This document shows positions 1 to 64,000 of a stretch of DNA of 64,000 nucleotides, one piece after another. The stretch spans positions 62,001-126,000 of the forward strand of contig NZ_JAILWC010000002.1 in assembly GCF_025699125.1 (NCBI RefSeq), given 5' to 3'. Under the pieces are notes generated by a model, which was not told the DNA's origin, made no database searches, and was given only the letters and a program-made list of their open reading frames with translations. Within the stretch, counting starts at the first letter, position 1, and each line of letters opens with the position of its first letter. This DNA is from Nitrosopumilus sp. (GTDB lineage: Archaea > Thermoproteota > Nitrososphaeria > Nitrososphaerales > Nitrosopumilaceae). The position numbers were made by a program, and so were the translations under genes.

Positions 1-147
1 GAAAATATTCTAAAAATTGATATCGACTGTTCGTTTGATGGGGAATTGTCAATTGAAAAAGTTCATGATTTGGTTTCAGAAATAGAGAATAAAATCAGAG
101 CAGAGATAAGCGATTCTGTAATAACAATTCATCCAGAGCCCATCTAA
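1..147 (+). CDS. Cation diffusion facilitator (CDF) transporter, C-terminal fragment
   Basis: The reading frame is open from the first base of the window to a TAA at 145-147, giving the last 48 residues of a protein whose start lies outside. The fragment alternates beta-like and helical stretches (KIDIDCSF, then KVHDLVSEIENKI, then ending SDSVITIHPEPI). This resembles the small cytosolic C-terminal domain of CDF metal efflux proteins, where a His-Pro-Glu-Pro tail is common. Only the end is visible, so the metal (Zn, Mn, Fe or Co) cannot be named. The family assignment is by eye and moderately sure. Confidence 0.6.
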   Translation, partial: ENILKIDIDCSFDGELSIEKVHDLVSEIENKIRAEISDSVITIHPEPI

Positions 148-249
148 TCCAAAATACGGGTCAGATACACGACTAACATCCCTAGTGCAATTCCAGAAGG
201 GATTTTCAAGAGAACATTATTTCGCAGATTCTTTGTTTAAATTTAATCT

Positions 250-296
250 AACCTAATTTTTCATAGAAGGCTTTCCATTTATTGAAAAATTAGGTT
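250..296. repeat. Perfect 14-bp inverted repeat (stem-loop)
   Basis: The arms at 250-263 (aacctaatttttca) and 283-296 (tgaaaaattaggtt) are exact reverse complements separated by 19 nt. The repeat lies between the transporter fragment and the start of the next gene at 324. It could be a transcription terminator, an RNA hairpin in a 5' leader, or a protein-binding site. Nothing in the sequence decides between these. Confidence 0.6.
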
Positions 297-323
297 TAAA
301 CTAAAGAAAATAGTTATGAATTT

Positions 324-827
324 GTGCGAAAATCAGGAGTCCTGATAGTTGGGTCAGGAATTTTAATAATTGCAGGATTATTTATCCTAGTTTTAGGAAA
401 CCAAGCGATATTGGAAGGAATGGTTCAAGATAACGGAATGATAAGCTCCGAACAAACACTCACAATCTCCACTGATTTTGATTCACAAATTACATCGATT
501 GGAATTTTTGCAGTTCAAATAATAGAATTTGAAGAAAATACATTTTATGCAAAAATTTTGAATCCATTTGATATTGAAATAATTTCTCAGGAAATCAATG
601 AAGAAACTGTTGAAGGAGAATTTGATGTTGTAGATTCTGGCACATACAAACTAATTATTCAAAGTAACAGTAATGAAGAAACCCAAGTATTTGGGGCTAT
701 TGGACCAATTCCCGATTCAGGAAAAAAAGCACTTGGTTTTATTCCAGTTTATGTGATTGTTGCGGGGATGATAGGATTAGCTGCAATAGGAATTATTGAA
801 ATTAAAAACAGAAAAAGATTAATTTAG
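324..827 (+). CDS. Hypothetical protein with N- and C-terminal membrane segments
   Basis: 167 residues from a GTG start. A hydrophobic segment at about residues 5-27 and a second at about 138-160 flank a soluble, beta-rich, acidic middle (about 30-135), and the protein ends in a basic tail (IKNRKRLI). The topology suggests a roughly 110-residue domain outside the membrane held by two anchors. I do not recognise the middle domain. It overlaps the 3' end of the convergent gene at 819-1130 by 9 nt. The function is unknown. Confidence 0.65.
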   Translation: MRKSGVLIVGSGILIIAGLFILVLGNQAILEGMVQDNGMISSEQTLTISTDFDSQITSIGIFAVQIIEFEENTFYAKILNPFDIEIISQEINEETVEGEFDVVDSGTYKLIIQSNSNEETQVFGAIGPIPDSGKKALGFIPVYVIVAGMIGLAAIGIIEIKNRKRLI

Positions 828-1130
828 ATAACTATCCATTTTTTCTAGACCGCTAATAGTAGCATCAAAGTTATCACTGTTTTCAACTATACTATTGAGT
901 TTTTCTGCATTTGCTAAAAGTATGCAATTTTCACCATCAGAATTTTTTAAAATGAATCTATGTTCAATTAAATAAGAAAGTCTTTCTAAAACATCATTTT
1001 CAGATATAGAAGATTGTTTAGCCAAAAATGAACATTCTTTTTCACCATCTTCAAGTTCGGCCAAAATTGAAGAAGTGACTGGATCAAACATACAATCTAC
1101 AACTTTTTCTTTATCAAAAGTAGATTCCAT
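819..1130 (-). CDS. Small helical protein, possible winged-helix regulator
   Basis: 103 residues starting MESTFDKEK. The order of predicted elements resembles a winged-helix DNA-binding domain: helices around SSILAELEDG and CSFLAKQSS, then ISENDVLERLSYLIEHRFILK, which looks like a recognition helix and wing. Proteins of this size and pattern are common in thaumarchaea. No ligand-binding domain is present. The regulator assignment is inferred from the fold pattern only; the target is unknown. Confidence 0.55.
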   Translation of the reverse strand: MESTFDKEKVVDCMFDPVTSSILAELEDGEKECSFLAKQSSISENDVLERLSYLIEHRFILKNSDGENCILLANAEKLNSIVENSDNFDATISGLEKMDSYLN

Positions 1131-1215
1131 TTACAATAACAAAGGTTTTAGAAATTATTAACTTTTTAAATTTTGATTCCAATAAGATAATTAAGAAAAA
1201 GAGAGTAAAAGAATC

Positions 1216-1368
1216 ATGCAAAAACTTTGTAATTACGATCCATCAGGTAAAGGTGAGCACTGTTTTTGTATAGATATAGATGCCCAACGAGGAATTAAAA
1301 AATGCTGTAAATGTACCATATGGAATGTTCAAGGAAATGATTGGACAGAAGATGAAGACTTTAGATAA
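1216..1368 (+). CDS. Small cysteine-rich protein (50 aa)
   Basis: A short frame from ATG 1216 to TAA 1366-1368. It has cysteines at residues 5, 16, 18, 30, 31 and 33, including a CFC and a CCKC cluster, and an acidic end (NDWTEDEDFR). Six cysteines in 50 residues suggest zinc or Fe-S binding. The overlapping frame at 1280-1486 has no such pattern, so this one is preferred. The function is unknown. It lies just upstream of the S13 gene but is separated from it by 122 nt. Confidence 0.5.
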   Translation: MQKLCNYDPSGKGEHCFCIDIDAQRGIKKCCKCTIWNVQGNDWTEDEDFR

Positions 1369-1490
1369 TTTCTATCAAAAACATACCAAAATAAAGCCAA
1401 GAAGGCAATTAGATCTAAGAAACATGGAAAATTCGTTCAATTTGGTGCCTAGCATGGTTTTTATCGGGGTTTCTTTGAATTTTTGAATAC

Positions 1491-2039
1491 TTGAGTACTC
1501 AAGAATATAGACACATTGTAAGGATTGTGGGTAATGATATCCCAGGAGAGCGTAAAATGCTTGTAGGATTGACCCAGATAAAAGGCATAGGATACAATTT
1601 TGCCACAGCGATTCTAGACACATTAAAAATAAACACAAATTCCAATATAGGAAATCTTACAGAAGAAAATGTTCAAGCAATTGAAAAATTAATTACAGAT
1701 CCAGTTGGAGGGAATTTTCCAACATGGTTTCTCAACAGAAGAAAAGATATTGAAACAGGTGCAAATTTGCATTTATTGACATCAGACATTCCATTTACAT
1801 TAAGAAATGATATTGAAAGAGAAAGAATAACTGCAAGTTGGAGAGGATATCGTCATCTTAGCGGTTTGAAAGTTAGAGGACAAAGAACTAGAACATCAGG
1901 AAGAAAAGGCGGAGCAGTAGGAGTTGCAAAAGGAGGAATGGCAGCTCCAGTAAAGAAAGGAAGTGCAGGAGCACCTGCAGCAGAAGTAGCAGCTCCAACG
2001 GCAGAAGCGGCAGCTCCGGCACCGGAGAAATCAGAATAG
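1491..2039 (+). CDS. rps13: 30S ribosomal protein S13
   Basis: Component of the small-subunit head, contacting tRNA and the 50S subunit. The family signature is clear: [25 protein letters not shown] near the start, a helix-two-turns-helix [11 protein letters not shown], and the C-terminal [21 protein letters not shown]. The start is TTG at 1491. After about residue 150 comes an Ala/Pro/Glu-rich tail ([22 protein letters not shown]) that ordinary S13 proteins lack and that is probably disordered. S4 follows 9 nt after the stop, so the two are likely one transcript. Confidence 0.97.
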
Positions 2040-2048
2040 GTGTTTTGA

Positions 2049-2660
2049 ATGGGAGATCCAAAATATCCACGAAGAGTTTGGAGAAAACCAAAGAGACCAC
2101 TCAATTATGAATTAAAAATGGAAGAGCTAAAAACTCTTGGTACGTTTGGATTAAGAACAAAAAGAGAATTATGGAAAGCACATACAGAATTGTCACGTGT
2201 AAGACACCAAGCAAGATCATTACTTGCACTAAGACAAGAAATTAGAGAAGAGAAAGAACCAATTCTAATGAAATCTCTTGCAAGAATTGGTTTGGTAAGT
2301 AGCGATGCAACATTAGATGATGTACTCAATCTAAATGCCAATGATTTGCTTTCACGTAGATTGCAAACTATTGTAACAAAGAAGTTGGGATTTAAGACAC
2401 CATATCAAGCAAGACAAGCAGTGATTCACGGTCACATTATGATTGGAGAAAGAAAAGTAGACATTCCATCATATACTGTTACAGTTGAGGAAGAGAACAA
2501 CATTCATTTTTCACCAGAATCCAAAATACCAGAAATGTTAGAGAAAACAAAATCAAAAGAACCAGTATTAGAAACTCCTGTTGAAGAAACTGTAGAGACT
2601 GCTGTTGAAGAAACTGCTGTTGAAGAACCAATAAAAGATGAAAGTTCTTCAACCGAATAA
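2049..2660 (+). CDS. rps4: 30S ribosomal protein S4
   Basis: Primary 16S rRNA-binding protein of the small subunit. The start MGDPKYPRRVWRKPKRP and the S4 RNA-binding domain at about residues 105-165 (RRLQTIVTKKLGFKTPYQARQAVIHGHIMIGERKV) are typical of archaeal S4. After residue about 165 there is an acidic tail with repeated VEETV/AVEE units, low-complexity and probably disordered. In many archaea S11 and RpoD follow S13-S4, but here the next gene is glmS after a 51-nt gap. Confidence 0.97.
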   Translation: MGDPKYPRRVWRKPKRPLNYELKMEELKTLGTFGLRTKRELWKAHTELSRVRHQARSLLALRQEIREEKEPILMKSLARIGLVSSDATLDDVLNLNANDLLSRRLQTIVTKKLGFKTPYQARQAVIHGHIMIGERKVDIPSYTVTVEEENNIHFSPESKIPEMLEKTKSKEPVLETPVEETVETAVEETAVEEPIKDESSSTE

Positions 2661-2711
2661 TCAAAAAAATAGGCTTATCAGTAAATAACCCCCATTATCA
2701 GAGAGATTAAC

Positions 2712-4472
2712 ATGTGTTCAATTATCGGCTATTATGGAAAGACTAGTGCAGCACCAATTCTTGTTAAGGGATTAAAAAGAATGGAGTATAGAGGATATGA
2801 TAGTGTTGGAGTTGCAACGGAATCAGATAACAGAATTGAATTAAAGAAAGGTATTGGAAAAGTCGATGAAGTAAATTCAAAAATTCAATTGGACATAATG
2901 CCTGGAAAAATCGGTATTGGTCATACAAGATGGGCAACTCATGGAAAAGTTACAGATACCAATGCACATCCTCATCCAAGTAATTCAGGAAAAATTGCAA
3001 TAGTACATAATGGAATTATAGAGAATTTTGAGGAATTAAAACAAAGATTAGAAAATGAAGGGTACAGTTTCAAAAGTGAAACAGATAGTGAAATAATTGC
3101 AAATTTGCTTCAAAAAAATTATGAGTTGACCGGAGATGTCAAAGAAACAATAATGAAAACAGTTTCAGAGATCAAAGGCCATTATGCATTTGTTGCAATG
3201 TTTGAAAATGGGCAGCTTGCAGCAGCAAGATATCATGAACCGTTGATTATTGGAGTTGGAAAAGATGATTTCTTTTTGTCAAGTGATGTTCTAGGATTCA
3301 TTGAGTATACAGATGATGCAATTTACATGGAAAATGGAAATTTTGTAATTTTAGATAAAGATAGATTTCAGATCTTGGATTTTGATGGAAATCATGCAAA
3401 ATATGGAATAACCAAAGTATCTAAAGAATTTGGAGATGCATACAAAGGAGATTATGCACATTTTACGTTAAAAGAAATTTATGAACAACCTGAGACAATT
3501 TTGAAAGCTGGAGAAAAAACATTAGACGCAATTGATAAAACTGCAGATTATCTTAGACATGCAAAAAATGTATACATCACGGGAAGTGGAACAAGTTATA
3601 ATTCTGCACTAATTGCAAAACAAATGTTTTCAAAATATGCCAAAATTAAGGTAGAACCCATTATGTCAAGTGAACTTCAGTTTTCACCTGATAGTATTGA
3701 AGAAAATTCGATTCTAATTGCAATATCCCAAAGTGGAGAAAGCGCAGATGTTTTAGACGCAGTAAAGATTGCAAAAAAAGCAAAATGTAAAATCATAGCT
3801 ATTGTCAATCTTCTCACATCATCTCTTGCACGTGAAGCAGATGTGGTTATTGGGATGAATTGTGGGCCAGAAATAGGAGTTGCAGCAACTAAAAGTTTTA
3901 CATCACAACTTGTGATAATTTACAAGATTGTACAAAAATTAAGTAATAATGAAATGAAGATTGATTTTGATAAGATGTCAAAATCAATTTCTAAAACATT
4001 GGACAAACCCATAAGGATTCAGATTGTTGCACAAAAATTAAAAAATATTTCAGACATCTATGTTCTAGGAAGAGGAATACATTATCCTATTGCAATTGAA
4101 GCTGCCTTGAAACTAAAAGAGCTCACATACATTCATGCAGAAGGAATTCCAGGAGGAGAATTAAAGCACGGTCCACTTGCTTTAATGGATGAAAGTGTAT
4201 TTGTATTAATCATCAATCCAAATGATTCAACATATTTAGATACACTAACTAGTGCGAGAGAAATTAAAGCTAGAGGATCAAAAATCATAGGAATTTCAGA
4301 CATAGAAAGTGATGTGTATGATTATTGGATTGATATTTCAAATGTGGAAGAGTTAATGTTTCCAATTTCAGAAATTATTCCCATACAATTGTTATCATAT
4401 TATGCAGCACTTGAAAAAGATACAGATCCGGACTATCCTAGAAATTTAGCAAAATCAGTCACAGTGAAGTAA
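2712..4472 (+). CDS. glmS: Glutamine--fructose-6-phosphate aminotransferase (isomerizing)
   Basis: Makes glucosamine-6-phosphate from fructose-6-phosphate and glutamine, the entry to UDP-GlcNAc for glycans. The start MCSIIGYYG places the nucleophilic Cys at position 2 of the class II glutamine amidotransferase domain (about 1-215). Two SIS sugar-isomerase domains follow (about 280-410 with GSGTSYNSA and SQSGESADVLDA; 450-575), and the protein ends with the conserved DPDYPRNLAKSVTVK. The length of 586 is normal. The 3' end overlaps the convergent CobT-like gene by 14 nt. Confidence 0.97.
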   Translation: MCSIIGYYGKTSAAPILVKGLKRMEYRGYDSVGVATESDNRIELKKGIGKVDEVNSKIQLDIMPGKIGIGHTRWATHGKVTDTNAHPHPSNSGKIAIVHNGIIENFEELKQRLENEGYSFKSETDSEIIANLLQKNYELTGDVKETIMKTVSEIKGHYAFVAMFENGQLAAARYHEPLIIGVGKDDFFLSSDVLGFIEYTDDAIYMENGNFVILDKDRFQILDFDGNHAKYGITKVSKEFGDAYKGDYAHFTLKEIYEQPETILKAGEKTLDAIDKTADYLRHAKNVYITGSGTSYNSALIAKQMFSKYAKIKVEPIMSSELQFSPDSIEENSILIAISQSGESADVLDAVKIAKKAKCKIIAIVNLLTSSLAREADVVIGMNCGPEIGVAATKSFTSQLVIIYKIVQKLSNNEMKIDFDKMSKSISKTLDKPIRIQIVAQKLKNISDIYVLGRGIHYPIAIEAALKLKELTYIHAEGIPGGELKHGPLALMDESVFVLIINPNDSTYLDTLTSAREIKARGSKIIGISDIESDVYDYWIDISNVEELMFPISEIIPIQLLSYYAALEKDTDPDYPRNLAKSVTVK

Positions 4473-5523
4473 ATAGTCGATGGTATTCTTTTTCAACTAA
4501 ATCCAAATATTTTATAGAATCATTTCCAGTTTTTATCATGGAAGATATGATACTTCCACCAGCACCTACACCTTCTTTTGCAAATCCTTCTGAAAATGCC
4601 TTAAGACCAGAATATCTAGAATTTTCTAAATTAGGATTTACAGAAATTGCCGGAATGTCAGCAATTTCTTGAACCAGATTTGTAAAATTTGCACTTTCAT
4701 CATGTGTAATGTATGATGTTGTTCCAATCACAGAATTTTCTTCATTGAATCCAATTTTAGATGCAAAAGCTAAAACTGCAGCCATCTGGGTTCCACCAGC
4801 CAACATAACCTTAGATACATCAGAGGCAGAACTAAGCATGCCAGCAACAAAGGGAATCATAGGATCACCAACCTTTGCCACAATACTATAAGGGTGAACT
4901 GAATCAATTCGTTCAAGTGCAGAATCAACAATTTGGTTTTTTAAATATACAGGATTGTTTGGAATACTAGAACTTACCTTGGCGTCATATCCTAATCCTC
5001 TCAATACAGCCAACGCAGTTGTAGTTCCTCCCGGGATACTTTCACCAATCACTAGACAATCAGTGAGAGATGCCAAACTTCTTCCAACAATTCTGCCATA
5101 ATCTACAGCATGAGAAACTTGAGAATCAGTCATAGCCTCACAAATCGAAATATTTTTTCCAAATGACAAACCTGCTTCAACAAAGGGTAATTGTGGAACA
5201 ATTTTACTACCCGCATTAATAGTTAGATGAGGAATACTAGCAGATTCTAATGCAGTTTTTGTTAGTAAACCAGGAGTAGGTTTTCCATCAGGAGTCATTG
5301 GAATTTTATCAATTGTTTTACAATATCCATAGTGAAGATACTCTGCATCAGCAGGCGGAGTAAACTGAATAGAGTTCATATCTGCGCCAGCAAAAGTTAT
5401 TCCAGGAATTTCACATGTTTCAGTATATGAAATAACAAATGAAAAAAGAAATCGTCCAGATTTCATAGTTTCAAAAAAATTATTTGCCCGATCTATATTA
5501 CCATGCAGTTCAAAATTTTCCAA
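4459..5523 (-). CDS. cobT: Archaeal CobT-like (UPF0284 family) nicotinate-nucleotide--dimethylbenzimidazole phosphoribosyltransferase homologue
   Basis: 354 residues. The motif set (TPPADAEYLHYG, GESIPGGTTTALAVLRGLGYDAKVSSS, GDPMIPFVAGML and MLAGGTQMAAVLA) matches the archaeal UPF0284/TIGR00303 group, which is related to CobT. CobT activates the lower base for cobalamin, and thaumarchaea make cobalamin. The archaeal group has less direct biochemical support than bacterial CobT, so the exact substrate is inferred. It is the last gene of a minus-strand run with the metallo-hydrolase and NAD(P)HX epimerase genes. Confidence 0.8.
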   Translation of the reverse strand: MENFELHGNIDRANNFFETMKSGRFLFSFVISYTETCEIPGITFAGADMNSIQFTPPADAEYLHYGYCKTIDKIPMTPDGKPTPGLLTKTALESASIPHLTINAGSKIVPQLPFVEAGLSFGKNISICEAMTDSQVSHAVDYGRIVGRSLASLTDCLVIGESIPGGTTTALAVLRGLGYDAKVSSSIPNNPVYLKNQIVDSALERIDSVHPYSIVAKVGDPMIPFVAGMLSSASDVSKVMLAGGTQMAAVLAFASKIGFNEENSVIGTTSYITHDESANFTNLVQEIADIPAISVNPNLENSRYSGLKAFSEGFAKEGVGAGGSIISSMIKTGNDSIKYLDLVEKEYHRLFTSL

Positions 5524-5530
5524 GAAATCA

Positions 5531-6139
5531 CTATCCCATCATGTCAATAAATTGTTGTTCAGTTCGTTTTTGCATAACATGGTTAGTGATCTTTTCTTGT
5601 CCAATAGTGGACACTTCTGATGGACCGTAATTATGACCGGAATATAATACCAGATTATCATCTAATGAATACAGAACATCAAACAGACTATGGTACAGAT
5701 CTTGTACACTTCCTCCAGGCAAGTCAATTCGACCGCAATTTCCAACAAACAATGTATCACCTGAAAAAATTTTGCCATCACCTATTAGGCAAATGCTGTC
5801 TTTTGAGTGCCCTGGCGTATGGAGTACCTTTAATTTTGAATTACCAAATTCAATAAAATCACCATCTTTTACGGAAATATCATGCGGTAATTCAGAAAAC
5901 TCATGTTGAATAATTGGAGATTTTGTTGATTTTGCCATTGCTTCATTTCCCAAAGTGTGATCAAAATGATGATGAGTATTTACGATGTATTTGACTTTAA
6001 GGTTATTTCTTTTAATGATCATTTCCAATTCTACTAATTCCCAAGAGGGATCAATAATTATTGCATCACCCGTATCTTCATCTTCTACAATGTAAGAAAA
6101 ATTCTGCATATTCCCAACTTGAATTTGATGAACTTTCAC
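5531..6139 (-). CDS. Metallo-beta-lactamase-fold hydrolase (glyoxalase II-like)
   Basis: 202 residues. The binuclear metal motif HHHFDH is at residues 56-61, followed by HTPGHSKDSICLIGDGKIFSGDTLF (further metal-binding His and the bridging Asp) and a late SGHNYGPS His. This is the glyoxalase II / persulfide dioxygenase-like branch of the fold. The substrate (a thioester or similar) cannot be read from sequence. The start ATG overlaps the stop of the upstream NAD(P)HX epimerase gene by 4 nt, so the two are likely translated together. Confidence 0.85.
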   Translation of the reverse strand: MKVHQIQVGNMQNFSYIVEDEDTGDAIIIDPSWELVELEMIIKRNNLKVKYIVNTHHHFDHTLGNEAMAKSTKSPIIQHEFSELPHDISVKDGDFIEFGNSKLKVLHTPGHSKDSICLIGDGKIFSGDTLFVGNCGRIDLPGGSVQDLYHSLFDVLYSLDDNLVLYSGHNYGPSEVSTIGQEKITNHVMQKRTEQQFIDMMG

Positions 6140-6783
6140 AGTATTCCCTCTTCAGCTTCTGGAGGAATTCCAATTTTTTCTACAAACAATTCACCTGTCA
6201 AATCTTTTCTTTTAGGAATTCCTTGTTTCATTTTATGAAATGTCACAGTCATATCACATTTTGTATAAATATTTGCAGTCTCACCTGTTTGAGGATCTAA
6301 TCCAGATGGAACATCTACTGCAAACTTGAAACAGTCTGTTTGATTGATAAAATTAATTGCAGATGCATATGGTTCTTTAATTTCTCCAGAAATACCAGTT
6401 CCCAAGATAGCGTCAACTATCACATCAGGAGTAAAATCAAAATTAAAAGAATTTCCAGTCATTAATTTAACAGAAGTCATTTTCTCTAATATCGACCAAT
6501 TCCAATTACTTTCTTCAGTTTTTATTTTTTCAAAAGTTCCAAGAAGCACAACAATTACTTTTGCATCATAACCAGCTAAATGTCTTGCCATAACTAAACC
6601 ATCACCACCATTATTTCCCAAACCTACGAAAATTATGATGTTTTTTGATTCTACGTTCCCAAGTTTGTCAACTAATCTTCTAACTGATGCGGCACCTGCA
6701 TTTTCCATCATGAATTTTTTTAAAAATCCCATATCATGACCTTTATTTTCAATTCGATACATTTGATCCACAGTAATTTCCAT
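6136..6783 (-). CDS. nnrE: NAD(P)H-hydrate epimerase (YjeF N-terminal domain)
   Basis: Interconverts the R and S forms of damaged NAD(P)HX so that a dehydratase can repair them. Family motifs: VGLGNNGGDGLVMARHLAGYDAKV (nucleotide site), DAILGTGISGEI and VDVPSGLDPQTGE (catalytic Asp region). The ATG at 6783 (MEITVDQMYRIE) is chosen; the frame stays open to a TTG at 6807 and an ATG at 6801. Unlike many bacterial YjeF proteins it lacks the C-terminal dehydratase domain, which must be encoded elsewhere if present. Confidence 0.88.
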   Translation of the reverse strand: MEITVDQMYRIENKGHDMGFLKKFMMENAGAASVRRLVDKLGNVESKNIIIFVGLGNNGGDGLVMARHLAGYDAKVIVVLLGTFEKIKTEESNWNWSILEKMTSVKLMTGNSFNFDFTPDVIVDAILGTGISGEIKEPYASAINFINQTDCFKFAVDVPSGLDPQTGETANIYTKCDMTVTFHKMKQGIPKRKDLTGELFVEKIGIPPEAEEGIL

Positions 6784-6856
6784 ACGGTAAATGAAAATCA
6801 TATCCAAAATAAGAGTTTGGCAAACGGCTTTATCCTAGTTTTTAGATATTTTCATT

Positions 6857-7471
6857 ATGACGCTAAAAAATGTCAAAATTTCATTAAATAAAATTTCAAA
6901 ATCTTTAGGAGACATTCAGGATTCAAGAGAATTTTTATTAAAAAATACTAGAGAAATAATCATTCTTTGTAGCAAAGCAATTATTGCAGTTCATAAAGGT
7001 GAACTTTCAACAGGTAAAAATAATTTAAAACAGGCAGATATTCTCTTAAAAAAATATAAGAAAAAATCAACAGGAGGACTCGAAAGATATCTAATAACAC
7101 CAGAACAAGAATTTGTAGAGGCGGCATCTCTCATAGCAATTGTTGAAAAAAAAGAAATTCCATCAGATAAAAAATTATCAGTAATGCCAGAATCATATGT
7201 CCTAGGATTGCTGGATTGTGTAGGAGAATTGAAAAGAATGGTGTTTGATAAAATTAGGATTGGAAAAATTGACGAAGCTACAAGAATTTTCGATATAATG
7301 GAAAATTTGTATCTTCAGCTGTATACTTTTTCATTATATGATAAAGTAGTAAAAGAGGCCAGAAGAAAAATCGACGTAAACAGAATATTAGTAGATGATG
7401 TTAGATCTGCAATCACAGAAGAGAAACGACGAAGTGAATTAATTAAAACTTTACAAAAACTAGAAAAATAA
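6857..7471 (+). CDS. Translin-like RNA/DNA-binding protein
   Basis: 204 residues, almost entirely alpha-helical. The N-terminal part (REFLLKNTREIIILCSKAIIAVHKGE) and the middle (YVLGLLDCVGELKRMVFDKIRIGKIDEA) resemble archaeal translin/TRAX proteins, which form octameric shells and bind or cleave single-stranded RNA. Key acidic catalytic residues of TRAX cannot be confirmed by eye. It starts divergently from the NAD(P)HX epimerase gene and is followed by the tRNA-Leu gene on the opposite strand. Confidence 0.75.
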   Translation: MTLKNVKISLNKISKSLGDIQDSREFLLKNTREIIILCSKAIIAVHKGELSTGKNNLKQADILLKKYKKKSTGGLERYLITPEQEFVEAASLIAIVEKKEIPSDKKLSVMPESYVLGLLDCVGELKRMVFDKIRIGKIDEATRIFDIMENLYLQLYTFSLYDKVVKEARRKIDVNRILVDDVRSAITEEKRRSELIKTLQKLEK

Positions 7472-7486
7472 TTTTTAAAGTTTAAT

Positions 7487-7570
7487 GCGGGCGATGGGAT
7501 TTGAACCCACGAACTCCTAAGAGACTAGCCCCTCAAGCTAGCGCCTTTGGCCAGGCTGGGCGACGCCCGC
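7487..7570 (-). tRNA. tRNA-Leu (anticodon GAG)
   Basis: On the minus strand the RNA begins GCGGGCG and ends CGCCCGC, a perfect 7-bp acceptor stem. The anticodon arm is CTAGC-TTGAGGG-GCTAG, giving anticodon GAG. The 84-nt length with an extended variable arm is typical of class II tRNA-Leu. The T-arm GTGGG-TTCAAAT-CCCAT is intact. No intron is seen. Confidence 0.95.
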
Positions 7571-7622
7571 AGTGAAACTCCCTTGCATGGTTTTTATAAT
7601 CCTTGATTACTTTTTCGTTCGT

Positions 7623-7859
7623 ATGTTAATTCCTGTTAGATGTTTTACTTGTGGAAATTTAGTTGCAGATAAGTTTGAGGATTATCAAAATAAAATCAAA
7701 TCTGGAGAAGATCCAGTAAAAACATTGGATTCTTTAGGAATTGAGAGATATTGTTGCAGAAGAATGCTTTTGACAACTGTTGAAACAATTCAGCAAGTAA
7801 TCCCATTTTATGAAGCAATTCAGAGAAGAAAACAAGAAGTTCAATCTGAGTTAGAATAA
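7623..7859 (+). CDS. rpoN: DNA-directed RNA polymerase subunit N (Rpb10 homologue)
   Basis: Small zinc-bundle subunit of the archaeal RNA polymerase. The start MLIPVRCFTCGN and the later RYCCRRMLL give the four zinc cysteines in the classic CX2C...CC arrangement. The ATG at 7623 is the true start; the frame is open further upstream, but that would run into the tRNA-Leu promoter region. 78 residues is slightly long for the family because of a C-terminal helix. It heads the plus-strand cluster with enolase and S2, an old archaeal gene order. Confidence 0.96.
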   Translation: MLIPVRCFTCGNLVADKFEDYQNKIKSGEDPVKTLDSLGIERYCCRRMLLTTVETIQQVIPFYEAIQRRKQEVQSELE

Positions 7860-7860
7860 C

Positions 7861-9099
7861 TTGGCCAAAATATCCTCAATTGAAGGACGTATTCTATACA
7901 ATAGTAGAGGAACAAAAACAATTGAAGTAGATGTTGAATCCGAGGGCAAATTTGTAGGAAGGGTTTGTGCACCATCAGGAGCAAGTGTAGGAAAATATGA
8001 AGCAGTTAGTTTTCCCAATGGAAAACCAGAAGAGAGTTTAAAAATTTTAAAAGAAAATTCAAAAAAATTCATAGGATTAGAATCATCAGATCTTAAAGGA
8101 ATCCATAGTGTTTTGAAAAGTTTGGATAATTCTACAAATTACTCAAACATTGGAGGAGCATTAGCTTTTGCAGTAACAATTGCATCAATGGAGTCGGCAT
8201 CAAAAGCTTTGGGACAAGAACTGTTTCAGATACTGTCGCAAGAATCATCATTCAAATTTCCATTCCCAATAGGGAATATTCTAGGGGGCGGAGCACATGC
8301 AGGTCCCGGCACTCCAGATATTCAAGAGATACTTATTTGTGCTACAGGTTCAAAAACAATTGAAGACGCCATTGAAACTAATTTGTTAGTTCATAAAGAA
8401 TTACGTAGTGTTTTAGAAAAAGAAGACCCACATTTTACAAATGGCAGAGGCGACGAAGGTGGATGGGCACCAAAATTAGAAAATATAAAAGCTTTGGAAG
8501 TTTCAGCAAAAGCCTGTGAGAATTTAGGATTTACATTAGGAAAAGAAGTGTCATTAGGGGTTGATTTTGCGTCATCTACTCAATGGAATGAAGAAAAAGG
8601 AAAATATGTGTACGACAGAGCAGGATTTGAAAATTCTCCTGAGGAACAAATTGATTTTGCAGCAGGCATTATTGAGAAATTCAAATTAATTTATGCAGAA
8701 GATGCAGTACATGAAGAAGCATTTGAAGGAATGGCAGAACTGACAAAGAAATTTCCAGACATATTAGTTACAGGAGATGATTTAACAGTCACAAACAAAG
8801 ACATTTTGACAAAAGCAATTGATTTAAAATCATGTAACGCAGCAATTCTCAAAGTTAATCAGGCAGGTAGTCTATATGATGCACTAGAATTTGCCAACGT
8901 TGCAAACCAAAACAACATTAAATTAATCACATCACACAGATCGGGAGAATCAACAGACTCACAAATCTCGCATATTGGTCTTGCTACAAAGTCAAAAATG
9001 CTCAAAGTAGGAGTGGTTGGGGGAGAAAGAGTAGCAAAATTAAATGAATTATTACGCCTCTCAGAGCATGATTTAATATGCGGTATGGCAGAGATTTAA
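7861..9099 (+). CDS. eno: Enolase
   Basis: Converts 2-phosphoglycerate to phosphoenolpyruvate, here most likely in gluconeogenic carbon flow. 412 residues from a TTG start directly after the rpoN stop. Visible features: the loop APSGASVGKYEA, Mg ligands in GVDFASS, YAEDAV and TGDDLTVT, the catalytic Lys in AAILKVNQAGS, and the HRSGES substrate loop. All expected catalytic blocks are present. Its place between rpoN and rps2 is conserved in many archaea. Confidence 0.97.
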   Translation: MAKISSIEGRILYNSRGTKTIEVDVESEGKFVGRVCAPSGASVGKYEAVSFPNGKPEESLKILKENSKKFIGLESSDLKGIHSVLKSLDNSTNYSNIGGALAFAVTIASMESASKALGQELFQILSQESSFKFPFPIGNILGGGAHAGPGTPDIQEILICATGSKTIEDAIETNLLVHKELRSVLEKEDPHFTNGRGDEGGWAPKLENIKALEVSAKACENLGFTLGKEVSLGVDFASSTQWNEEKGKYVYDRAGFENSPEEQIDFAAGIIEKFKLIYAEDAVHEEAFEGMAELTKKFPDILVTGDDLTVTNKDILTKAIDLKSCNAAILKVNQAGSLYDALEFANVANQNNIKLITSHRSGESTDSQISHIGLATKSKMLKVGVVGGERVAKLNELLRLSEHDLICGMAEI

Positions 9100-9106
9100 A
9101 ATCGTC

Positions 9107-9730
9107 ATGAGCCAACAAACAGAAACAACTGACATTAAAAAGAAGATCTTGGCTACTGGAATTAGAGTAGGAACACAAGTAAAGACAAAATTCATGAGAT
9201 CATTTATCACCAAAGCCAGCCCTGAAGGGCTTTACATGCTTGATCTAGACATTACGCTAGAGAAAATTAAAACTGCAGCGAAATTTATCAACAGATTAGG
9301 TGCGGAGAATCTCATAGTATGTTCAGGAAGACAATACGCAGAAACACCAATTGAGAGATTCTGTGAGATGTTAAATTCCAAGAAACTTCTTGGGAGATTT
9401 ATGCCGGGAACATTGACAAACCCTTCATTACCATATTACATTGAGCCAAAGTTAGTATTAATTTCAGATCCTCAAGTAGATGAACAAGCCATTATTGAAG
9501 CAACAAATGCAGGGATTCCAATCATAGGAATTGCAAATACAGATAACATCACATCAAATCTAGATGTGATCATTCCAGCAAACAATAGAGGAAGAAAAGC
9601 TCTTGCTACAGTATACTGGTTGTTAGTACGTCAAGTTCTCATAGAAAGAGGAGAACTAAAAGAAGATGAATCAATGAAGTATGAAATTGATGATTTTGAA
9701 ACAAAGATTACCGAAGAGGAAATCGAATAA
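9107..9730 (+). CDS. rps2: 30S ribosomal protein S2
   Basis: Small-subunit protein binding between head and body of the 30S. Recognised by GIRVGTQVKTKFMRSFI, LDLDITLEKIKTAAKFI, GRFMPGTLTNPSLPYYIEPKLVLISDP and the NTDNITSNLDVIIPANNRGRKA block shared with eukaryotic SA/uS2. 207 residues is normal for archaea. It sits 7 nt after eno and 23 nt before the mevalonate kinase gene, most likely in one operon. Confidence 0.97.
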   Translation: MSQQTETTDIKKKILATGIRVGTQVKTKFMRSFITKASPEGLYMLDLDITLEKIKTAAKFINRLGAENLIVCSGRQYAETPIERFCEMLNSKKLLGRFMPGTLTNPSLPYYIEPKLVLISDPQVDEQAIIEATNAGIPIIGIANTDNITSNLDVIIPANNRGRKALATVYWLLVRQVLIERGELKEDESMKYEIDDFETKITEEEIE

Positions 9731-9753
9731 ATTAATCAGAATTAAGCATTCAC

Positions 9754-10695
9754 TTGAAATCTAAAGCTTCTGCTCCAGGAAAAGTAATTCTTTTTGGAGA
9801 ACATTTTGTTGTTTATGGAGTAAAAGCAATACTATGTGCAATTGATAAAAGAATAACAGTCACTGCAGAAAAAACAAAAGAGAGAAAAATTTCCATCAAA
9901 TCAAATATTGGCAAATTGGAATTAGAACCAAATAAATTAATTTCAGAGATTAATTCTCCATTAAAACCATTTTATTATTTAGCAAACAAAATAATAAAAA
10001 ATTATGAAACAGGAATTAAAATTACTGTAGAATCAGACATCCCATTAGGAGTGGGTTTAGGATCTTCATCTGCATGTTGTGTGGCTGGTGCTGCAGCAAT
10101 TTCCAGATTATTTTCAAATACCACAAAAGAAGAAATTCTAAAACTAGCAATTGAGGCGGAAAAAACAATTTTTGAAAATACTTCAGGTGCAGATTGTACT
10201 GTTTGCACATATGGAGGAATAATGGAGTATGATAAAAAAGACGGGTTTACTACAATAAAATCCAAGCCTAATTTTCATTTAGTAATTGCAAATTCCAACA
10301 TAGAGCATTCAACGGAAACGATTGTTGCTGGAGTTAGAGAATTTAAAGAAAATAATGAGGAAGAGTTTTCCAGATTATGTAAAGAAGAATCCAAATTGGT
10401 CGAGGATGTCTTAAACGAATTAAAAAAAAATAACATAATAGAAATAGGAAAAAAAGTTATTCAGAATCAAGAATATCTTGAAAAAATAGGAATATCAAAC
10501 AACAAATTAAAAGAAATGGTAAAAATAGGTCACAGTGAATCTTTTGGGGCAAAAATAACAGGTGCTGGTGGCGGAGGATGTATTTTTGCTCTCACCGATG
10601 ATTCAAATTTGGATAATACAATAAAACGATTCAAAAATAACAATTATGATTGCTTTTCAGTAAAAATTGATTTTAAAGGACTGGATACTTTTTAA
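9754..10695 (+). CDS. mvk: Mevalonate kinase
   Basis: Phosphorylates mevalonate with ATP, the first kinase step of the isoprenoid lipid pathway. GHMP-kinase motifs: the N-terminal APGKVILFGEHFVVYG, the ATP loop PLGVGLGSSSACC (about residue 100), and the C-terminal KITGAGGGGC. TTG start at 9754. It is followed 23 nt later by isopentenyl phosphate kinase, which fits the archaeal variant pathway in which isopentenyl phosphate is an intermediate. Confidence 0.94.
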   Translation: MKSKASAPGKVILFGEHFVVYGVKAILCAIDKRITVTAEKTKERKISIKSNIGKLELEPNKLISEINSPLKPFYYLANKIIKNYETGIKITVESDIPLGVGLGSSSACCVAGAAAISRLFSNTTKEEILKLAIEAEKTIFENTSGADCTVCTYGGIMEYDKKDGFTTIKSKPNFHLVIANSNIEHSTETIVAGVREFKENNEEEFSRLCKEESKLVEDVLNELKKNNIIEIGKKVIQNQEYLEKIGISNNKLKEMVKIGHSESFGAKITGAGGGGCIFALTDDSNLDNTIKRFKNNNYDCFSVKIDFKGLDTF

Positions 10696-10718
10696 TTAAC
10701 TAAATAATTGTGAACAGC

Positions 10719-11462
10719 ATGATTCTAATAAAATTGGGTGGTTCAATTATCACGAATAAAGAAAAACCATTATCACCACGAAAAAAATCAATCGATAATC
10801 TTTCAAAGAGTTTAAAGAAAATCAAGGAACCAATAATTATTGTTCATGGCGGCGGATCTTATGGACATTATTGGTCTGTAAAATATGATATGCACACAAA
10901 AGAAAAAAAATATAATCCAAGAGGAGTTGCAATTGTCAAAAATTCAATGATAGAATTAAACAAAATAATTTTAGATTCATTACTATACTTTAAATTAAAT
11001 CCATATTGCTTGCCACCAACAGATTTCATGTCAGGAAATAAACCAATTACTAAAAAAATCAAAGAGATTGAAAAAATTGCCAAATCGGGGTTAGTTCCAG
11101 TAACATATGGAGATGCATTATGGTATGGTCAGAAAAAAACATTCATTTTATCTGGAGATAAAATCATGACACACCTTGCAAAAATATTGAAACCAAGACT
11201 CTGCATTTTTGCATTAAATGAAGATGGGCTTTATTCAGATCTAAAGTCAAAAAAACTAATTTATGAATTACAAGGTGAACTTCCTTCAATATCAGAAAAT
11301 AAGATGGATGTCACTGGCGGAATGACTAGAAAAGTAGAGGAAGCATCAAAAATCTCAAAAATGGGAATGAATGTGTTCTTTGTGAATGGAAATAAGCCAG
11401 ATAGAATTGTAAAAGCTGTTAAAAATAGGAAATTCGAAGGAACATTGTTCAGGAGTAAATGA
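10719..11462 (+). CDS. ipk: Isopentenyl phosphate kinase
   Basis: Converts isopentenyl phosphate to isopentenyl diphosphate. The amino-acid-kinase fold is shown by MILIKLGGSIITNKEKPL, IIVHGGGSYGHYW (with the His expected for substrate binding in this family), LSGDKIMTHLAK and DVTGGMTRKVEEA. The ATG at 10719 is chosen; an in-frame GTG at 10710 is the alternative. Its place between mevalonate kinase and IDI confirms the role in the archaeal mevalonate route. Confidence 0.92.
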   Translation: MILIKLGGSIITNKEKPLSPRKKSIDNLSKSLKKIKEPIIIVHGGGSYGHYWSVKYDMHTKEKKYNPRGVAIVKNSMIELNKIILDSLLYFKLNPYCLPPTDFMSGNKPITKKIKEIEKIAKSGLVPVTYGDALWYGQKKTFILSGDKIMTHLAKILKPRLCIFALNEDGLYSDLKSKKLIYELQGELPSISENKMDVTGGMTRKVEEASKISKMGMNVFFVNGNKPDRIVKAVKNRKFEGTLFRSK

Positions 11463-11463
11463 A

Positions 11464-12114
11464 ATGACGGATGAATTTGTTATTTTAGTTGATGAAAATG
11501 ACAACCCAATTGGCAGTGAAGAAAAAGTAAAGTGCCATTTACCAAATGGAAAACTTCACAGAGCATTCACCGCACTATTGTTTGATCAGGATGGGAGGCT
11601 AGTACTTACAAGAAGATCAAAAGAAAAAATGCTTTGGCCAAACGATTGGGACGGAACATTTGCAAGCCATCCAAGAGAATCAGAGACATATGTGTCATCA
11701 GGAGAAAGAAGAATGCCTGAAGAACTAGGAATAACAGGAACATTAGATTATTTGCATAAATTTGAGTATCATGTTCCGTACAAAGACATAGGTTCTGAAA
11801 ACGAAATTTGTGGAACATTGGTTGGAGTAATTGACAAATCCTCAAAACTAAAAGAGATTGAAGGAGAAATTGATGAAATAAAATGGATTTCGTCAAAGGA
11901 ATTACTCTCAGAATTAAATACAAATCCTCAAAACTATTGTCCTTGGATGCTAATTGCTTTAGAATTACTAGAGAAATCTGATCAATCTATGCTTGAAAAA
12001 TATGCAAACATCCTAACTACATGGATGAATAGTGAAGTGCATGAAGGATTACAAAAAGCAATAGAGACTCATCTGCCAAAAGAGAAATGGAGGTTAGTAA
12101 ATGAAAAAAACTAA
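11464..12114 (+). CDS. idi: Type I isopentenyl-diphosphate delta-isomerase (IDI), catalytic Cys replaced
   Basis: Nudix-fold IDI-1 isomerises IPP to DMAPP, the primer for prenyl chains. The sequence aligns without gaps to the E. coli enzyme around the active site: H32, TRR at 49-51, W58-P, H69-P70, RRMPEELGI and ENEIC are all present. However, position 67, the essential Cys of known type I enzymes (CGHP or CSHP), is Ala here (TFASHP). It starts 2 nt after the isopentenyl phosphate kinase gene and overlaps the prenyl synthase gene by 14 nt. The context says it should act on IPP; the chemistry without that Cys is unclear. Confidence 0.88.
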   Translation: MTDEFVILVDENDNPIGSEEKVKCHLPNGKLHRAFTALLFDQDGRLVLTRRSKEKMLWPNDWDGTFASHPRESETYVSSGERRMPEELGITGTLDYLHKFEYHVPYKDIGSENEICGTLVGVIDKSSKLKEIEGEIDEIKWISSKELLSELNTNPQNYCPWMLIALELLEKSDQSMLEKYANILTTWMNSEVHEGLQKAIETHLPKEKWRLVNEKN

Positions 12115-13081
12115 ACAGATTGAAAAAAATGCAAAAACAGTAAACAGGTATCTTAATTCAAAACTAAAAGGAAATCCAAAAAAACTCTATGATGCAGCAG
12201 GACATCTAATTGTAAATGGAGGAAAAAGACTTAGACCATACATGGTGATTAGAAGTTGCCAAATTTTAGGAGGCAAAAGTTCCAATGCGATGCCAGCTGC
12301 AAGTGCAGTAGAAATGGTTCACAATTTCACTTTGGTTCATGATGACATCATGGACAATGATGAAATGCGTCATGGAGTACCAACAGTGCATAAAAAATTT
12401 GGAATGCCAATTGCAATTCTTGCGGGAGACGTTTTATTTTCAAAAGCATTTCAAGTAATTACAGATTCTAAATTATCACCAAATGCTACAATTCAACTCG
12501 TGTCTAGACTAGCTAAAGCGTGCGTGGACGTATGTGAAGGTCAATTGTTAGATGTAAAAATGGCAGAAGAAGGAAAAATTCCAACAGAGGCAGAATACAT
12601 CACAATGGTAAGCAAAAAAACTGCAGCACTATTTGATGTGTCATGTGCAATGGGGGCAATATGTGCAACAAGTAAAATCAAAGATATTTCAAATCTTTCA
12701 TCATTTGGAAGAAATTTAGGTATAGCATTTCAAATTACAGACGATCTTATTGGAGTCATGGGCGACCCAAAACTTACAAAGAAACCTGTAGGAAATGATC
12801 TCAGAGAGGGCAAAAAATCTCTTCCAATTTTAATAGCAATAAAATCAGCAAAAGGAAAAGATAAAAAAATAATTTTGAAGGCATTTGGAAATTCAAAAAT
12901 TTCAAAAAACGATCTTAACAAGGCAATAGATGTAATTCGTTCTCTCAATATTGAGGAAAATGTAAGAAAACAAGCTCTAAAATATGCAGATAGGGCTGAA
13001 AAATCTCTTTCAATATACTCGGGTCCTGCCAAAACAGAACTCATATCGTTGTTAGATTTTGTAGTAAAAAGAAGTGTATAG
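12101..13081 (+). CDS. idsA: Polyprenyl (geranylgeranyl) diphosphate synthase
   Basis: Adds IPP units to DMAPP/GPP/FPP to give the C20 chain used for archaeal ether lipids. Motifs: GGKRLRPYMV, first Asp-rich motif HDDIMDNDEMRHG, the GQLLDVKMAE region, the KTAALFDVS helix and a second Asp motif TDDLIGVMGD in which the fifth position is Gly. 326 residues. The start overlaps the IDI gene, so it is translationally coupled. A second prenyl synthase gene lies at 33079-33957. Confidence 0.93.
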   Translation: MKKTKQIEKNAKTVNRYLNSKLKGNPKKLYDAAGHLIVNGGKRLRPYMVIRSCQILGGKSSNAMPAASAVEMVHNFTLVHDDIMDNDEMRHGVPTVHKKFGMPIAILAGDVLFSKAFQVITDSKLSPNATIQLVSRLAKACVDVCEGQLLDVKMAEEGKIPTEAEYITMVSKKTAALFDVSCAMGAICATSKIKDISNLSSFGRNLGIAFQITDDLIGVMGDPKLTKKPVGNDLREGKKSLPILIAIKSAKGKDKKIILKAFGNSKISKNDLNKAIDVIRSLNIEENVRKQALKYADRAEKSLSIYSGPAKTELISLLDFVVKRSV

Positions 13082-13101
13082 TAGGAATAGGAAAAACAAG
13101 A

Positions 13102-14811
13102 ATGGATGAAGAATTAAAAAAAGAAATTAGGAAAATGTCACTTCAAAATGCATTTGAACATGGAGGGAAAACTCAAGATAAAATAATTTTAGGAAAAATT
13201 CTCGGCACAAAACCAGAATATCGAAACAAGGTAAAAGAAATTTCAAAAGATATTTCCGAAATTGTCAGCACAATAAATCAATTATCATCTGAAGAGCAAG
13301 AAAAAGAGATTCGAGAATGTTTTCCAGAAATTTTACAACCTAAGGAAAAAATTGAGGAAAGGGAGGGACTTCCAGAATTAAAAGATGCTGTACAGGGAAA
13401 AGTTGTCACAAGATTTCCTCCAGAACCTAATGGATATCCTCACATAGGACATGCAAAAGCCGCTATAATAAATTCAGAATATGCAAAGATGTATGGCGGA
13501 AAATTTATTCTAAGAATGGATGATACAAATCCTGAAGCGGAACGTATGGAATATCATGCTGCCATTAAAGTTGGATTAGAATGGTTGGGAATAAAATTTG
13601 ACAAGGTGAAGAATACTTCAGACGATATGGAGATATTTTACGAAAAATGTAGAGAATTGATTAATTCTGGAAAGGCGTATGTTTGTACTTGTAAAAGAGA
13701 AGATATCAGCAGGAACAGAAGAGAAAGAAAATCCTGTAAATGCAGTATGAATGACATTGATAAAAACAATCAAAATTGGGGAAAAATGAATTCAAAATAC
13801 AAAGCGGGAGAGGCAATTGTTAGATTTCGGGGAGATATGAAAGCAGACAATGCAGTAATGAGAGATCCTGTATTATTCAGAATAATTGATGAGAAGCATT
13901 ACACGTTGGGAGAAAAATTTAGAATTTGGCCCAGTTATGATATGGCAGTAGCAATTGAAGATAGCATTGATGGAGTAACACATGCCTTTCGTTCAAAAGA
14001 ATTTGAACTTAGAAAAGAATTGATTGATGAAATTTTAGATGCGCTAAACATGCGTAAACCACACCAAGGGTTTTTCTCAAGATTAGAATTCAAAGGAATG
14101 CCAATTTCAAAAAGAATCATCAAACCATTGATTGAGGAAGGAAAGGTTTCATGGTATGATGATCCAAGATTGCCCACTCTTGAAGCGCTTAGAAGAAGGG
14201 GAATAAAACCTGAGGCGATTAGAAAATTCATCATGTCGTTAGGTCTAACTAAAGCAAATACTCTTGCACCATTTGATTCTCTTGAAGCATTTAATCGAAA
14301 ATTTGTGGATGCAGAAAGTATCAGATTATTCATGGTTAGTGATGCAAAAAAACTCCTAGTCAAAAATTTGTCAATTTCATATGTGGAAATTCCAAATCAT
14401 CCAGTTAATGATATGGGAAAAAGAAAAATTGAGATTGATGAAAACTTTTACGTTTCTGGAGAAGATGGTAATAATTTCAAAGAAGGAGATCTGATCAGAC
14501 TTTTAGGTGTTGGAAACATTATGATTAAAAAAATTGGTTCAGAATTCGAAGGAGAATTAGTTGATGTTCAGAATGCAAAAGACATTCCAAAAATACAATG
14601 GGTTCCTCAAAAAACTGCTCATGGAATAAAGATGATCATTCCAAAAGCATTATTCATAGGAGATGAATTTAATGAAGAGAGCTTAGAAGAATTAGATGTG
14701 TATACAGAACCGCATTATCTACAATTAAAAGAAGGTGAAGAAATTCAATTTGTTAGATTTGGATATTGTAGAAAAGATTCACAAAATCAGGCAATTTTCA
14801 CACACAAGTGA
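13102..14811 (+). CDS. gltX: Glutamyl-tRNA synthetase (archaeal type)
   Basis: Charges tRNA-Glu (possibly also tRNA-Gln for later amidation). 569 residues. An archaeal/eukaryotic-type N-terminal helical region (1-90) precedes the catalytic core, with class I signature PPEPNGYPHIGHAKA and the KMSKS-equivalent GMPISKRIIK. A likely zinc site is formed by VCTCKRE and KSCKCS. The C-terminal beta-barrel anticodon domain starts near residue 420. It lies 20 nt after the prenyl synthase gene. Confidence 0.96.
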   Translation: MDEELKKEIRKMSLQNAFEHGGKTQDKIILGKILGTKPEYRNKVKEISKDISEIVSTINQLSSEEQEKEIRECFPEILQPKEKIEEREGLPELKDAVQGKVVTRFPPEPNGYPHIGHAKAAIINSEYAKMYGGKFILRMDDTNPEAERMEYHAAIKVGLEWLGIKFDKVKNTSDDMEIFYEKCRELINSGKAYVCTCKREDISRNRRERKSCKCSMNDIDKNNQNWGKMNSKYKAGEAIVRFRGDMKADNAVMRDPVLFRIIDEKHYTLGEKFRIWPSYDMAVAIEDSIDGVTHAFRSKEFELRKELIDEILDALNMRKPHQGFFSRLEFKGMPISKRIIKPLIEEGKVSWYDDPRLPTLEALRRRGIKPEAIRKFIMSLGLTKANTLAPFDSLEAFNRKFVDAESIRLFMVSDAKKLLVKNLSISYVEIPNHPVNDMGKRKIEIDENFYVSGEDGNNFKEGDLIRLLGVGNIMIKKIGSEFEGELVDVQNAKDIPKIQWVPQKTAHGIKMIIPKALFIGDEFNEESLEELDVYTEPHYLQLKEGEEIQFVRFGYCRKDSQNQAIFTHK

Positions 14812-14817
14812 TCTAAA

Positions 14818-15687
14818 ATGAAAATAGCGCGATTGTTATATGAGAATAATGAAACATACGGTTTTGTAAATGGAGACAATGTAGCTACAAAAGATGAGAT
14901 CACATACCTTACAGGAGTTCCAATTCCACAAAATGTTAAAGATTTTCTTTTTGACGGATGGTATGATGAAATTAAAAATAAAATTAATGATTTACCATAT
15001 GCAGAAAATATTTCAAAATACAAATTATTGCCTCCAATTCCAAATCCAAATAAGATTATCTGTTTAGCATTCAATTATGTAGATCACGCATTAGAACAAG
15101 GATTGGAAGCACCAGAAGATCCTGCCATCGTGATAAAGCCAAGAACTACACTTAACAGCACAGAATCGGACATCGTATGCCCAGATTTTGTTAAACAATT
15201 AGACTACGAAGTAGAATTAGCCCTAATAATTGGAAAAAACTGTAAAAATATCAGCGTAAAAGATGCATCAAGTGCTATTTTTGGATACATGATATTCAAC
15301 GATGTATCAGCAAGAGACATTCAATTCAAAGATAAGCAATTCACAAGAGGAAAAAGTTTTGATTCATTTGCTCCTTGTGGACCATGGATCACAACAGTAG
15401 ATGAAATTAAGGATGTACAAAATCTAAAACTAACAACAAAGGTAAATGGAGAATTAAGACAAGACTCTTCTACAAACAACATGTTCATAAAAATTCCAGA
15501 AATTATTTCAAAAATATCTCAGGTGATGACTTTGGAAAAGGGAGATATAATTTCTACAGGTACTCCAGCTGGAGTAATGTTAAACAAACCAAATGCGGTA
15601 TTTTTAAAAGATGGTGATAAAGTAGAGATGGAAATAGAAGGTCTTGGAATTTTAAGTAACACAATAAAGTTTGTAAAATCAAATTAA
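14818..15687 (+). CDS. Fumarylacetoacetate hydrolase (FAH) family protein
   Basis: 289 residues with the FAH fold: ICLAFNYVDHALEQG, the metal-binding LDYEVELALIIGK, GYMIFNDVSARDIQ, KSFDSFAPCGPWI and GDIISTGTPAGV. Members split or decarboxylate 2-keto acids such as acylpyruvates and oxaloacetate; the substrate here cannot be read from sequence. It starts 6 nt after gltX and may share its transcript. The stop overlaps the convergent GNAT gene by 4 nt. Confidence 0.88.
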   Translation: MKIARLLYENNETYGFVNGDNVATKDEITYLTGVPIPQNVKDFLFDGWYDEIKNKINDLPYAENISKYKLLPPIPNPNKIICLAFNYVDHALEQGLEAPEDPAIVIKPRTTLNSTESDIVCPDFVKQLDYEVELALIIGKNCKNISVKDASSAIFGYMIFNDVSARDIQFKDKQFTRGKSFDSFAPCGPWITTVDEIKDVQNLKLTTKVNGELRQDSSTNNMFIKIPEIISKISQVMTLEKGDIISTGTPAGVMLNKPNAVFLKDGDKVEMEIEGLGILSNTIKFVKSN

Positions 15688-16472
15688 ACCAAACATTTTT
15701 TCATCAAATAAAACGAAATTTTATGTTCTAGTGTATCAAATGTTGGCAAATACTCTTGTGTTAAAATTTGTATTCGTTCATATTTTTTTTCCATTGCATA
15801 GTTTTGTAAAAATGAAATTAATTCTAGAACAGAGTTTTCTGAACCTGAAAATAATGTAACAATCAAGGTTTTAGTGAAATGTTCAGAATCAGCAAGAATA
15901 GCAATTGAATCATTTTCAAGGCTTGTGGATTTGATAATTTTTTTCTCATCATAAAATTTAGAAAGAGTGGAATCATCCAAAGGAAGCCATCTCCAAGATT
16001 TTACATAATGATTATAACGTTTTAAGTTAAGTGATTTTTCAAATTGTATTTTATGATTCAGATTATGTTTTGGCAACAGTGAAAAAAAATTCCATGTTTG
16101 AAATATTTCATAATCTAAAGAATGCGCCATTTTCAATGATGAAGAATTTTGAATGTCTATTAACATATATGAAAAAGAAGCATTCTTTGCCTTACCTACA
16201 ATTTCAGCATGCATTACTAGTTTAGAGGCTATTTTTTGTCTACGATGATCAGGATCAATTCGAATACCTTCAATCCAAATTTGATCTTTGAAATAAAATG
16301 CGTGACAAATTCCAACTGGGAATTGTTTTTCAAATACGAAAAGATTTCCTTCAGATAGCCAAAAATCCCAAACTTGTTCTATATAGTCACCCCAAGAAAA
16401 AGTATTTTGACAAAATTTTAAAATTGGAATTTTATCACCTATTGTTGCCTCTCGGATCATCATTTTTGCCAT
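15684..16472 (-). CDS. GNAT-family N-acetyltransferase
   Basis: 262 residues. The N-terminal half has the GNAT core: IREATIGDKIPILKF, WIEGIRIDPDHRRQKIASKLVMHAEIVGK (acetyl-CoA pyrophosphate loop, R-x-x-x-x-A form) and a following helix. The second half (about 150-262) is less conserved and may be a second degenerate GNAT domain. Substrate unknown. Confidence 0.75.
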   Translation of the reverse strand: MAKMMIREATIGDKIPILKFCQNTFSWGDYIEQVWDFWLSEGNLFVFEKQFPVGICHAFYFKDQIWIEGIRIDPDHRRQKIASKLVMHAEIVGKAKNASFSYMLIDIQNSSSLKMAHSLDYEIFQTWNFFSLLPKHNLNHKIQFEKSLNLKRYNHYVKSWRWLPLDDSTLSKFYDEKKIIKSTSLENDSIAILADSEHFTKTLIVTLFSGSENSVLELISFLQNYAMEKKYERIQILTQEYLPTFDTLEHKISFYLMKKCLV

Positions 16473-16511
16473 ATACGAAAAAATATTAAGAAATGCTAGA
16501 TAATAACTTCA

Positions 16512-16820
16512 ATGGGAAAAATAATTGCTGGAAAAACATCAGATATTCCTCCTGGAAAAATGATTAAAGTTTCCATCGATGGAAGAGATATACTAGTTGC
16601 AAATATTGATGGAGAATATTGTGCTACAGATGATTCTTGCACTCATTCAGGTTCTAGTTTATCCGAAGGAAAATTAGAAGAAGGCATAATTACTTGTGGT
16701 TGGCATGCAGCACAATTTGATTGTAAAACTGGAAAATTGGTAAAATTTCCAGCAAAAATAAGGGATTTAACATCATACAATGTTATCGTAGAATCAGATA
16801 GCGTATTTGTAGAGATGTAA
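16512..16820 (+). CDS. Rieske-type [2Fe-2S] ferredoxin
   Basis: 102 residues forming a single Rieske domain. Cluster ligands are C43-x-H45 (CTHSGSSL) and C62-x2-H65 (CGWHAAQFD), with no membrane anchor. This resembles the soluble ferredoxin components of dioxygenases and nitrite-reductase small subunits. No partner oxygenase is adjacent. An electron carrier role is a family inference. Confidence 0.92.
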   Translation: MGKIIAGKTSDIPPGKMIKVSIDGRDILVANIDGEYCATDDSCTHSGSSLSEGKLEEGIITCGWHAAQFDCKTGKLVKFPAKIRDLTSYNVIVESDSVFVEM

Positions 16821-16855
16821 CTATATACCTCTAATTTTTAATAGAATGTGATAAA

Positions 16856-17125
16856 ATGGCCGATAACGCTCAGAATAAAGAATCTATGAAAGAAGCAATT
16901 GACACGTTAAATCAAATTGTTTCTAGCAATTCAACTCCAAAGACAATAAAAAAATCCATCACAGACTTAATCGTAGATTTGAACAATGAAGAATATTCGT
17001 TATCAGTAAGAGCTGCAAATACAATCAGCCTATTAGACGATGTTACACAAGATCCTAACATGCCATCATATGTAAGAACTCAATTATGGCAAGCAGTTTC
17101 AAAATTAGAAAGCATAAGAGAATAA
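16856..17125 (+). CDS. UPF0147 family protein
   Basis: 89 residues, all helical. The block TPKTIKKSITDLIVDLNNEE, then SVRAANTISLLDD and DPNMPSYVRTQLWQAVSKLES, is characteristic of UPF0147, a conserved archaeal family of unknown role. It is a stand-alone gene just after the Rieske gene. Confidence 0.92.
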   Translation: MADNAQNKESMKEAIDTLNQIVSSNSTPKTIKKSITDLIVDLNNEEYSLSVRAANTISLLDDVTQDPNMPSYVRTQLWQAVSKLESIRE

Positions 17126-17150
17126 ATTCTCGTTTACTTTATGTTGAATA

Positions 17151-17909
17151 TTGAAAATCGAAGAATATTTAGAAACACTTCCTGAGAATATACTTAATGG
17201 AGAAGATGTTCATCTTCCAGAAAAATCATTGAGAGAGATTTTCAAGTTTGTGAATTTGGGGAAAAATGATATTTTTTATCATTTAGGTTGCGGAAATGAA
17301 AAAGGGGTAAAGATGGCAATTAATGAATTCAATGTAAAAAAGGCCATAGGAATAGACAATAATGATGAAAAAATTCAGCATGCAAAAGAGACTTTTGAAG
17401 AGAGTAATCGCGTACAATTCATTTGTACGAGCATAGAGGATTCAGACATTTCAGAAGCATCAGTGATCTTATTTTGGTTTACAGATGAAAACATGATAAA
17501 TAAAATGATGAAAAAATTTGAGAATCTCAAACCAGAAACAAAAATAATTACGATTTGGGGACCACTTCAGGACTGTCTCCCAGATGAAGTGAATTTTCCA
17601 TACATCATCAATAAAACACCATTCAAAAGAGCAGAAAATCTACAAGAGCAATTATTATCTATTTTTGGGGTAAAATGTATAGATTTTGTAACAGCATGGG
17701 AATTTGCAGAAAGGTATACAAAGTCAATTGGAATGCCTGAGATTCAAAATGATCGATTTTTAACAATAATTCAAACCCTGATGATTTGGATTAATGCAAA
17801 AAAGTTAGGGGTGGCATGTGGTGAAGAAATTCCAGAATCCATTCAAACATACATTAACATTATGAAAATGCATTTTGATATTGATTTTGAACACTTGTTG
17901 GATGAATAA
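17151..17909 (+). CDS. Class I SAM-dependent methyltransferase (substrate unknown)
   Basis: 252 residues from a TTG start. SAM-binding motif I is DIFYHLGCGNEKGVKMAINEF, followed by acidic AIGIDNNDEKIQHAKE. A motif IV-like VILFWFTDE lies downstream. The form of motif I resembles DOT1-like and ribosomal-protein methyltransferases, but the match is loose. The C-terminal third is helical and probably recognises the substrate. Confidence 0.72.
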   Translation: MKIEEYLETLPENILNGEDVHLPEKSLREIFKFVNLGKNDIFYHLGCGNEKGVKMAINEFNVKKAIGIDNNDEKIQHAKETFEESNRVQFICTSIEDSDISEASVILFWFTDENMINKMMKKFENLKPETKIITIWGPLQDCLPDEVNFPYIINKTPFKRAENLQEQLLSIFGVKCIDFVTAWEFAERYTKSIGMPEIQNDRFLTIIQTLMIWINAKKLGVACGEEIPESIQTYINIMKMHFDIDFEHLLDE

Positions 17910-17949
17910 TGCATGCAATCTTTTTATTTTGTTTTAACATAAATTGAGT

Positions 17950-18297
17950 ATGGAAGGAAGAATCAACATCAATGTTTCTGCGGTAGATTACGATAAAACT
18001 AGCAAAGCTTTAACACATCAATTATCACTTTTAGAAGAAATGGTTCATGGCGAAGAAGACTTTACGATGACAGACTCCGAGTTTGCCTTTGGTTGGCACT
18101 TTTTTGTATTAAGTGTGAATAAATCACTTGTTCAAAAACTGGCAGAAATGATGGGTTCGGATTTTGATAAATTAAAAGGAAGGGGAATCGAAAAAAAATT
18201 CCTCACATGGTTAACAAAGAACATAGAAAGTAAATCACCTAGATTCAAAATTGCCATAAAAGAAGAGATGGAATCTAGCAAATTTGGAATATTCTAA
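17950..18297 (+). CDS. Hypothetical protein
   Basis: 115 residues from ATG 17950; a TTG at 17944 is also in frame. A short N-terminal beta stretch (GRININVSAVDYD) is followed by several amphipathic helices and ends KFGIF. There are no cysteines, membrane segments or motif that I recognise. It ends just before the convergent tRNA-His gene. Confidence 0.6.
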   Translation: MEGRININVSAVDYDKTSKALTHQLSLLEEMVHGEEDFTMTDSEFAFGWHFFVLSVNKSLVQKLAEMMGSDFDKLKGRGIEKKFLTWLTKNIESKSPRFKIAIKEEMESSKFGIF

Positions 18298-18306
18298 AAT
18301 TTGAGC

Positions 18307-18380
18307 GGGCCCTCGAGGGGAATCGAACTCCTGTCCGAGGATCCACAATCCTCTATACTAACCACTGTACTACGAAGGCC
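18307..18380 (-). tRNA. tRNA-His (anticodon GTG)
   Basis: On the minus strand the acceptor stem pairs GGCCTTC with GAGGGCC, and the discriminator is C73. The anticodon arm is GAGGA-TTGTGGA-TCCTC, giving GTG. The genomic base before G1 is T, so the G at -1 that histidyl-tRNA synthetase needs is not encoded and must be added after transcription, as in organisms with a Thg1-type enzyme. Confidence 0.95.
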
Positions 18381-18468
18381 ACAAAGAAGAAATCTTGTTT
18401 ATCCTGTAATAATCTTTTAGCTGGAAATTAGACTGTAGATTTATTATTAACTAGGTGGGATTTGTGTT

Positions 18469-18549
18469 ATGAGATTATGGTGGGTAGCAATGGCAATCGC
18501 AATTGGATTAACATGGGTCGGAATGAATTACTTACTTCCATTCAAGTAA
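18469..18549 (+). CDS. Candidate 26-residue single-span membrane protein
   Basis: ATG at 18469 to TAA at 18547-18549. The peptide starts MRLWWVAMAIAIG and ends with a short polar tail (PFK), forming one membrane helix. A purine-rich aggtggg lies about 9-15 nt upstream as a plausible ribosome binding site. Its size and composition resemble small subunits or assembly peptides of membrane complexes. Conservation cannot be tested here. Confidence 0.4.
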   Translation: MRLWWVAMAIAIGLTWVGMNYLLPFK

Positions 18550-18647
18550 AAGATTATTTCAAAAATGTCTTATTCGTGATGAACTATAGTTTTTCTACCA
18601 AATAACGTCGATCGCTTTAAATTTGTTGTATATGGGTATTTTTCAAC

Positions 18648-19673
18648 TTGAAAAAAGGATTCATCACTAAAAAATTACGTACAGGAAAAAGAACCCTTGA
18701 GGAGGATTCTAGTCAAAGAAAAATTGAGAGAATTCAAGGTGGAAAATTCACATGGTTGGATCTTCAAAATCCAGACAGAGAGCAAATGGAAAAACTGGCT
18801 CAAGAACACAATCTAAATTCACTTAATGTAGAAGATTGTTTAACAAAGTTTGAACTCCAAAAATTAGATAGTTATGATAATCATTTCTTTGTAATTCTAC
18901 ATTTTCCTCCACTTTCACAAAAAGTAGGAATATCAAAAAATAGTCAATTGTCCATTTTTGTAGGCAAAGATTTTCTAATCACAGTTCATCAAGGAGATCT
19001 TAACCCATTGGTGGAATTGGTTGAATTATGTATGGGTGATTCAGATCAAGAAAGAAAAAACAGACTTTTAGAAAAATCTCCAGGGTATTTGCTACACGAA
19101 ATAATAGATGTATTAGTAGATGATCTCCTGCACACATCTAGAAAGATTATTGCAAACCTAGATGAAATGGAAGACAGAGTATTTGATGAAAGAAAATCCG
19201 TAGCAAGAAGCATCTCACTATTAAGAAGAGAAATTAACAGATTAAGAAGAATTGCCAATCCATTGAAAAAATTTGTTTTAGAAATTGCAAAAAATATTGA
19301 AAGATATTCAGATAAAGAACATGAAGAGCTTACACTGTATTTTGACGATGTAATTGATCACATAGACAAAGTAATTGAAACATTAGAAGAATCACGAGAA
19401 ACTATGGAGATTTACAAAGATACTGACTTTGTGTTAAGTACTGAAAAAACAAACAAGGTGTTAGGAGTATTAACAATTATCTTTACTTTAGCAATCCCAG
19501 CAACAGTGATCGGGACATTTTACGGTATGAACGTAAACTTACCAGGAGGAATTGGAGATGATGTTATGTTTCTAGGTCCTTTTACAACATTCGTTATTGT
19601 CATACTTGCATCAGCAATACCTGCAATTCTGATGTTCGTATATTTTAGAAGATTGGGCTGGATCAGCAGTTAA
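18648..19673 (+). CDS. corA: CorA-family magnesium/cobalt transporter
   Basis: 341 residues. A long soluble N-terminal domain rich in helices (about 1-270) precedes two C-terminal membrane helices. The selectivity motif YGMNVNLPG lies right after the first helix (about residue 290), as in all CorA channels. The protein ends with a short basic tail. CorA works as a homopentamer in the membrane. TTG start at 18648. Confidence 0.93.
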   Translation: MKKGFITKKLRTGKRTLEEDSSQRKIERIQGGKFTWLDLQNPDREQMEKLAQEHNLNSLNVEDCLTKFELQKLDSYDNHFFVILHFPPLSQKVGISKNSQLSIFVGKDFLITVHQGDLNPLVELVELCMGDSDQERKNRLLEKSPGYLLHEIIDVLVDDLLHTSRKIIANLDEMEDRVFDERKSVARSISLLRREINRLRRIANPLKKFVLEIAKNIERYSDKEHEELTLYFDDVIDHIDKVIETLEESRETMEIYKDTDFVLSTEKTNKVLGVLTIIFTLAIPATVIGTFYGMNVNLPGGIGDDVMFLGPFTTFVIVILASAIPAILMFVYFRRLGWISS

Positions 19674-19759
19674 AATATCAACCACAGGTTTTTCATTAGT
19701 TGAAAACCACAGATGCAAAAAAGAAGCTTAGATAAATAAGAGATGTTTTAAACTAAATT

Positions 19760-20032
19760 ATGGGGAAAATTAGAATTAGAACTGGTAGAGGTACAGGAAC
19801 CATCGAAGTTGATGATGATCCATCTAAATGGTCAGGAGATGAATATAGGAAAATCCAAGAAGCAAGGAAAAAAGCAGCAGCAAATAGAATGGTTCACACA
19901 GGCAGAGGAACTGGTTCAAGAAAGCTAGGTGATATGCCTGATCCAAAAGCTAGACCTTCAACAGAAGGAATGACTAGAGTTACAGGCAGAGGAACTAGTT
20001 CAAGAAAAAGTACTAACAAAGGTTCAAAATAG
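19760..20032 (+). CDS. Small basic protein with three GRGT repeats
   Basis: 90 residues, highly charged. Three copies of a motif RTGRGTGT / HTGRGTGSRK / VTGRGTSSRK occur near residues 6, 46 and 75, separated by linkers containing DDPSKW and PDPKARP. No membrane segment or Cys. Arg-Gly-rich repeats of this type often bind nucleic acid, but that is inference. I do not recognise a named family. Confidence 0.65.
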   Translation: MGKIRIRTGRGTGTIEVDDDPSKWSGDEYRKIQEARKKAAANRMVHTGRGTGSRKLGDMPDPKARPSTEGMTRVTGRGTSSRKSTNKGSK

Positions 20033-20081
20033 TACCTCAATTTTTCATTTTTAAGATTTTTTCAAGATTGCTTATATTTTA

Positions 20082-20750
20082 TTAGATTTTAACATCAGGA
20101 TTTCCAGCTTTTAGCTTTTCCCAATCTGCAAGAAAATTTTCCAACCCAATTTTTGTCAAGGGATGTTGCAACATCTTATCTAACACGGCAGGTGGTAAAG
20201 TTACCACATCAGCTCCAATTTTTGCAGCATCAACTACATGTACAGGATGGCGCACACTTGCAACAAGAATTTGAGTTTTAAATGTAGGATAATTTTTAAA
20301 AATTTCTTTAATATCTGCAATTAGTTTCATTCCATCCTGACCAATATCATCTAGCCTTCCAATAAATGGGCTAACATATTTTGCACCAGATTTTGCTGCA
20401 AGTAAAGCTTGATTTGCAGAAAATATCAATGTAACATTAACAGGAATTCCTTCAGAGGAAAGTGATTTGCACGCTTTAAGTCCATCAGGAGTCATAGGAA
20501 CTTTAACAACAACATTATTTCCATATTCACGTAGTCGCTTACCTTCTTCAATCATTCCAGAATATTCAGTACTGACAACTTCCAGACTAACATCACCTTT
20601 GATAATTTTTGTAATTTCCTCCATCGCGTTCTTTGGATTTCCGCCTTCCTTTGACATCAAAGACGGATTGGTGGTAATTCCATCAAGCAATCCCATATCA
20701 TTGAATTTTTTAATTGAATCTAAATTGGCAGTGTCAAGAAAAATCTTCAT
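20082..20750 (-). CDS. tal: Transaldolase / fructose-6-phosphate aldolase-like protein
   Basis: 222 residues, the short TalC/MipB type. Motifs: IFLDTANLDSIKKF and DGITTNPSLMSKEG at the start, the Schiff-base Lys in VVKVPMTPDG, the block NVTLIFSANQALLAA, and SPFIGRLDDIGQDG. It acts in the non-oxidative pentose phosphate pathway or as a fructose-6-phosphate aldolase; the two are not separable by eye. Its ATG overlaps the stop of the transketolase C-terminal subunit gene (ATGA). Confidence 0.92.
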   Translation of the reverse strand: MKIFLDTANLDSIKKFNDMGLLDGITTNPSLMSKEGGNPKNAMEEITKIIKGDVSLEVVSTEYSGMIEEGKRLREYGNNVVVKVPMTPDGLKACKSLSSEGIPVNVTLIFSANQALLAAKSGAKYVSPFIGRLDDIGQDGMKLIADIKEIFKNYPTFKTQILVASVRHPVHVVDAAKIGADVVTLPPAVLDKMLQHPLTKIGLENFLADWEKLKAGNPDVKI

Positions 20751-21721
20751 AATTTTTTGCTCCTAATTTCTTTGACTTGTTTTGCTATATTAAAAGATGT
20801 TATTCCATGTTTTTCCAAGAGTAAAGGAACCTCATCATCTCTAGCAGATTCCCCAAACATGTCTTGAGCGCCAATTCTCTTGATAGGAACAGGGTAAGAT
20901 TCAGAAACAGATTCTGCTACTGCAGAACCCATTCCAGCAAAAATATTATGTTCTTCAGTAGTTACCATACAACCAGTTTCTCTTGCGGCTTTTTCCAATA
21001 ACTCATTATCAAGAGGTTTTATTGAAAACATATCCAAAACTCTACATGAGATTCCATCGTGTTGCAATGCATCAGCTGCCTCTAATGCCATTCTAACAGT
21101 AATTCCACATGCTACAATAGCGCAATCAGAACCATCTCGTAATGTTATTCCCTTTCCAATGTGAAATTCTTGAGATTCTGAATGAATCAATGGAGTTTTA
21201 GATCTTGCCATTCTCATGTAAAAAGGACCATATTCTCTTGCCATTAATTGAGTCAATTTAGAAACGGCCACAGTGTCAGCGGGAATTAAAACTCTGAAAT
21301 TTGGAATCACCCTCATTATTGCAATATCTTCAATTTGCTGATGAGAGCCACCATCAGGTCCAACAGACAGACCACCATGAGATGAAACTAATTTTACATT
21401 TAGGCCTTTTTTCCCTGGAGGTGATGGGTATGCAACATTATTACGAATTTGATCAACTGCTCTTCCGGGTAAAAATATAGCATAAGTACTTGCAAAAGAG
21501 ATCTTTCCTGAAACAGCTAATCCTGCAGAAATTGTAACTAGATTTGCTTCGGCAATACCTACATTAAAGAACCTATCAGGAAATTCTTTTCCAAAATCAG
21601 AAATCTTTAGTGAATCAGTTGTATCAGCACCTAAAACTACAACATTGGGATTTTCTTTTCCAAGTTGTACAAGTGCTTTAGAATATGCTGAACGCATATC
21701 AGTCATTATAGGATCATTCAA
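20747..21721 (-). CDS. tktC: Transketolase, C-terminal subunit
   Basis: Carries the pyrimidine-binding (VGIAEANLVTISAGLA) and C-terminal domains of a split transketolase. Visible: RDD-type sugar-phosphate contacts (YMRMARSKTPLI), GKGITLRDGSDCAIVACG and TTEEHNIFAGMGSAV. The start chosen is TTG at 21721, which overlaps the stop of the upstream gene (TTGA) and gives MNDPIMTDMRSAY; ATG 21706 is the alternative. The frame extends further upstream inside the previous gene, but that extension looks non-native. It pairs with the N-terminal half encoded in the preceding fusion gene. Confidence 0.92.
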   Translation of the reverse strand: MNDPIMTDMRSAYSKALVQLGKENPNVVVLGADTTDSLKISDFGKEFPDRFFNVGIAEANLVTISAGLAVSGKISFASTYAIFLPGRAVDQIRNNVAYPSPPGKKGLNVKLVSSHGGLSVGPDGGSHQQIEDIAIMRVIPNFRVLIPADTVAVSKLTQLMAREYGPFYMRMARSKTPLIHSESQEFHIGKGITLRDGSDCAIVACGITVRMALEAADALQHDGISCRVLDMFSIKPLDNELLEKAARETGCMVTTEEHNIFAGMGSAVAESVSESYPVPIKRIGAQDMFGESARDDEVPLLLEKHGITSFNIAKQVKEIRSKKL

Positions 21722-23385
21722 AGATATCCTGCCTCCTTTGCAATTCTTTGAATTTGATCTTGTTTTTCTCCTACCACATGCAAACCAATCCATTTTTTCA
21801 CTAAATCAATTCCACCTAACTCATTTGCTTTATCAAGCAAAATTCTTCGTCTAGATTTTAAAACTTCATTTCTAAAATCTCTAATTGCAGATCTTACATC
21901 TTGTTGTCCAATAATTGCTCCACCGCCAACAAATACACGTGCTCCATCAGTAAATACAGAACCAATATTTTCTAGATTTATGCCTCCGTCAGCCTCAATA
22001 TAACCCGAAAAATTGTGTTCTTTTAAAACGGCGTTCAATCTATTCATTTTTGAGTGCGTCTCTTCAATGTATTTTTGTCCAGATTTTCCGGGTACTACGG
22101 ACATTACAATTAGTTGATCCAGTGATGGTATGAATTTGTAAAACCATTCAGGTAATTCAGTTTCTGGATTTATAGCAAAACCCACACCTACTTGATTTTG
22201 TTTAAGTAAATCATGAATTTCTCCAAAACTTGATTCATCAGTTACTTCAGCATGAACTGTAATTATGTCACTACCTGCATCGATGTAATCCTTAACATGT
22301 TTTACAGGCTCATTAATCATTAAGTGAGAATCAAATGGAATTACAGTAAGTGATCTTAGTTCTTTTATTTTATTATGATCAAAAGTTTTGGTTGGAACAA
22401 ATTGACCATCCATCACATCAAGATGAATATAGTCAGCCCTGCCTGAAACACATCTTTTGATTTCATTTTCTAAATTTGTCATATCGCCTGCAATGATTGA
22501 TGGAGCAATCATAAATTGAGAATCTAATTCAAGATTAATAATTTGGAGAACATCAGAGTCTGGAGATTTGCCATGCCATTGTGGATTATCCTCCATATGT
22601 TCAACAGACTTGCCCTTTATTGTTCTAGATATTATCATTGTAGGAACTCCTTTTGTAGCATTTGCTTTGGCTATTGCGGAGTTAATTTGCTCAATTCGAT
22701 GACCGTCAATTTCAATTACGTTCCAACCAAAAGATCTCCATTTATCGCCGGTCTTCCATCTTGAAGCATCTTTCCACATTTCAGAAAGATTATCGCCTTC
22801 TAATTTTTCATCAAGGGGCATAATTTTTTCAGTGTAAGAATCTTGTTGAATGAAATTTCTATCAAGAAAAGCAGTCAGATTGTCAACTTTGTATTTTGCA
22901 GCTGTCATTGCTGCCTCCCAAATCTGACCTTCATCAGATTCACCATCACCTATAATTGTGTAAATATGATGATTTTTGGAGTCAATTTTTGCAGCCAGTG
23001 CAATTCCAATAGAATATGACAATCCAGTACCTAATGAACCGCCACAAAATTCTACGCCAGGACATTTAAGATCTGGATGCCCCTGTAATCTACTTCCAAA
23101 TTTTCGTAAAGTATCAAGCTCAGATTCTGGAAAATAACCTGCTACTGCCATATTAGAAAACAAACCAGGTGCTGCATGGCCTTTGGATAGAACTAAACGA
23201 TCTCGATCTTCCCATTGAGGATTTTGAGGATCAAATTTCAAATGTTTATTGAATAAGCATCCCATTATTTCTGCCATTGAGAAAGAACCACCAGGATGAC
23301 CAGAACCTGCAGCGTTTGTTGCCGTGATAACTAATTTTCTGGCTTTAAGAATATTTTTCTTGATTTGATAATAATTGAGTCCCAT
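21718..23385 (-). CDS. Fusion: transketolase N-terminal subunit plus ribulose-phosphate 3-epimerase
   Basis: 555 residues. Residues 1-285 form the thiamine-diphosphate half of transketolase: SGHPGGSFSMAEI, SKGHAAPGLF, GSLGTGLSYSIGIALA, and the TPP motif GDGESDEGQIWEA. Residues from about 293 form a complete ribulose-phosphate 3-epimerase barrel: MIAPSIIAGD, YIHLDVMDGQFVPT, DSHLMI, VMSVVPGKSGQ and EADGGIN. About 50 extra helical residues follow at the C-terminus. The epimerase makes xylulose-5-phosphate, a transketolase substrate, so the fusion joins successive steps. It is followed by tktC and the transaldolase gene in one coupled operon. Confidence 0.93.
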   Translation of the reverse strand: MGLNYYQIKKNILKARKLVITATNAAGSGHPGGSFSMAEIMGCLFNKHLKFDPQNPQWEDRDRLVLSKGHAAPGLFSNMAVAGYFPESELDTLRKFGSRLQGHPDLKCPGVEFCGGSLGTGLSYSIGIALAAKIDSKNHHIYTIIGDGESDEGQIWEAAMTAAKYKVDNLTAFLDRNFIQQDSYTEKIMPLDEKLEGDNLSEMWKDASRWKTGDKWRSFGWNVIEIDGHRIEQINSAIAKANATKGVPTMIISRTIKGKSVEHMEDNPQWHGKSPDSDVLQIINLELDSQFMIAPSIIAGDMTNLENEIKRCVSGRADYIHLDVMDGQFVPTKTFDHNKIKELRSLTVIPFDSHLMINEPVKHVKDYIDAGSDIITVHAEVTDESSFGEIHDLLKQNQVGVGFAINPETELPEWFYKFIPSLDQLIVMSVVPGKSGQKYIEETHSKMNRLNAVLKEHNFSGYIEADGGINLENIGSVFTDGARVFVGGGAIIGQQDVRSAIRDFRNEVLKSRRRILLDKANELGGIDLVKKWIGLHVVGEKQDQIQRIAKEAGYL

Positions 23386-23461
23386 CTCGAACGTTATCTT
23401 TGTAAATTGAATAAAAATCTACTTCTGCAATATTTTAATTGGATCGGCAATATGAGAAGAT

Positions 23462-23839
23462 ATGGAAATTATGGAAAATGTTCCGATAGTAGTTTTTGAT
23501 AATCAATGCTATTTGTGTATAAAATTTGCGAAAGCTGTAGATTTTTTTGCCAGAGGTAAAATTTCAATGGTAGGTCATTATTCAGATTTTGGAAAAAAGA
23601 TAAGAGACAAAATTTTAGATGAATCGGCTTTGGAAATGTTTTGGTTTATTGATAAAAAAACTGCATATGGAGGAAGAGCAGCAATATACCCATTATTAAA
23701 ATCATTTTTTTCTAAAAGAACAAAAAAATTAATTTCAGTTAAAATTGATGATAGTTGTGAACAAAATTGCAAAACCGTAAATGCAGTTTTTGTTAGATCC
23801 TCTAGTTTACTAACTAATAGCAAAAAAATTAATTTTTAG
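23462..23839 (+). CDS. DCC-family (DUF393) thiol-disulfide oxidoreductase-like protein
   Basis: 125 residues. The N-terminal VVFDNQCYLC (Cys 16 and 19) matches the DxxC-x2-C signature of DUF393, a thioredoxin-like group of small proteins. The middle W-F-x-D-K and GGRAAIYPLL also fit. A redox function is assumed from the family, but partners are unknown. Divergent from the transketolase operon. Confidence 0.8.
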   Translation: MEIMENVPIVVFDNQCYLCIKFAKAVDFFARGKISMVGHYSDFGKKIRDKILDESALEMFWFIDKKTAYGGRAAIYPLLKSFFSKRTKKLISVKIDDSCEQNCKTVNAVFVRSSSLLTNSKKINF

Positions 23840-23874
23840 TAAATCTAAATAATACTTCAAAATTATCAAATTTA

Positions 23875-25353
23875 GTGAAAATAAAAACTGAAAGTTCTAT
23901 AAAAAAGAAAACGGATTTACTTTGTGGATTTGTCCTAGAAAATTCAAACAAAGTGTTAGGACTATCTAAGATTGATAGAAAAATAGCACTGTCAGTAAAT
24001 CAATCTCTAAAAGACATGGAAGGAAAGTTAGGGAAATTGAGTATCATTCCTTTGCCCGAGGACAAATATGCTAAAAGAATTCTTCTTGCAGGATTAGGAA
24101 AAAAAGAAGAATGGACAGAAGATACTTTAAGAAATGTTTCAGGTAAAATTGCACAAAAAGCACGAGAGTTAAAGTTGAAAGAGTTTTCAATAATTTCGCC
24201 TCCAAGTTTTGAAATTGATCCAATTTCATCAATTTCTCAAATTATCGAAGGCTCAAAAATGGCTCTGTATAAATTTGATAAATTCAAGGCAGAGAAAACA
24301 GAAAATGAACCAAATCTTACAATCATTGTTTCAGAATCAAATAAAATTTCAAAGGCCATCAGAACTTCTGAGATTGTTGCAGATGGTGCAATATTTACCA
24401 AAAGTATTGCAAACTTACCCCCAAACGAATGCACTCCGACTACTTTAGCAAACTTTGCAAAAATGATTTCAAAAAAGAACAAAATGAAATGCAGTGTTAT
24501 TTCTAAACTTGAATTAAAAAAGAAAGGTTTTGGAGGAATTTCTGCAGTTGGACAAGGAAGCAAAAACGAACCAAAACTAATTGTTTTAGAACATAATAAT
24601 GGACCAACAAATCAAAAGCCTATTGTTCTAGTAGGCAAAGCTGTAACATTTGACACAGGCGGAATCTCATTGAAACCAGGGGATAAAATGGATGAAATGA
24701 AATTTGACAAATGTGGTGGATGTACAGTTCTAGGAATTATGAAAGCAGTTTCAGAATTAAAATTGCCAATCAACGTAGTAGGAATAGTTCCTTCAGTGGA
24801 GAATATGCCAGGAGGAGAATCATATAGACCAGGCGATATTATAAAATTATACAGTGGAAAAACAGCAGAGATTCTCAATACAGACGCAGAAGGCAGATTG
24901 ATTTTAGCTGATGCATTGTCATATGGAGAAAAACAATTTTCTCCAAAAGCAATAATTGATTTTGCAACACTTACTGGTGCATGTATTATTGCATTAGGAA
25001 CCAATGTTGCTGCAATAGTATCAAACGATGAAAAACTAACAAGAAAGATCAACGATGCATCTAAAAGAACAAGTGAGGAAATTTGGGAGCTTCCGCTAAA
25101 TCAAGACTATATGGATATGATAAAATCAGATGTTGCAGATATGAAAAATGTAGGGATAGGAAGAGCTGCAGGAACCATTACAGCTGCAGCATTTTTGAAA
25201 AATGCTATTAATAATACACCATGGATACACTTTGATATTGCAGGAGTTGCGTGGACTCAAACAGCAACTAAAGAAAAGTCATACAATCCAAAAGGTGCAA
25301 CAGGATTTGGTGTAAGGTTAATTTTAGATTATTTACAAAAATTGGAAAGTTAG
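23875..25353 (+). CDS. pepA: Leucyl aminopeptidase (M17 family)
   Basis: 492 residues from a GTG start. The C-terminal catalytic domain has VGKAVTFDTGGISLKPG (metal-binding Lys and Asp) and the family signature NTDAEGRLILADAL, followed by DFATLTGACI. The N-terminal domain (1-170) is the usual regulatory one. It removes N-terminal residues from peptides and needs two Zn/Mn ions; members form hexamers. The stop overlaps the convergent zinc-finger gene. Confidence 0.95.
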   Translation: MKIKTESSIKKKTDLLCGFVLENSNKVLGLSKIDRKIALSVNQSLKDMEGKLGKLSIIPLPEDKYAKRILLAGLGKKEEWTEDTLRNVSGKIAQKARELKLKEFSIISPPSFEIDPISSISQIIEGSKMALYKFDKFKAEKTENEPNLTIIVSESNKISKAIRTSEIVADGAIFTKSIANLPPNECTPTTLANFAKMISKKNKMKCSVISKLELKKKGFGGISAVGQGSKNEPKLIVLEHNNGPTNQKPIVLVGKAVTFDTGGISLKPGDKMDEMKFDKCGGCTVLGIMKAVSELKLPINVVGIVPSVENMPGGESYRPGDIIKLYSGKTAEILNTDAEGRLILADALSYGEKQFSPKAIIDFATLTGACIIALGTNVAAIVSNDEKLTRKINDASKRTSEEIWELPLNQDYMDMIKSDVADMKNVGIGRAAGTITAAAFLKNAINNTPWIHFDIAGVAWTQTATKEKSYNPKGATGFGVRLILDYLQKLES

Positions 25354-25487
25354 TACCCTCTACTGTTTCTGTCAGGAATCCCAACATTTGGATTTCTCCA
25401 ACCATGTTTGTCCATCATGTGATTTAGCAATCTAATGTCATTATCACACATTTCCCCACAAACGCTACAGTTAGGCATTGAATTCAT
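25350..25487 (-). CDS. Single C2H2 zinc-finger protein (45 aa)
   Basis: ATG at 25487, stop TAA overlapping the pepA stop region. Residues C7-x2-C10-x12-H23-x4-H28 fit the classic C2H2 finger spacing, and the protein ends NPNVGIPDRNSRGY. Such solitary fingers are frequent in thaumarchaea, and nucleic acid binding is plausible. No other frame in this 180-nt gap is coding-like. Confidence 0.65.
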   Translation of the reverse strand: MNSMPNCSVCGEMCDNDIRLLNHMMDKHGWRNPNVGIPDRNSRGY

Positions 25488-25535
25488 TTCAACCCAAGCA
25501 ATTGGATATTAAAAGATTGATTGTAAATTAGAAAA

Positions 25536-25650
25536 TGCCAGCACTGTTGCTTCCCAAAGGCTCTCGCATTTTAGTAGCACAACAGCGACGTCAGGTTTGA
25601 CTTCCAAGTTCGGAATGGGATTGGGTCGCACCCTAACGCTATGGCCGGCT
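25536..25650 (-). rRNA. rrf: 5S ribosomal RNA
   Basis: Read on the minus strand, the molecule begins AGCCGGCCATAGCG and ends GTGCTGGCAT, pairing into helix I. In between is the conserved archaeal 5S core CCCAATCCCATTCCGAAC and AAGTCAAACCTGACG. The ends are accurate to a few bases. No 16S, 23S or tRNA is adjacent, so it is transcribed on its own. Confidence 0.93.
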
Positions 25651-25743
25651 TGAAAAATGATGATGAATTCTCATCTATTAACGTAACGCAGGATTTCAAA
25701 TGCTCAAAATAGGTATAAAGCGAAGAAAATACGAGGTTACATC

Positions 25744-27531
25744 ATGACTCACAGGGTAGCTGTTTTAGATCAAGATCTATGCCAACCAAAAAAATGTGGT
25801 CTAGAATGTATAAAATACTGCCCAGTAAACAAATCAGGAGCAGAATGTATTGTTCTGAACGAGGAGTCAAAGAAAGCAAAGATAGACGAAGACATCTGTA
25901 ATGGGTGTGGGATTTGTGTAAAAGTATGTCCATTTGACGCCATCACCATTGTGAATTTGGCAAGCGAGTTAGCTACCGATAAAATACATCAATACGGGGC
26001 AAATTCATTTAGACTGTTCAAATTACCCACTCCAAAAAAAGGCGAAGTCGTGGGATTATTAGGAAGAAACGGAATGGGAAAAAGTACTGTAGTAAATATC
26101 CTATCAGGAAATTTAAAGCCAAATCTTGGAAGATATGAAAATCCACCAGAATGGAATGAAATTTTAAAACACTATAGCGGAACTGAACTCAAACAACATT
26201 TTGAAAAAATTGAACAAAAACAAATTCGAGCATCTATAAAACCACAGCAGGTCCATCACATTGCACAAGCTTTCGACGGAACAGGAAAAGAACTTCTTGA
26301 CAAATATGATGAAAGAGGAGTTTCAAGAGACTTGATCAAAGAATTAGGATTAGAAAATTCTATGGAACAGAGTTTAAAGGAGTTAAGTGGAGGAGAGTTA
26401 CAAAGGATTGCAGTAGCTGCTGCTGCATCAAAAGATGTGGAATTTTATTTCTTCGATGAACCATCATCGTATAATGATGTTTTTCAAAGAACAGGAGTTG
26501 CTCGTGTAATTCAAAACTTGGCAAAAATTGGGAAAAGCGTAATGGTTGTAGAACATGATCTAACATTACTTGATTTTCTTAGTGATTATATCGAAGTTCT
26601 TTATGGCGAACCTGGGGCTTACGGAATTGTCTCAACCATACTTTCTACAAAAATTGGAATCAATGTATTTCTTGATGGATATTTGCCAAACGAAAATGTC
26701 AGATTTAGAGACAAAAAGTTTTCTTTTGATGTGTCATCATCTACTACAGACATATTTGAAGAAGGAAGTACAATTGTCACATATCCTAAATTAGTAAAAA
26801 AATACCCTACATTTTCAGTAACTATTGAAGCTGGAGAAGTAAGAAAAGGCGAAGTCCTAGGCATAATGGGAGCCAATGCACTAGGAAAGACAACAATGAT
26901 GAAGATGATTGCAGGAGTTGAAAAACCAGATTCAGGCAGTATTAATAAAAAAATAAAGATAGCATACAAACCTCAATATCTCCAAAACGACATTGACGTA
27001 GATGTCATATCAGTATTGGACAAAGCAAATGGCAATCCAGTGGAAGGAAGTATGGAAGAAGAACAAATACTGGAGCCATTAAAAATCAAGAAACTATACA
27101 ATAAATCTATCAAAAATCTTTCTGGTGGAGAATTGCAGAAAATTGCAGTTGCGTCATGCCTATTACAAAAAGTGGATTTGTACGCATTAGATGAGCCCTC
27201 TGCATTTTTAGATGTAGAAGACAGAATTGCAGTTGCAAAATTCATACAGAAATTTGTTCGTTCTTTTGGAAAATCAGCAATAATCATTGATCATGATCTA
27301 CAGTTGATGGATTTGATTTCAGATTCAATAGTAATTTTTGAGGGAGAGTCAGGAGTGGAAGGAAGAGCTACTACCCCAATGAGAAAAGCTGAAGCAATGA
27401 ATAGATTTCTAAAATCCCTTGATATGTCATTTAGAAGAGACGAAAGAAGTCTCAGACCTCGTGTGAACAAACTAGATAGTAGATTGGATAAAAATCAGAA
27501 AACATCAGGAAATTTCTATTACAAGCATTGA
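25744..27531 (+). CDS. abce1: Ribosome recycling ATPase ABCE1 (RNase L inhibitor homologue)
   Basis: 595 residues. Two [4Fe-4S] sites at the N-terminus (CQPKKCGLECIKYCP and CNGCGICVKVCP) precede two ABC ATPase domains. Walker A motifs are GRNGMGKST and GANALGKTT, and both signatures read LSGGELQ-R/K. The hinge and the C-terminal motif are in place. It splits ribosomes into subunits after termination. The Trm5-like gene overlaps it by 4 nt (TTGA). Confidence 0.97.
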   Translation: MTHRVAVLDQDLCQPKKCGLECIKYCPVNKSGAECIVLNEESKKAKIDEDICNGCGICVKVCPFDAITIVNLASELATDKIHQYGANSFRLFKLPTPKKGEVVGLLGRNGMGKSTVVNILSGNLKPNLGRYENPPEWNEILKHYSGTELKQHFEKIEQKQIRASIKPQQVHHIAQAFDGTGKELLDKYDERGVSRDLIKELGLENSMEQSLKELSGGELQRIAVAAAASKDVEFYFFDEPSSYNDVFQRTGVARVIQNLAKIGKSVMVVEHDLTLLDFLSDYIEVLYGEPGAYGIVSTILSTKIGINVFLDGYLPNENVRFRDKKFSFDVSSSTTDIFEEGSTIVTYPKLVKKYPTFSVTIEAGEVRKGEVLGIMGANALGKTTMMKMIAGVEKPDSGSINKKIKIAYKPQYLQNDIDVDVISVLDKANGNPVEGSMEEEQILEPLKIKKLYNKSIKNLSGGELQKIAVASCLLQKVDLYALDEPSAFLDVEDRIAVAKFIQKFVRSFGKSAIIIDHDLQLMDLISDSIVIFEGESGVEGRATTPMRKAEAMNRFLKSLDMSFRRDERSLRPRVNKLDSRLDKNQKTSGNFYYKH

Positions 27532-28364
27532 CTCGGATGTTAAAAAAAGCACTTTCAAGTGTGCTTTCTGAAAAAGAAAGTGTGGATTTGATCTCAGCAT
27601 TTGATCAAATTGGAGACATAATTATTGTAAGAATCCCAGATTCCCTGTTGTCAAAGAAAAAAATCATTGGGGAAACTTTGCTAAATGAAGTAAAAATTGC
27701 CAGGAGTGTATTCTATCAAGCATCAGATGTGGAGGGAGATTTTCGCACAAGGAATTTAGAAATCCTAGCAGGAGAAGACAATACTGAGACAGAATACAAA
27801 GAATTCGGATGTAAATTCATAGTTGATGTTGAAAAGGCATTTTTTTCACCTAGATTATCAACAGAAAGAGAAAGAATTGCAAATTTGATTCAAGATGAAG
27901 AGGTAGTGACAAACATGTTTGCAGGAGTTGGAATGTTCTCGATAATGGCTGCAAAAAAGAAAAAATGCACTGTTTATAGTTTAGATATCAATCCAGTTGC
28001 CTCAAAACTATGTGAAAAAAATATAGAACTAAACAAATTAACGGGAAAAATAATATCAATTAATGGAGATGCATCCAGAATTATTGAGGATCAGTTAGAG
28101 AATAAATCAGATAGAACATTGATGTTATTGCCAGAAAGATCGGATGAATTTCTAAAATCTGCAATTAGCACAACTAAAAATGAAGGAATAATTCATTATT
28201 ATTCCCATATTCATGCTGATAAAAAATCGGAAGCTGGAAAACTTTCAGAAGAGCATTACCTTCAAGTCACACCAGTTAAATCAGAAATTCTAGGATCAAA
28301 AATTGTAAGGGCAGTAGGTCCAAGATATTATCAAACAGTAGTTGATGTAAAAATTTCTAAATAG
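27528..28364 (+). CDS. trm5: tRNA (guanine-37-N1)-methyltransferase, Trm5-like
   Basis: 278 residues from TTG 27528 (an ATG at 27537 is possible). Motif I is VVTNMFAGVGMFSIMAAKK and motif II is YSLDINPVASKLCEKNIELN, both typical of Trm5/Tyw2 enzymes; KFIVDVEKAFFSPRLSTERERI is the family's preceding block. The NPPY/LPE region is LMLLPERSDEFL. It methylates G37 next to the anticodon to prevent frameshifting; a Tyw2-like role is the alternative. Coupled to ABCE1. Confidence 0.85.
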   Translation: MTRMLKKALSSVLSEKESVDLISAFDQIGDIIIVRIPDSLLSKKKIIGETLLNEVKIARSVFYQASDVEGDFRTRNLEILAGEDNTETEYKEFGCKFIVDVEKAFFSPRLSTERERIANLIQDEEVVTNMFAGVGMFSIMAAKKKKCTVYSLDINPVASKLCEKNIELNKLTGKIISINGDASRIIEDQLENKSDRTLMLLPERSDEFLKSAISTTKNEGIIHYYSHIHADKKSEAGKLSEEHYLQVTPVKSEILGSKIVRAVGPRYYQTVVDVKISK

Positions 28365-28583
28365 TTAATCTTCAGATGTAATTGATGCAGATGATGGTTT
28401 GGTTGTTGCCATAACGTATCCAATCCATGCAATAACTCCAAGGATTCCTCCTGCAATCATCAACACAGATAATTGCAGTACAATCGGACTCCATTCTGAA
28501 AGCATCAACAAATATGCATAAAGGAAAAATCCACCTATACAAAGAACAAAAATTATGATACCCGTTCCTTTACGTTTATCCAT
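28365..28583 (-). CDS. Small two-span membrane protein
   Basis: 72 residues: a basic start (MDKRKGTG), a first membrane helix (about 8-28), a short loop with Trp, and a second helix (about 35-58) ending in GYVMATTKPSS. No motif that I recognise. Convergent with the Trm5 gene, with no gap. Confidence 0.65.
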   Translation of the reverse strand: MDKRKGTGIIIFVLCIGGFFLYAYLLMLSEWSPIVLQLSVLMIAGGILGVIAWIGYVMATTKPSSASITSED

Positions 28584-28620
28584 GGCGAGAAATTTTTTGT
28601 GAGTTATTTATTGGTTTGAA

Positions 28621-29118
28621 CTAATCTAATTCAATGGCCATAAGATATGCATCTTCACCATCTCGATAATATGCGTTTAATTGTTGTCGAATTACAAATC
28701 CAAGTTTTTCATATAGCCTGACAGCTTCATTATTACTACACCTTACTTCGAGATAAAATTCATCACACTTTCTTAATTTGACACCATTAACTGATTCTTC
28801 TACAAGTGCTTGTCCAATACCTTTTCTTCGATATTCGTCAAGAACTGCAATAGAGACCACATGACCTTTTTTAACAAACCCTAATTTTTTGAAGTTTGAA
28901 AATCCGTATTCAGTTTTACACATTATGTAACCTACATGTTTTCCTCCTATTTCCGCAACAATGAAAGCTTCTGGAAGTTCTGCAAGCAAACTCTCATAGA
29001 AATAATCAGAGTAATGCTCTGGAAGGGTTTTCAAATTGATTTCCATCACAGAGATAAGATCGCTGGGTTCTGCTCTTCTAATATTGCAATCCCCTAATTG
29101 CCTTAGAATTACTTGCAT
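28621..29118 (-). CDS. rimI: RimI-type N-terminal protein acetyltransferase
   Basis: 165 residues from ATG 29118 (MQVILRQLG); the frame reaches an ATG at 29139, but the shorter start fits the family. Full GNAT motif A: VVSIAVLDEYRRKGIGQALVEES, then YLEVRCSNNEAVRLYEKLGFV, which is the RimI/Ard1 signature. Archaeal members acetylate the N-termini of many proteins after Met removal. Confidence 0.9.
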   Translation of the reverse strand: MQVILRQLGDCNIRRAEPSDLISVMEINLKTLPEHYSDYFYESLLAELPEAFIVAEIGGKHVGYIMCKTEYGFSNFKKLGFVKKGHVVSIAVLDEYRRKGIGQALVEESVNGVKLRKCDEFYLEVRCSNNEAVRLYEKLGFVIRQQLNAYYRDGEDAYLMAIELD

Positions 29119-29192
29119 ATTATAGATTAAGAGTATCAATATTTATTTTTAAACCAAAAGACCATTTAATGGAAAGATTTAGCATTTAAGAG

Positions 29193-30299
29193 ATGGAAGA
29201 CACCTCACAAGAAGACATTATTTCATTAGTCAAATCAATATTTGAGGTAAGTGATTTTACAAAAACAGAATTTTCCTTAGAGTTTAGAATAGAAGATTAT
29301 GATTTCAAATCAAAGTTTGAAAATTTAGCAAGAAAATTAGAGAATATGAGTTATGCTGGAAAGTTAGAAGAAATAGATAACGGAAGATACGTAATCATTC
29401 AGAAATTTTCACCAAAAAAACAGAGAAGATGGATGAGTTCTTCTTGGACTCCTCGAATATTATTCGCAATTGTCATTTCATTTGTAATGATTGATGGATA
29501 TTATAGGACATCAGGAACAAATTCGATAATAGAGATCGGTGATCCTCTAGAGATGGCAGGGGTCTATACTTTATCATTGTTAGGAATTTTAGGAATTCAT
29601 GAACTCGGTCATATTATTGCTGCAAAAATACACAGGCTGAAAACAACTTGGCCTTATTTCATTCCAGGATTACCTGTGATTGGAATTCCAACTTTTGGAG
29701 CATTTATTCAATCACGAGGTTTAACAATTAACCGAGAAATATTATTTGATGTAGCCATTGCAGGTCCAATTGCAGGATTGGTAATTGCGATAATAGTTTC
29801 AATTTACGGAGCATATACTGCGCCAATATTGGATCAAGATATTGCAGCAGGATTATTTGCAGAATCGAAATTAATTGAATGGAATCAAGGAGAACCACTT
29901 CTAATGACAGCGAGTTTGGCGTTATTTGGAAAAGGAGGAGATGGGCAGGAAGTAATAATGACACCAGTAATGTTTGCGGCGTGGATTGGATTTTTAATTA
30001 CATTTTTGAATCTGCTTCCAGCATGGCAATTAGATGGAGGACATATGGCAAGAACATTACTTGGACCAAAACTGCATAGATACGCAACTTTTGGAAGTAT
30101 GGCAATTCTAATTTTGTTAAATTATTGGTTAATGGCAATGTTAATTCTCATTATGAGTTCAAGAAATCCCGGGGCCACACCACTTGATGATATATCGCCA
30201 CTTTCAAGAAATAGAAAACTTGCATACATTGGAATTATAGGATTAGCAATTTTGTGTGCACCGTTACCATCAGATTTTCTACCGAACTTTCTACCTTAG
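29193..30299 (+). CDS. Site-2-protease-type membrane metalloprotease (M50)
   Basis: 368 residues. A soluble N-terminal domain (about 1-90) precedes six or more membrane helices. The zinc motif HELGH lies in a helix near residue 140 (GIHELGHIIAAK), and the third metal ligand motif LDGGH is near residue 283. These proteases cut membrane-bound substrates within the bilayer, often releasing regulators. No PDZ domain is seen. The last 9 nt overlap the convergent gene. Confidence 0.9.
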   Translation: MEDTSQEDIISLVKSIFEVSDFTKTEFSLEFRIEDYDFKSKFENLARKLENMSYAGKLEEIDNGRYVIIQKFSPKKQRRWMSSSWTPRILFAIVISFVMIDGYYRTSGTNSIIEIGDPLEMAGVYTLSLLGILGIHELGHIIAAKIHRLKTTWPYFIPGLPVIGIPTFGAFIQSRGLTINREILFDVAIAGPIAGLVIAIIVSIYGAYTAPILDQDIAAGLFAESKLIEWNQGEPLLMTASLALFGKGGDGQEVIMTPVMFAAWIGFLITFLNLLPAWQLDGGHMARTLLGPKLHRYATFGSMAILILLNYWLMAMLILIMSSRNPGATPLDDISPLSRNRKLAYIGIIGLAILCAPLPSDFLPNFLP

Positions 30300-31373
30300 C
30301 AAAAGTCTAGCGCCATCTGTAACAACTGCAACCTTTTGTCTTACTCCTTGTGTTTTTAGAATATAATCCATGGAATATTTTATTCCAGGTAGTGAAATCA
30401 TATTCAGTTTCTTGGCGTAAAATTCTGGTAAAATTGAAACTAATCCAATTTGAAAATTCTTTTGTACTTCTGTGAGAAATAACAAATCTTCCATTCCACT
30501 GAGATATTTTGTAGGATTTCGCAGTTGTTCCAAAGTTAATCTGTCTTCAATATATTGTTGAATTGCATCAGAACCTAATCCACCCTTACATTCAGCTACT
30601 AAAATTGCAAGACCGTCTTTTTTGATTGCACTATAACAATTCCAAAGGGATGAAAGTGATTTGCCCAAATTGAAATTACTTGCATCCTTACCTGTACTAA
30701 TTATCATAGTTTTATGTTCCCCTATATCCTTGATTGAATTAGATTCCAAAATTTTTGATGTTGAAAGAGTTTCTGATGGATGGCCAATTGAAAAATCAAG
30801 TATGCCTTTGGAATTTGCTACGATTTCGATCCCTTGAATTTCAAAATTATCAGTAAATTTTTTTGCTTCCACTAAACTTTCAGTATGCTGTCCAGGAACT
30901 GGTAAATTGCCTTGTCTTTTTGCATATGCTGAAAGCATGGAATCCAAACCAAATTTTTTGATTAGACGAGTTGAAATGGTTTCATAACCGAATAATCCAT
31001 CAAATTCCATTTCTCCCATGAAGACAAGATTTGAATTAGAAATGTCAACGCCATCAAATTCGTTTATAGAGCTTCCTTCAGGAAGTCCTGCTTTGACCAA
31101 ATTCAAGATTTTCTTCTCAGCAAAAATTTTCGGGAACGGTTTTGATTTTTGCTCACATAATGTGAACAAAGAAGAGATGATTTTTTGAATGGATTTTGAA
31201 TTATGCAAAACAACAAGTTCCATAGGTTTGGACAAATCAAGAGAATTTAGTTTTTCATTGATCGCAGAATCTTCCAAAATTTTTCCATCAGAATCGATTT
31301 TTTGTTCTAAATTTTCTGCTCTTATATCCAAAACAACGTCTGTGACACCATAATTTAACCAGATTTCAGGCAT
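30291..31373 (-). CDS. LarA/DUF2088-like protein (tentative)
   Basis: 360 residues. The start EIWLNYGVTDVVLDI resembles the N-terminal YGKG strand of the nickel-pincer racemase LarA family. The later ILVAECKGGLGSDAIQQYIE and a C-terminal VAVVTDGARLLL also recall that fold. No larB/larC/larE cofactor genes are nearby, and the catalytic His/Lys set was not confirmed by eye. Treat it as a conserved protein of uncertain function. Confidence 0.55.
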   Translation of the reverse strand: MPEIWLNYGVTDVVLDIRAENLEQKIDSDGKILEDSAINEKLNSLDLSKPMELVVLHNSKSIQKIISSLFTLCEQKSKPFPKIFAEKKILNLVKAGLPEGSSINEFDGVDISNSNLVFMGEMEFDGLFGYETISTRLIKKFGLDSMLSAYAKRQGNLPVPGQHTESLVEAKKFTDNFEIQGIEIVANSKGILDFSIGHPSETLSTSKILESNSIKDIGEHKTMIISTGKDASNFNLGKSLSSLWNCYSAIKKDGLAILVAECKGGLGSDAIQQYIEDRLTLEQLRNPTKYLSGMEDLLFLTEVQKNFQIGLVSILPEFYAKKLNMISLPGIKYSMDYILKTQGVRQKVAVVTDGARLLLR

Positions 31374-31423
31374 AATTCATTGATAATACAAACCAAAATA
31401 AATCCAGTGTAGTTAACTTTGGT

Positions 31424-32029
31424 ATGGAATTTGTAAAAGAGTTTGCAACCTTTTTGTATCAAAAAGGAATAATAAAATTTGGAGATTTTACTCTTGCAAG
31501 TGGAAAAAAGAGTTCATACTATGTAGATTTAAGACTAGTTCCAAGCTATCCTCACGAATTTAGGAAAATGGTGAAATATCTTGAAAATGAGATTGCTCAA
31601 AAAATTGGTTTAGAAAATTTTGATTCTTTTGTTTCTGTACCAACAGGAGGATTGGTGATAGCATCAGCGTTAGCAATAGAAACTGTAAAACCGTTAATCT
31701 ATGTCAGAAGCAAACCCAAAGATTATGGTACTTCAAAAGCAGTTGAAGGAAAAATTCATGAGGGGATGAAAGTGATCATGATTGACGATGTGGCAACTAC
31801 TGGCGGTTCAGTTGTAAATGCAATAAAATCTCTAAAAGAAGTCAATATTTCAGTAAAGGATGCATATGTAATTGTTAATAGAATGGAAGGAGCAGAGGAG
31901 GCTTTGGCAGATTTAGAAGTCAACATGCATTCAATTCTAAATATTTTGCAGATAACAGAAACCTTACATGAACAAAATTTAGTGGATGAAAGTATTTTAG
32001 AAAAAGTGAAAAAACAAATCAACAAATGA
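31424..32029 (+). CDS. pyrE: Orotate phosphoribosyltransferase
   Basis: 201 residues. Transfers ribose-5-phosphate from PRPP to orotate in UMP synthesis. The PRPP loop is VIMIDDVATTGGSVVNAI; the N-terminal GDFTLASGKKSSYYVDLR and the flexible-loop region RSKPKDYGTSKAVEG are diagnostic of OPRT rather than other PRTases. Starts divergently from the LarA-like gene. Confidence 0.95.
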   Translation: MEFVKEFATFLYQKGIIKFGDFTLASGKKSSYYVDLRLVPSYPHEFRKMVKYLENEIAQKIGLENFDSFVSVPTGGLVIASALAIETVKPLIYVRSKPKDYGTSKAVEGKIHEGMKVIMIDDVATTGGSVVNAIKSLKEVNISVKDAYVIVNRMEGAEEALADLEVNMHSILNILQITETLHEQNLVDESILEKVKKQINK

Positions 32030-32142
32030 GTATTGGCAGCTCAGACAAATGCCTTCCAATCACCATTTCAGATATAACTCTGATTCTTCATTGCGGCCGA
32101 TAAATTTTGAATTGGCTCATTTTAAAACTAATGGAAAATAGA

Positions 32143-32216
32143 TGGGCCCGAAGGGCTTCGATCCCTTGGCTCACCGGTTATGAGCCGGTTACTCTACCAA
32201 GCTGAGTTACGGGCCC
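32143..32216 (-). tRNA. tRNA with CAT anticodon (elongator tRNA-Met likely)
   Basis: Minus-strand RNA starts GGGCCCG and ends CGGGCCC-A, a perfect acceptor. The anticodon arm is ACCGG-CTCATAA-CCGGT. The stem lacks the three consecutive G:C pairs (GGG/CCC) of initiator tRNA, so it is an elongator Met or a tRNA-Ile2 whose C34 is modified. A single CAT-anticodon gene occurs in this window. Confidence 0.93.
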
Positions 32217-32257
32217 TAAGCAGATGAATTTTTTCTTAGGTTTAAAATGTTATGAGA

Positions 32258-32890
32258 TTAACAATATTCTTCATAGCAACTATCAAGCAACATGTTTTGG
32301 GCAGAGATAGATTTGTCTGCAATTTCTATCAAGTTGTTTGAGTCAGTTGAAGATTTTTCTAAAATGTTTCTCCATGAAGCAGCATGTCGGATATCAGCTT
32401 CTGTATGAAGTTTGAAGTATTCTGTTGCATCATTACTTGTCATTCCATAAAATTCAGCCAACCCATCAAGTTTGGTTTGACTTATTTTTGGAATTTCTTT
32501 TTCAAAGGCATACATTGCACAGGCACCGCCTTCAAAAGAATCCATTAATTCATTTAAAATAGAAACGGCTTTCTGAGTTTTAGGCAAACCAGAATATGAG
32601 ATCAATTCATCTTCAGAGATACCAAGTTCTCCTGCAAACGCAATCCATGGTTTGATATGATCATATTCTTCTTGTTGATTTTCAATTAATTCACTTGTGA
32701 CTGAATTTGGTGCTTTTTCAATAATAGGAGTCATAAAATTTGGAACAGCCTTTACAAGTTGAAAATATTCTTTAGAATAACCTGCCAAAGATTCTTGTGT
32801 TAATTTTCCATCAGACCACATTTGATAGAAAGGATGTTTTAGTAAACTTCTTTCTTCAATCATTTCATCAATTTTTTTAATTATACTCAT
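32258..32890 (-). CDS. CADD/PqqC-like di-metal oxygenase, candidate para-aminobenzoate synthase
   Basis: 210 residues, heme-oxygenase-like helical fold. The family start HPFYQMWSDGKLTQESLAGY is at 19-38. Metal ligands by spacing are E130 (MYAFEKEIP), H162, D166 and H169 (LHTEADIRHA). The E-to-H distance of 32 and the H-x3-D-x2-H pattern equal those of Chlamydia CADD, and H78 is another likely ligand. CADD and its Nitrosomonas homologue supply pABA for folate, using a Tyr of the protein itself; Y22 is a candidate here. Thiaminase TenA is the more distant alternative. The function is inferred. Confidence 0.75.
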   Translation of the reverse strand: MSIIKKIDEMIEERSLLKHPFYQMWSDGKLTQESLAGYSKEYFQLVKAVPNFMTPIIEKAPNSVTSELIENQQEEYDHIKPWIAFAGELGISEDELISYSGLPKTQKAVSILNELMDSFEGGACAMYAFEKEIPKISQTKLDGLAEFYGMTSNDATEYFKLHTEADIRHAASWRNILEKSSTDSNNLIEIADKSISAQNMLLDSCYEEYC

Positions 32891-32970
32891 GTTTCATCTC
32901 CAAATTTGCCAATAAAAAAATCTTTGTTGTTTACAAAAGATTTTATGGTCAAAACGCAGAATTTTCTTGG

Positions 32971-33061
32971 GTTCCAGTGGTGTAGACCGGTCAAGCATAC
33001 TGCCCTTTCAAGGCAGTGATCCCGGGTTCAAAATCAAACGATGAAAATCCCGGCTGGAGCA
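32971..33061 (+). tRNA. tRNA-Glu (anticodon TTC) with a 15-nt intron in the T-loop
   Basis: The acceptor pairs GTTCCAG (32971-32977) with CTGGAGC (33054-33060), with discriminator A at 33061 followed by an encoded CCA. The anticodon arm is CTGCC-CTTTCAA-GGCAG. The T-stem CCGGG/CCCGG is intact, but 22 nt (33027-33048) stand where a 7-nt loop is expected, leaving an insertion of 15 nt within about 33031-33047. Removing it gives the standard TTCAAAT loop and a 76-nt tRNA. Archaeal splicing endonuclease removes such non-canonical introns. Confidence 0.92.
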
Positions 33062-33078
33062 CCAAGATTTATTTACTA

Positions 33079-33957
33079 ATGACAAAGTTTTTTGATCAGG
33101 CAATTTTGGACAGGAAAAATATTGAGATCAATCCTCTACTTGAAACCTATGGAAGATACATTCAAAAAATTGATGAAGCGTTAGATAATGAGCTTTCTCT
33201 TTATTCCGAATCCGAATTCATTGAACCGCTAAAATATTCATTGGACGGTGGAAAACGGATTAGACCCATTATTTTGACTCTCGCAGCCGAAAGCGTAGGA
33301 AAAATTGATGAAAATACACTATCGGCATCTTGTGCTGTTGAATTTTTACATATGGAATCAATCATTCACGATGATATTATTGACAATGAAACTATGAGAA
33401 GACAAAAGGATCCATTTCATATCAAATATGGTTACAATACCAGTGTACTTACAGGAGATTTTGTTTTAGGATTAATTCTTGCAATATCATCCAGATTAGA
33501 TAACGCCAGAATTACAAAAGATTTAGCCACAACTGCAATGTTAATGAGCGAAGGAGAGATGATTGAAAATAGATTAGAGACCAGCGAAGATGTTACGTTT
33601 GATGATTATCTTAAGGTAATTGAATACAAAACAGCAACTGCTTTTGAAGTAGCTGCGAGAACAGGGGCAATTATTGCAAATGGTACCGAAGAACAAATCG
33701 AAGCATTAACAGAATATGGAAAAAACATAGGGATTGCATATCAAATAAGAGATGATCTGTTGGATTGGAAAAATGAAGATAAACTGTTTAATCTATTAAT
33801 CAAAAAGAGTTCTGATCCAAGAGATGTTTTTAATAAAATGGAAGAGTTGTTAAAAGAATATTCTGAGAAAGCAAGAGCAGGTTTAAGAAAAATCCCAGAC
33901 AATGATGCAAAGATGAATCTAGATAATTTAATTAAATTTACTTCATTTAAGGCATAA
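33079..33957 (+). CDS. Second polyprenyl diphosphate synthase
   Basis: 292 residues from ATG 33079, only 17 nt after the tRNA-Glu gene. An upstream GTG at 33016 in frame lies inside the tRNA and is rejected. GGKRIRPIILTL, the first Asp motif HDDIIDNETMRR, KTATAFEVAARTG and the second motif RDDLLDWKNED are all present. It may make a different chain length (for example for quinones or FPP/GGPP) from the idsA product at 12101-13081. The stop overlaps nuoN by 11 nt. Confidence 0.9.
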   Translation: MTKFFDQAILDRKNIEINPLLETYGRYIQKIDEALDNELSLYSESEFIEPLKYSLDGGKRIRPIILTLAAESVGKIDENTLSASCAVEFLHMESIIHDDIIDNETMRRQKDPFHIKYGYNTSVLTGDFVLGLILAISSRLDNARITKDLATTAMLMSEGEMIENRLETSEDVTFDDYLKVIEYKTATAFEVAARTGAIIANGTEEQIEALTEYGKNIGIAYQIRDDLLDWKNEDKLFNLLIKKSSDPRDVFNKMEELLKEYSEKARAGLRKIPDNDAKMNLDNLIKFTSFKA

Positions 33958-35431
33958 GGCCCAAACTAATTACCGGAGTTGCAAATTCTACAAACTTAAT
34001 GAGCGGATCTGGATACACACCAAATCCTACTAAGAATATAGTTGAGAAGATCATTACTGCAATAATTGATTTTGGTTCTGCAATTCTTTTTTCTGATTCT
34101 CCTTCAAAGTACATTTTTCTTGTAATCCAACCATAGTAAGCAAGAGATAATGCACTGTTAAGAACTCCAGCAATTGCAAGCCAAGGAGCCCACCACAATG
34201 CAGAACTTGCATCCAATGCACTACCAAATAACATAAGTTTACTCCAAAATCCTGATAGTGGTGGAATTCCAGCTAATGCAAATAATGCAATTACCAAACC
34301 TAGAGCAGTTATTGGCATTCGTCTTCCAAGTCCTTTGAGTTTATCGATATTAGTTACTGCAAGCGTTGTAACAATTCCGGCTATCGCAATGAATGCAGCA
34401 CCTTTCATTACAGCATGATTCATAATTTGGTACAATGAACCTTGTAACCCAAGTGAACTATGTGGTGCAACTGCAAGTCCAATCAAAATATACCCTGCAT
34501 GAGCAATACTGGAATATGCCAACATTCTTGACAGATTCTTCTGCATAATCGCAGCAACGTTTCCTATAGTCATAGTCATTACAGCAATAATACCAAGAGC
34601 TAATGTCCAATCAAGATTTAGAACTACCATTCCAAGAACTACAATTCGAATTGTTGCTGCAAATCCAGCTTTCTTTGTTGCTGCTGCAAGGAGTGCAGTA
34701 ATTGGTGAAGGTGCGCCTTCATAAGTATCAGGTAACCACTGATGGAAAGGCACAAGCCCCATCTTGAATCCAAATCCTGCAATAAACATTCCAACAGAAA
34801 GTAAAGCAAGAGGCAATAGAGAAGGATCAAGTGTCGAATAACCCTGAATGACTTCTCCGATATTTGTAGAACCAGTCAATCCATATGAAATAGAAATTCC
34901 GTAAACTATGATTGCAGAGGATAATGCACCAAATAAGAAATACTTTAGAGCAGCCTCATTGGAGCTTGGATTCTTTTTCATGAATCCAACTAAAACATAT
35001 GTTGGAATACTCATAAGTTCCCACGCAACAAACAACATTACCAAATCAGTAGAATATGCTACTAACACCATACCAATCGTTGCAAGTAAAATTAGAGAAT
35101 AGTATACAGCAGGAGAATTATGTTTCCTCATGTAATTGAAAGAACCAACTGTGGTGAACAAGGCAACAATCAACATTGCTATTGCAAAGAATCCACCAAA
35201 TCCATCATCAACTAAAACATCTTCAGAGAAAAGAGCAGATGCAGAGACATTGTCGTTAATGAATTGATATCCAACATACCCTAAGGAGGCAATTAATGCA
35301 GCAAATGCAATTACAGCATAGAATGAATTAGAACCTTTTTCTTTTCTTGCAATACTAATTATAGGAAGAATAACCCCCACGGTACCCAATATTGCAATCA
35401 ATACCAATGGTGTCGAAGTAATTTCTAACAA
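33947..35431 (-). CDS. nuoN: NADH-quinone oxidoreductase-like complex I subunit N
   Basis: 494 residues, about 14 membrane helices, one of three antiporter-like proton-pumping subunits. The central YFLFGALSSAIIVYGIS, PFHQWLPDTYEGAPSPI and KKAGFAATIR (with pump Lys) are typical. It is the last gene of the complex I operon. Confidence 0.95.
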   Translation of the reverse strand: MLEITSTPLVLIAILGTVGVILPIISIARKEKGSNSFYAVIAFAALIASLGYVGYQFINDNVSASALFSEDVLVDDGFGGFFAIAMLIVALFTTVGSFNYMRKHNSPAVYYSLILLATIGMVLVAYSTDLVMLFVAWELMSIPTYVLVGFMKKNPSSNEAALKYFLFGALSSAIIVYGISISYGLTGSTNIGEVIQGYSTLDPSLLPLALLSVGMFIAGFGFKMGLVPFHQWLPDTYEGAPSPITALLAAATKKAGFAATIRIVVLGMVVLNLDWTLALGIIAVMTMTIGNVAAIMQKNLSRMLAYSSIAHAGYILIGLAVAPHSSLGLQGSLYQIMNHAVMKGAAFIAIAGIVTTLAVTNIDKLKGLGRRMPITALGLVIALFALAGIPPLSGFWSKLMLFGSALDASSALWWAPWLAIAGVLNSALSLAYYGWITRKMYFEGESEKRIAEPKSIIAVMIFSTIFLVGFGVYPDPLIKFVEFATPVISLGLMP

Positions 35432-35443
35432 TTCATCAATCTC

Positions 35444-37522
35444 CTATATCAACAATATCAGAACTACGAATAGCAGTCCTGCTCCAAATACGAATAGATA
35501 TGACTGTGATACACCAGTTTGGGTTCCTTGAACAACTCTTGCACTCCAACCAACTGCTTTTTGAACTCCATCATTCATACCGTAATCGATAGCTGTCTTT
35601 TCAAAGTATCTGAATATACCCCTTGCCAACCATAATGGTGCTACAACAAAGCACCAGTAGATAATTGCATTAAGATACCATCTGTTTAAGATAATTTTGT
35701 GAATTGCATAAAAGAAGATGTTAGAGTTAACAAACCTTACTGGATCAACCCATCTGCCAATATAGAAGATGTAACCTAATCCAATTCCAATTGCAAATGC
35801 AGCTAACGATGAACCAAGAGCAACAGGATTGAGTCCTTGCAAGAATTCAGGCAGAATTGATGCTTCTGCAGCTATATGCTCAGTGTGGATACCAAATGAA
35901 TGCTCAAGATAATCTGTAAACAAATGATGTAATCCTTCTTCAGTGGATAATCCAATCAATCCAATTCCAATTGTAAGCACTGCAAGAATTCCATATGGAA
36001 CCCACATTGATAATGACGCTTCATGAATATGATGTCCCTCTTCTTCCATCTTTTCAATATGTTTACTCTTCTTTCCAAAGAAGACCATGCCAATCATTCT
36101 TGTAGTGTAAAATGCTGTAATTACGGCAGTTAATACTGCAATTGCGTAAAGTGGAATTGCCCATTCGTTTCCTGATTCATATACTGCTGCAAATATTGCA
36201 TCCTTACTCCAGAAACCAGTTGAGATAAATGGTGCACCCATCAAACCTAGACCTGCAGCCCACATGAACGCATAAGTCTTCTTCATGTGTTTTCTAAGGC
36301 CACCCATATCGGTCATGAATCTAGAACCTACAATGTGCAATAGAGAACCCGCGGCCATGAATAATGAAGCTTTGAACATTGCATGTGAAATCAGGTGGAA
36401 AAATCCTGCAGTATAACCATCCACATATTGATGAGACAATCCCGCAACACCCATTGCCATCATCATATAACCAATTTGAGAACCAGTAGAATATGCAAGA
36501 ACTTTCTTAATTTCAGGATTGACCATTCCTTGTGTTGCCAACAACAAAGCAGTGATTGCACCAACCCAAGCAACAATCTCAAAGAACTGATCTGCCATAA
36601 TACCTGCAGCACCTAATGCAAAAACAAGCGGTCCAATTCTTGCAACTAAGAACACACCTGCTTTGACCATAGTTGCGGCATGAATCAATGCTGAAACGGC
36701 AGTAGGACCGGTCATTGCTTCTAAGAGCCATTCGTTTAGTGGGAATTGTGCAGATTTTCCTATCGCACCTCCAAACAGTAATACAAATGCAGGAACCAAA
36801 AGTCCCTGAGCAGACATTGCAGTTGCCCATGCAGTATCACCCATTAATTCTTTGAATCCAAATGTTCCAGCAAACAAAAATATCAAAAGCATACCTGCAA
36901 TCATCATAACATCGCCAACTTTGGTCATGATGAATGCCTTCATACCTGCATGTGTTGGAGCGTAGTAATCTAACATGCCAAGAACAGTTCGTCCTTCAAC
37001 ACCAACATGATCTTTCTTCTTATCTCTATACCAAAAGCTGATCAAAGCATATGATGCAAGTCCTACACCTTCCCATCCAAAGAATACTTGAAGTAAGTTA
37101 TCAGACAACACAATTAGCTGCATAGAGCCAATAAAGAACATCATCCAAAACCAGAATCTCGTGATATCTTTATCCCCTTTCATGTATCCTGTGCTGTATA
37201 TCATAATCAAGAAAGAAATCCAACCCACAACATTTGCCATGATAATTGAAAGTGGATCGGCTAATACACCACCTTTGAGACCAATTGATTCAATCCACAT
37301 TATTTGATGATGTAACTCATGAGCCTCTAAAGCAACTGGGATCATTGTTGCTGCAGATAATGCACTCATCAAAGCAAATGCAACTGCAACATATCCAGTT
37401 GCATGTTTTGATAATTTTCCAACAGCTGGAATAATCAGTGCAGCAGCAAATGGTAAAATCCAAACTAACCACGCACTGAGAGTTCCAACTTCAAATGGCA
37501 ATCCAAAAGATTCTGTAGCCAT
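35444..37522 (-). CDS. nuoL: Complex I subunit L
   Basis: 692 residues. The antiporter-like core has GWEGVGLASYALISFWY, SAQFPLNEWLLEAMTGPTAVSALIHAATMVKAG and a long C-terminal extension corresponding to the lateral helix and final membrane anchor. A proton-translocating membrane-arm subunit. It lies 3 nt after nuoM. Confidence 0.96.
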   Translation of the reverse strand: MATESFGLPFEVGTLSAWLVWILPFAAALIIPAVGKLSKHATGYVAVAFALMSALSAATMIPVALEAHELHHQIMWIESIGLKGGVLADPLSIIMANVVGWISFLIMIYSTGYMKGDKDITRFWFWMMFFIGSMQLIVLSDNLLQVFFGWEGVGLASYALISFWYRDKKKDHVGVEGRTVLGMLDYYAPTHAGMKAFIMTKVGDVMMIAGMLLIFLFAGTFGFKELMGDTAWATAMSAQGLLVPAFVLLFGGAIGKSAQFPLNEWLLEAMTGPTAVSALIHAATMVKAGVFLVARIGPLVFALGAAGIMADQFFEIVAWVGAITALLLATQGMVNPEIKKVLAYSTGSQIGYMMMAMGVAGLSHQYVDGYTAGFFHLISHAMFKASLFMAAGSLLHIVGSRFMTDMGGLRKHMKKTYAFMWAAGLGLMGAPFISTGFWSKDAIFAAVYESGNEWAIPLYAIAVLTAVITAFYTTRMIGMVFFGKKSKHIEKMEEEGHHIHEASLSMWVPYGILAVLTIGIGLIGLSTEEGLHHLFTDYLEHSFGIHTEHIAAEASILPEFLQGLNPVALGSSLAAFAIGIGLGYIFYIGRWVDPVRFVNSNIFFYAIHKIILNRWYLNAIIYWCFVVAPLWLARGIFRYFEKTAIDYGMNDGVQKAVGWSARVVQGTQTGVSQSYLFVFGAGLLFVVLILLI

Positions 37523-37525
37523 ATT

Positions 37526-39079
37526 CTAAACTCCCAACACTCCATTCATGTACGGAATAATTGTTTTGAAGAAAATATCTGGATAAATTCCAACCACAAT
37601 AGAGAATCCTGCCAAGACCATCATAGGGGCAGTCATGTACCAACTTCCTTCTTTTACATTTTCAAGATGCTCAGGAGTTTTACCAAAGAATACACGTTTT
37701 AGCATCCAAAGCATGTAAGACATTGTAAGTGCAGTTGCAACAAGACCCAAACCAAACGTTACTGCTCTAATTGTAGAACCCTCTTCAATTGCAGTCTCCA
37801 ATGCACCATAAAACAGAACCCATTCACCCATAAATCCACTAGTTGGTGGCACACCCATAATTGTTAACGCACCAATTACCGCACATACTGCTGTAATTGG
37901 CATCTTTCCTGCCAATCCTCCAAGTTTAGAAATACTACGCGTTCCAACTTTAACAATAATAATTCCAGCCATCATGAAGAGGATGCCTTTTCCTATTGCG
38001 TGTGTTACATACATCATTTCGGCACCTGAAAGACCTAGAGCAGACATTGAACCAATTCCAAACAAAAGATAACCCATCTGGCTTATACTGGAATATGCAA
38101 GAAGGCGTTTCAAATCATCCTGCATCAGTGCCATTGCACCACCATAAATCATTGTAACTAGTCCCCAAATGTGGAACCATATTGAAAGTTCTGCAAACGT
38201 TGCAGGTAAGAATTCAACAATTAATCTAAAAATACCATATGCGCCAATTCCGATCATCGCTGGAGACAATAATGCACTGATTGGTGTTGGTGCCGAACCG
38301 TGAACATAAGGAAGCCAGATGTGGAACATAAAGACAGCCAGTTTAACTCCAAGCCCTATTGCAATTGCTACTGCAGAAATCATAACAATATCTTGAGGAA
38401 TTTCTGATTCACGAATATCTACAAAATCAAAACTGCCTAGAGAAAGACCAATCATCAAAAAGCCCAATAGTAAAACAACTGCTCCAGCATGAGTCCAAAA
38501 CAAGAACATTAAACCAATTTTTCTTCTTGGTCCATCACCCCAAAGTGCAACTAAAAAGAAACCAGGAATCAACATCACTTCAAAGAAAATATAAAATTCA
38601 ATTAAATTAGTTGAGAGAACGGTTCCAAGCATTCCCATTGCAAAGACAAGATACAATGCAAAGTATAGGCCAGATTTAGCATTGACATAATTTGAAAGAG
38701 AGGATGATTCAACTACAGAAGTTTGGCCACTTGAAGATGCATTGACGTGGTGTTCTTCTTCAAACTGTTCATGGAATTTGTGAATCATGTATGGCTTTGA
38801 GTAAAGTACCAGGATTGTAGATAGCACATAAATCATTATTGCAAATGGTGATGCCAAGCCATCCAACAAGAAACCAAATTCGCCAAACTGTTCTGTCCAT
38901 GGATAATGTTCCTCTACAGTTCCAGAAAGTGCGGCATTAATTACAAGAACTGTGGTGTAAAGTAAAATTGCAAATGTAAACCACATTGCAGGTGTAGGAC
39001 CTACTTTTCTTCCAATGATGTAAGCAATTGGAGATAGAAGTAACGGCAAGAAAACTGCCTGTAATAACGCATATTCCAT
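37526..39079 (-). CDS. nuoM: Complex I subunit M
   Basis: 517 residues, about 14 membrane helices. Contains FYIFFEVMLIPGFFLVALWG, KLAVFMFHIWLPYVHGSAPTPISALLSP, and LLAYSSISQMGYLLFGIGSM, the signature of the NuoM/MrpD family. An inserted Ser-rich loop (NASSSGQTSVVESSSLSNYV) sits near residues 110-130, between the second and third membrane helices. It overlaps nuoK by 1 nt. Here nuoM precedes nuoL, the reverse of the E. coli order. Confidence 0.95.
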   Translation of the reverse strand: MEYALLQAVFLPLLLSPIAYIIGRKVGPTPAMWFTFAILLYTTVLVINAALSGTVEEHYPWTEQFGEFGFLLDGLASPFAIMIYVLSTILVLYSKPYMIHKFHEQFEEEHHVNASSSGQTSVVESSSLSNYVNAKSGLYFALYLVFAMGMLGTVLSTNLIEFYIFFEVMLIPGFFLVALWGDGPRRKIGLMFLFWTHAGAVVLLLGFLMIGLSLGSFDFVDIRESEIPQDIVMISAVAIAIGLGVKLAVFMFHIWLPYVHGSAPTPISALLSPAMIGIGAYGIFRLIVEFLPATFAELSIWFHIWGLVTMIYGGAMALMQDDLKRLLAYSSISQMGYLLFGIGSMSALGLSGAEMMYVTHAIGKGILFMMAGIIIVKVGTRSISKLGGLAGKMPITAVCAVIGALTIMGVPPTSGFMGEWVLFYGALETAIEEGSTIRAVTFGLGLVATALTMSYMLWMLKRVFFGKTPEHLENVKEGSWYMTAPMMVLAGFSIVVGIYPDIFFKTIIPYMNGVLGV

Positions 39080-39384
39080 TAGCCTTTCAAACTCCTAAAG
39101 TCTGCAATATCGACATTTTGATACATACGATAAGCAACAATAATCAACGATAACCCAACTGCTACTTCTGCCGCGGCAATTGCGATTGAGAATAAAGCCA
39201 AAGTCTGACCACCACTGTGAGGTAAAAATCTACCAAAGGCCACAAGGTTAAGATTTGCAGCATTGATGATTATTTCAACTGCAAACAACATTCGAATAAA
39301 GTTACGTTTTACTGCAAGACCGTAAATTCCTATGCCCAGTAAAGCAACAGATACAAGGGTAAAATCAACTAGTTCGCTGGTCAT
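39079..39384 (-). CDS. nuoK: Complex I subunit K
   Basis: 101 residues, three membrane helices. The start chosen is ATG 39384 (MTSELVDFTL); a frame-open ATG at 39399 lies deeper within nuoJ. The conserved buried Glu is in RMLFAVEIIINAANLN, and a second in AAAEVAVGLSLI. It couples the quinone site to the pump modules. Overlaps the nuoJ end by 20 nt. Confidence 0.94.
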   Translation of the reverse strand: MTSELVDFTLVSVALLGIGIYGLAVKRNFIRMLFAVEIIINAANLNLVAFGRFLPHSGGQTLALFSIAIAAAEVAVGLSLIIVAYRMYQNVDIADFRSLKG

Positions 39385-39877
39385 TCTCCACATCCTCACG
39401 TTTGGCTAAAACTAATGCGCCAGTTACAGAACCGGCTAAAATTAATCCCATCAATATCAATGCAGGCCAATAATAGGTCACAAAGTCTGTACCAATATCT
39501 CTAAAATCAACTGGAGGTTCATCAGTAGTCATTGTTTTTATTCCAGAATCTAGGAATACAGCTCCCAATGCAACCATGACTACTAACATTAATCCAATTC
39601 CTGCAAACTTTCTTCGTTTATCTTCAATTTTTTTGAAAATTAATTCTCTTTTTACTAACATAACAGTAAACAAAATCAAGACGGCTATAGAACCAACATA
39701 AACTGCCAATTGAAATAACGCAACAAATGGAGAATCCAACAAGAAAAAGAATCCCGCAATACCACCAAGGGTTCCCATTAAAGCAATTGAGCCATAAATC
39801 AATGATCTTAATTCAAGTGCGGCAATTGCTGAACCAATTGTTATTACGGTTAATGCTAAAAATACGGCATCAGCCAT
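39365..39877 (-). CDS. nuoJ: Complex I subunit J
   Basis: 170 residues from ATG 39877 (MADAVFLAL); upstream frame-open starts lie within nuoI. Five membrane helices. The family block PFVALFQLAVYVGSIAVLILFTVML contains the pi-bulge helix. The 5' end overlaps nuoI by 8 nt. Confidence 0.93.
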   Translation of the reverse strand: MADAVFLALTVITIGSAIAALELRSLIYGSIALMGTLGGIAGFFFLLDSPFVALFQLAVYVGSIAVLILFTVMLVKRELIFKKIEDKRRKFAGIGLMLVVMVALGAVFLDSGIKTMTTDEPPVDFRDIGTDFVTYYWPALILMGLILAGSVTGALVLAKREDVENDQRTS

Positions 39878-40367
39878 GTGTTGCACCTCTATCAGTAATC
39901 TGAATTTCGCTATCTTGAGCAACATATGGTTTTACAGCAAGTTGAGCAGGAGTATAGATCAAACCTTCTTTTGAAAATGAAGAAAGTTCATAATCATTTG
40001 TCATGTAAAGTGCATAAAAGGGACATGCATCGACACAAAGGCCACAGAAGACACATTTTCCATAATCAATTTGAGGCATGATGGATTTTTTATTTTGTTT
40101 TTGTTCTTCTGGGACTTTTACCATTGCAATAGCTTCTGCAACACCTTCACATGCTATAGAGCATAATTGACAACCAGTGCAGTGATCATGAAATAACATA
40201 TGACGACCCTTAAGTCCAGCAATTCCAACACCTGTTGAAGGATCAAATTGATATCCATCACCTACAAATTTTAATTTCTCTTCAGGATAACGAAGTGTAA
40301 ATCGCTTTACTGCAAGATGTTTAATTCCAGAGTTTAATGCGCGAATAATACCTGTTGCAGTTCCCAT
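39870..40367 (-). CDS. nuoI: Complex I subunit I (8Fe ferredoxin subunit)
   Basis: 165 residues with two [4Fe-4S] motifs: CTGCQLCSIACE and CVFCGLCVDACP. These pass electrons along the peripheral arm toward the N2 cluster. With NuoE, F and G absent from the operon, this is the likely entry point for electrons from ferredoxin or another donor. It shares one base with the nuoH stop. Confidence 0.95.
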   Translation of the reverse strand: MGTATGIIRALNSGIKHLAVKRFTLRYPEEKLKFVGDGYQFDPSTGVGIAGLKGRHMLFHDHCTGCQLCSIACEGVAEAIAMVKVPEEQKQNKKSIMPQIDYGKCVFCGLCVDACPFYALYMTNDYELSSFSKEGLIYTPAQLAVKPYVAQDSEIQITDRGATHG

Positions 40368-41665
40368 TATTGTAATCCTCCTGGTCCTAGCACTCCAGCG
40401 TAAAGCAAGCCTAGAGCAATAAAGATGTTAACGAATGCAAGACCAATTAGTTTGGTCCAACCAAGACTCAACAACATGTCAATTCTAATTCTAGGAAATA
40501 CACCTCTTGGCAATAATATGAAGAAGATTACTCCTACAGTTTTTAGAACAAACCAAAGTGTTCCATTAAGCATTTCTTGTGTAAATACAGGCAATCCAGG
40601 AATTTTGGCAGTAATTGGGCCCATTACAATTCCATCTGTAATGATTTCTGCAGGGAATGGAGGTACAACCATTGGACCATTCCACCCACCAAGGAACAAG
40701 ACAACAAACAATGCTGCAAATGCATAAAGTTTCAGATATGTTCCTAATTGAACAAGACCATACATCATTCCAGATAATTCAGTTAACCAACCAGCAACGA
40801 TTTCACTTTCTGCCTCTGGCAAGTCAAATGGAATTCTTTCTAGTTCTGCAAGCATGGTAATAAAGAAGACAACAGCACCAACGGGCAAAAATACAATCCA
40901 TGGGAAGCTAGATTGACTTGCTGCAATTTCAGACAAGTTTAGAGTTCCAGTTAGGATAACAACTCCTAACAAAGATAGAATTAACGGAATTTCAAATGAA
41001 ACCATCTGGAATAAAGCTCTGATACCACCAATGAAGGGGAACTTACTATTTGCAGACCATGCAGAAAGAATTGTAATGATTGGGAAAAATCCAATTACTG
41101 CAAACACTCCAAGTAAACCAAGATCTACATCTGCAACTACCCAACCTGGAGCAACAGGAATTAATGCAACAAATGCAGCAGCAGCACCAACAAACATCAC
41201 AGGGGCTGCCCAAAAAATTGGTTTGTCAGCTTTTGCTGGAATAATAATTTCTTTGGAGATTAATTTTAGTCCATCTCCCATTAATTGTAATATACCTTCA
41301 ACTTTTCCACAGTAAAAAGGGCCAACTCGTAATTGTAATTTTGCAAGCATTTTTCTTTCAACAAATATTGTACCTGCAGCAAGCAATGCTGCAAAACCAA
41401 ATCCTGGAAATGCCATTACTCTGAAAATATCAGTGGCCATGAATGCTTTGATGATTGGAAGTGTTCTAGATGGGTCTGCTATCCATGTGAGAGCAAGAAA
41501 TGGTGTAAGTAATTCACCATTAATTACTGGCATTTCAATTGCAAATAAAAGAATGGAAATTGCTGGAATGCCAACCAAAACTAAAAGTAATAATATCCAG
41601 AATGCATTGTCAAGCAGTGATTTGATAAATTCACTTAGTTTGAATTTTGGTGCAATTACGGACAT
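40367..41665 (-). CDS. nuoH: Complex I subunit H
   Basis: 432 residues. The family signatures are FVERKMLAKLQLRVGPFYCGKVEGILQ (quinone-site loop 1), ELERIPFDLPEAESEIVAGW (loop with acidic residues) and VFPRIRIDMLLSLGW. It forms the quinone chamber at the base of the membrane arm. The protein is longer than usual at its N-terminus (about 70 extra residues with one more hydrophobic segment). Confidence 0.96.
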   Translation of the reverse strand: MSVIAPKFKLSEFIKSLLDNAFWILLLLVLVGIPAISILLFAIEMPVINGELLTPFLALTWIADPSRTLPIIKAFMATDIFRVMAFPGFGFAALLAAGTIFVERKMLAKLQLRVGPFYCGKVEGILQLMGDGLKLISKEIIIPAKADKPIFWAAPVMFVGAAAAFVALIPVAPGWVVADVDLGLLGVFAVIGFFPIITILSAWSANSKFPFIGGIRALFQMVSFEIPLILSLLGVVILTGTLNLSEIAASQSSFPWIVFLPVGAVVFFITMLAELERIPFDLPEAESEIVAGWLTELSGMMYGLVQLGTYLKLYAFAALFVVLFLGGWNGPMVVPPFPAEIITDGIVMGPITAKIPGLPVFTQEMLNGTLWFVLKTVGVIFFILLPRGVFPRIRIDMLLSLGWTKLIGLAFVNIFIALGLLYAGVLGPGGLQ

Positions 41666-42808
41666 TTATCGGTCTGCCTCCACTGGCCAATAGTTAAGAC
41701 TCCAATAAACAGATGGCATGTTGCCAAGCTTTTCACCTTTGAGTAGATATGGTAATGCAATCAAGTTTCTAAAAGAACCAACACTCATCTTAAGTCTGTA
41801 TGGTTCTGTTTTCCCATCAGATACAATATAACATCCTAAAGAACCTCTTCCAGATTCAACCCGTTTATAGACTGAATTAAGTCCTTTACCTTTTGGATTT
41901 GGTTTTAGTTTAGTTCTAACAGATCCTGACTTGGGCATTTTTTGTAATGCTTGTCTAATGATATTACAACTTTCCATCATGTCAAGCCATGGAACTCTAG
42001 ATCGTGCATAAGAATCACCTTCTTTCATCACATTAGTGTGAACATCTAATTCATCGTAGACATCATATGGTTCTTTCAATCGAAGATCATAATCTACACC
42101 ACTTGCACGAAGTACAGAACCAGTTGTGCCAAGTCGAATAGCATCTTGACGGGAAAGAACACCAGTATCTCGAGTTCTAGAAATTAGAATCGGGTTATCA
42201 TAGAACACTGCAGCATATTCTTTGATACGTTTTTCAAAATAATTTACTTGGCGCAAACAAACATCTTCAAAGTTCGGTGGCAAATCATTTCTGACTCCAC
42301 CCGGAACAAAGTGTGCATGTGTAACTCTGGCACCAGTCATTTTTTCCATTAAATCAATTAAGAGTTCACGATCACCAGCTGGCCACATAAACATTGTAGA
42401 ATGGCCTAAGAAAATACCATAAATTGCCAGCCAATACATTGTGTAAATACATCGATTCAGCTCAGATGCAATTACTCTAACATACTTTGCACGTTCAGGA
42501 ACTTCAATTCCAACAATTTCTTCAACTCCTAAAACATATGGATAAAGAATATTACATGAATCATGAATTACTGGTCTTTCTAAGTGAGGAATATTTGTAA
42601 TATAGTTTCTATATTCTGCCATTTTTTCCTCACCACGATGAACATATCCCGGATCAGGATCACATGCAACAATATAATCACCATCAATTTGAACAATAAT
42701 TCTCATGTGACCAGAACCAGGATGTTGTGGTCCAACATTGAGAGTCATAATTCTCTCGTCAACTTTTTGGAGTGCTAATCCTGGAGGCAATTCAGTTGTC
42801 ATGTTCAT
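41666..42808 (-). CDS. nuoD: Complex I subunit D (49-kDa homologue)
   Basis: 380 residues. MTLNVGPQHPGSGHMRIIVQ and the quinone-binding His region GYVHRGEEKMAEYRNY are clear, as is the C-terminal ENPKG-like KPNPKGKGLNSVYKRVESGRGSLGCYIVSDG. In place of the NiFe-hydrogenase Cys ligands it has the usual complex I residues, so it is an oxidoreductase subunit, not a hydrogenase. The ATG overlaps nuoC (ATGA). Confidence 0.96.
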   Translation of the reverse strand: MNMTTELPPGLALQKVDERIMTLNVGPQHPGSGHMRIIVQIDGDYIVACDPDPGYVHRGEEKMAEYRNYITNIPHLERPVIHDSCNILYPYVLGVEEIVGIEVPERAKYVRVIASELNRCIYTMYWLAIYGIFLGHSTMFMWPAGDRELLIDLMEKMTGARVTHAHFVPGGVRNDLPPNFEDVCLRQVNYFEKRIKEYAAVFYDNPILISRTRDTGVLSRQDAIRLGTTGSVLRASGVDYDLRLKEPYDVYDELDVHTNVMKEGDSYARSRVPWLDMMESCNIIRQALQKMPKSGSVRTKLKPNPKGKGLNSVYKRVESGRGSLGCYIVSDGKTEPYRLKMSVGSFRNLIALPYLLKGEKLGNMPSVYWSLNYWPVEADR

Positions 42809-43392
42809 CTTCCCTTTATTGCAAAATCCTTTCTAAGTGGCGGTAAATCTGCCCAATCTTCTGGTAAAAGTAATCGTCTATTATCAGGATGTCCTTCAAA
42901 GTAAACCCCAAACATTTCAAAGATTTCTCTTTCATGAAATTCTACACTGTAAAAAACATCTCTTAGAGTTGGAAGTTTAGTTGCATCATTTCCAGGAATT
43001 GGGTTTTCTTCTCTTTGTGCCCTAGTTGACAAAACAAGAATCTGGCTTGCTAATGAAGAATCGGTATAAGATCCAATATGGTAAACAACTTCTATTTCTT
43101 TGTCTTGAGGGTAATCTACACCAGAAACAGATTCTACATGATCATAGTTTAATCCATCACGAATGAATTCAGCAACTTCATGAACATTTTCTCGTCCTAC
43201 ATTAATTCCAACTCTATTCACTTTAACAAATGTAACTTGAACTTTATCACCAAATTTTTCTACAATTTTTTCTGAAATTCCTTTTTCAAATGCAGGTAAA
43301 TCTACAGGTTTTTCTTCAGGTTTTTTTGTGGGTGGTGTAGATTTCTCTTCAGGTTTTACATCTACAGATGGTTTTTCAGAATCAGAACTCAT
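42805..43392 (-). CDS. nuoC: Complex I subunit C (30-kDa homologue)
   Basis: 195 residues. The NuoC signature DVFYSVEFHEREIFEMFGVYFEGHPDNRRLLLPEDW is complete. A Lys/Glu/Pro/Ser-rich N-terminal extension (about 1-32) is low-complexity. It is a separate protein, not fused to NuoD as in some bacteria. Confidence 0.95.
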   Translation of the reverse strand: MSSDSEKPSVDVKPEEKSTPPTKKPEEKPVDLPAFEKGISEKIVEKFGDKVQVTFVKVNRVGINVGRENVHEVAEFIRDGLNYDHVESVSGVDYPQDKEIEVVYHIGSYTDSSLASQILVLSTRAQREENPIPGNDATKLPTLRDVFYSVEFHEREIFEMFGVYFEGHPDNRRLLLPEDWADLPPLRKDFAIKGR

Positions 43393-43916
43393 TATACAAA
43401 CTTCCTAGCCTTCATTCTCTTGATTTTCTCTTGTAACAACATACATCCTTGGATGAGAGTTTCAGGTCTAGGTGGGCAACCTGGAACATAGACATCAACT
43501 GGAATGACTCCATCAATTCCTGGAAGTACATTGTATGAATCAAAATATAATCCTCCAGTAATGGCACAAGCTCCCATAGCAATAACATATTTTGGTTCTG
43601 GCATTTGATCATAAACTAATCTAAGACGTGGTGCCATTTTTCTCGTAATAGTTCCTTGAACAACAACTAGATCACATTGTCTAAGTGAACCAAATGCTTC
43701 TATGATACCAAATCTTTCAACATCATATCTAGGACTTGATGCTGCGCCAAATTCAACACTACAACAAGCTGTTTCAATATGGACAGGCCAGAGTGACCAA
43801 ATTCGACCCCAATTGATGGCATAGCCCAATGGTTTATCAATTGCTTTTTCTAAAATATCTCCTAACTTTCCGACAAAGACATTTGCGTTTTCTGGTGTAA
43901 CTAAATCTTTAAGCAA
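43392..43916 (-). CDS. nuoB: Complex I subunit B (N2 cluster subunit)
   Basis: 174 residues from TTG 43916 (read as MLKDLVTPENA). N2 [4Fe-4S] ligands are in ETACCSVEFGA (the two adjacent Cys), MGACAITGG and VPGCPPRPE. The frame stays open to ATG 44009, but that would overlap nuoA by 53 nt and add a charged stretch not typical of NuoB. A TATA-like tttatataaa at 43944-43953, about 30 nt upstream, supports the TTG and perhaps a separate transcript. Confidence 0.93.
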   Translation of the reverse strand: MLKDLVTPENANVFVGKLGDILEKAIDKPLGYAINWGRIWSLWPVHIETACCSVEFGAASSPRYDVERFGIIEAFGSLRQCDLVVVQGTITRKMAPRLRLVYDQMPEPKYVIAMGACAITGGLYFDSYNVLPGIDGVIPVDVYVPGCPPRPETLIQGCMLLQEKIKRMKARKFV

Positions 43917-43943
43917 TCTTATCCCATACCCCCGTAAATACAA

Positions 43944-43953
43944 TTTATATAAA
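43944..43953 (-). promoter_or_regulatory. Possible internal TATA box before nuoB
   Basis: The palindromic tttatataaa lies at the end of nuoA, centred about 32 nt before the chosen TTG start of nuoB. The spacing fits a leaderless archaeal promoter. It could also be coincidence in AT-rich DNA. Confidence 0.35.
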
Positions 43954-43956
43954 AAA

Positions 43957-44331
43957 CTACCATATTCTCCTTCTCCCTGATTGGTATAGCGCAAATGCCA
44001 TCGCTCCAAACATAATTGCTAAAAATCCCATCATGGGCAATGTTGCACTTTTAGGAAGTTCCAAAAGAGCACTACCCCACGCATATAAGAAAATTGCCAT
44101 CACGTCAAAAACCACAAACATCAGAATGTATGGATAATACTGCATCATGAAATGAGTTCTTCCTTCACCTGTTGGAACTTGGCCACATTCCATTGGCAAA
44201 AACTTGACAGGGTTACTTCGTTTTCTTGGAGAAATCATTCTAGAAATAATTAATGCAGGAGCCATTGCTGCTACAGCAAAGCCAAACATCAATACAACGG
44301 TACTATAATTGCCCGCTAATTCCCCGACCAA
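43957..44331 (-). CDS. nuoA: Complex I subunit A
   Basis: 124 residues from TTG 44331 (MVGELAGNYSTVV), three membrane helices. Family block KFLPMECGQVPTGEGRTHFMMQYYPYILMFVVFDVMAIFLYAW. The frame is open to TTG 44388. However, a TATA-like box at 44355-44362 sits 27 nt before TTG 44331, the spacing expected for a leaderless transcript, so the shorter start is preferred. First gene of the complex I operon. Confidence 0.93.
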   Translation of the reverse strand: MVGELAGNYSTVVLMFGFAVAAMAPALIISRMISPRKRSNPVKFLPMECGQVPTGEGRTHFMMQYYPYILMFVVFDVMAIFLYAWGSALLELPKSATLPMMGFLAIMFGAMAFALYQSGRRRIW

Positions 44332-44354
44332 TTCAACTTCTGACCCTGATTTTT

Positions 44355-44362
44355 GTATAAAA
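44355..44362 (-). promoter_or_regulatory. TATA box of the complex I operon
   Basis: On the minus strand the sequence reads ttttatac, centred about 27 nt upstream of the TTG start of nuoA at 44331. This matches archaeal TATA-to-start spacing for leaderless mRNAs. The region between this operon and the divergent peroxiredoxin gene is short, so it likely holds both promoters. Confidence 0.5.
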
Positions 44363-44444
44363 AGGTATTCTTCCTTTTTCCCGATCAAATTTTTAAAAAA
44401 ATATTTTTCTAAAGTACTTTATAGGACAATATCAATTAGCGATC

Positions 44445-44909
44445 ATGTTATTGAATATCGGAGATATTGCTCCTAACTTTGAGCTTCCAGATACAGAATT
44501 AAAGTTGCGGACTTTGGATGATTTTAAAGGCGGAAAAATTGTTTTGTCATTCATAGTTGCTGCAAGTTCCCCAGTTTGTGAAACCGAACTGTGTAATTTT
44601 AGAGATTCCTGGAAAGAAATTTCAGATTTAGGTGCAAAAGTAGTAGCAATCAGTAATGATGGTCCATTTGCAAACAAAGCATTTGCAGAAAAAAATCACT
44701 TTAATTTTCCATTGTTGGGAGATTACAGTAGTAAGACAATTCGGGATTACGGAATTTTAATGCCAGACTTACTGCACATTAAAGGCTACAATGCAGCAAA
44801 ACGTTCGGTCTTTATTATTAATGAAGATGGAAAAATTGGTTACAAATGGGTTTCAGAAGATCCATTAAAAGAACCAAACTATGAAGAAATTAAAAATTTC
44901 CTGAAATAG
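44445..44909 (+). CDS. Peroxiredoxin (AhpC/TSA family)
   Basis: 154 residues. Reduces peroxides with a Cys. The N-terminal GDIAPNFELPD and the active-site strand SFIVAASSPVCETELC give peroxidatic C45, with C50 as a possible resolving Cys. The canonical P-x3-T-x2-C motif is altered: Val at the Pro position (38) and Ser at the Thr position (42), although Ser is tolerated in the family. The arrangement resembles the Tpx/BCP-type C-x4-C. Divergent from the complex I operon. Confidence 0.88.
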   Translation: MLLNIGDIAPNFELPDTELKLRTLDDFKGGKIVLSFIVAASSPVCETELCNFRDSWKEISDLGAKVVAISNDGPFANKAFAEKNHFNFPLLGDYSSKTIRDYGILMPDLLHIKGYNAAKRSVFIINEDGKIGYKWVSEDPLKEPNYEEIKNFLK

Positions 44910-44924
44910 GAAAAAATAATTTTT

Positions 44925-45437
44925 TTATTCAATATCAGCAATAGGGTCGCCTTTGGCAACAGTTGCTGTTTCTTTAATTTTGATAGATTTTACAACTCCA
45001 TCTTTGTGAGCCTTTACCGAAACTTGCATCTTCATTGATTCTAGTGTACAAATAACATCACCTTTCTTTACCGAATCACCCTCAGATACTGCAATCGAAA
45101 CAACCTTACCAGGAATTTGACTCTTCAATGATAACTGTGCATTACCTGCACCAGCTCCACCTGAATGTTTGTAAACTACTTCATCAAAGTGAGAGTGACG
45201 ATTAATAATAATTGGAACATTATCTACAACAATATTCATTTCATTGGTTGATTGTTCAAGATATTTTGCGTTATGATATTTCTGATCTAAAATAAATTCA
45301 ATTCCGCTTGAATTCATACTAATAATTTTTAATTGATGTTCGTTATCATTTACTTTAATTACATAATCATTATTTCCTAGATTTTGTAGAATTTTTCCTT
45401 CAAATGATTTTTCAATATCAGTTATTTTGTAATCCAT
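44925..45437 (-). CDS. Biotin carboxyl carrier protein of acetyl/propionyl-CoA carboxylase
   Basis: 170 residues. The C-terminal biotinyl domain has the ESMKM motif with biotinylated Lys at about 136 and flanking glycines (GDVICTLESMKMQV). An N-terminal domain (1-90) precedes a Gly/Ala-rich hinge (GGAGAGNAQ). It carries CO2 between the biotin carboxylase and carboxyltransferase encoded just upstream. Confidence 0.94.
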   Translation of the reverse strand: MDYKITDIEKSFEGKILQNLGNNDYVIKVNDNEHQLKIISMNSSGIEFILDQKYHNAKYLEQSTNEMNIVVDNVPIIINRHSHFDEVVYKHSGGAGAGNAQLSLKSQIPGKVVSIAVSEGDSVKKGDVICTLESMKMQVSVKAHKDGVVKSIKIKETATVAKGDPIADIE

Positions 45438-45443
45438 TTATCA

Positions 45444-46931
45444 TCAATCCAATTTGTATTTCCAATTAGAGCTTGCAGTTGCATCATTTTGTATACGACT
45501 CTTAAGGTATTCAGAATGAATTATTGCCGCAGCAATTGCAGCTTCACTTTTATCAATTTTTTCATTCTTTAGGTCTTCAGTCAATCGATTAATCATATCA
45601 AATCGTTTAAGGAAATCAGTAGAAAGTTGACCAGTTTTGTATTCTTCAGAAGACAGAATTGTTTTGTATAATGGAATTGATGTCTCAACACCTTGAATGT
45701 AAAAATCATTTAATGCTGCAAGCATTCTTGTTCTTGATTCCTCAAATGTTTGGCCCCATGTTACAAGTTTTGCCATAAGTGAGTCATAAAATGGAGATAC
45801 TGTACAACCAGGATACAAGTAGGTATCACACCTAACACCTGGACCTGCAGGAATTGTAACATTTGGAACAGGTCCTGTTGAGGGTGCAAAGTCTAAGAAA
45901 GTATCTTCGGCATTAATTCTGCATTCTATTGCATATCCATTCATTTTCAAATCGCTTTGTTTGAATGGAATTTCCTCGCCATTTGCAATATCTAATTGTA
46001 ATTTTACCAAATCTAATCCAGAAACATATTCAGTAATTGGATGTTCTACTTGTAATCTGGCATTAATTTCAATGAAATAGAAATCACCATTATCAGCCCT
46101 TAGAAATTCTGCTGTACCCAGATTTGTGTAATCTACAGCTTTTGCGGCATTGCAAACAATTTCACCTATACGTTCACGAATCTCTTCATCGACGACAGGA
46201 GAGGGGGTTTGTTCAATTAATTTCTGATTACGTCTTTGAATTGAACACTCTCTCTCAAAGATATGAACAGTGTTACCATGCTTGTCTCTTGCCATTTGAT
46301 ATTCAATGTGTCTTGTTTTCTCTAGGAATTTTTCAACCAGTATTGCAGATTTTCCTACAGCCGCAATTGATTCTCCAGTAACGGATACAAATCCTTCTCG
46401 TAGTTCTTTGTCATTGTTTGCAAGTCTAATTCCACGTCCCCCACCACCATAAACTGATTTAAGTAAAACTGGATATCCAATATCATTTGCAATAGATACA
46501 GCTTCTTCAACATCTTTTACCAAGTCTGGACTTCCTGGAACAGTTGGAACTTTAGCTTTTAGCATTGCAGCTTTACATCTCATTTTATCTCCACAGAGAT
46601 TCATTGAATCAGCTGAAGGACCAATAAAATTAATTTTATTTTTCTCACATAATCTTGCAAAATCATCATTTTCAGAAAGAAAACCATAACCGGGATGAAC
46701 AGCATCAGCACCTGCAGATAACATCACTTCAAGAATTTTTTCTTGATTAAGATAGGATTTTGCAGGAGCTGCTTCTCCAATATGATATGCTTCTGAGGCT
46801 TGTTTTACATGCATAGAGTTGTAATCTTCATCTGAATATACTGCAACAGTTTTGATTCCAAGTGCCTTACAAGTTCTAATAACACGTAAAGCGATTTCCC
46901 CCCTATTTGCAATCAGTACTTTCTCAATCAT
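45444..46931 (-). CDS. accC: Acetyl/propionyl-CoA carboxylase, biotin carboxylase subunit
   Basis: 495 residues. Starts MIEKVLIANRGEIALRVIRTCK. The ATP-grasp core shows VLLKSVYGGGGRGIRLA, ERECSIQRRNQKLIE, FIEINARLQVEHPITEYVSGLDLV and the C-terminal biotin carboxylase domain. Carboxylates biotin with bicarbonate and ATP. It serves acetyl-CoA and propionyl-CoA carboxylation in the 3HP/4HB cycle. Spaced 6 nt from its neighbours on each side. Confidence 0.96.
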   Translation of the reverse strand: MIEKVLIANRGEIALRVIRTCKALGIKTVAVYSDEDYNSMHVKQASEAYHIGEAAPAKSYLNQEKILEVMLSAGADAVHPGYGFLSENDDFARLCEKNKINFIGPSADSMNLCGDKMRCKAAMLKAKVPTVPGSPDLVKDVEEAVSIANDIGYPVLLKSVYGGGGRGIRLANNDKELREGFVSVTGESIAAVGKSAILVEKFLEKTRHIEYQMARDKHGNTVHIFERECSIQRRNQKLIEQTPSPVVDEEIRERIGEIVCNAAKAVDYTNLGTAEFLRADNGDFYFIEINARLQVEHPITEYVSGLDLVKLQLDIANGEEIPFKQSDLKMNGYAIECRINAEDTFLDFAPSTGPVPNVTIPAGPGVRCDTYLYPGCTVSPFYDSLMAKLVTWGQTFEESRTRMLAALNDFYIQGVETSIPLYKTILSSEEYKTGQLSTDFLKRFDMINRLTEDLKNEKIDKSEAAIAAAIIHSEYLKSRIQNDATASSNWKYKLD

Positions 46932-46937
46932 GTTCTA

Positions 46938-48485
46938 TCACAAATTGATGTTTCCGTGTTTTCTTGGAAGTTGTTTTTCACGCTTGTTTGCAAGCATACG
47001 TAATGCTTTGATTAGCATAGGCCTTGTTTCAGCTGGATCAATTACATTATCAACAGTTCCATGAGATGCAGCAACGTATGGATTCTCAAATTTTTCTGCA
47101 AATTCACCGATTAATTGTTTTTTTAGTTCTTCTGCATCATCTGCAGAATCAAGTTCCTTTCTATACATGATTTTAACTGCTGCCTCTCCTCCCAAAACGG
47201 CACATCTAGCAGTGGGCCATGCATAATTAATATCAGTTCTAAGATTTTTACTTCCCATTGCAATGTATGCACCACCATATGCTTTTCCAATTACTAGAGT
47301 AATTCTTGGAACAGTTGCTTCACAATATGCATATAGTAACTTACTTCCATGTCTGATGATTCCGTTATGTTCTTGATTAGATCCTGGCATGTATCCTGGA
47401 GTATCAACCAGAGTAATTATTGGAATGTTAAATGCATCACAAAATCGAATGAACCTTGCTGCTTTGTTTGATGAATCAATATCAAGTGCGCCTGCAAGAT
47501 GAATTGGTTGGTTAGCAACAATTCCTACAACTTGACCGTCCATTCTTCCATAACCTACAACAACATTTGGTGCAAATAGTTCATGTACTTCAAAGAATTC
47601 ATGATTATCTACAATTGAATTAATAATTTCTTTCATGTCATAAGGCTGTAAAGGATTTTCAGGGATGATGTTGATCAAATTGTGATCCAATCTATTTGGA
47701 TCATCATCAGTTTTGATTTTTGGAGGTGCTTCAGCATTGTTTTGAGGCAGATAAGAGATTAATTTTTTGATGTAATCCATACATTCATACTCATTTTGTG
47801 CAACAAAATGAGCAACGCCACTTTTTGAACCATGTGTCATGGCTCCACCAAGATCATCAAATGAAATTTCCTCACCAAGAACAGTCTTAACCACATCAGG
47901 TCCGGTAACAAACATTGTTCCGACTTTTTCCACCATTATTACAAAATCAGTCATTGCAGGAGAATATACAGAACCACCTGCTGAAGGACCAATACTTGCA
48001 GTAATTTGAGGAATAACTCCTGAAGCTAATTGATTATGATAAAAGATATCTGCAAATCCATCAAGACTCATAATTCCTTCTTGAATTCTTGCACCACCAG
48101 AATCCATAATACCAATAATTGGACAACCAGTTTTTACTGCATGATCCATCAATTTAGTAATTTTTTTGGCACCCATCTGACTTAGGGTTCCACCAAGAAC
48201 AGTAAAATCATAAGCAAAGACAAAGATTTGCCTACCGTTTACATTTCCATAACCTCCAACAACACCATCTGTAAAGAATTTCTTCTTCTGCATTTCATAT
48301 TCGTGGTAATGATGTGTAGTTAATGGATCAATTTCAGTAAAAGTTCCTTCATCAAGTAAAAGATCGATTCTTTCACGGGCAGTTAATTTACCTTTATCAT
48401 GTTGGGCTTTGATTCTATCTTGTCCCCCGCCTTGTAATGCTGTGTTATTTCTTTTAGTATATCCTTCAATCTTTTCAGAATGCAT
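46938..48485 (-). CDS. pccB: Acetyl/propionyl-CoA carboxylase, carboxyltransferase subunit
   Basis: 515 residues. Carboxyltransferase N and C halves in one chain: GKLTARERIDLLLDEGTF, GARIQEGIMSLDGFADIF, a crotonase-like oxyanion-hole block with AGGSVYSPAMTDFVIMV, and TLVDTPGYMPGSNQEHNGIIRHGSKLLYAY plus KAYGGAYIAMGSK. It moves CO2 from biotin to acetyl- or propionyl-CoA. First gene of the carboxylase operon. Confidence 0.96.
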   Translation of the reverse strand: MHSEKIEGYTKRNNTALQGGGQDRIKAQHDKGKLTARERIDLLLDEGTFTEIDPLTTHHYHEYEMQKKKFFTDGVVGGYGNVNGRQIFVFAYDFTVLGGTLSQMGAKKITKLMDHAVKTGCPIIGIMDSGGARIQEGIMSLDGFADIFYHNQLASGVIPQITASIGPSAGGSVYSPAMTDFVIMVEKVGTMFVTGPDVVKTVLGEEISFDDLGGAMTHGSKSGVAHFVAQNEYECMDYIKKLISYLPQNNAEAPPKIKTDDDPNRLDHNLINIIPENPLQPYDMKEIINSIVDNHEFFEVHELFAPNVVVGYGRMDGQVVGIVANQPIHLAGALDIDSSNKAARFIRFCDAFNIPIITLVDTPGYMPGSNQEHNGIIRHGSKLLYAYCEATVPRITLVIGKAYGGAYIAMGSKNLRTDINYAWPTARCAVLGGEAAVKIMYRKELDSADDAEELKKQLIGEFAEKFENPYVAASHGTVDNVIDPAETRPMLIKALRMLANKREKQLPRKHGNINL

Positions 48486-48590
48486 AACAGTGATCTAACT
48501 CAAGGATGGTTTACTATATTAATTTAGTTTTAGAATTAAAATATCATGTGATTTTGGCAAAAATTCATAGATCATTGTTTTTTTAGAATT

Positions 48591-48902
48591 TCAAGAGTTA
48601 AGAATTGGAAATTTCTTGTGGGTGGATTTCTGATAAGAAATAAAAGCATCTTTTTCTTCACTGCACTTTTTACATATACATAATTGGGAAACATTAGAAA
48701 TATCACAAGTTTCCTGAAATTCACATTGAAGACAACCAGCTGATCCTCCACAAACGCTACATTGTAATTCATTAATTTGAGCACATTTTTCATGTTTTAC
48801 ACCTAATCCTTTTGCCCACAATCCAATTTCATTGATTTCTATTTTTTCATTACAGACAATACATGTGCCTGGAAATTTCATAGGAATTTTTCGCCAACTC
48901 AT
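48591..48902 (-). CDS. Cysteine-rich zinc-ribbon-like protein
   Basis: 103 residues with many Cys pairs: CIVC near residue 14, CSVC near 48, CLQC near 57, and CICKKC near 74, plus isolated Cys. This suggests two or three zinc sites. The ATG overlaps the stop of the RFC large subunit gene, so it is co-translated with replication clamp loader. A structural or DNA-binding role is possible; not a recognised family. Confidence 0.7.
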   Translation of the reverse strand: MSWRKIPMKFPGTCIVCNEKIEINEIGLWAKGLGVKHEKCAQINELQCSVCGGSAGCLQCEFQETCDISNVSQLCICKKCSEEKDAFISYQKSTHKKFPILNS

Positions 48903-50056
48903 TGAATTAGTTCAATCTCCTTTTCAATAATATCTCCAAAAGTTTCTTCGAGTTCTAATTCCAGAGTTTTATTTTTAATGCAAAATAAAACATAAGGAAG
49001 ACACAAAGTTACACAAGCACTTGAAGACATATGTAATTTTTTTGCCATTACAGATGATAATGATTTGATTTTTGCACCATCCCAACGAATTCTATTAAGT
49101 AATGGCCATGAAAGATTGTATTGTGCATATCTAATTCGATCATCATTTTTATATAATTTTATCAGAATATCATTTAGGTATCTCAAAAGTCTCCAATTCT
49201 GAGTTTTCATAATCTTTCCAAAAAGCATATCAGCATTTGAAATAGTTTCCAAATAGTTTGCAAGACTTGAGTTATCCAAAGTACTAGAGATAATACTGGA
49301 ATAAAACGCATTAATTTTTTCCCTTGGATCAATTTGCATTGAATATAAAACAATTCTAGCTTCTTCAATCGAATTTGCTTTAAAGAAAGCATTTACACCA
49401 TCTTCGACGTTGATATTTTCAAAAGTTGTTTCGGTTTGAGGATTAAAACCAGTAACTAAAGATTGGGCAAAGTTAATCATTGAACGAATATCTCCTTTAG
49501 ATTTATCAATTGCTTTGATTAATGAACCAGGACTTAGTTTTGCATTTTCTTTTTTCAGAATATTTTCAAGATAGACTCGAAGTAACCTAGGAGGAATTTT
49601 TTTGAAATAGATTACTTTAACTACTTTTTTGATGCTTTTCATTTTATCGGATGTATCATTATTTGCTGCAAGAATAATTGGTACTGTAGGTTCTTTCAAA
49701 ATATCAACAAGTGCTGAAGCTCCACCATAATCACCACGTCCATGAATTCCATCAACTTCATCAACAAAAATCATCGGAGTTCCCAGTACGCTAACATTAC
49801 CCAGAACAGGCATGAGGATTTCATTAATTCTAGATTTACTTCTAACATCGCTTGCATTTAGTCCAATCATATCATATCCAAATTGCTTGGCCACAAGATA
49901 CGCAATCGTAGTTTTTCCAATACCTGGTGGGCCAACTAGAAGAAGAGGTTTGGTACCCTTTTTCCATTTTGCAAACCATTCCATAATTGCAGCACGCGAT
50001 TCTTCATTTCCCACCATATCAGAAATATTCTGAGGTCGGTATTTTTCAGACCACAT
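48899..50056 (-). CDS. rfcL: Replication factor C, large subunit
   Basis: 385 residues from ATG 50056 (MWSEKYRPQNI); the frame opens 4 codons further up. AAA+ motifs: Walker A VGPPGIGKTT, Walker B IFVDEVDGIHG, and the sensor 1 region VPIILAANNDTSDK. It loads the PCNA clamp together with RfcS. It ends without the lysine-rich PIP-box tail found in many archaeal RfcL proteins and is shorter than most (450-500). Coupled to the genes before and after it. Confidence 0.92.
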   Translation of the reverse strand: MWSEKYRPQNISDMVGNEESRAAIMEWFAKWKKGTKPLLLVGPPGIGKTTIAYLVAKQFGYDMIGLNASDVRSKSRINEILMPVLGNVSVLGTPMIFVDEVDGIHGRGDYGGASALVDILKEPTVPIILAANNDTSDKMKSIKKVVKVIYFKKIPPRLLRVYLENILKKENAKLSPGSLIKAIDKSKGDIRSMINFAQSLVTGFNPQTETTFENINVEDGVNAFFKANSIEEARIVLYSMQIDPREKINAFYSSIISSTLDNSSLANYLETISNADMLFGKIMKTQNWRLLRYLNDILIKLYKNDDRIRYAQYNLSWPLLNRIRWDGAKIKSLSSVMAKKLHMSSSACVTLCLPYVLFCIKNKTLELELEETFGDIIEKEIELIQ

Positions 50057-50064
50057 CAATTTTA

Positions 50065-51180
50065 TCACTTAGGAAGTTTAGAGTTGAACTCAGACCATTT
50101 GTTGATCTTTTGTAATTTATTGTACCAAAATTGATTGTAATGTTCAACAGTTAAAAATAAAAATTCCAGAAATTCTTTGTGTGTGAAATCTTGAGGCAAT
50201 AATTCTAGAGTTAGCCTTGCATCTTGCAAATACAGATTACTTTTTTCCATGGTTATTTCGAATCCTTTTTTCACATCATTTGCCAACAAAGAATAGTAAA
50301 GTGGCCAGGAAGGGATTTTTACAAATCCATTTTTTATAGAATCTTCAATTTCATTTCCGCACCCAACACCTTCGGCAGCTCTTGCCATACCTAAATAGAA
50401 AATTTCTCCCAAAGGTCGTTCAGCAAGAGCCATATTTCTACCGGCAGTTCCCATGACAGCACGGTATTTTTTGTAAGATAAAGTCATTTCTTCTTCAGTA
50501 ATAGTAGTTGGTTTTGACTTTAATTTCTCATCTAAGTACTGTCCAACTCTAGCATCTTTAAATCCGTCTTCAAATTCTTTTAGAACTTGTTCACCACCTT
50601 TTGAAATTTTATCTCTAGCTAATTTTAGAATATAAGGATTCATGAGTTTGTAATCGTCAAGAAATTCCAAGTCTTCATCTTTATCTACAATTCTATCCAT
50701 AGGTTCACTCAAATCAATTGCCAGAATATGTCCTTCAACAACATCTTGTTTTAATTGAGGATCATTCCTTCCAGAATATTCTGCCGCAGCATCAAACAAT
50801 CCATTAAAAACAGGAAATGTCATTTTTACAAAATTAGAATTTAATATTCGGTTTACTCTATCTCGCATAACTTCAATGGTTTCTAATTTAGATTTTATAG
50901 GCTCAATTTCAGATGCATTAAGAATAATTTCAGTTGAACCTACTTCATCACCAAAGGCTTGTTGAGTAGAGTTAGGATTTGTATCAGATTTTATTTCATT
51001 TAGTAGTCCTTGTGCGAATCTTTCTGCAAAGTTAGGAAATTCACTTTCTGTTTCTTCCTTGTACTTGTTAAATAATTTGAAACCTTTTGATTTAAACAGA
51101 GCCTGTTTCATTATTTGTTTTCCAGGCTTGGTACTCATCAGAGATTCTTTACTCACAACAGATTGATCTTTACCACTCAC
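50065..51180 (-). CDS. Conserved-looking protein of unknown function upstream of rfcL
   Basis: 371 residues from GTG 51180. Mostly helical, soluble, with an acidic central part and an aromatic-rich C-terminus (EFLFLTVEHYNQFWYNKLQKINKW). A motif-like VMGTAGRNMALAERPLGEIFYLGMARAAEGVGCG lies near residues 240-275. I do not recognise the family. The stop is 8 nt before the rfcL start codon, so it belongs to the replication clamp-loader transcript. A role connected to replication is inference from context. Confidence 0.7.
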   Translation of the reverse strand: MSGKDQSVVSKESLMSTKPGKQIMKQALFKSKGFKLFNKYKEETESEFPNFAERFAQGLLNEIKSDTNPNSTQQAFGDEVGSTEIILNASEIEPIKSKLETIEVMRDRVNRILNSNFVKMTFPVFNGLFDAAAEYSGRNDPQLKQDVVEGHILAIDLSEPMDRIVDKDEDLEFLDDYKLMNPYILKLARDKISKGGEQVLKEFEDGFKDARVGQYLDEKLKSKPTTITEEEMTLSYKKYRAVMGTAGRNMALAERPLGEIFYLGMARAAEGVGCGNEIEDSIKNGFVKIPSWPLYYSLLANDVKKGFEITMEKSNLYLQDARLTLELLPQDFTHKEFLEFLFLTVEHYNQFWYNKLQKINKWSEFNSKLPK

Positions 51181-51263
51181 AAACGTAAGCTTCTTTATTG
51201 TTATTTATGCTTTCAAAACAAAAAATTTTCTTCACTTAAATTACGAAGTAAAAAATATTCATT

Positions 51264-52064
51264 ATGCAAACAGTGGATATTCTCAGGGAAGCATCAAATA
51301 GAATTTTTGAAAATGTAAAGAATCTTGCAGGTACAGAACATGCTGCAGGAGATTTTGGAATAGGTGCAGGAGGAGATATTTCAAGAAACATAGACATGGT
51401 TGCTGAAAAAACAGTTTTAGATTATCTTAAAGAAATTAATTTTGAATGTATTGTTTTAGGTGAAGAATGTGGAAGAGTGGAATTATCAGACAATCCCAAG
51501 GGGTTTATCATAATGGATGCAATTGATGGTTCTGCAAACGCAGTTAGAGGGGTTCCATTTTTTTGCAGTTCATTGGCATTTGCAACTGAAAATAAACTAA
51601 GTTCAATCACTGATGGCGTAATTACAAATCTGGCAAATGGGGAAATGTATTGGGCTTCAAAAAACAATGGTTCATTTTTTAACGATCAGCAAATAAAAGT
51701 TCGTAGTAATGATCCCATATACAAAATAGTGGGAGTAAACATATCTGGGGCATCAACTGATTTGGTTAAGCGATTACTTCCCATATTTGAGAAACACGAA
51801 CATCTTAGACATTTTGGGGCAAATGCTTTAGAAATGGCATTTTTTGCTAGAGGGTTGCTTGATATTTTTATTGATTTACGAGGAAAAATTAGAATTCAAG
51901 ATATTGCTGCAGGATATCTAATTGTAAAAGAAGCTGGAGGATTATTATTAGATGCAGATTTGAATCCACTAGATGCAGATCTCAGTTATGATGCAAGGAT
52001 TTCTTTCATTGCAGCATCGAATCAGAAAATTCTTGACGAAATAATGTCATTAATCGATCAATAA
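51264..52064 (+). CDS. Inositol monophosphatase / fructose-1,6-bisphosphatase family enzyme
   Basis: 266 residues. Metal motifs: GEECGRVE (the E-E pair), IMDAIDGSANAVRGVPFF (DxIDG-S), and IQDIAAGYLIVKEAGG near the end. Archaeal members often act on both inositol-1-phosphate and FBP, so it may serve inositol synthesis or gluconeogenesis. Divergent from the rfcL operon. Confidence 0.9.
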   Translation: MQTVDILREASNRIFENVKNLAGTEHAAGDFGIGAGGDISRNIDMVAEKTVLDYLKEINFECIVLGEECGRVELSDNPKGFIIMDAIDGSANAVRGVPFFCSSLAFATENKLSSITDGVITNLANGEMYWASKNNGSFFNDQQIKVRSNDPIYKIVGVNISGASTDLVKRLLPIFEKHEHLRHFGANALEMAFFARGLLDIFIDLRGKIRIQDIAAGYLIVKEAGGLLLDADLNPLDADLSYDARISFIAASNQKILDEIMSLIDQ

Positions 52065-52192
52065 CAGATTTTATTTAGTTGAATCATATCGATAAATTTA
52101 GCAGTTAATTTGATAAGTTAGAACGGTGTTGAAACTTTTGAATCAATCATAACAGAAATATATTTATCCAAAGTCACGAAAAAACTTCTTGT

Positions 52193-53035
52193 ATGGTAAC
52201 TGAGATGAAAGCAAAGGTCGTCTATAGTGAGTTACTAAAAGAAGATCTAGTAATCATACGACTAGTACCAGAAAATGGTATGCCTCAATATAAAACAGGT
52301 CAATTTTTAACAATAGGACTTCCAATACCGTCAGAAAAAAAAATAGTAAGAAGAGCATACTCAATTGCATCACATGCAGAAAATAGAGATTATTTTGAAT
52401 TTGTAATTAGATGGGTAAGGAAGCCACTTCCAGGGAGGGTTACAACTGAATTGTTTTATCTTAGCGTTGGCGATGAAGTGTACCTTGGTGAACCAACAGG
52501 TGCTGCATTACAAATTAGTGACAAGCTGCCTAATGGACAAAAAGACAATAGAAGAGTAATTTGCGTAGGAGGAGGCACAGGATTAGCACCATTTATTGCA
52601 TTTGCTAAACATTTCCACGATACAAATGATAAACGAGAAGTAATTGTTTTGCATGGTGCAAGTTATGTAGACGAATTAAGCTACAAACGCCTCTTAACTG
52701 ATTTAGAATTAGAAAGTGAGAAAAGAGGAAGAGACAAATGGAATTTCAGATATAGAGCCGCAATTAGCAGACCAAAAGAGTATTTCAATAGATCATGGAA
52801 TGGTCATGTTGGAAGAGTAGAGTCGTTTTTCCAACCCAATAAAAAAACAGGATTATCACCAGTAGAAGAAATGGTGGGTGAAGAAATAACTCCAGAAAAT
52901 ACAATCATCTACATTTGTGGTTATCAAGGAACTATTGATGGCGTAATGGAACATTTAGGACCAAAGGGATTTGTGACAGAACATGAAAAAAAGCCAGATG
53001 GTAGTTTTGCTATAAAGTATGAGTCTTACGGATGA
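52193..53035 (+). CDS. Ferredoxin/flavodoxin--NADP reductase-like flavoprotein
   Basis: 280 residues. The FAD-binding domain has RRAYSIASHAEN (R-x-Y-S), and the NAD(P) domain has VICVGGGTGLAPFIAFAKHF and IIYICGYQGTIDGVMEHL. The C-terminus ends in KYESYG, with a terminal aromatic typical of FNRs. It transfers electrons between NAD(P)H and a ferredoxin. It could feed complex I, which lacks NADH-binding subunits, but that link is inference. Confidence 0.9.
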   Translation: MVTEMKAKVVYSELLKEDLVIIRLVPENGMPQYKTGQFLTIGLPIPSEKKIVRRAYSIASHAENRDYFEFVIRWVRKPLPGRVTTELFYLSVGDEVYLGEPTGAALQISDKLPNGQKDNRRVICVGGGTGLAPFIAFAKHFHDTNDKREVIVLHGASYVDELSYKRLLTDLELESEKRGRDKWNFRYRAAISRPKEYFNRSWNGHVGRVESFFQPNKKTGLSPVEEMVGEEITPENTIIYICGYQGTIDGVMEHLGPKGFVTEHEKKPDGSFAIKYESYG

Positions 53036-53116
53036 GTTTCTCAAAAGAATCATCAGGTATGCAAGTTTCTCAATCCATGAAACCTAGAATAGTTGAATTA
53101 ATGCATACCTGTGGAT

Positions 53117-53124
53117 TTTTATAT
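53117..53124 (+). promoter_or_regulatory. TATA box of the DUF1059 gene
   Basis: The sequence ttttatat is centred about 25 nt upstream of the ATG at 53145, consistent with a leaderless archaeal mRNA. It also argues against the in-frame upstream codons at 53124 as the start. Confidence 0.5.
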
Positions 53125-53144
53125 TGATTATTTTTCATCAAAAC

Positions 53145-53312
53145 ATGGCACAACTGAAGTGTAGAGATTACGGTTTTGAATGTGATTTTGTTGCAGATGG
53201 TGAAATGGAACAAGTTATTGAAAACTTTAGAACACACACAGATGACGAACATGGAATAGATTATTCTAAAGAAGCCGTTATGCAATTTCTTTTAAGAAAA
53301 CAAGGCTTGTAA
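53145..53312 (+). CDS. DUF1059 family small protein
   Basis: 55 residues starting MAQLKCRDYGFECDFVADG. The CRDYGFECDF start and the following helix EMEQVIENFRTH, then a conserved EHGI and YSKEAVMQF, match DUF1059, a family of small two-Cys proteins in archaea and bacteria. The function is unknown. It ends 3 nt before the convergent HemA-like gene. Confidence 0.85.
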   Translation: MAQLKCRDYGFECDFVADGEMEQVIENFRTHTDDEHGIDYSKEAVMQFLLRKQGL

Positions 53313-53315
53313 AAA

Positions 53316-54401
53316 TTAAGCATCGAATCTTTTCATTCTAGCAGACAAAACAGGTAATTCTTTTTCAATGATTTTCTCAACTGCTGGAACAATACCAGTT
53401 CTAGTCCTGACACTTTCTTCATAAATTTCCGCAATTTGATCTCTAAACAATAATTTGATTCCGGGGAGAGCAGTAATCCCCTCATCAACAGTTCGAGGTT
53501 CAGATAAATCTAAAATGAGGGTACCTTTTGTTTTTTCTTCCATCACTAATCTAATTCTATCATATGTGATTAAGAAGTAATCAGATGTAGTTGCAACAAA
53601 AACAATATCATACTTATCAAAACTTGTTAAAACATCGTTAAAATCTATAGGGGTTCCACCCAGAATAGTTGTAAAACCAGTTGCACGTTCAAGAGTTCTG
53701 CTTGTGACATCAAATGAGATACCCTTTTTATCTAAAGCCTTTACAAGTGTTGCTGCAGATTCACCAGTTCCAATAAGTAACACTTTTTTCTTAGAATCAA
53801 GGCCTGCTTTTTCATCCACAAGTTTCACCGCAACATCACCTAAAGATACAACATCTTTTGAAATTCCTGTTGTGTCCCTCATTCTAGTTGATAATCGAAT
53901 TACGCTTTCAAATAATTTATTTAGAATTGGTCCTGATGTACCAGCATTTTTTGCATTTGTAATTGCGTTAACAACATCATCAAATACATTTTGCCATCCA
54001 ACAACTAAGGCATCTAAACCAGAAGTTAATCGTAAAAGATTAAGATATACATCATCACCTTTGTAAACCTCCAGAGTTTGATCAAAATGATCTATATCAA
54101 TTTGTTCTAATGAAGATAAAGATATCCAAGTGTCTTTAATTTGATTTAACACAAGTACTTTACCTTCAGGTCTTCTTGCATCAGGTGAATCATCAGTTTC
54201 AACATTACTAACTGTAAAAATTTCAACTCGAGTTGCCGATTGAATAATCACACATTCCTCAACACCAGGAATTTTTTTAAACTCTGTACATGCAGCGTTC
54301 ACATCTTTAAAGGAAAATTTGGATAATGTATGTATAGGGACATTTTTGAAAGTTACTCTTGCATTCATCACATCAAAAGATATTTTGCTCAAATCATCCA
54401 C
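53316..54401 (-). CDS. Degenerate glutamyl-tRNA reductase (HemA) homologue
   Basis: 361 residues from GTG 54401 (ATG 54368 also possible). The overall three-domain layout is HemA: N-terminal catalytic, NAD(P)-binding (VLLIGTGESAATLVKAL, residues about 210) and a helical dimerisation tail. But the catalytic TCNR motif reads SATR with Ala at residue 56. The H-R-x2-P-x3-R-E motif reads FKNVPIHTLS, and the GEPQI loop reads GWQNV. The enzyme's key residues are thus lost. It may be a structural or regulatory paralogue. It starts 3 nt after the coiled-coil gene stop. Confidence 0.82.
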   Translation of the reverse strand: MDDLSKISFDVMNARVTFKNVPIHTLSKFSFKDVNAACTEFKKIPGVEECVIIQSATRVEIFTVSNVETDDSPDARRPEGKVLVLNQIKDTWISLSSLEQIDIDHFDQTLEVYKGDDVYLNLLRLTSGLDALVVGWQNVFDDVVNAITNAKNAGTSGPILNKLFESVIRLSTRMRDTTGISKDVVSLGDVAVKLVDEKAGLDSKKKVLLIGTGESAATLVKALDKKGISFDVTSRTLERATGFTTILGGTPIDFNDVLTSFDKYDIVFVATTSDYFLITYDRIRLVMEEKTKGTLILDLSEPRTVDEGITALPGIKLLFRDQIAEIYEESVRTRTGIVPAVEKIIEKELPVLSARMKRFDA

Positions 54402-54404
54402 CCA

Positions 54405-55169
54405 TTATGCCTTTATTTTATCCCGTCCACCTTTGGCTGTTCTAAAAACATTCATTCCGATATAGAAATTTTCATGTAAAGATTCCAAATAAATAATTTC
54501 ATTTTCAGCATCTTTAAGTTCTTTTTCAGATGCATTAGGATTATTTTTTAATTTTTCAAGTTTTATTTTTGATTCTTCTAAAAATGAATCAACACCACGC
54601 TCGTAATTTGAAACTCCGCCAAATTCTGGACTAAGTACATGTTCTGGAACATATACAGGAGTTTGATCCTGAGGAATCTCTGCTTGTCTTGTTAGGGATT
54701 CTTGTTCTTCTTGTGAGAGGATTGGTCTAGGGAATCTGTCTTTTTTATTTAAGAAGAATTCAGGCTCACCCATTTCCCGTCTGAATATTTCTTCACCTTG
54801 TCTCTTAAACGTGTAATCAGATTTCTTTGCCGCATCGGCTTTAACTTCAGCAGCTATTGCTTTGTATTCTTCCTCAGCTGCTGCTTCTGCTTCGGCTTTA
54901 GCTGCCTCTGCTTTTGCAAGAGCCTCTTTTACTGCTGCTTCAGCAGATTCTACAGCTTTTGCTGCTGCTTCTGCTTTTGCAATTGCTTCTTCAGCTGCTT
55001 TTGTTTCTCCAGCTGCTTTTGCTTCTTCAGCCTCTTCTACTGCTGCTTCAGCAGATTCTACAGCTTTTGCTGCTGCTTCTTCAGCGGCTTTAACACCAAC
55101 AGCAGTATCTTTGACGGATGTCTCATCAGAAGACGAATCTACAGATTCTTTTTTCTCTTCAGACATCAA
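54405..55169 (-). CDS. Ala/Glu-rich coiled-coil protein
   Basis: 254 residues (Met 1 and 2 both possible). Residues about 20-125 are a run of Ala, Glu and Lys with heptad-like spacing, strongly predicted to form a coiled coil, including two copies of AAAKAVESAEAAV. The C-terminal 120 residues hold a more ordinary domain (FKRQGEEIFRREMGEPEFF, PVYVPEHVLSPEFGGVSNY, FYIGMNVFRTAKGG). The HemA-like gene follows at once, so the two proteins probably work together. Function unknown. Confidence 0.72.
   Translation of the reverse strand: MMSEEKKESVDSSSDETSVKDTAVGVKAAEEAAAKAVESAEAAVEEAEEAKAAGETKAAEEAIAKAEAAAKAVESAEAAVKEALAKAEAAKAEAEAAAEEEYKAIAAEVKADAAKKSDYTFKRQGEEIFRREMGEPEFFLNKKDRFPRPILSQEEQESLTRQAEIPQDQTPVYVPEHVLSPEFGGVSNYERGVDSFLEESKIKLEKLKNNPNASEKELKDAENEIIYLESLHENFYIGMNVFRTAKGGRDKIKA
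54931..55080. repeat. 42-bp exact direct repeat inside the coiled-coil gene
   Basis: The same 42 bp occurs at 54931-54972 and 55039-55080, offset by 108 bp (36 codons), without a mismatch. It encodes the repeated helix block of the coiled coil. Exact identity at DNA level suggests recent duplication or gene conversion, and a region prone to length change. Confidence 0.85.
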
Positions 55170-55400
55170 ATTTTACTAAAATTGCCTGAATTTTAATATT
55201 CTTGTAGATAATTCAAAGCGCTAGTTTTTTGTCTTCAATCATGAAAATTCTGATTGATCGCGATAAAAAAACTCAAATCAGGAATAATAGAAAATATGAT
55301 GTACCCTCATCAGGGTTTATGAGATCAGTTCGATACTTTTATTGACTTAGGCATGAGTCCAAGGACTTCTATTATTTTGTGATAAAAGAGACATAAAATT

Positions 55401-55526
55401 CTATAATTCCAAAGTTTCATAAGTTCCAGAACCACATGCAGGACAATTAGGGATTGTTTTCAACCCTATCGCTCTGTTAAAGATACAACCACAATCCGTA
55501 CACACTCTAAGATCTGCTTTTACCAT
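55401..55526 (-). CDS. 41-residue zinc-ribbon protein
   Basis: ATG at 55526, stop at 55401-55403. Cys residues at 9, 12, 28 and 31 form CTDCG...CPACG, a rubredoxin-like zinc ribbon; C14 is an extra. Similar tiny ribbons occur in archaeal transcription and translation factors. Function unknown. Confidence 0.7.
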   Translation of the reverse strand: MVKADLRVCTDCGCIFNRAIGLKTIPNCPACGSGTYETLEL

Positions 55527-55563
55527 GATTTTTAAAACAACTCACAAGTTTTGAATATTTGTG

Positions 55564-56454
55564 TCATAGTATTGTCCTGAGACCCTTACACCTATTCCTT
55601 ATTGTTACTTCAGTAATGCCTGCAGCATCGGCAATGTCTTTTTGAGTTCGGTTTTCTTCCAAATCTATACTTGCAAGATATAACGCAGATGCAGCTAATC
55701 CCATAGGATGTTTCCCAGCAAGAGCGTTTTGTTTTTCTGCTTTTTTTAGAATTTTCATGGCATGTCGTTTTGTTTTTTCTGACAATTCAGCATTACTTGC
55801 AATTTTTGCAATACATGAAACAGAGTCAGCAACGGGTATTTTCAGTTCTAATTCTTTGAAAATTAATCTATAGCTTGCAGTAAGTTCTTTTCTTTTTATT
55901 CCCATTGACGATGCAATTTCTTGCAATGTACGTGGAGTCTCAGATTCACGACATGCAGCATAAAGAGCAGCTGCAATAAGGGCGGCAATAGAACGTCCTC
56001 TGATTAGTTTTTTCTCCAAAGATTTTCTATAGATGTAAGATGCTTTTTCTACAACTGCGTCAGGCAAGGACAGTTTTTCTTTTAATTTTAAAAGCTCTGA
56101 TAATGCTTGTTGAAGATTTCGCTCATCATTATTTTTCATATGACTTCTATTATCCCATTTTCGAAGGCGTTTCAAAGAAGATTTCATTGAAGCAGACAAT
56201 GGATTTCCAGAAGAATCTCTGTCAAAGGGATTGATCATAGTACTTAGACCTCGATCGTGTCGTGCCAAGGTTGTCTTATCACCAGTATGAGATCTGCTTG
56301 TGGTAGAATTTGTAAATATCCTCTCAGATCTACTGTCATTTACTTTTTCATCCAGCACCACACCACAGTTGGAACAGAATACTTCCTGAGAGTCTACATC
56401 TGTAATCACAGTATTTTTTCCACATCTAGGACATTTTGTTTCTTGTAAACTCAT
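55564..56454 (-). CDS. tfb: Transcription initiation factor B (TFB)
   Basis: 296 residues from ATG 56454 (MSLQETKCPRCG); an in-frame ATG at 56478 exists. The zinc ribbon CPRCG...CSNCG is followed by the B-reader/linker (RSERIFTNSTT) and two cyclin-like repeats (ending ITEVTIRNRCKGLRTIL, a helix-turn-helix for BRE binding). It recruits RNA polymerase to TBP-bound promoters. Thaumarchaea carry several TFBs; this one is near several regulators. Confidence 0.96.
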   Translation of the reverse strand: MSLQETKCPRCGKNTVITDVDSQEVFCSNCGVVLDEKVNDSRSERIFTNSTTSRSHTGDKTTLARHDRGLSTMINPFDRDSSGNPLSASMKSSLKRLRKWDNRSHMKNNDERNLQQALSELLKLKEKLSLPDAVVEKASYIYRKSLEKKLIRGRSIAALIAAALYAACRESETPRTLQEIASSMGIKRKELTASYRLIFKELELKIPVADSVSCIAKIASNAELSEKTKRHAMKILKKAEKQNALAGKHPMGLAASALYLASIDLEENRTQKDIADAAGITEVTIRNRCKGLRTIL

Positions 56455-56477
56455 AATAAAATCAAAAATATTTTGCA

Positions 56478-57341
56478 CTAGTGTTCTGCATGTCTCTTCA
56501 GTTTTTCAGACATTGTAATTAAACTGGTTTCAAGTCTTTTAGGGCTTGCAATGTAAAAATCGGCATAAAAATGACCATCATCTTCAAGCCATTTTGTATC
56601 AATTCCCTTGCTATGCAAAAGAGAGATTGTTTTGTGTTTTTCTTCAGAATCTGAGAATCTTCTCTGTCTGATTGGTTTTAGGTCACTTTTTACAAGAGAG
56701 TAGTCATAATGATCGAAGGTGTTCTCAATTTTGTCCATATCAAAAATCCTCAAAACGGAGAACGCAAAGACAGGGTCTTTGTCTAAGAATCCCAAATCAG
56801 ATTCAGATTGCTGTTTTTTAATTAATTCAAAAAGATTTGAGAATGCCTTGTATCCAATATAGCCAATGCAGCCAGTTGCAATTATCATATCAGATCGTGG
56901 GATATCTTTGATGGGTAGATTCCCAGACTCTAAATTGACACATATTCCTTTTTTGCAAAGCCCCATATTTTCAGAGAATTTGAGTGCAGGTTCAGATATA
57001 TCTATTTGATAAAAATCAAGGGTGTCATCATATGAAAGATTTTCAAAAATTTGTTTTGATTGTTCAATTGAAGGCTCTTGTTCTAAAAAGAAATCATCTA
57101 ATTCAGACATTTTCAAATCATATTTCATTAGCGCAGAATTGATTCCATAAGAACTTCCAATATCCATAATGTTAATTTTTTTTGAAAGCTTTTTGTAAAG
57201 TTGTTTTGCAATAGAAAGATACAACGGTTTTGTTTTATCAGGAATGCGATAGTCTAACCTCTTCATTTCTTTGAGATATGCATTTGGAAATTTCTGTGTG
57301 TAAATGTTTGTAAAATCTTTTTTTACTGCCAGCTCTTCCAT
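56478..57341 (-). CDS. Methyltransferase-like protein (SAM-binding, unknown substrate)
   Basis: 287 residues. Motif I is INIMDIGSSYGINSALMKYDL, with later NLESGNLPIKDIPRSDMIIATGCIGYIG that resembles motifs III-IV. The Asp/Glu after motif I is not at the usual distance, so cofactor use is uncertain. The C-terminal third with LLHSKGIDTKWLEDDGHFYADFYIAS is reminiscent of class I MTase substrate domains. It ends 23 nt before the preferred TFB start and may be cotranscribed. Confidence 0.65.
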   Translation of the reverse strand: MEELAVKKDFTNIYTQKFPNAYLKEMKRLDYRIPDKTKPLYLSIAKQLYKKLSKKINIMDIGSSYGINSALMKYDLKMSELDDFFLEQEPSIEQSKQIFENLSYDDTLDFYQIDISEPALKFSENMGLCKKGICVNLESGNLPIKDIPRSDMIIATGCIGYIGYKAFSNLFELIKKQQSESDLGFLDKDPVFAFSVLRIFDMDKIENTFDHYDYSLVKSDLKPIRQRRFSDSEEKHKTISLLHSKGIDTKWLEDDGHFYADFYIASPKRLETSLITMSEKLKRHAEH

Positions 57342-57647
57342 GTTGGCAAAATGTTATCATGCCACCCGTTATAAAACCATCGATGAGATGGTTGGATATT
57401 GTAATAACATCATAAAGTGAATATAAGGAATAATCCATATTTTTGGACATACAGTAATTCTCATGCTCCAACTGAAAACACGAGGAATATGTCCCCCAAC
57501 GAAACAGAACCATAGGATTGAGCTCAGGAAGTTAATTTTTCAATTTTCACAGTACTCATAAATCAACAAAAAATGTGTTGAAAGAATTAGAGTTTTGATT
57601 ATTTTCAATAGACCAATGATTACATTAAAGATGATGTTTTTAAATTA
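57342..57647. other. Intergenic region between the methyltransferase-like and ParB-like genes
   Basis: 306 bp between divergent genes. AT-rich DNA with short frames on both strands (for example plus 57463-57561) but none with a recognisable protein pattern. It presumably contains the promoters of both neighbours. I see no tRNA, inverted repeat over 10 bp, or canonical parS site. Confidence 0.5.
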
Positions 57648-58469
57648 GTGTTGAGGAGATACAAACCTAAAATCTCATATAGATTAAGAGAAATCCCAAT
57701 AAAACAGATCAAAATATGGAAAGAAGCTCAGGCACGAAAGCTTGACAGAGAAAATATTTCAGAACTGGCAAAATCTATCAAAAATGAAGGATTGTTGAAT
57801 CCGCCTTTAGTACAAAAAGAAAACAAAGATACATACTTGTTAATGTCGGGACAGAGGCGACTTGCAGCAATGAAAAGGCTGGGGGCAAAAAAGATTCCAG
57901 TACACTTGCTTAGTAAAAAAACAGAGTATGATCTTGAAAATGCAAAGGCTGCATCGGTAGTTGAAAACATTCATCGAAACGATATGAACCACAGAGAAAT
58001 TGCAGACGCGTGTAAGTTTTTGACTGAACAGGTTGGCAAATCATCAGCTGCAAAATCAATGGGAATGTCACCTGCAACATTAAACAAATATCTTGGGTTT
58101 GCAGGTGTTCCTGAAAGACTGAAATTATTAGTACCTTCACTAGTTTCAAGAGACGAAATTACAAGATTATACTTTATTGTTCCAAATGTAGTAAAAGCTG
58201 AAAAAATAGTTCAAAGAATATCCAGTTTGGATCATACCTTACGGAAAAAATATCTCATCGCATTGTCTCAGACTCCAAAATCATCGCATCAGAAACTTTT
58301 GAAACGTGCAAGATCTCTTCGAGTCAAACAGAATATATCATTGAAGTTATCCAAAACAAATGCCAAAAAACTAGCAATTGAATCAAACAAGAAGGACATA
58401 CAGCCGGATGAATTAGCAGGCAAGATAATATCAGACTATCTAAAACGTAAAAAAAGTAGAACACGATAG
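57648..58469 (+). CDS. ParB-like DNA-binding protein
   Basis: 273 residues from GTG 57648. The N-terminal ParB/KorB nucleotide-binding domain contains LAKSIKNEGLLNPPLV, the GERR-like box GQRRLAAMKRLGA and the ENIHRNDMN box, followed by an HTH (SSAAKSMGMSPATLNKYL). The rest is basic, ending KRKKSRTR. ParB proteins load onto parS sites and slide using CTP; in archaea they are rare and mostly on plasmids. No parA lies beside it. It could be a chromosomal nucleoid factor or a transcription regulator. Confidence 0.85.
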   Translation: MLRRYKPKISYRLREIPIKQIKIWKEAQARKLDRENISELAKSIKNEGLLNPPLVQKENKDTYLLMSGQRRLAAMKRLGAKKIPVHLLSKKTEYDLENAKAASVVENIHRNDMNHREIADACKFLTEQVGKSSAAKSMGMSPATLNKYLGFAGVPERLKLLVPSLVSRDEITRLYFIVPNVVKAEKIVQRISSLDHTLRKKYLIALSQTPKSSHQKLLKRARSLRVKQNISLKLSKTNAKKLAIESNKKDIQPDELAGKIISDYLKRKKSRTR

Positions 58470-58491
58470 AATTTTTTCATCTTAACAGATA

Positions 58492-58593
58492 TTATTTTTC
58501 ATCTAATATGTTTTCTAGGCATCCGACATCACAATATTTTTCAAATCCGATAAACTCTTTGTTACATATTACACATTTTTTTACTAGTCTCAT
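58492..58593 (-). CDS. 33-residue Cys4 zinc protein
   Basis: ATG at 58593, stop at 58492-58494. The four Cys at residues 7, 10, 21 and 25 (C-x2-C...C-x3-C) suggest a treble-clef zinc knuckle. Rest is charged. It is immediately downstream and convergent to the ParB-like gene. Translation is not proven. Confidence 0.5.
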   Translation of the reverse strand: MRLVKKCVICNKEFIGFEKYCDVGCLENILDEK

Positions 58594-58626
58594 ACCATAA
58601 TATGTCATTTCTAGAATAAAAAATGA

Positions 58627-58785
58627 TCAATACATGTAATCTATATAATCTGAATTTTGTAGATTCTTTTTGTATTCAATTATTGCCTGATTGATGTTTT
58701 CTAATTCTTTTTTATTCATGTGATTTAACATATGATTGATTTTCAGACCAAATTTCTCAATGTTTTTAATAATTTCATCAGTCAA
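58627..58785 (-). CDS. Possible 52-residue helical protein
   Basis: TTG at 58785 to TGA at 58627-58629. It is a strongly charged alpha-helical peptide (MTDEIIKNIEKFGLKINHM, later KKELENINQAIIEYKK) with no Cys. A TATA-like cttaaa (plus 58812-58818) lies about 30 nt upstream. Coding is plausible but uncertain. Confidence 0.4.
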   Translation of the reverse strand: MTDEIIKNIEKFGLKINHMLNHMNKKELENINQAIIEYKKNLQNSDYIDYMY

Positions 58786-58918
58786 CTAAAAAATGTCCAA
58801 AAAAGAAACCCATTTAAGATTTATTGTATAACGCGATCATCGGATTTTTTTATTATAGTATTTCCAAATGTTTCAATTTTATCATAACAGAGTTAGTTAA
58901 TTGGTTAGGGTATACTGT

Positions 58919-59077
58919 TCATGGATCTAAATGCGAGACTATCCAGTCTTTTATTGCCATATCTGTTCTATGTTCCTGACATCTCACATACGGACATGGG
59001 ATCAGTCTAGGACATTCTACTTCTTCACATTTTCTATACAAGCCAAGAATGTTAGTGCCTTTAGGAGAAATAGACAT
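58919..59077 (-). CDS. 52-residue Cys4-His protein, third gene of a micro-operon
   Basis: ATG at 59077, stop at 58919-58921. Cysteines at 17, 22, 28, 33 and His 36 are arranged C-x4-C-x5-C-x4-C-x2-H (within RKCEEVECPRLIPCPYVRC), followed by an amphipathic helix DMAIKDWIVSHLDP. The start overlaps the stop of the preceding gene by one base (TGATG), a sign of coupled translation. The opposite-strand frame is a shadow. I do not recognise a family. Confidence 0.6.
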   Translation of the reverse strand: MSISPKGTNILGLYRKCEEVECPRLIPCPYVRCQEHRTDMAIKDWIVSHLDP

Positions 59078-59208
59078 CAGAGCACAGGTTTCCTGACTGT
59101 TTTAATTACATTGTTTTTTATATGATTTTTTTCATGTTGACGAACCTCGTCAAATGTGTATGAGGTTCCAATCCAATGAAAATCACATTTAGGGCATTTG
59201 TATTTCAT
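59077..59208 (-). CDS. 43-residue C2H2 zinc-finger protein, second gene of the micro-operon
   Basis: ATG at 59208. Zinc ligands are C5-x2-C8 and H25-x3-H29 (C-x2-C-x16-H-x3-H), followed by a basic tail (IKNNVIKTVRKPVL). Starts directly after the TAG of the preceding gene and overlaps the next. Nucleic-acid or protein binding is inferred from the finger. Confidence 0.65.
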   Translation of the reverse strand: MKYKCPKCDFHWIGTSYTFDEVRQHEKNHIKNNVIKTVRKPVL

Positions 59209-59325
59209 CTATTTTTCTGCATCCTCTGATTTCTTTTTTTCAGATGCAGTGAGTGTATTTACGTCAGTTGTGGCGGTGGTTTTACAAGAACCAAATTTCA
59301 GTTTTTCAATTATTTTTTTAAACAT
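59209..59325 (-). CDS. 38-residue charged protein, first gene of the micro-operon
   Basis: ATG at 59325 and stop TAG at 59209-59211, abutting the ATG of the next gene. The peptide starts with a basic amphipathic helix (MFKKIIEKLKFG), has one Cys, a Thr-rich middle (CKTTATTDVNTLTAS) and a Lys/Glu end. A TATA-like box at 59346-59354 is placed 25 nt upstream. Resembles short membrane-interface peptides, but this is a guess. Confidence 0.55.
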   Translation of the reverse strand: MFKKIIEKLKFGSCKTTATTDVNTLTASEKKKSEDAEK

Positions 59326-59345
59326 ACTCTATCAAGTTGCCCTGT

Positions 59346-59354
59346 GATATATAC
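59346..59354 (-). promoter_or_regulatory. TATA box of the micro-operon
   Basis: gatatatac on the plus strand (gtatatatc on minus) centres 25 nt upstream of ATG 59325, fitting an archaeal promoter with little or no leader. It directly adjoins the partial HTH-gene copy at 59354-59426. Confidence 0.5.
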
Positions 59355-59426
59355 TGACGTAAACTGAACATTGACTGTAACTTTGTTGTTAAGATCAATA
59401 TTCACATTACCAAACAATGATTGGTA
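59354..59426 (-). pseudogene. Partial copy of the 3' part of the HTH gene at 61385-62020
   Basis: The 73 bp match 61432-61504 with 68 identities and no gaps, same strand. Translated on the minus strand it gives Y-x-SLF-x-NVNID-x-NNKVTVNVQFT, the same segment as in the full gene, then diverges into stops on both sides. It is a remnant of a duplicated paralogue or a transferred fragment, now lying just before the micro-operon promoter. Confidence 0.8.
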
Positions 59427-59692
59427 GTTACTAGTACCAATGGGCAATGATTCTGATTAGTTCTCAATAGTAAATCAGATATCAGAATACAAAATATAAG
59501 AGATTATTCAAACAACTAATACTAAATTTCATCATACCAAATTAGATATTCATAATTTTCAAAAGAACAGAGTCAAATAGTTTTAATTTTTGAAATATTG
59601 TGAAAACTCCAATACTATCATTTAACAGCAATCAGAAATCCAAGCTAACTTGGAAAATAACGCAAGTCATTTAAAAGTTGAATATAAAAAAA

Positions 59693-60466
59693 TTAGTTGC
59701 TTCCGATAAGAAACACAACTTGAATAGATGTTGTGATGTCTTGCTCGGAAGAAAACACCGGAGTTGAGGACATAATCTTTGATTCAGCCATTGCAAAATC
59801 TCCACTAAACACTGGTTGTGGGTATGGCATTCCAAATTCTGAAAGGGAAATGCTCTTTACTCCAATTACAGTGTGGTCAAGTGGAGCTAATGCTTTTTTT
59901 GCCTTTGATTCTGCATTTGTTATTGCTTGTTCTAATAGATCATCTTTGAGGTCCATTTGTTTTTGTGGAGATAGAGAATAATACACAGAATCAACTCTGT
60001 TTACTCCTGCATCCACACCATTGTCTATGATGGATGCTGCAAGATTGAGTTTTTCTGTTTCTACGGAGAGAATGTTTGACACCTTGTATCCCACAAGTTC
60101 TCTTGTCTGAATTCCCAAAAACTCATCATTGATATATTCATAGACAGGGTAGATATTCAAAGAAGATGTACTAATTTCTGACTCTGTAATTCCAACAGAT
60201 TTTAGTGCTGAAATTACATTCTCCATCATCTTGGAATTTTCCTCTAGTGCTTGTTTTGCAGTAGGTTTCTGAATTTCTATGCCAAAAGTGACATTCAGAA
60301 GATCAGGATCTACTGATGCTGTTGCCATGCCTGTAACTGATATGGTCTTTTCCAATGAGAGAATTGATGCCGGTTGTGCACTTGCCTCAGGATACAATGC
60401 TCCAAAAGAAATAGACACTGCAAGTACTGCAAGCATAGCAATAACTAGCTGTTTTGATTTCTTCAT
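59693..60466 (-). CDS. SIMPL-domain (DUF541) secreted protein
   Basis: 257 residues. A signal peptide at 1-30 (KKSKQLVIAMLAVLAVSISFG, cleavage after an ASA motif) precedes a SIMPL domain: ISVTGMATASVDPDLLNVTFGIE, SALKSVGITESEISTSSLNIYPVYEY, and late AKKALAPLDHTVIGVKSISL. Family members are oligomeric periplasmic or exported proteins of uncertain function, related to bacterial BP26. Divergent from the membrane HTH gene. Confidence 0.9.
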   Translation of the reverse strand: MKKSKQLVIAMLAVLAVSISFGALYPEASAQPASILSLEKTISVTGMATASVDPDLLNVTFGIEIQKPTAKQALEENSKMMENVISALKSVGITESEISTSSLNIYPVYEYINDEFLGIQTRELVGYKVSNILSVETEKLNLAASIIDNGVDAGVNRVDSVYYSLSPQKQMDLKDDLLEQAITNAESKAKKALAPLDHTVIGVKSISLSEFGMPYPQPVFSGDFAMAESKIMSSTPVFSSEQDITTSIQVVFLIGSN

Positions 60467-60559
60467 GACTTTAGGTAATGATATTTTGAAAATAAGGTTT
60501 GATTAAATTTCAATTTAACCAGAAATCTTAATAACACAAGTTAGAAGAACAATGGTTCA

Positions 60560-61240
60560 ATGAATTCAGATGATATTCCAGATTTATCGGACAGGGTAGA
60601 TATTTTATCTACTGAAGATGAAAAACTAAAAACAATTGGAGAAATACTGTCATCTGATTCGAGTAGGAATATTCTCAAGATTTTGTTTAATGAATCACTT
60701 ACTGCAAACCAAATAGCACAAAGAACAGAAATGTCTTTACCACTGGTAATACACCATTTAAAAAAAATGCAATCAGCTCAAGTGGTAAAGATTACAAATG
60801 TTGGTAAAAACTCAAAATCACATGACATGAAATATTACACAATTGACAAATTTGCAATTGTAATTCTTCCTACTGCCATGACCCAATCTGCAAAGAAAAG
60901 TAAATCACTGTTTAATTCCTTTACAAGAATTCATAGACTCGCAACGCTTGGGGGAGTCTCAATTGCAGCATGGTTTTCATCACAATTTCTTCAAAATCAG
61001 ACTAGCATTCCAGCAGTACAATCCAAGGCATCATCTAAGATATCTGAATCATCAGAGTCTATGATGATGCGTTCAATCCCTGAACAGTCAGAAAATATAC
61101 AAGACACATTACCATTAAGCTCATCTGATCCGCAAATTGGGGTTTTATTGTCTGTAGTTGTAGTTCTTTCAGTCGTAGTTTCAGGATTGATAATTGAATT
61201 AATAATCAAACAAAAATTAAACGCTGCAAAGTGCAACTAG
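60560..61240 (+). CDS. Membrane-anchored winged-helix (ArsR-like) regulator
   Basis: 226 residues. The N-terminal ArsR-like domain (about 25-105) has SSDSSRNILKILFNESLTANQIAQRTEMSLPLVIHHLKKMQSAQVV. After a linker comes a hydrophobic patch (about 130-145), a Ser-rich low-complexity stretch, and a C-terminal membrane helix (IGVLLSVVVVLSVVVSGLIIEL). The layout suggests a transcription regulator that senses an envelope signal. Divergent from the SIMPL gene, which it may control. Confidence 0.8.
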   Translation: MNSDDIPDLSDRVDILSTEDEKLKTIGEILSSDSSRNILKILFNESLTANQIAQRTEMSLPLVIHHLKKMQSAQVVKITNVGKNSKSHDMKYYTIDKFAIVILPTAMTQSAKKSKSLFNSFTRIHRLATLGGVSIAAWFSSQFLQNQTSIPAVQSKASSKISESSESMMMRSIPEQSENIQDTLPLSSSDPQIGVLLSVVVVLSVVVSGLIIELIIKQKLNAAKCN

Positions 61241-61384
61241 CTGGAACTGATCATTATATAAACACATAAAAAATAATTTCTGCACACTTACGTCGTAGAT
61301 TGCTTATGAATAAATTTCATGTACGAATAACAGATAAGGGAACAATGCCGAATTACCTCTAAAACTGTTATACATTGATTTCAT

Positions 61385-62020
61385 TTATTCACCATAAACA
61401 GTTTGGAGAATAGAGCTATTCCTGACAACTTCTGGCGTAAACTGAACATTGACTGTAACTTTGTTGTTAAAATCAATGTTCACATTATCAAACAATGATT
61501 TGTATTTATCTACCGCTCTTCTGTTTCCTGTAAAGCCAAATCCAGTTTTTACAAGCAATCCCTGTTCTATGAGGAAATTGATTTTCCTGTATCCTGAAGT
61601 TCTAGGAAGGTTTAGCTTTTCAATAATTTCAGAAATTGTCCATGGTTCCCCAATTGATGCGTTGAGAATTTTTGACATTTCATCATCACAGAACGCCTTT
61701 ATGATTGATTGGCTAATTTTTGAATCAGATATTGCAAATCTCTTCTCAGATTTGTCTTTGTTTGATTTGATGCTACAAATCTCCTTGAGGAATTTTTTTT
61801 CCAGACCCGTTGCGCCTGCGCCAAAAAATTCCCTCAAAACATGGTCTATCTTGTCAAACTCTCTCATTGCAGAAGTAATTGATATGCCAAATTTTTCAAA
61901 TAGCCTATCCTGTATCTTGCGAAATGTATTTTCACCCAAATTGTCTCGAATTATTCTTTCCAATGATTCTGCAAGAAGGGAATCCACTCCAGACATACCT
62001 TCATGAGGTAATACTTTCAT
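61385..62020 (-). CDS. HTH transcription regulator (thaumarchaeal type)
   Basis: 211 residues. The N-terminal half is helical (SLERIIRDNLGENTFRKIQDRLFEKFGISITSAMREFDKI). A winged helix follows at about 115-165 (GEPWTISEIIEKLNLPRTSGYRKINFLIEQGLL). The C-terminal strand region ends NNKVTVNVQFTPEVVRNSSILQTVYGE. A piece of a duplicate survives at 59354-59426. It lies 22 nt downstream of the receiver-domain gene 62043-62645, so they likely form a two-gene signalling unit. Confidence 0.75.
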   Translation of the reverse strand: MKVLPHEGMSGVDSLLAESLERIIRDNLGENTFRKIQDRLFEKFGISITSAMREFDKIDHVLREFFGAGATGLEKKFLKEICSIKSNKDKSEKRFAISDSKISQSIIKAFCDDEMSKILNASIGEPWTISEIIEKLNLPRTSGYRKINFLIEQGLLVKTGFGFTGNRRAVDKYKSLFDNVNIDFNNKVTVNVQFTPEVVRNSSILQTVYGE

Positions 62021-62042
62021 ATTAATTCTCCTCTGTTTAAAA

Positions 62043-62645
62043 TCAACCTACAATCTCCGATAATTTGCGAATGTTCGTCGTATTGTTCTTGCATGCTAAA
62101 TCTAGTGCTTTCTGCATACTTTCTGTATATGATTCAAGATTGTTTTGCTCAGGCCCTATGATTTTACATTCTTGGATTATTGGCAATATTTTCAAATTCT
62201 TGTATTGCTCATAAGTTACCACACATGAGTAAACGGAATCATCCTCTTTGAACATGTATTGAATCTTAATTGATGATTTGCGATCTTCATCAAGAAAAAC
62301 ATCTGTTACTGTTTGTTTTATTGTATGGATATCAAATGGTTTGTCAATTACATGTACATTTAACGATTCAAGAAGTTCAGATTCTGTGGCATTAATGTCT
62401 CCAGTAACCATGATTATCTTCGCATCTGGGTATTTCTCTTTTATATTCTCAACTGCATACAATCCGTCATATGCAGGCATCTGCAAATCTGTAAAAACTA
62501 TGTCAGGTACGTGTTTTTCATACAATTTGACTGCATCTCTGCCATCATATCCTCTGGCCAGAACATCTACTTTGATTATAGATAATAGTTCGCAAAACAG
62601 ATCCACAATATTTTGATCATCGTCTATTACAATACAGCTAACCAT
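62043..62645 (-). CDS. Response regulator receiver protein with extra C-terminal domain
   Basis: 200 residues. Receiver fold at 1-120: acidic pocket IDDD at 7-10, phosphoacceptor region DIVFTDLQMPAYDG (about 52), Thr at the switch (MVTGD) and Lys in VIDKPFD. A C-terminal region of about 80 residues (SIKIQYMFKEDDSVYSCVVTYEQYK...) is not a known output domain. No kinase lies nearby. A palindrome and a TATA-like box stand upstream. Confidence 0.87.
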   Translation of the reverse strand: MVSCIVIDDDQNIVDLFCELLSIIKVDVLARGYDGRDAVKLYEKHVPDIVFTDLQMPAYDGLYAVENIKEKYPDAKIIMVTGDINATESELLESLNVHVIDKPFDIHTIKQTVTDVFLDEDRKSSIKIQYMFKEDDSVYSCVVTYEQYKNLKILPIIQECKIIGPEQNNLESYTESMQKALDLACKNNTTNIRKLSEIVG

Positions 62646-62667
62646 TGTACAGTTTTCTCCCAGTCAC

Positions 62668-62677
62668 AATATATAAT
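62668..62677 (-). promoter_or_regulatory. TATA box of the receiver-domain gene at 62043-62645
   Basis: The plus-strand aatatataat (minus attatatatt) is centred about 27 nt before ATG 62645, the typical spacing for leaderless archaeal transcripts. A palindrome atgttaacat overlaps its upstream edge. Confidence 0.5.
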
Positions 62678-62730
62678 GTTAACATGTTATATTCATACTT
62701 TATCGTGTTACATTATTATATCATGTTAAT
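62676..62730. repeat. GTTA-type repeats with a 10-bp palindrome upstream of the receiver gene
   Basis: atgttaacat at 62676-62685 is a perfect palindrome. Related gtta elements follow at 62686-62689 (catgttat), 62705-62713 (gtgttacat) and 62722-62730 (catgttaat). They overlap the B-recognition region of the promoter, a place where archaeal repressors or activators bind. Spacing is irregular, so an operator is possible but unproven in AT-rich DNA. Confidence 0.4.
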
Positions 62731-62752
62731 AATTATCCAGATCAATAAGAAG

Positions 62753-62878
62753 TCAAAACTGAGTGAGAGGTTTTTTATTTCCAAAGTAATGCGATATAGT
62801 GTGTCCTTCATACAATAAGCATCTTTTTTCATCATCAGCGCACTTGGCTTTGCATCTATCTGGCGGACTAAATGGCAT
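62753..62878 (-). CDS. 41-residue protein with C-x3-C motif
   Basis: ATG at 62878 to TGA 62753-62755. Starts MPFSPPDRCKAKCADDEKRC (Cys 9, 13, 20), with His residues in EGHTISHYFG. A possible metal-binding peptide. It lies between two receiver-domain groups. No family recognised. Confidence 0.5.
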   Translation of the reverse strand: MPFSPPDRCKAKCADDEKRCLLYEGHTISHYFGNKKPLTQF

Positions 62879-62974
62879 AAAATAAAACACAGATGTCCAT
62901 ATTTAGATCAATCGCAGGTATTTTTTAATGACATCATTTGGAATAGAATGTCTTCAGGGATTTCAAGGCGATTA

Positions 62975-63406
62975 TTACCTGTGTCTGTTCATTACTATTT
63001 GCTTTGATACAGACATTACAATTGCACTTGAATCACATGGTTTGAGAATATAGTCCTTGGCGCCTCCTTTCTTAACTACATCTTCTACTGTTTCTTTATT
63101 TTCTTTTGCAGATATGACAATGATTTTTGCATTAGGATCATAGTGGTTTATGGCCATTGAAGCTTTTACTCCATCAACGTTGGGCATTATGATATCCATT
63201 ATTGTTACATCGGGTTTGAAAGCAATATATTTTGAAATTGCTTCTTTTCCATCATTTGCCTCATAATATCTACTTCCAATTTGTGCATCACTGAGGGTTC
63301 TTTTAATGAACGTTCGCATATATGCTGAATCATCAACTATGAGAATTTTACAAAATCGTAACGGATTCATTGTTTTCATGCTCATTTTTTCCACATCAAT
63401 TAACAT
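62975..63406 (-). CDS. CheY-like response regulator (receiver domain only)
   Basis: 143 residues; a later start at Met 13 (MNPLRFCKILIVDDS) is equally likely. Receiver features: ILIVDDSAYMR, phosphoacceptor in VTIMDIIMPNVDG, switch Ser in VISAKEN, and Lys in ILKPCDS. No output domain, so it signals by protein contacts. Its start overlaps the previous receiver gene by 11 nt, so the pair is cotranslated. Confidence 0.88.
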   Translation of the reverse strand: MLIDVEKMSMKTMNPLRFCKILIVDDSAYMRTFIKRTLSDAQIGSRYYEANDGKEAISKYIAFKPDVTIMDIIMPNVDGVKASMAINHYDPNAKIIVISAKENKETVEDVVKKGGAKDYILKPCDSSAIVMSVSKQIVMNRHR

Positions 63407-63767
63407 CCTGTCTTAGTTTAGATAATGCTTCTTTGATCATGATTGGATCTATGGGTTTTGTAACATATCCTAGATTTGGAATCTTTCCGCTTTTTACTGC
63501 TATCATATTTGATTTGATGGAGGTGACAATTATCATCATGACGTTCTTGTCGATTTCTCGAATTTTTATTGCAGTCTCAATGCCGTTTAGGCCTGGCATC
63601 TCATAGTCAAGTGTCACCAAAGACGGCCTGTGTTTAATAAAAGCCCTGACTCCTTCAATGCCGTTTTTAGCCTCAATTATTGAGCCAATTTTCAAATAAG
63701 ATAGCGTCTCTCTGATGCTTTCTCTCATGAATTTAGAGTCATCTATAACTAAAGCACTCAATCCCAT
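63396..63767 (-). CDS. CheY-like response regulator (receiver domain only)
   Basis: 123 residues. ALVIDDSKFMRESIRETL gives the acidic pocket, LVTLDYEMPGLNG the phosphoacceptor Asp, TSIKS the switch position, and VTKPID the Lys. Like its downstream neighbour, it lacks an output domain. No histidine kinase or CheA is visible in the window. The 233 bp after it to the window end contain no gene that I can support. Confidence 0.9.
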   Translation of the reverse strand: MGLSALVIDDSKFMRESIRETLSYLKIGSIIEAKNGIEGVRAFIKHRPSLVTLDYEMPGLNGIETAIKIREIDKNVMMIIVTSIKSNMIAVKSGKIPNLGYVTKPIDPIMIKEALSKLRQDVN

Positions 63768-64000
63768 GAATTGTTATGATGTTACTACCACATGATATTG
63801 TGTCTGTATAAAAAATCCAAACAATATCAAAATTTTATTAGACTCATACGATATTATATTCTTGGAAGTTAGATTACACAACGCCAACATTAGATTTTCT
63901 TGGCAAGATACTCCCATTCTACAAGAATAATCTGTCTGGTTTCAGACATTGTTACGTTGTAGATTGATTATTGCAAAAAAATTAATTTGTAGGATTCATC

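Follow-up and report, generated by a model that had tools for sequence, protein, structure and literature searches.

Small zinc-finger proteins of marine ammonia-oxidising archaea: a previously undescribed family of multi-copy operons

Ammonia-oxidising archaea rank with the most abundant microbes of the ocean. In a 64,000-nt stretch of Nitrosopumilus DNA, hereafter the window, three very small open reading frames lie packed end to end on the minus strand, which raises the question of whether they are genes and, if so, what kind of unit they form. The original prediction regarded them as a tight operon of undescribed proteins, two of them with zinc-binding patterns, that might constitute a regulatory, toxin-antitoxin-like or defence module. 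Comparison with related genomes indicates that the window holds one copy of a multi-copy operon family of small zinc-finger proteins, previously undescribed, in marine ammonia-oxidising archaea. The predicted features of this copy are as follows.

59346-59360, minus strand: core promoter of gene A, ACGTCAGTATATATC
59325-59209, minus strand: gene A, 38 aa, starting with MFKKIIEKLKFGSCKT..., first gene of the operon
59208-59077, minus strand: gene B, 43 aa, a single Cys2-His2 zinc finger with a long loop
59077-58919, minus strand: gene C, 52 aa, Cys4-His pattern, the variable third gene

Three overlapping genes and their conservation

The stop codon of A abuts the start codon of B (TAG followed directly by ATG), while B and C overlap by 1 nt, their stop and start sharing one base (TGATG). 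This arrangement had been considered hard to obtain by chance, and the comparison agrees: the exact A-B-C order is repeated in locus L193 (genome G149), down to the abutting start and the 1-nt overlap, and frames, order and overlaps recur in other genomes. The conserved frames are the predicted ones, all on the minus strand, and not merely coding on the opposite strand. C is rarer than B: it scored strongly in 17 of the 250 family genomes, mostly at loci from Nitrosopumilus, and every one of these 17 genomes also carries B. The dN/dS of C ranged from 0.05 to 0.20 in the ten closest pairs whose divergence could be used (median of 0.16 over 18 pairs), which shows this predicted gene to be under strong purifying selection. 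At the level of sequence comparison, these results confirm that A, B and C are real genes forming one operon copy.

The zinc-ligand patterns noticed in the second and third proteins held as well. In B (C-X2-C-X16-H-X3-H) the ligands C5, C8, H25 and H29 are invariant across 29 distinct sequences, and in C (C-X4-C-X5-C-X4-C-X2-H) the ligands C17, C22, C28, C33 and H36 are invariant across 9 sequences. A single-protein query matched B in 28 of 61 relatives; a profile of 29 B sequences matched 88 of 250 family genomes, which are spread over 6 of 22 genera and carry as many as 7 copies each, and among 300 genomes sampled across the whole order every match fell within the same family. The gene lies nearly always directly downstream of an A gene. 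The structure model of B presents a beta-beta-alpha arrangement (strands at residues 2-4 and 11-13, helix at 20-38; pLDDT 74), and Foldseek placed UBZ-type and C2H2 fingers among its nearest folds, all of them with E values of at least 2. The model of C was uninformative (pLDDT 53). A search of PDB sequences with the B and C profiles gave no significant match.

Searches of Pfam, NCBIfam, PHROGs and PADLOC returned no fitting family for A, B or C, in keeping with the proposal that the unit is undescribed; PADLOC gave only a 14-bit partial match for B and none for A or C, and searches of the open-access literature found no description of these genes in Nitrosopumilus. The operons add several conserved families of small proteins for which these libraries gave no matching model.

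A dedicated promoter and the leading gene

The TATA-like box that had been placed about 25 nt before the first ATG could be confirmed: the TATATATC box, inside ACGTCAGTATATATC, is located 20 nt ahead of the first ATG, that of A, with its 5′ end 28 nt upstream and its centre at ~25 nt. The distance between promoter and ATG is nearly constant among copies, at ~18-22 nt, a spacing to be expected if the transcripts are leaderless. As the last base of the promoter in the window is located 20 nt before the start codon of A, the mRNA probably has no leader or hardly any. Just upstream of the promoter, on the plus strand (59383-59447), there is a sub-threshold match to the C/D-box RNA family RF01160 (25.9 bits for a gathering threshold of 45, E = 0.019), which is probably due to chance.

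The common promoter of A genes, ATTACGCCGGTATATATC, is almost exclusive to them, as judged from genus-wide pattern searches and a scripted scan of the fetched loci. The strict motif ACGYCRGTATATATC has 8 exact matches in 61 genomes, each of them preceding an A-type gene. When the pattern AATTACGCCGGTATATATC was searched with up to three mismatches in 40 genomes of the genus, 27 of the 34 matches were found at A genes, short or diverged ones included, and 7 elsewhere; four of these seven were inspected directly and are located within or next to unrelated genes. The reversed pattern, used as control, gave 4 matches. In the profile scan of the fetched regions, the strongest sites outside recognised A genes corresponded mostly to diverged or short A genes and to a gene whose product starts MENKENNPT. 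This small, charged, divergently transcribed gene (MENKENNPT...KKEEPKKEE...) is located upstream of A in L055, L050, L196, L224 and L193, and a similar element, GTATATAT, precedes its start by ~19 nt.

An inverted upstream arm, AGGCRYRA, occurs at offsets 17-19 in 16 of 37 promoters of the A-I subfamily described below, compared with a maximum of one at any offset in 2000 shuffles; the promoter copy in the window is without this arm. The idea that the helix of B dictates the type of promoter was rejected, given that one promoter precedes B genes with different helices. For the same reason, B need not regulate the promoter.

Gene A was detected in 18 of 61 genomes with one query sequence, all within the genus except for one weak match, and nearly every A found was immediately followed by B. 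Among 26 distinct aligned sequences the N-terminal part is the best conserved; it corresponds to a cationic amphipathic stretch (MFKKIIxKLKF), consistent with the basic amphipathic element originally read in the first protein, and the tail of the protein is charged. Two subfamilies can be distinguished, A-I (MFKKI..., with promoter ATTACGCCGGTATATATC) and A-II (MLKNIFARLKGKQEKT..., with a promoter containing TCTGTCTTTATAAGC). Members of A-II (L061, L195, L196, L203, L204, L210, L214-L217, L224 and L226) are often followed by B and the small gene Z42, and often adjoin two other small genes, Z34 and Z50.

Two loci, L113 (G004:C150) and L118 (G028:C73), carry an A of only 13-14 codons (MFKKFIQKLEGNF and MFKKLIQRLGCMSQ) with B directly after it and the dedicated promoter intact. 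In addition, A shows less synonymous divergence than its neighbours B and C when the same pairs of loci are compared (0.28, 0.49 and 0.63 for A, B and C between the window and L193; 0.22, 0.58 and 0.65 between the window and L222). Since so short an A still leads into B, and synonymous divergence in A is low, A may act chiefly through its first codons. Carried further, this would make A mainly a leader cistron, whose leaderless start and initial codons recruit the ribosome and provide translational coupling to B, the peptide itself having little function and B and C doing the work. The conservation of the N-terminal part fits this possibility, which we nevertheless find doubtful: most copies, and the A-II subfamily too, retain the C-terminal half of A (DVNAFKESEKK), and an AT-rich codon bias may account for the low synonymous divergence.

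The cationic amphipathic N-terminus of A, together with its coupling to B at almost every locus, would also suit a toxin-antitoxin-like pair, where A would be a small membrane-active peptide, B a zinc-finger neutraliser or repressor, and the third genes passengers. The multiple copies of the unit, its patchy occurrence and its loss from a sister strain (see below) point in the same direction. However, the persistence of B next to an A cut down to 13-14 residues would be unusual for a folded toxin, none of the three proteins matched a known toxin or antitoxin family in the library searches, and neither the strong purifying selection on C nor the presence of a TFB gene within some operons is expected of a plain toxin-antitoxin pair. 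We therefore regard this explanation as unlikely.

Exchangeable third genes, natural loss and TFB neighbours

The genes that follow A and B differ widely among the loci compared. L222 (G169) reads A-B′-Z33-B-C and L194 (G163) A-B′-B-C, with 1- and 4-nt overlaps; L050, L220 and L221 read A-B-Z33-C; and L052, L203 and L225 carry A-B-Z55-TFB-C on one strand, with an additional B in L203. Besides C, the third gene can be Z33 (MLTCNKCYN...), Z42, Z55 or a second B, and other small Cys-rich genes are abundant around these operons. This range of third genes shows A-B, a pair kept together at dozens of loci, to be the constant two-gene core, and C to be one of several exchangeable small zinc-type third genes, a point that goes beyond the original prediction.

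A natural deletion was found in the sister genome G200, whose locus L188 (G200:C1) matches positions 57431-60600 of the window with flanking DNA 93-97% identical. In that genome 494 bp are absent (59054-59547 of the window), so that the promoter, A, B and the beginning of C are gone, and small indels break the frame of the leftover C, a decay that could be explained by promoter loss alone. This deletion, together with the broken C, indicates that the A-B-C unit is dispensable. The operon set as a whole appears to be accessory, with duplications, rearrangements and losses that distinguish closely related strains. Downstream of C on the minus strand, the window contains two further frames, one of 52 aa, charged and with a TTG start (58627-58785), and one of 38 aa with CxxC and CxxxC motifs (58492-58608); both are 89-96% identical to G200 and have no clear match in the other fetched loci. 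The operon is also adjoined, on the plus strand (57648-58469), by a gene for a stand-alone ParB-like protein (ParB_N domain, TIGR00180), a 60% identical copy of which lies near another A-B locus, L224.

Patchiness, multiple copies and absence from a sister genome might also be expected if the operon spread as mobile or viral cargo, as a selfish or counter-host gene set, and archaeal viruses do encode small C2H2 proteins (PMC3541406). Yet no relative of C was found in 2.9 million viral contigs, and the promoter had there a single match, inside a large unrelated open frame; C and the promoter were the only queries in these scans and stand as a proxy for A and B. Within the window there is no tRNA gene near the operon, whose neighbours showed no integrase. 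We consider this explanation highly improbable. The proposal of a defence module found no support, with no credible PADLOC match, no effector-like domain and no virus-borne copies found.

The genomes counted contain about 5-12 genes for the transcription factor TFB, each recognised by two TFIIB-repeat matches. In 17 near-complete genomes, a TFB gene lies within 1 kb of 10 of 41 A-B loci, where 0.74 would be expected (P = 2.5e-9, a value without correction for phylogeny that treats the loci as independent, which they are not); the 41 loci leave out a few weak B matches. In a TFB tree, the adjacent TFBs fall in at least three separate supported clades, while no sampled copy of the widely shared, short-branch clades is adjacent to A-B. 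The neighbours occur in convergent, co-directional and divergent arrangements, and six loci (in G016, G018, G188, G200, G151 and G036) carry A-B-Z55-TFB on the same strand, followed by C in three of the six. In the window, the nearest TFB gene (55564-56478, same strand) lies 2.4 kb off, beyond the opposite-strand ParB-like gene, so that for this copy the TFB link is statistical, not local, and the local link is weak. This TFB is a divergent paralog that overlaps by 1 base an upstream gene for a 287-aa protein with a methyltransferase-like motif, IMDIGSSYGINSALM (the pair spans 55564-57341, minus strand), and the pair recurs in G013 (L253). The A-B loci and TFB genes might both reside in variable islands, which could account for their adjacency.

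Residence in such islands would be the reason for the clustering if these were zinc micro-proteins of stress adaptation like those of Haloferax, acting post-transcriptionally or through protein-protein contacts with no special TFB link. The Haloferax counterparts are important for adaptation to stress, for the formation of biofilms and for swarming (PMC6562870), the surroundings of the operons are rich in small Cys-rich genes, and the UBZ-type and C2H2 folds nearest to B, although not significant, would suit such a role. A TFB adjacency far above chance, which involves several TFB clades and arrangements, and a promoter specific to the A-B operon family argue against it, and we hold it to be possible but doubtful.

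The A-B-C unit is probably a small regulatory module. More specifically, the explanation that we favour, tentatively and with somewhat less than even confidence, is that it represents one copy of a set of multi-copy, very small regulatory operons that may act with accessory TFB paralogs. A leaderless mRNA would be transcribed from the ATTACGCC-GG-TATATATC promoter, whose element just upstream of the TATA box, along with the inverted AGGCRYRA arm in many copies, would serve as the recognition site of a particular TFB or of a dimeric regulator. A would be an amphipathic leader or anchor peptide, its N-terminus mattering most, whereas B and C, stabilised by zinc, would be adaptors or DNA-binding proteins that join accessory TFB paralogs in acting on the initiation of transcription, the outcome being the tuning of a condition-specific programme. 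We infer zinc binding, leaderless transcription and the action of B and C at initiation with accessory TFBs from the sequence. Among the roles originally proposed, the regulatory one is thus the best supported, by the promoter, the zinc fingers and the TFB linkage; toxin-antitoxin systems are resembled in anatomy only, and defence finds no support.

A more far-reaching version of the regulatory explanation, possible if speculative, would see in this self-contained micro-protein operon with its own core promoter a specificity set for alternative TFBs, whose exchangeable zinc-protein third genes lead to different outputs. To our knowledge, little is known about what determines the choice of target genes by each TFB, and family-specific micro-proteins that have their own promoter and are statistically tied to accessory TFBs offer a concrete, testable entry to this question. 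In a study of biofilms of ammonia-oxidising archaea, N. maritimus is reported to have eight TFBs and to switch its dominant TFB in biofilm (PMC12448741), which makes TFB-linked accessory proteins of interest.

Comparison with known systems

The operons share with type II toxin-antitoxin systems two tiny abutting or overlapping genes, multiple copies and dispensability, and differ from them in the lack of a family match, the variable third gene and the zinc-finger nature of the second gene. Like the expanded TFB paralogs of ammonia-oxidising archaea, the A-B operons constitute a lineage-specific expansion; the operon in the window encodes no TFB, while other copies carry or neighbour one.

B resembles classical zf-C2H2 proteins in its two Cys and two His conserved ligands. 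However, it fails the classical spacing C-X2-4-C-X12-H-X3-5-H, with X16 between the second Cys and the first His, and remains below the curated cut-offs (11-12 bits with the best Pfam C2H2 profiles, for cut-offs of 27-40). A second relative in kind is AFV1p06, also a small single-finger archaeal protein with a zinc-finger fold, which binds DNA and whose family had no homologue in Thaumarchaeota in the 2013 study (PMC3541406). B differs from this family in its X16 spacing and in being chromosomal and multi-copy, and the comparison yielded no PHROGs match of weight and no match among PDB sequences.

The zinc micro-proteins of Haloferax volcanii are proteins of fewer than 70 aa with zinc-ligand patterns, many paralogs and accessory roles (PMC6562870, PMC11241148, PMC10716476), and are defined there by two C(P)XCG motifs (PMC11241148). 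The proteins of the operon share with them a tiny size, many paralogs and an accessory role, as well as, in B and C, zinc-ligand patterns. A, B and C are without the two C(P)XCG motifs, CxxCG being absent from B and C and the single CPKC of B having no G after it, and, unlike the Haloferax set, they are organised in operons with a dedicated promoter.
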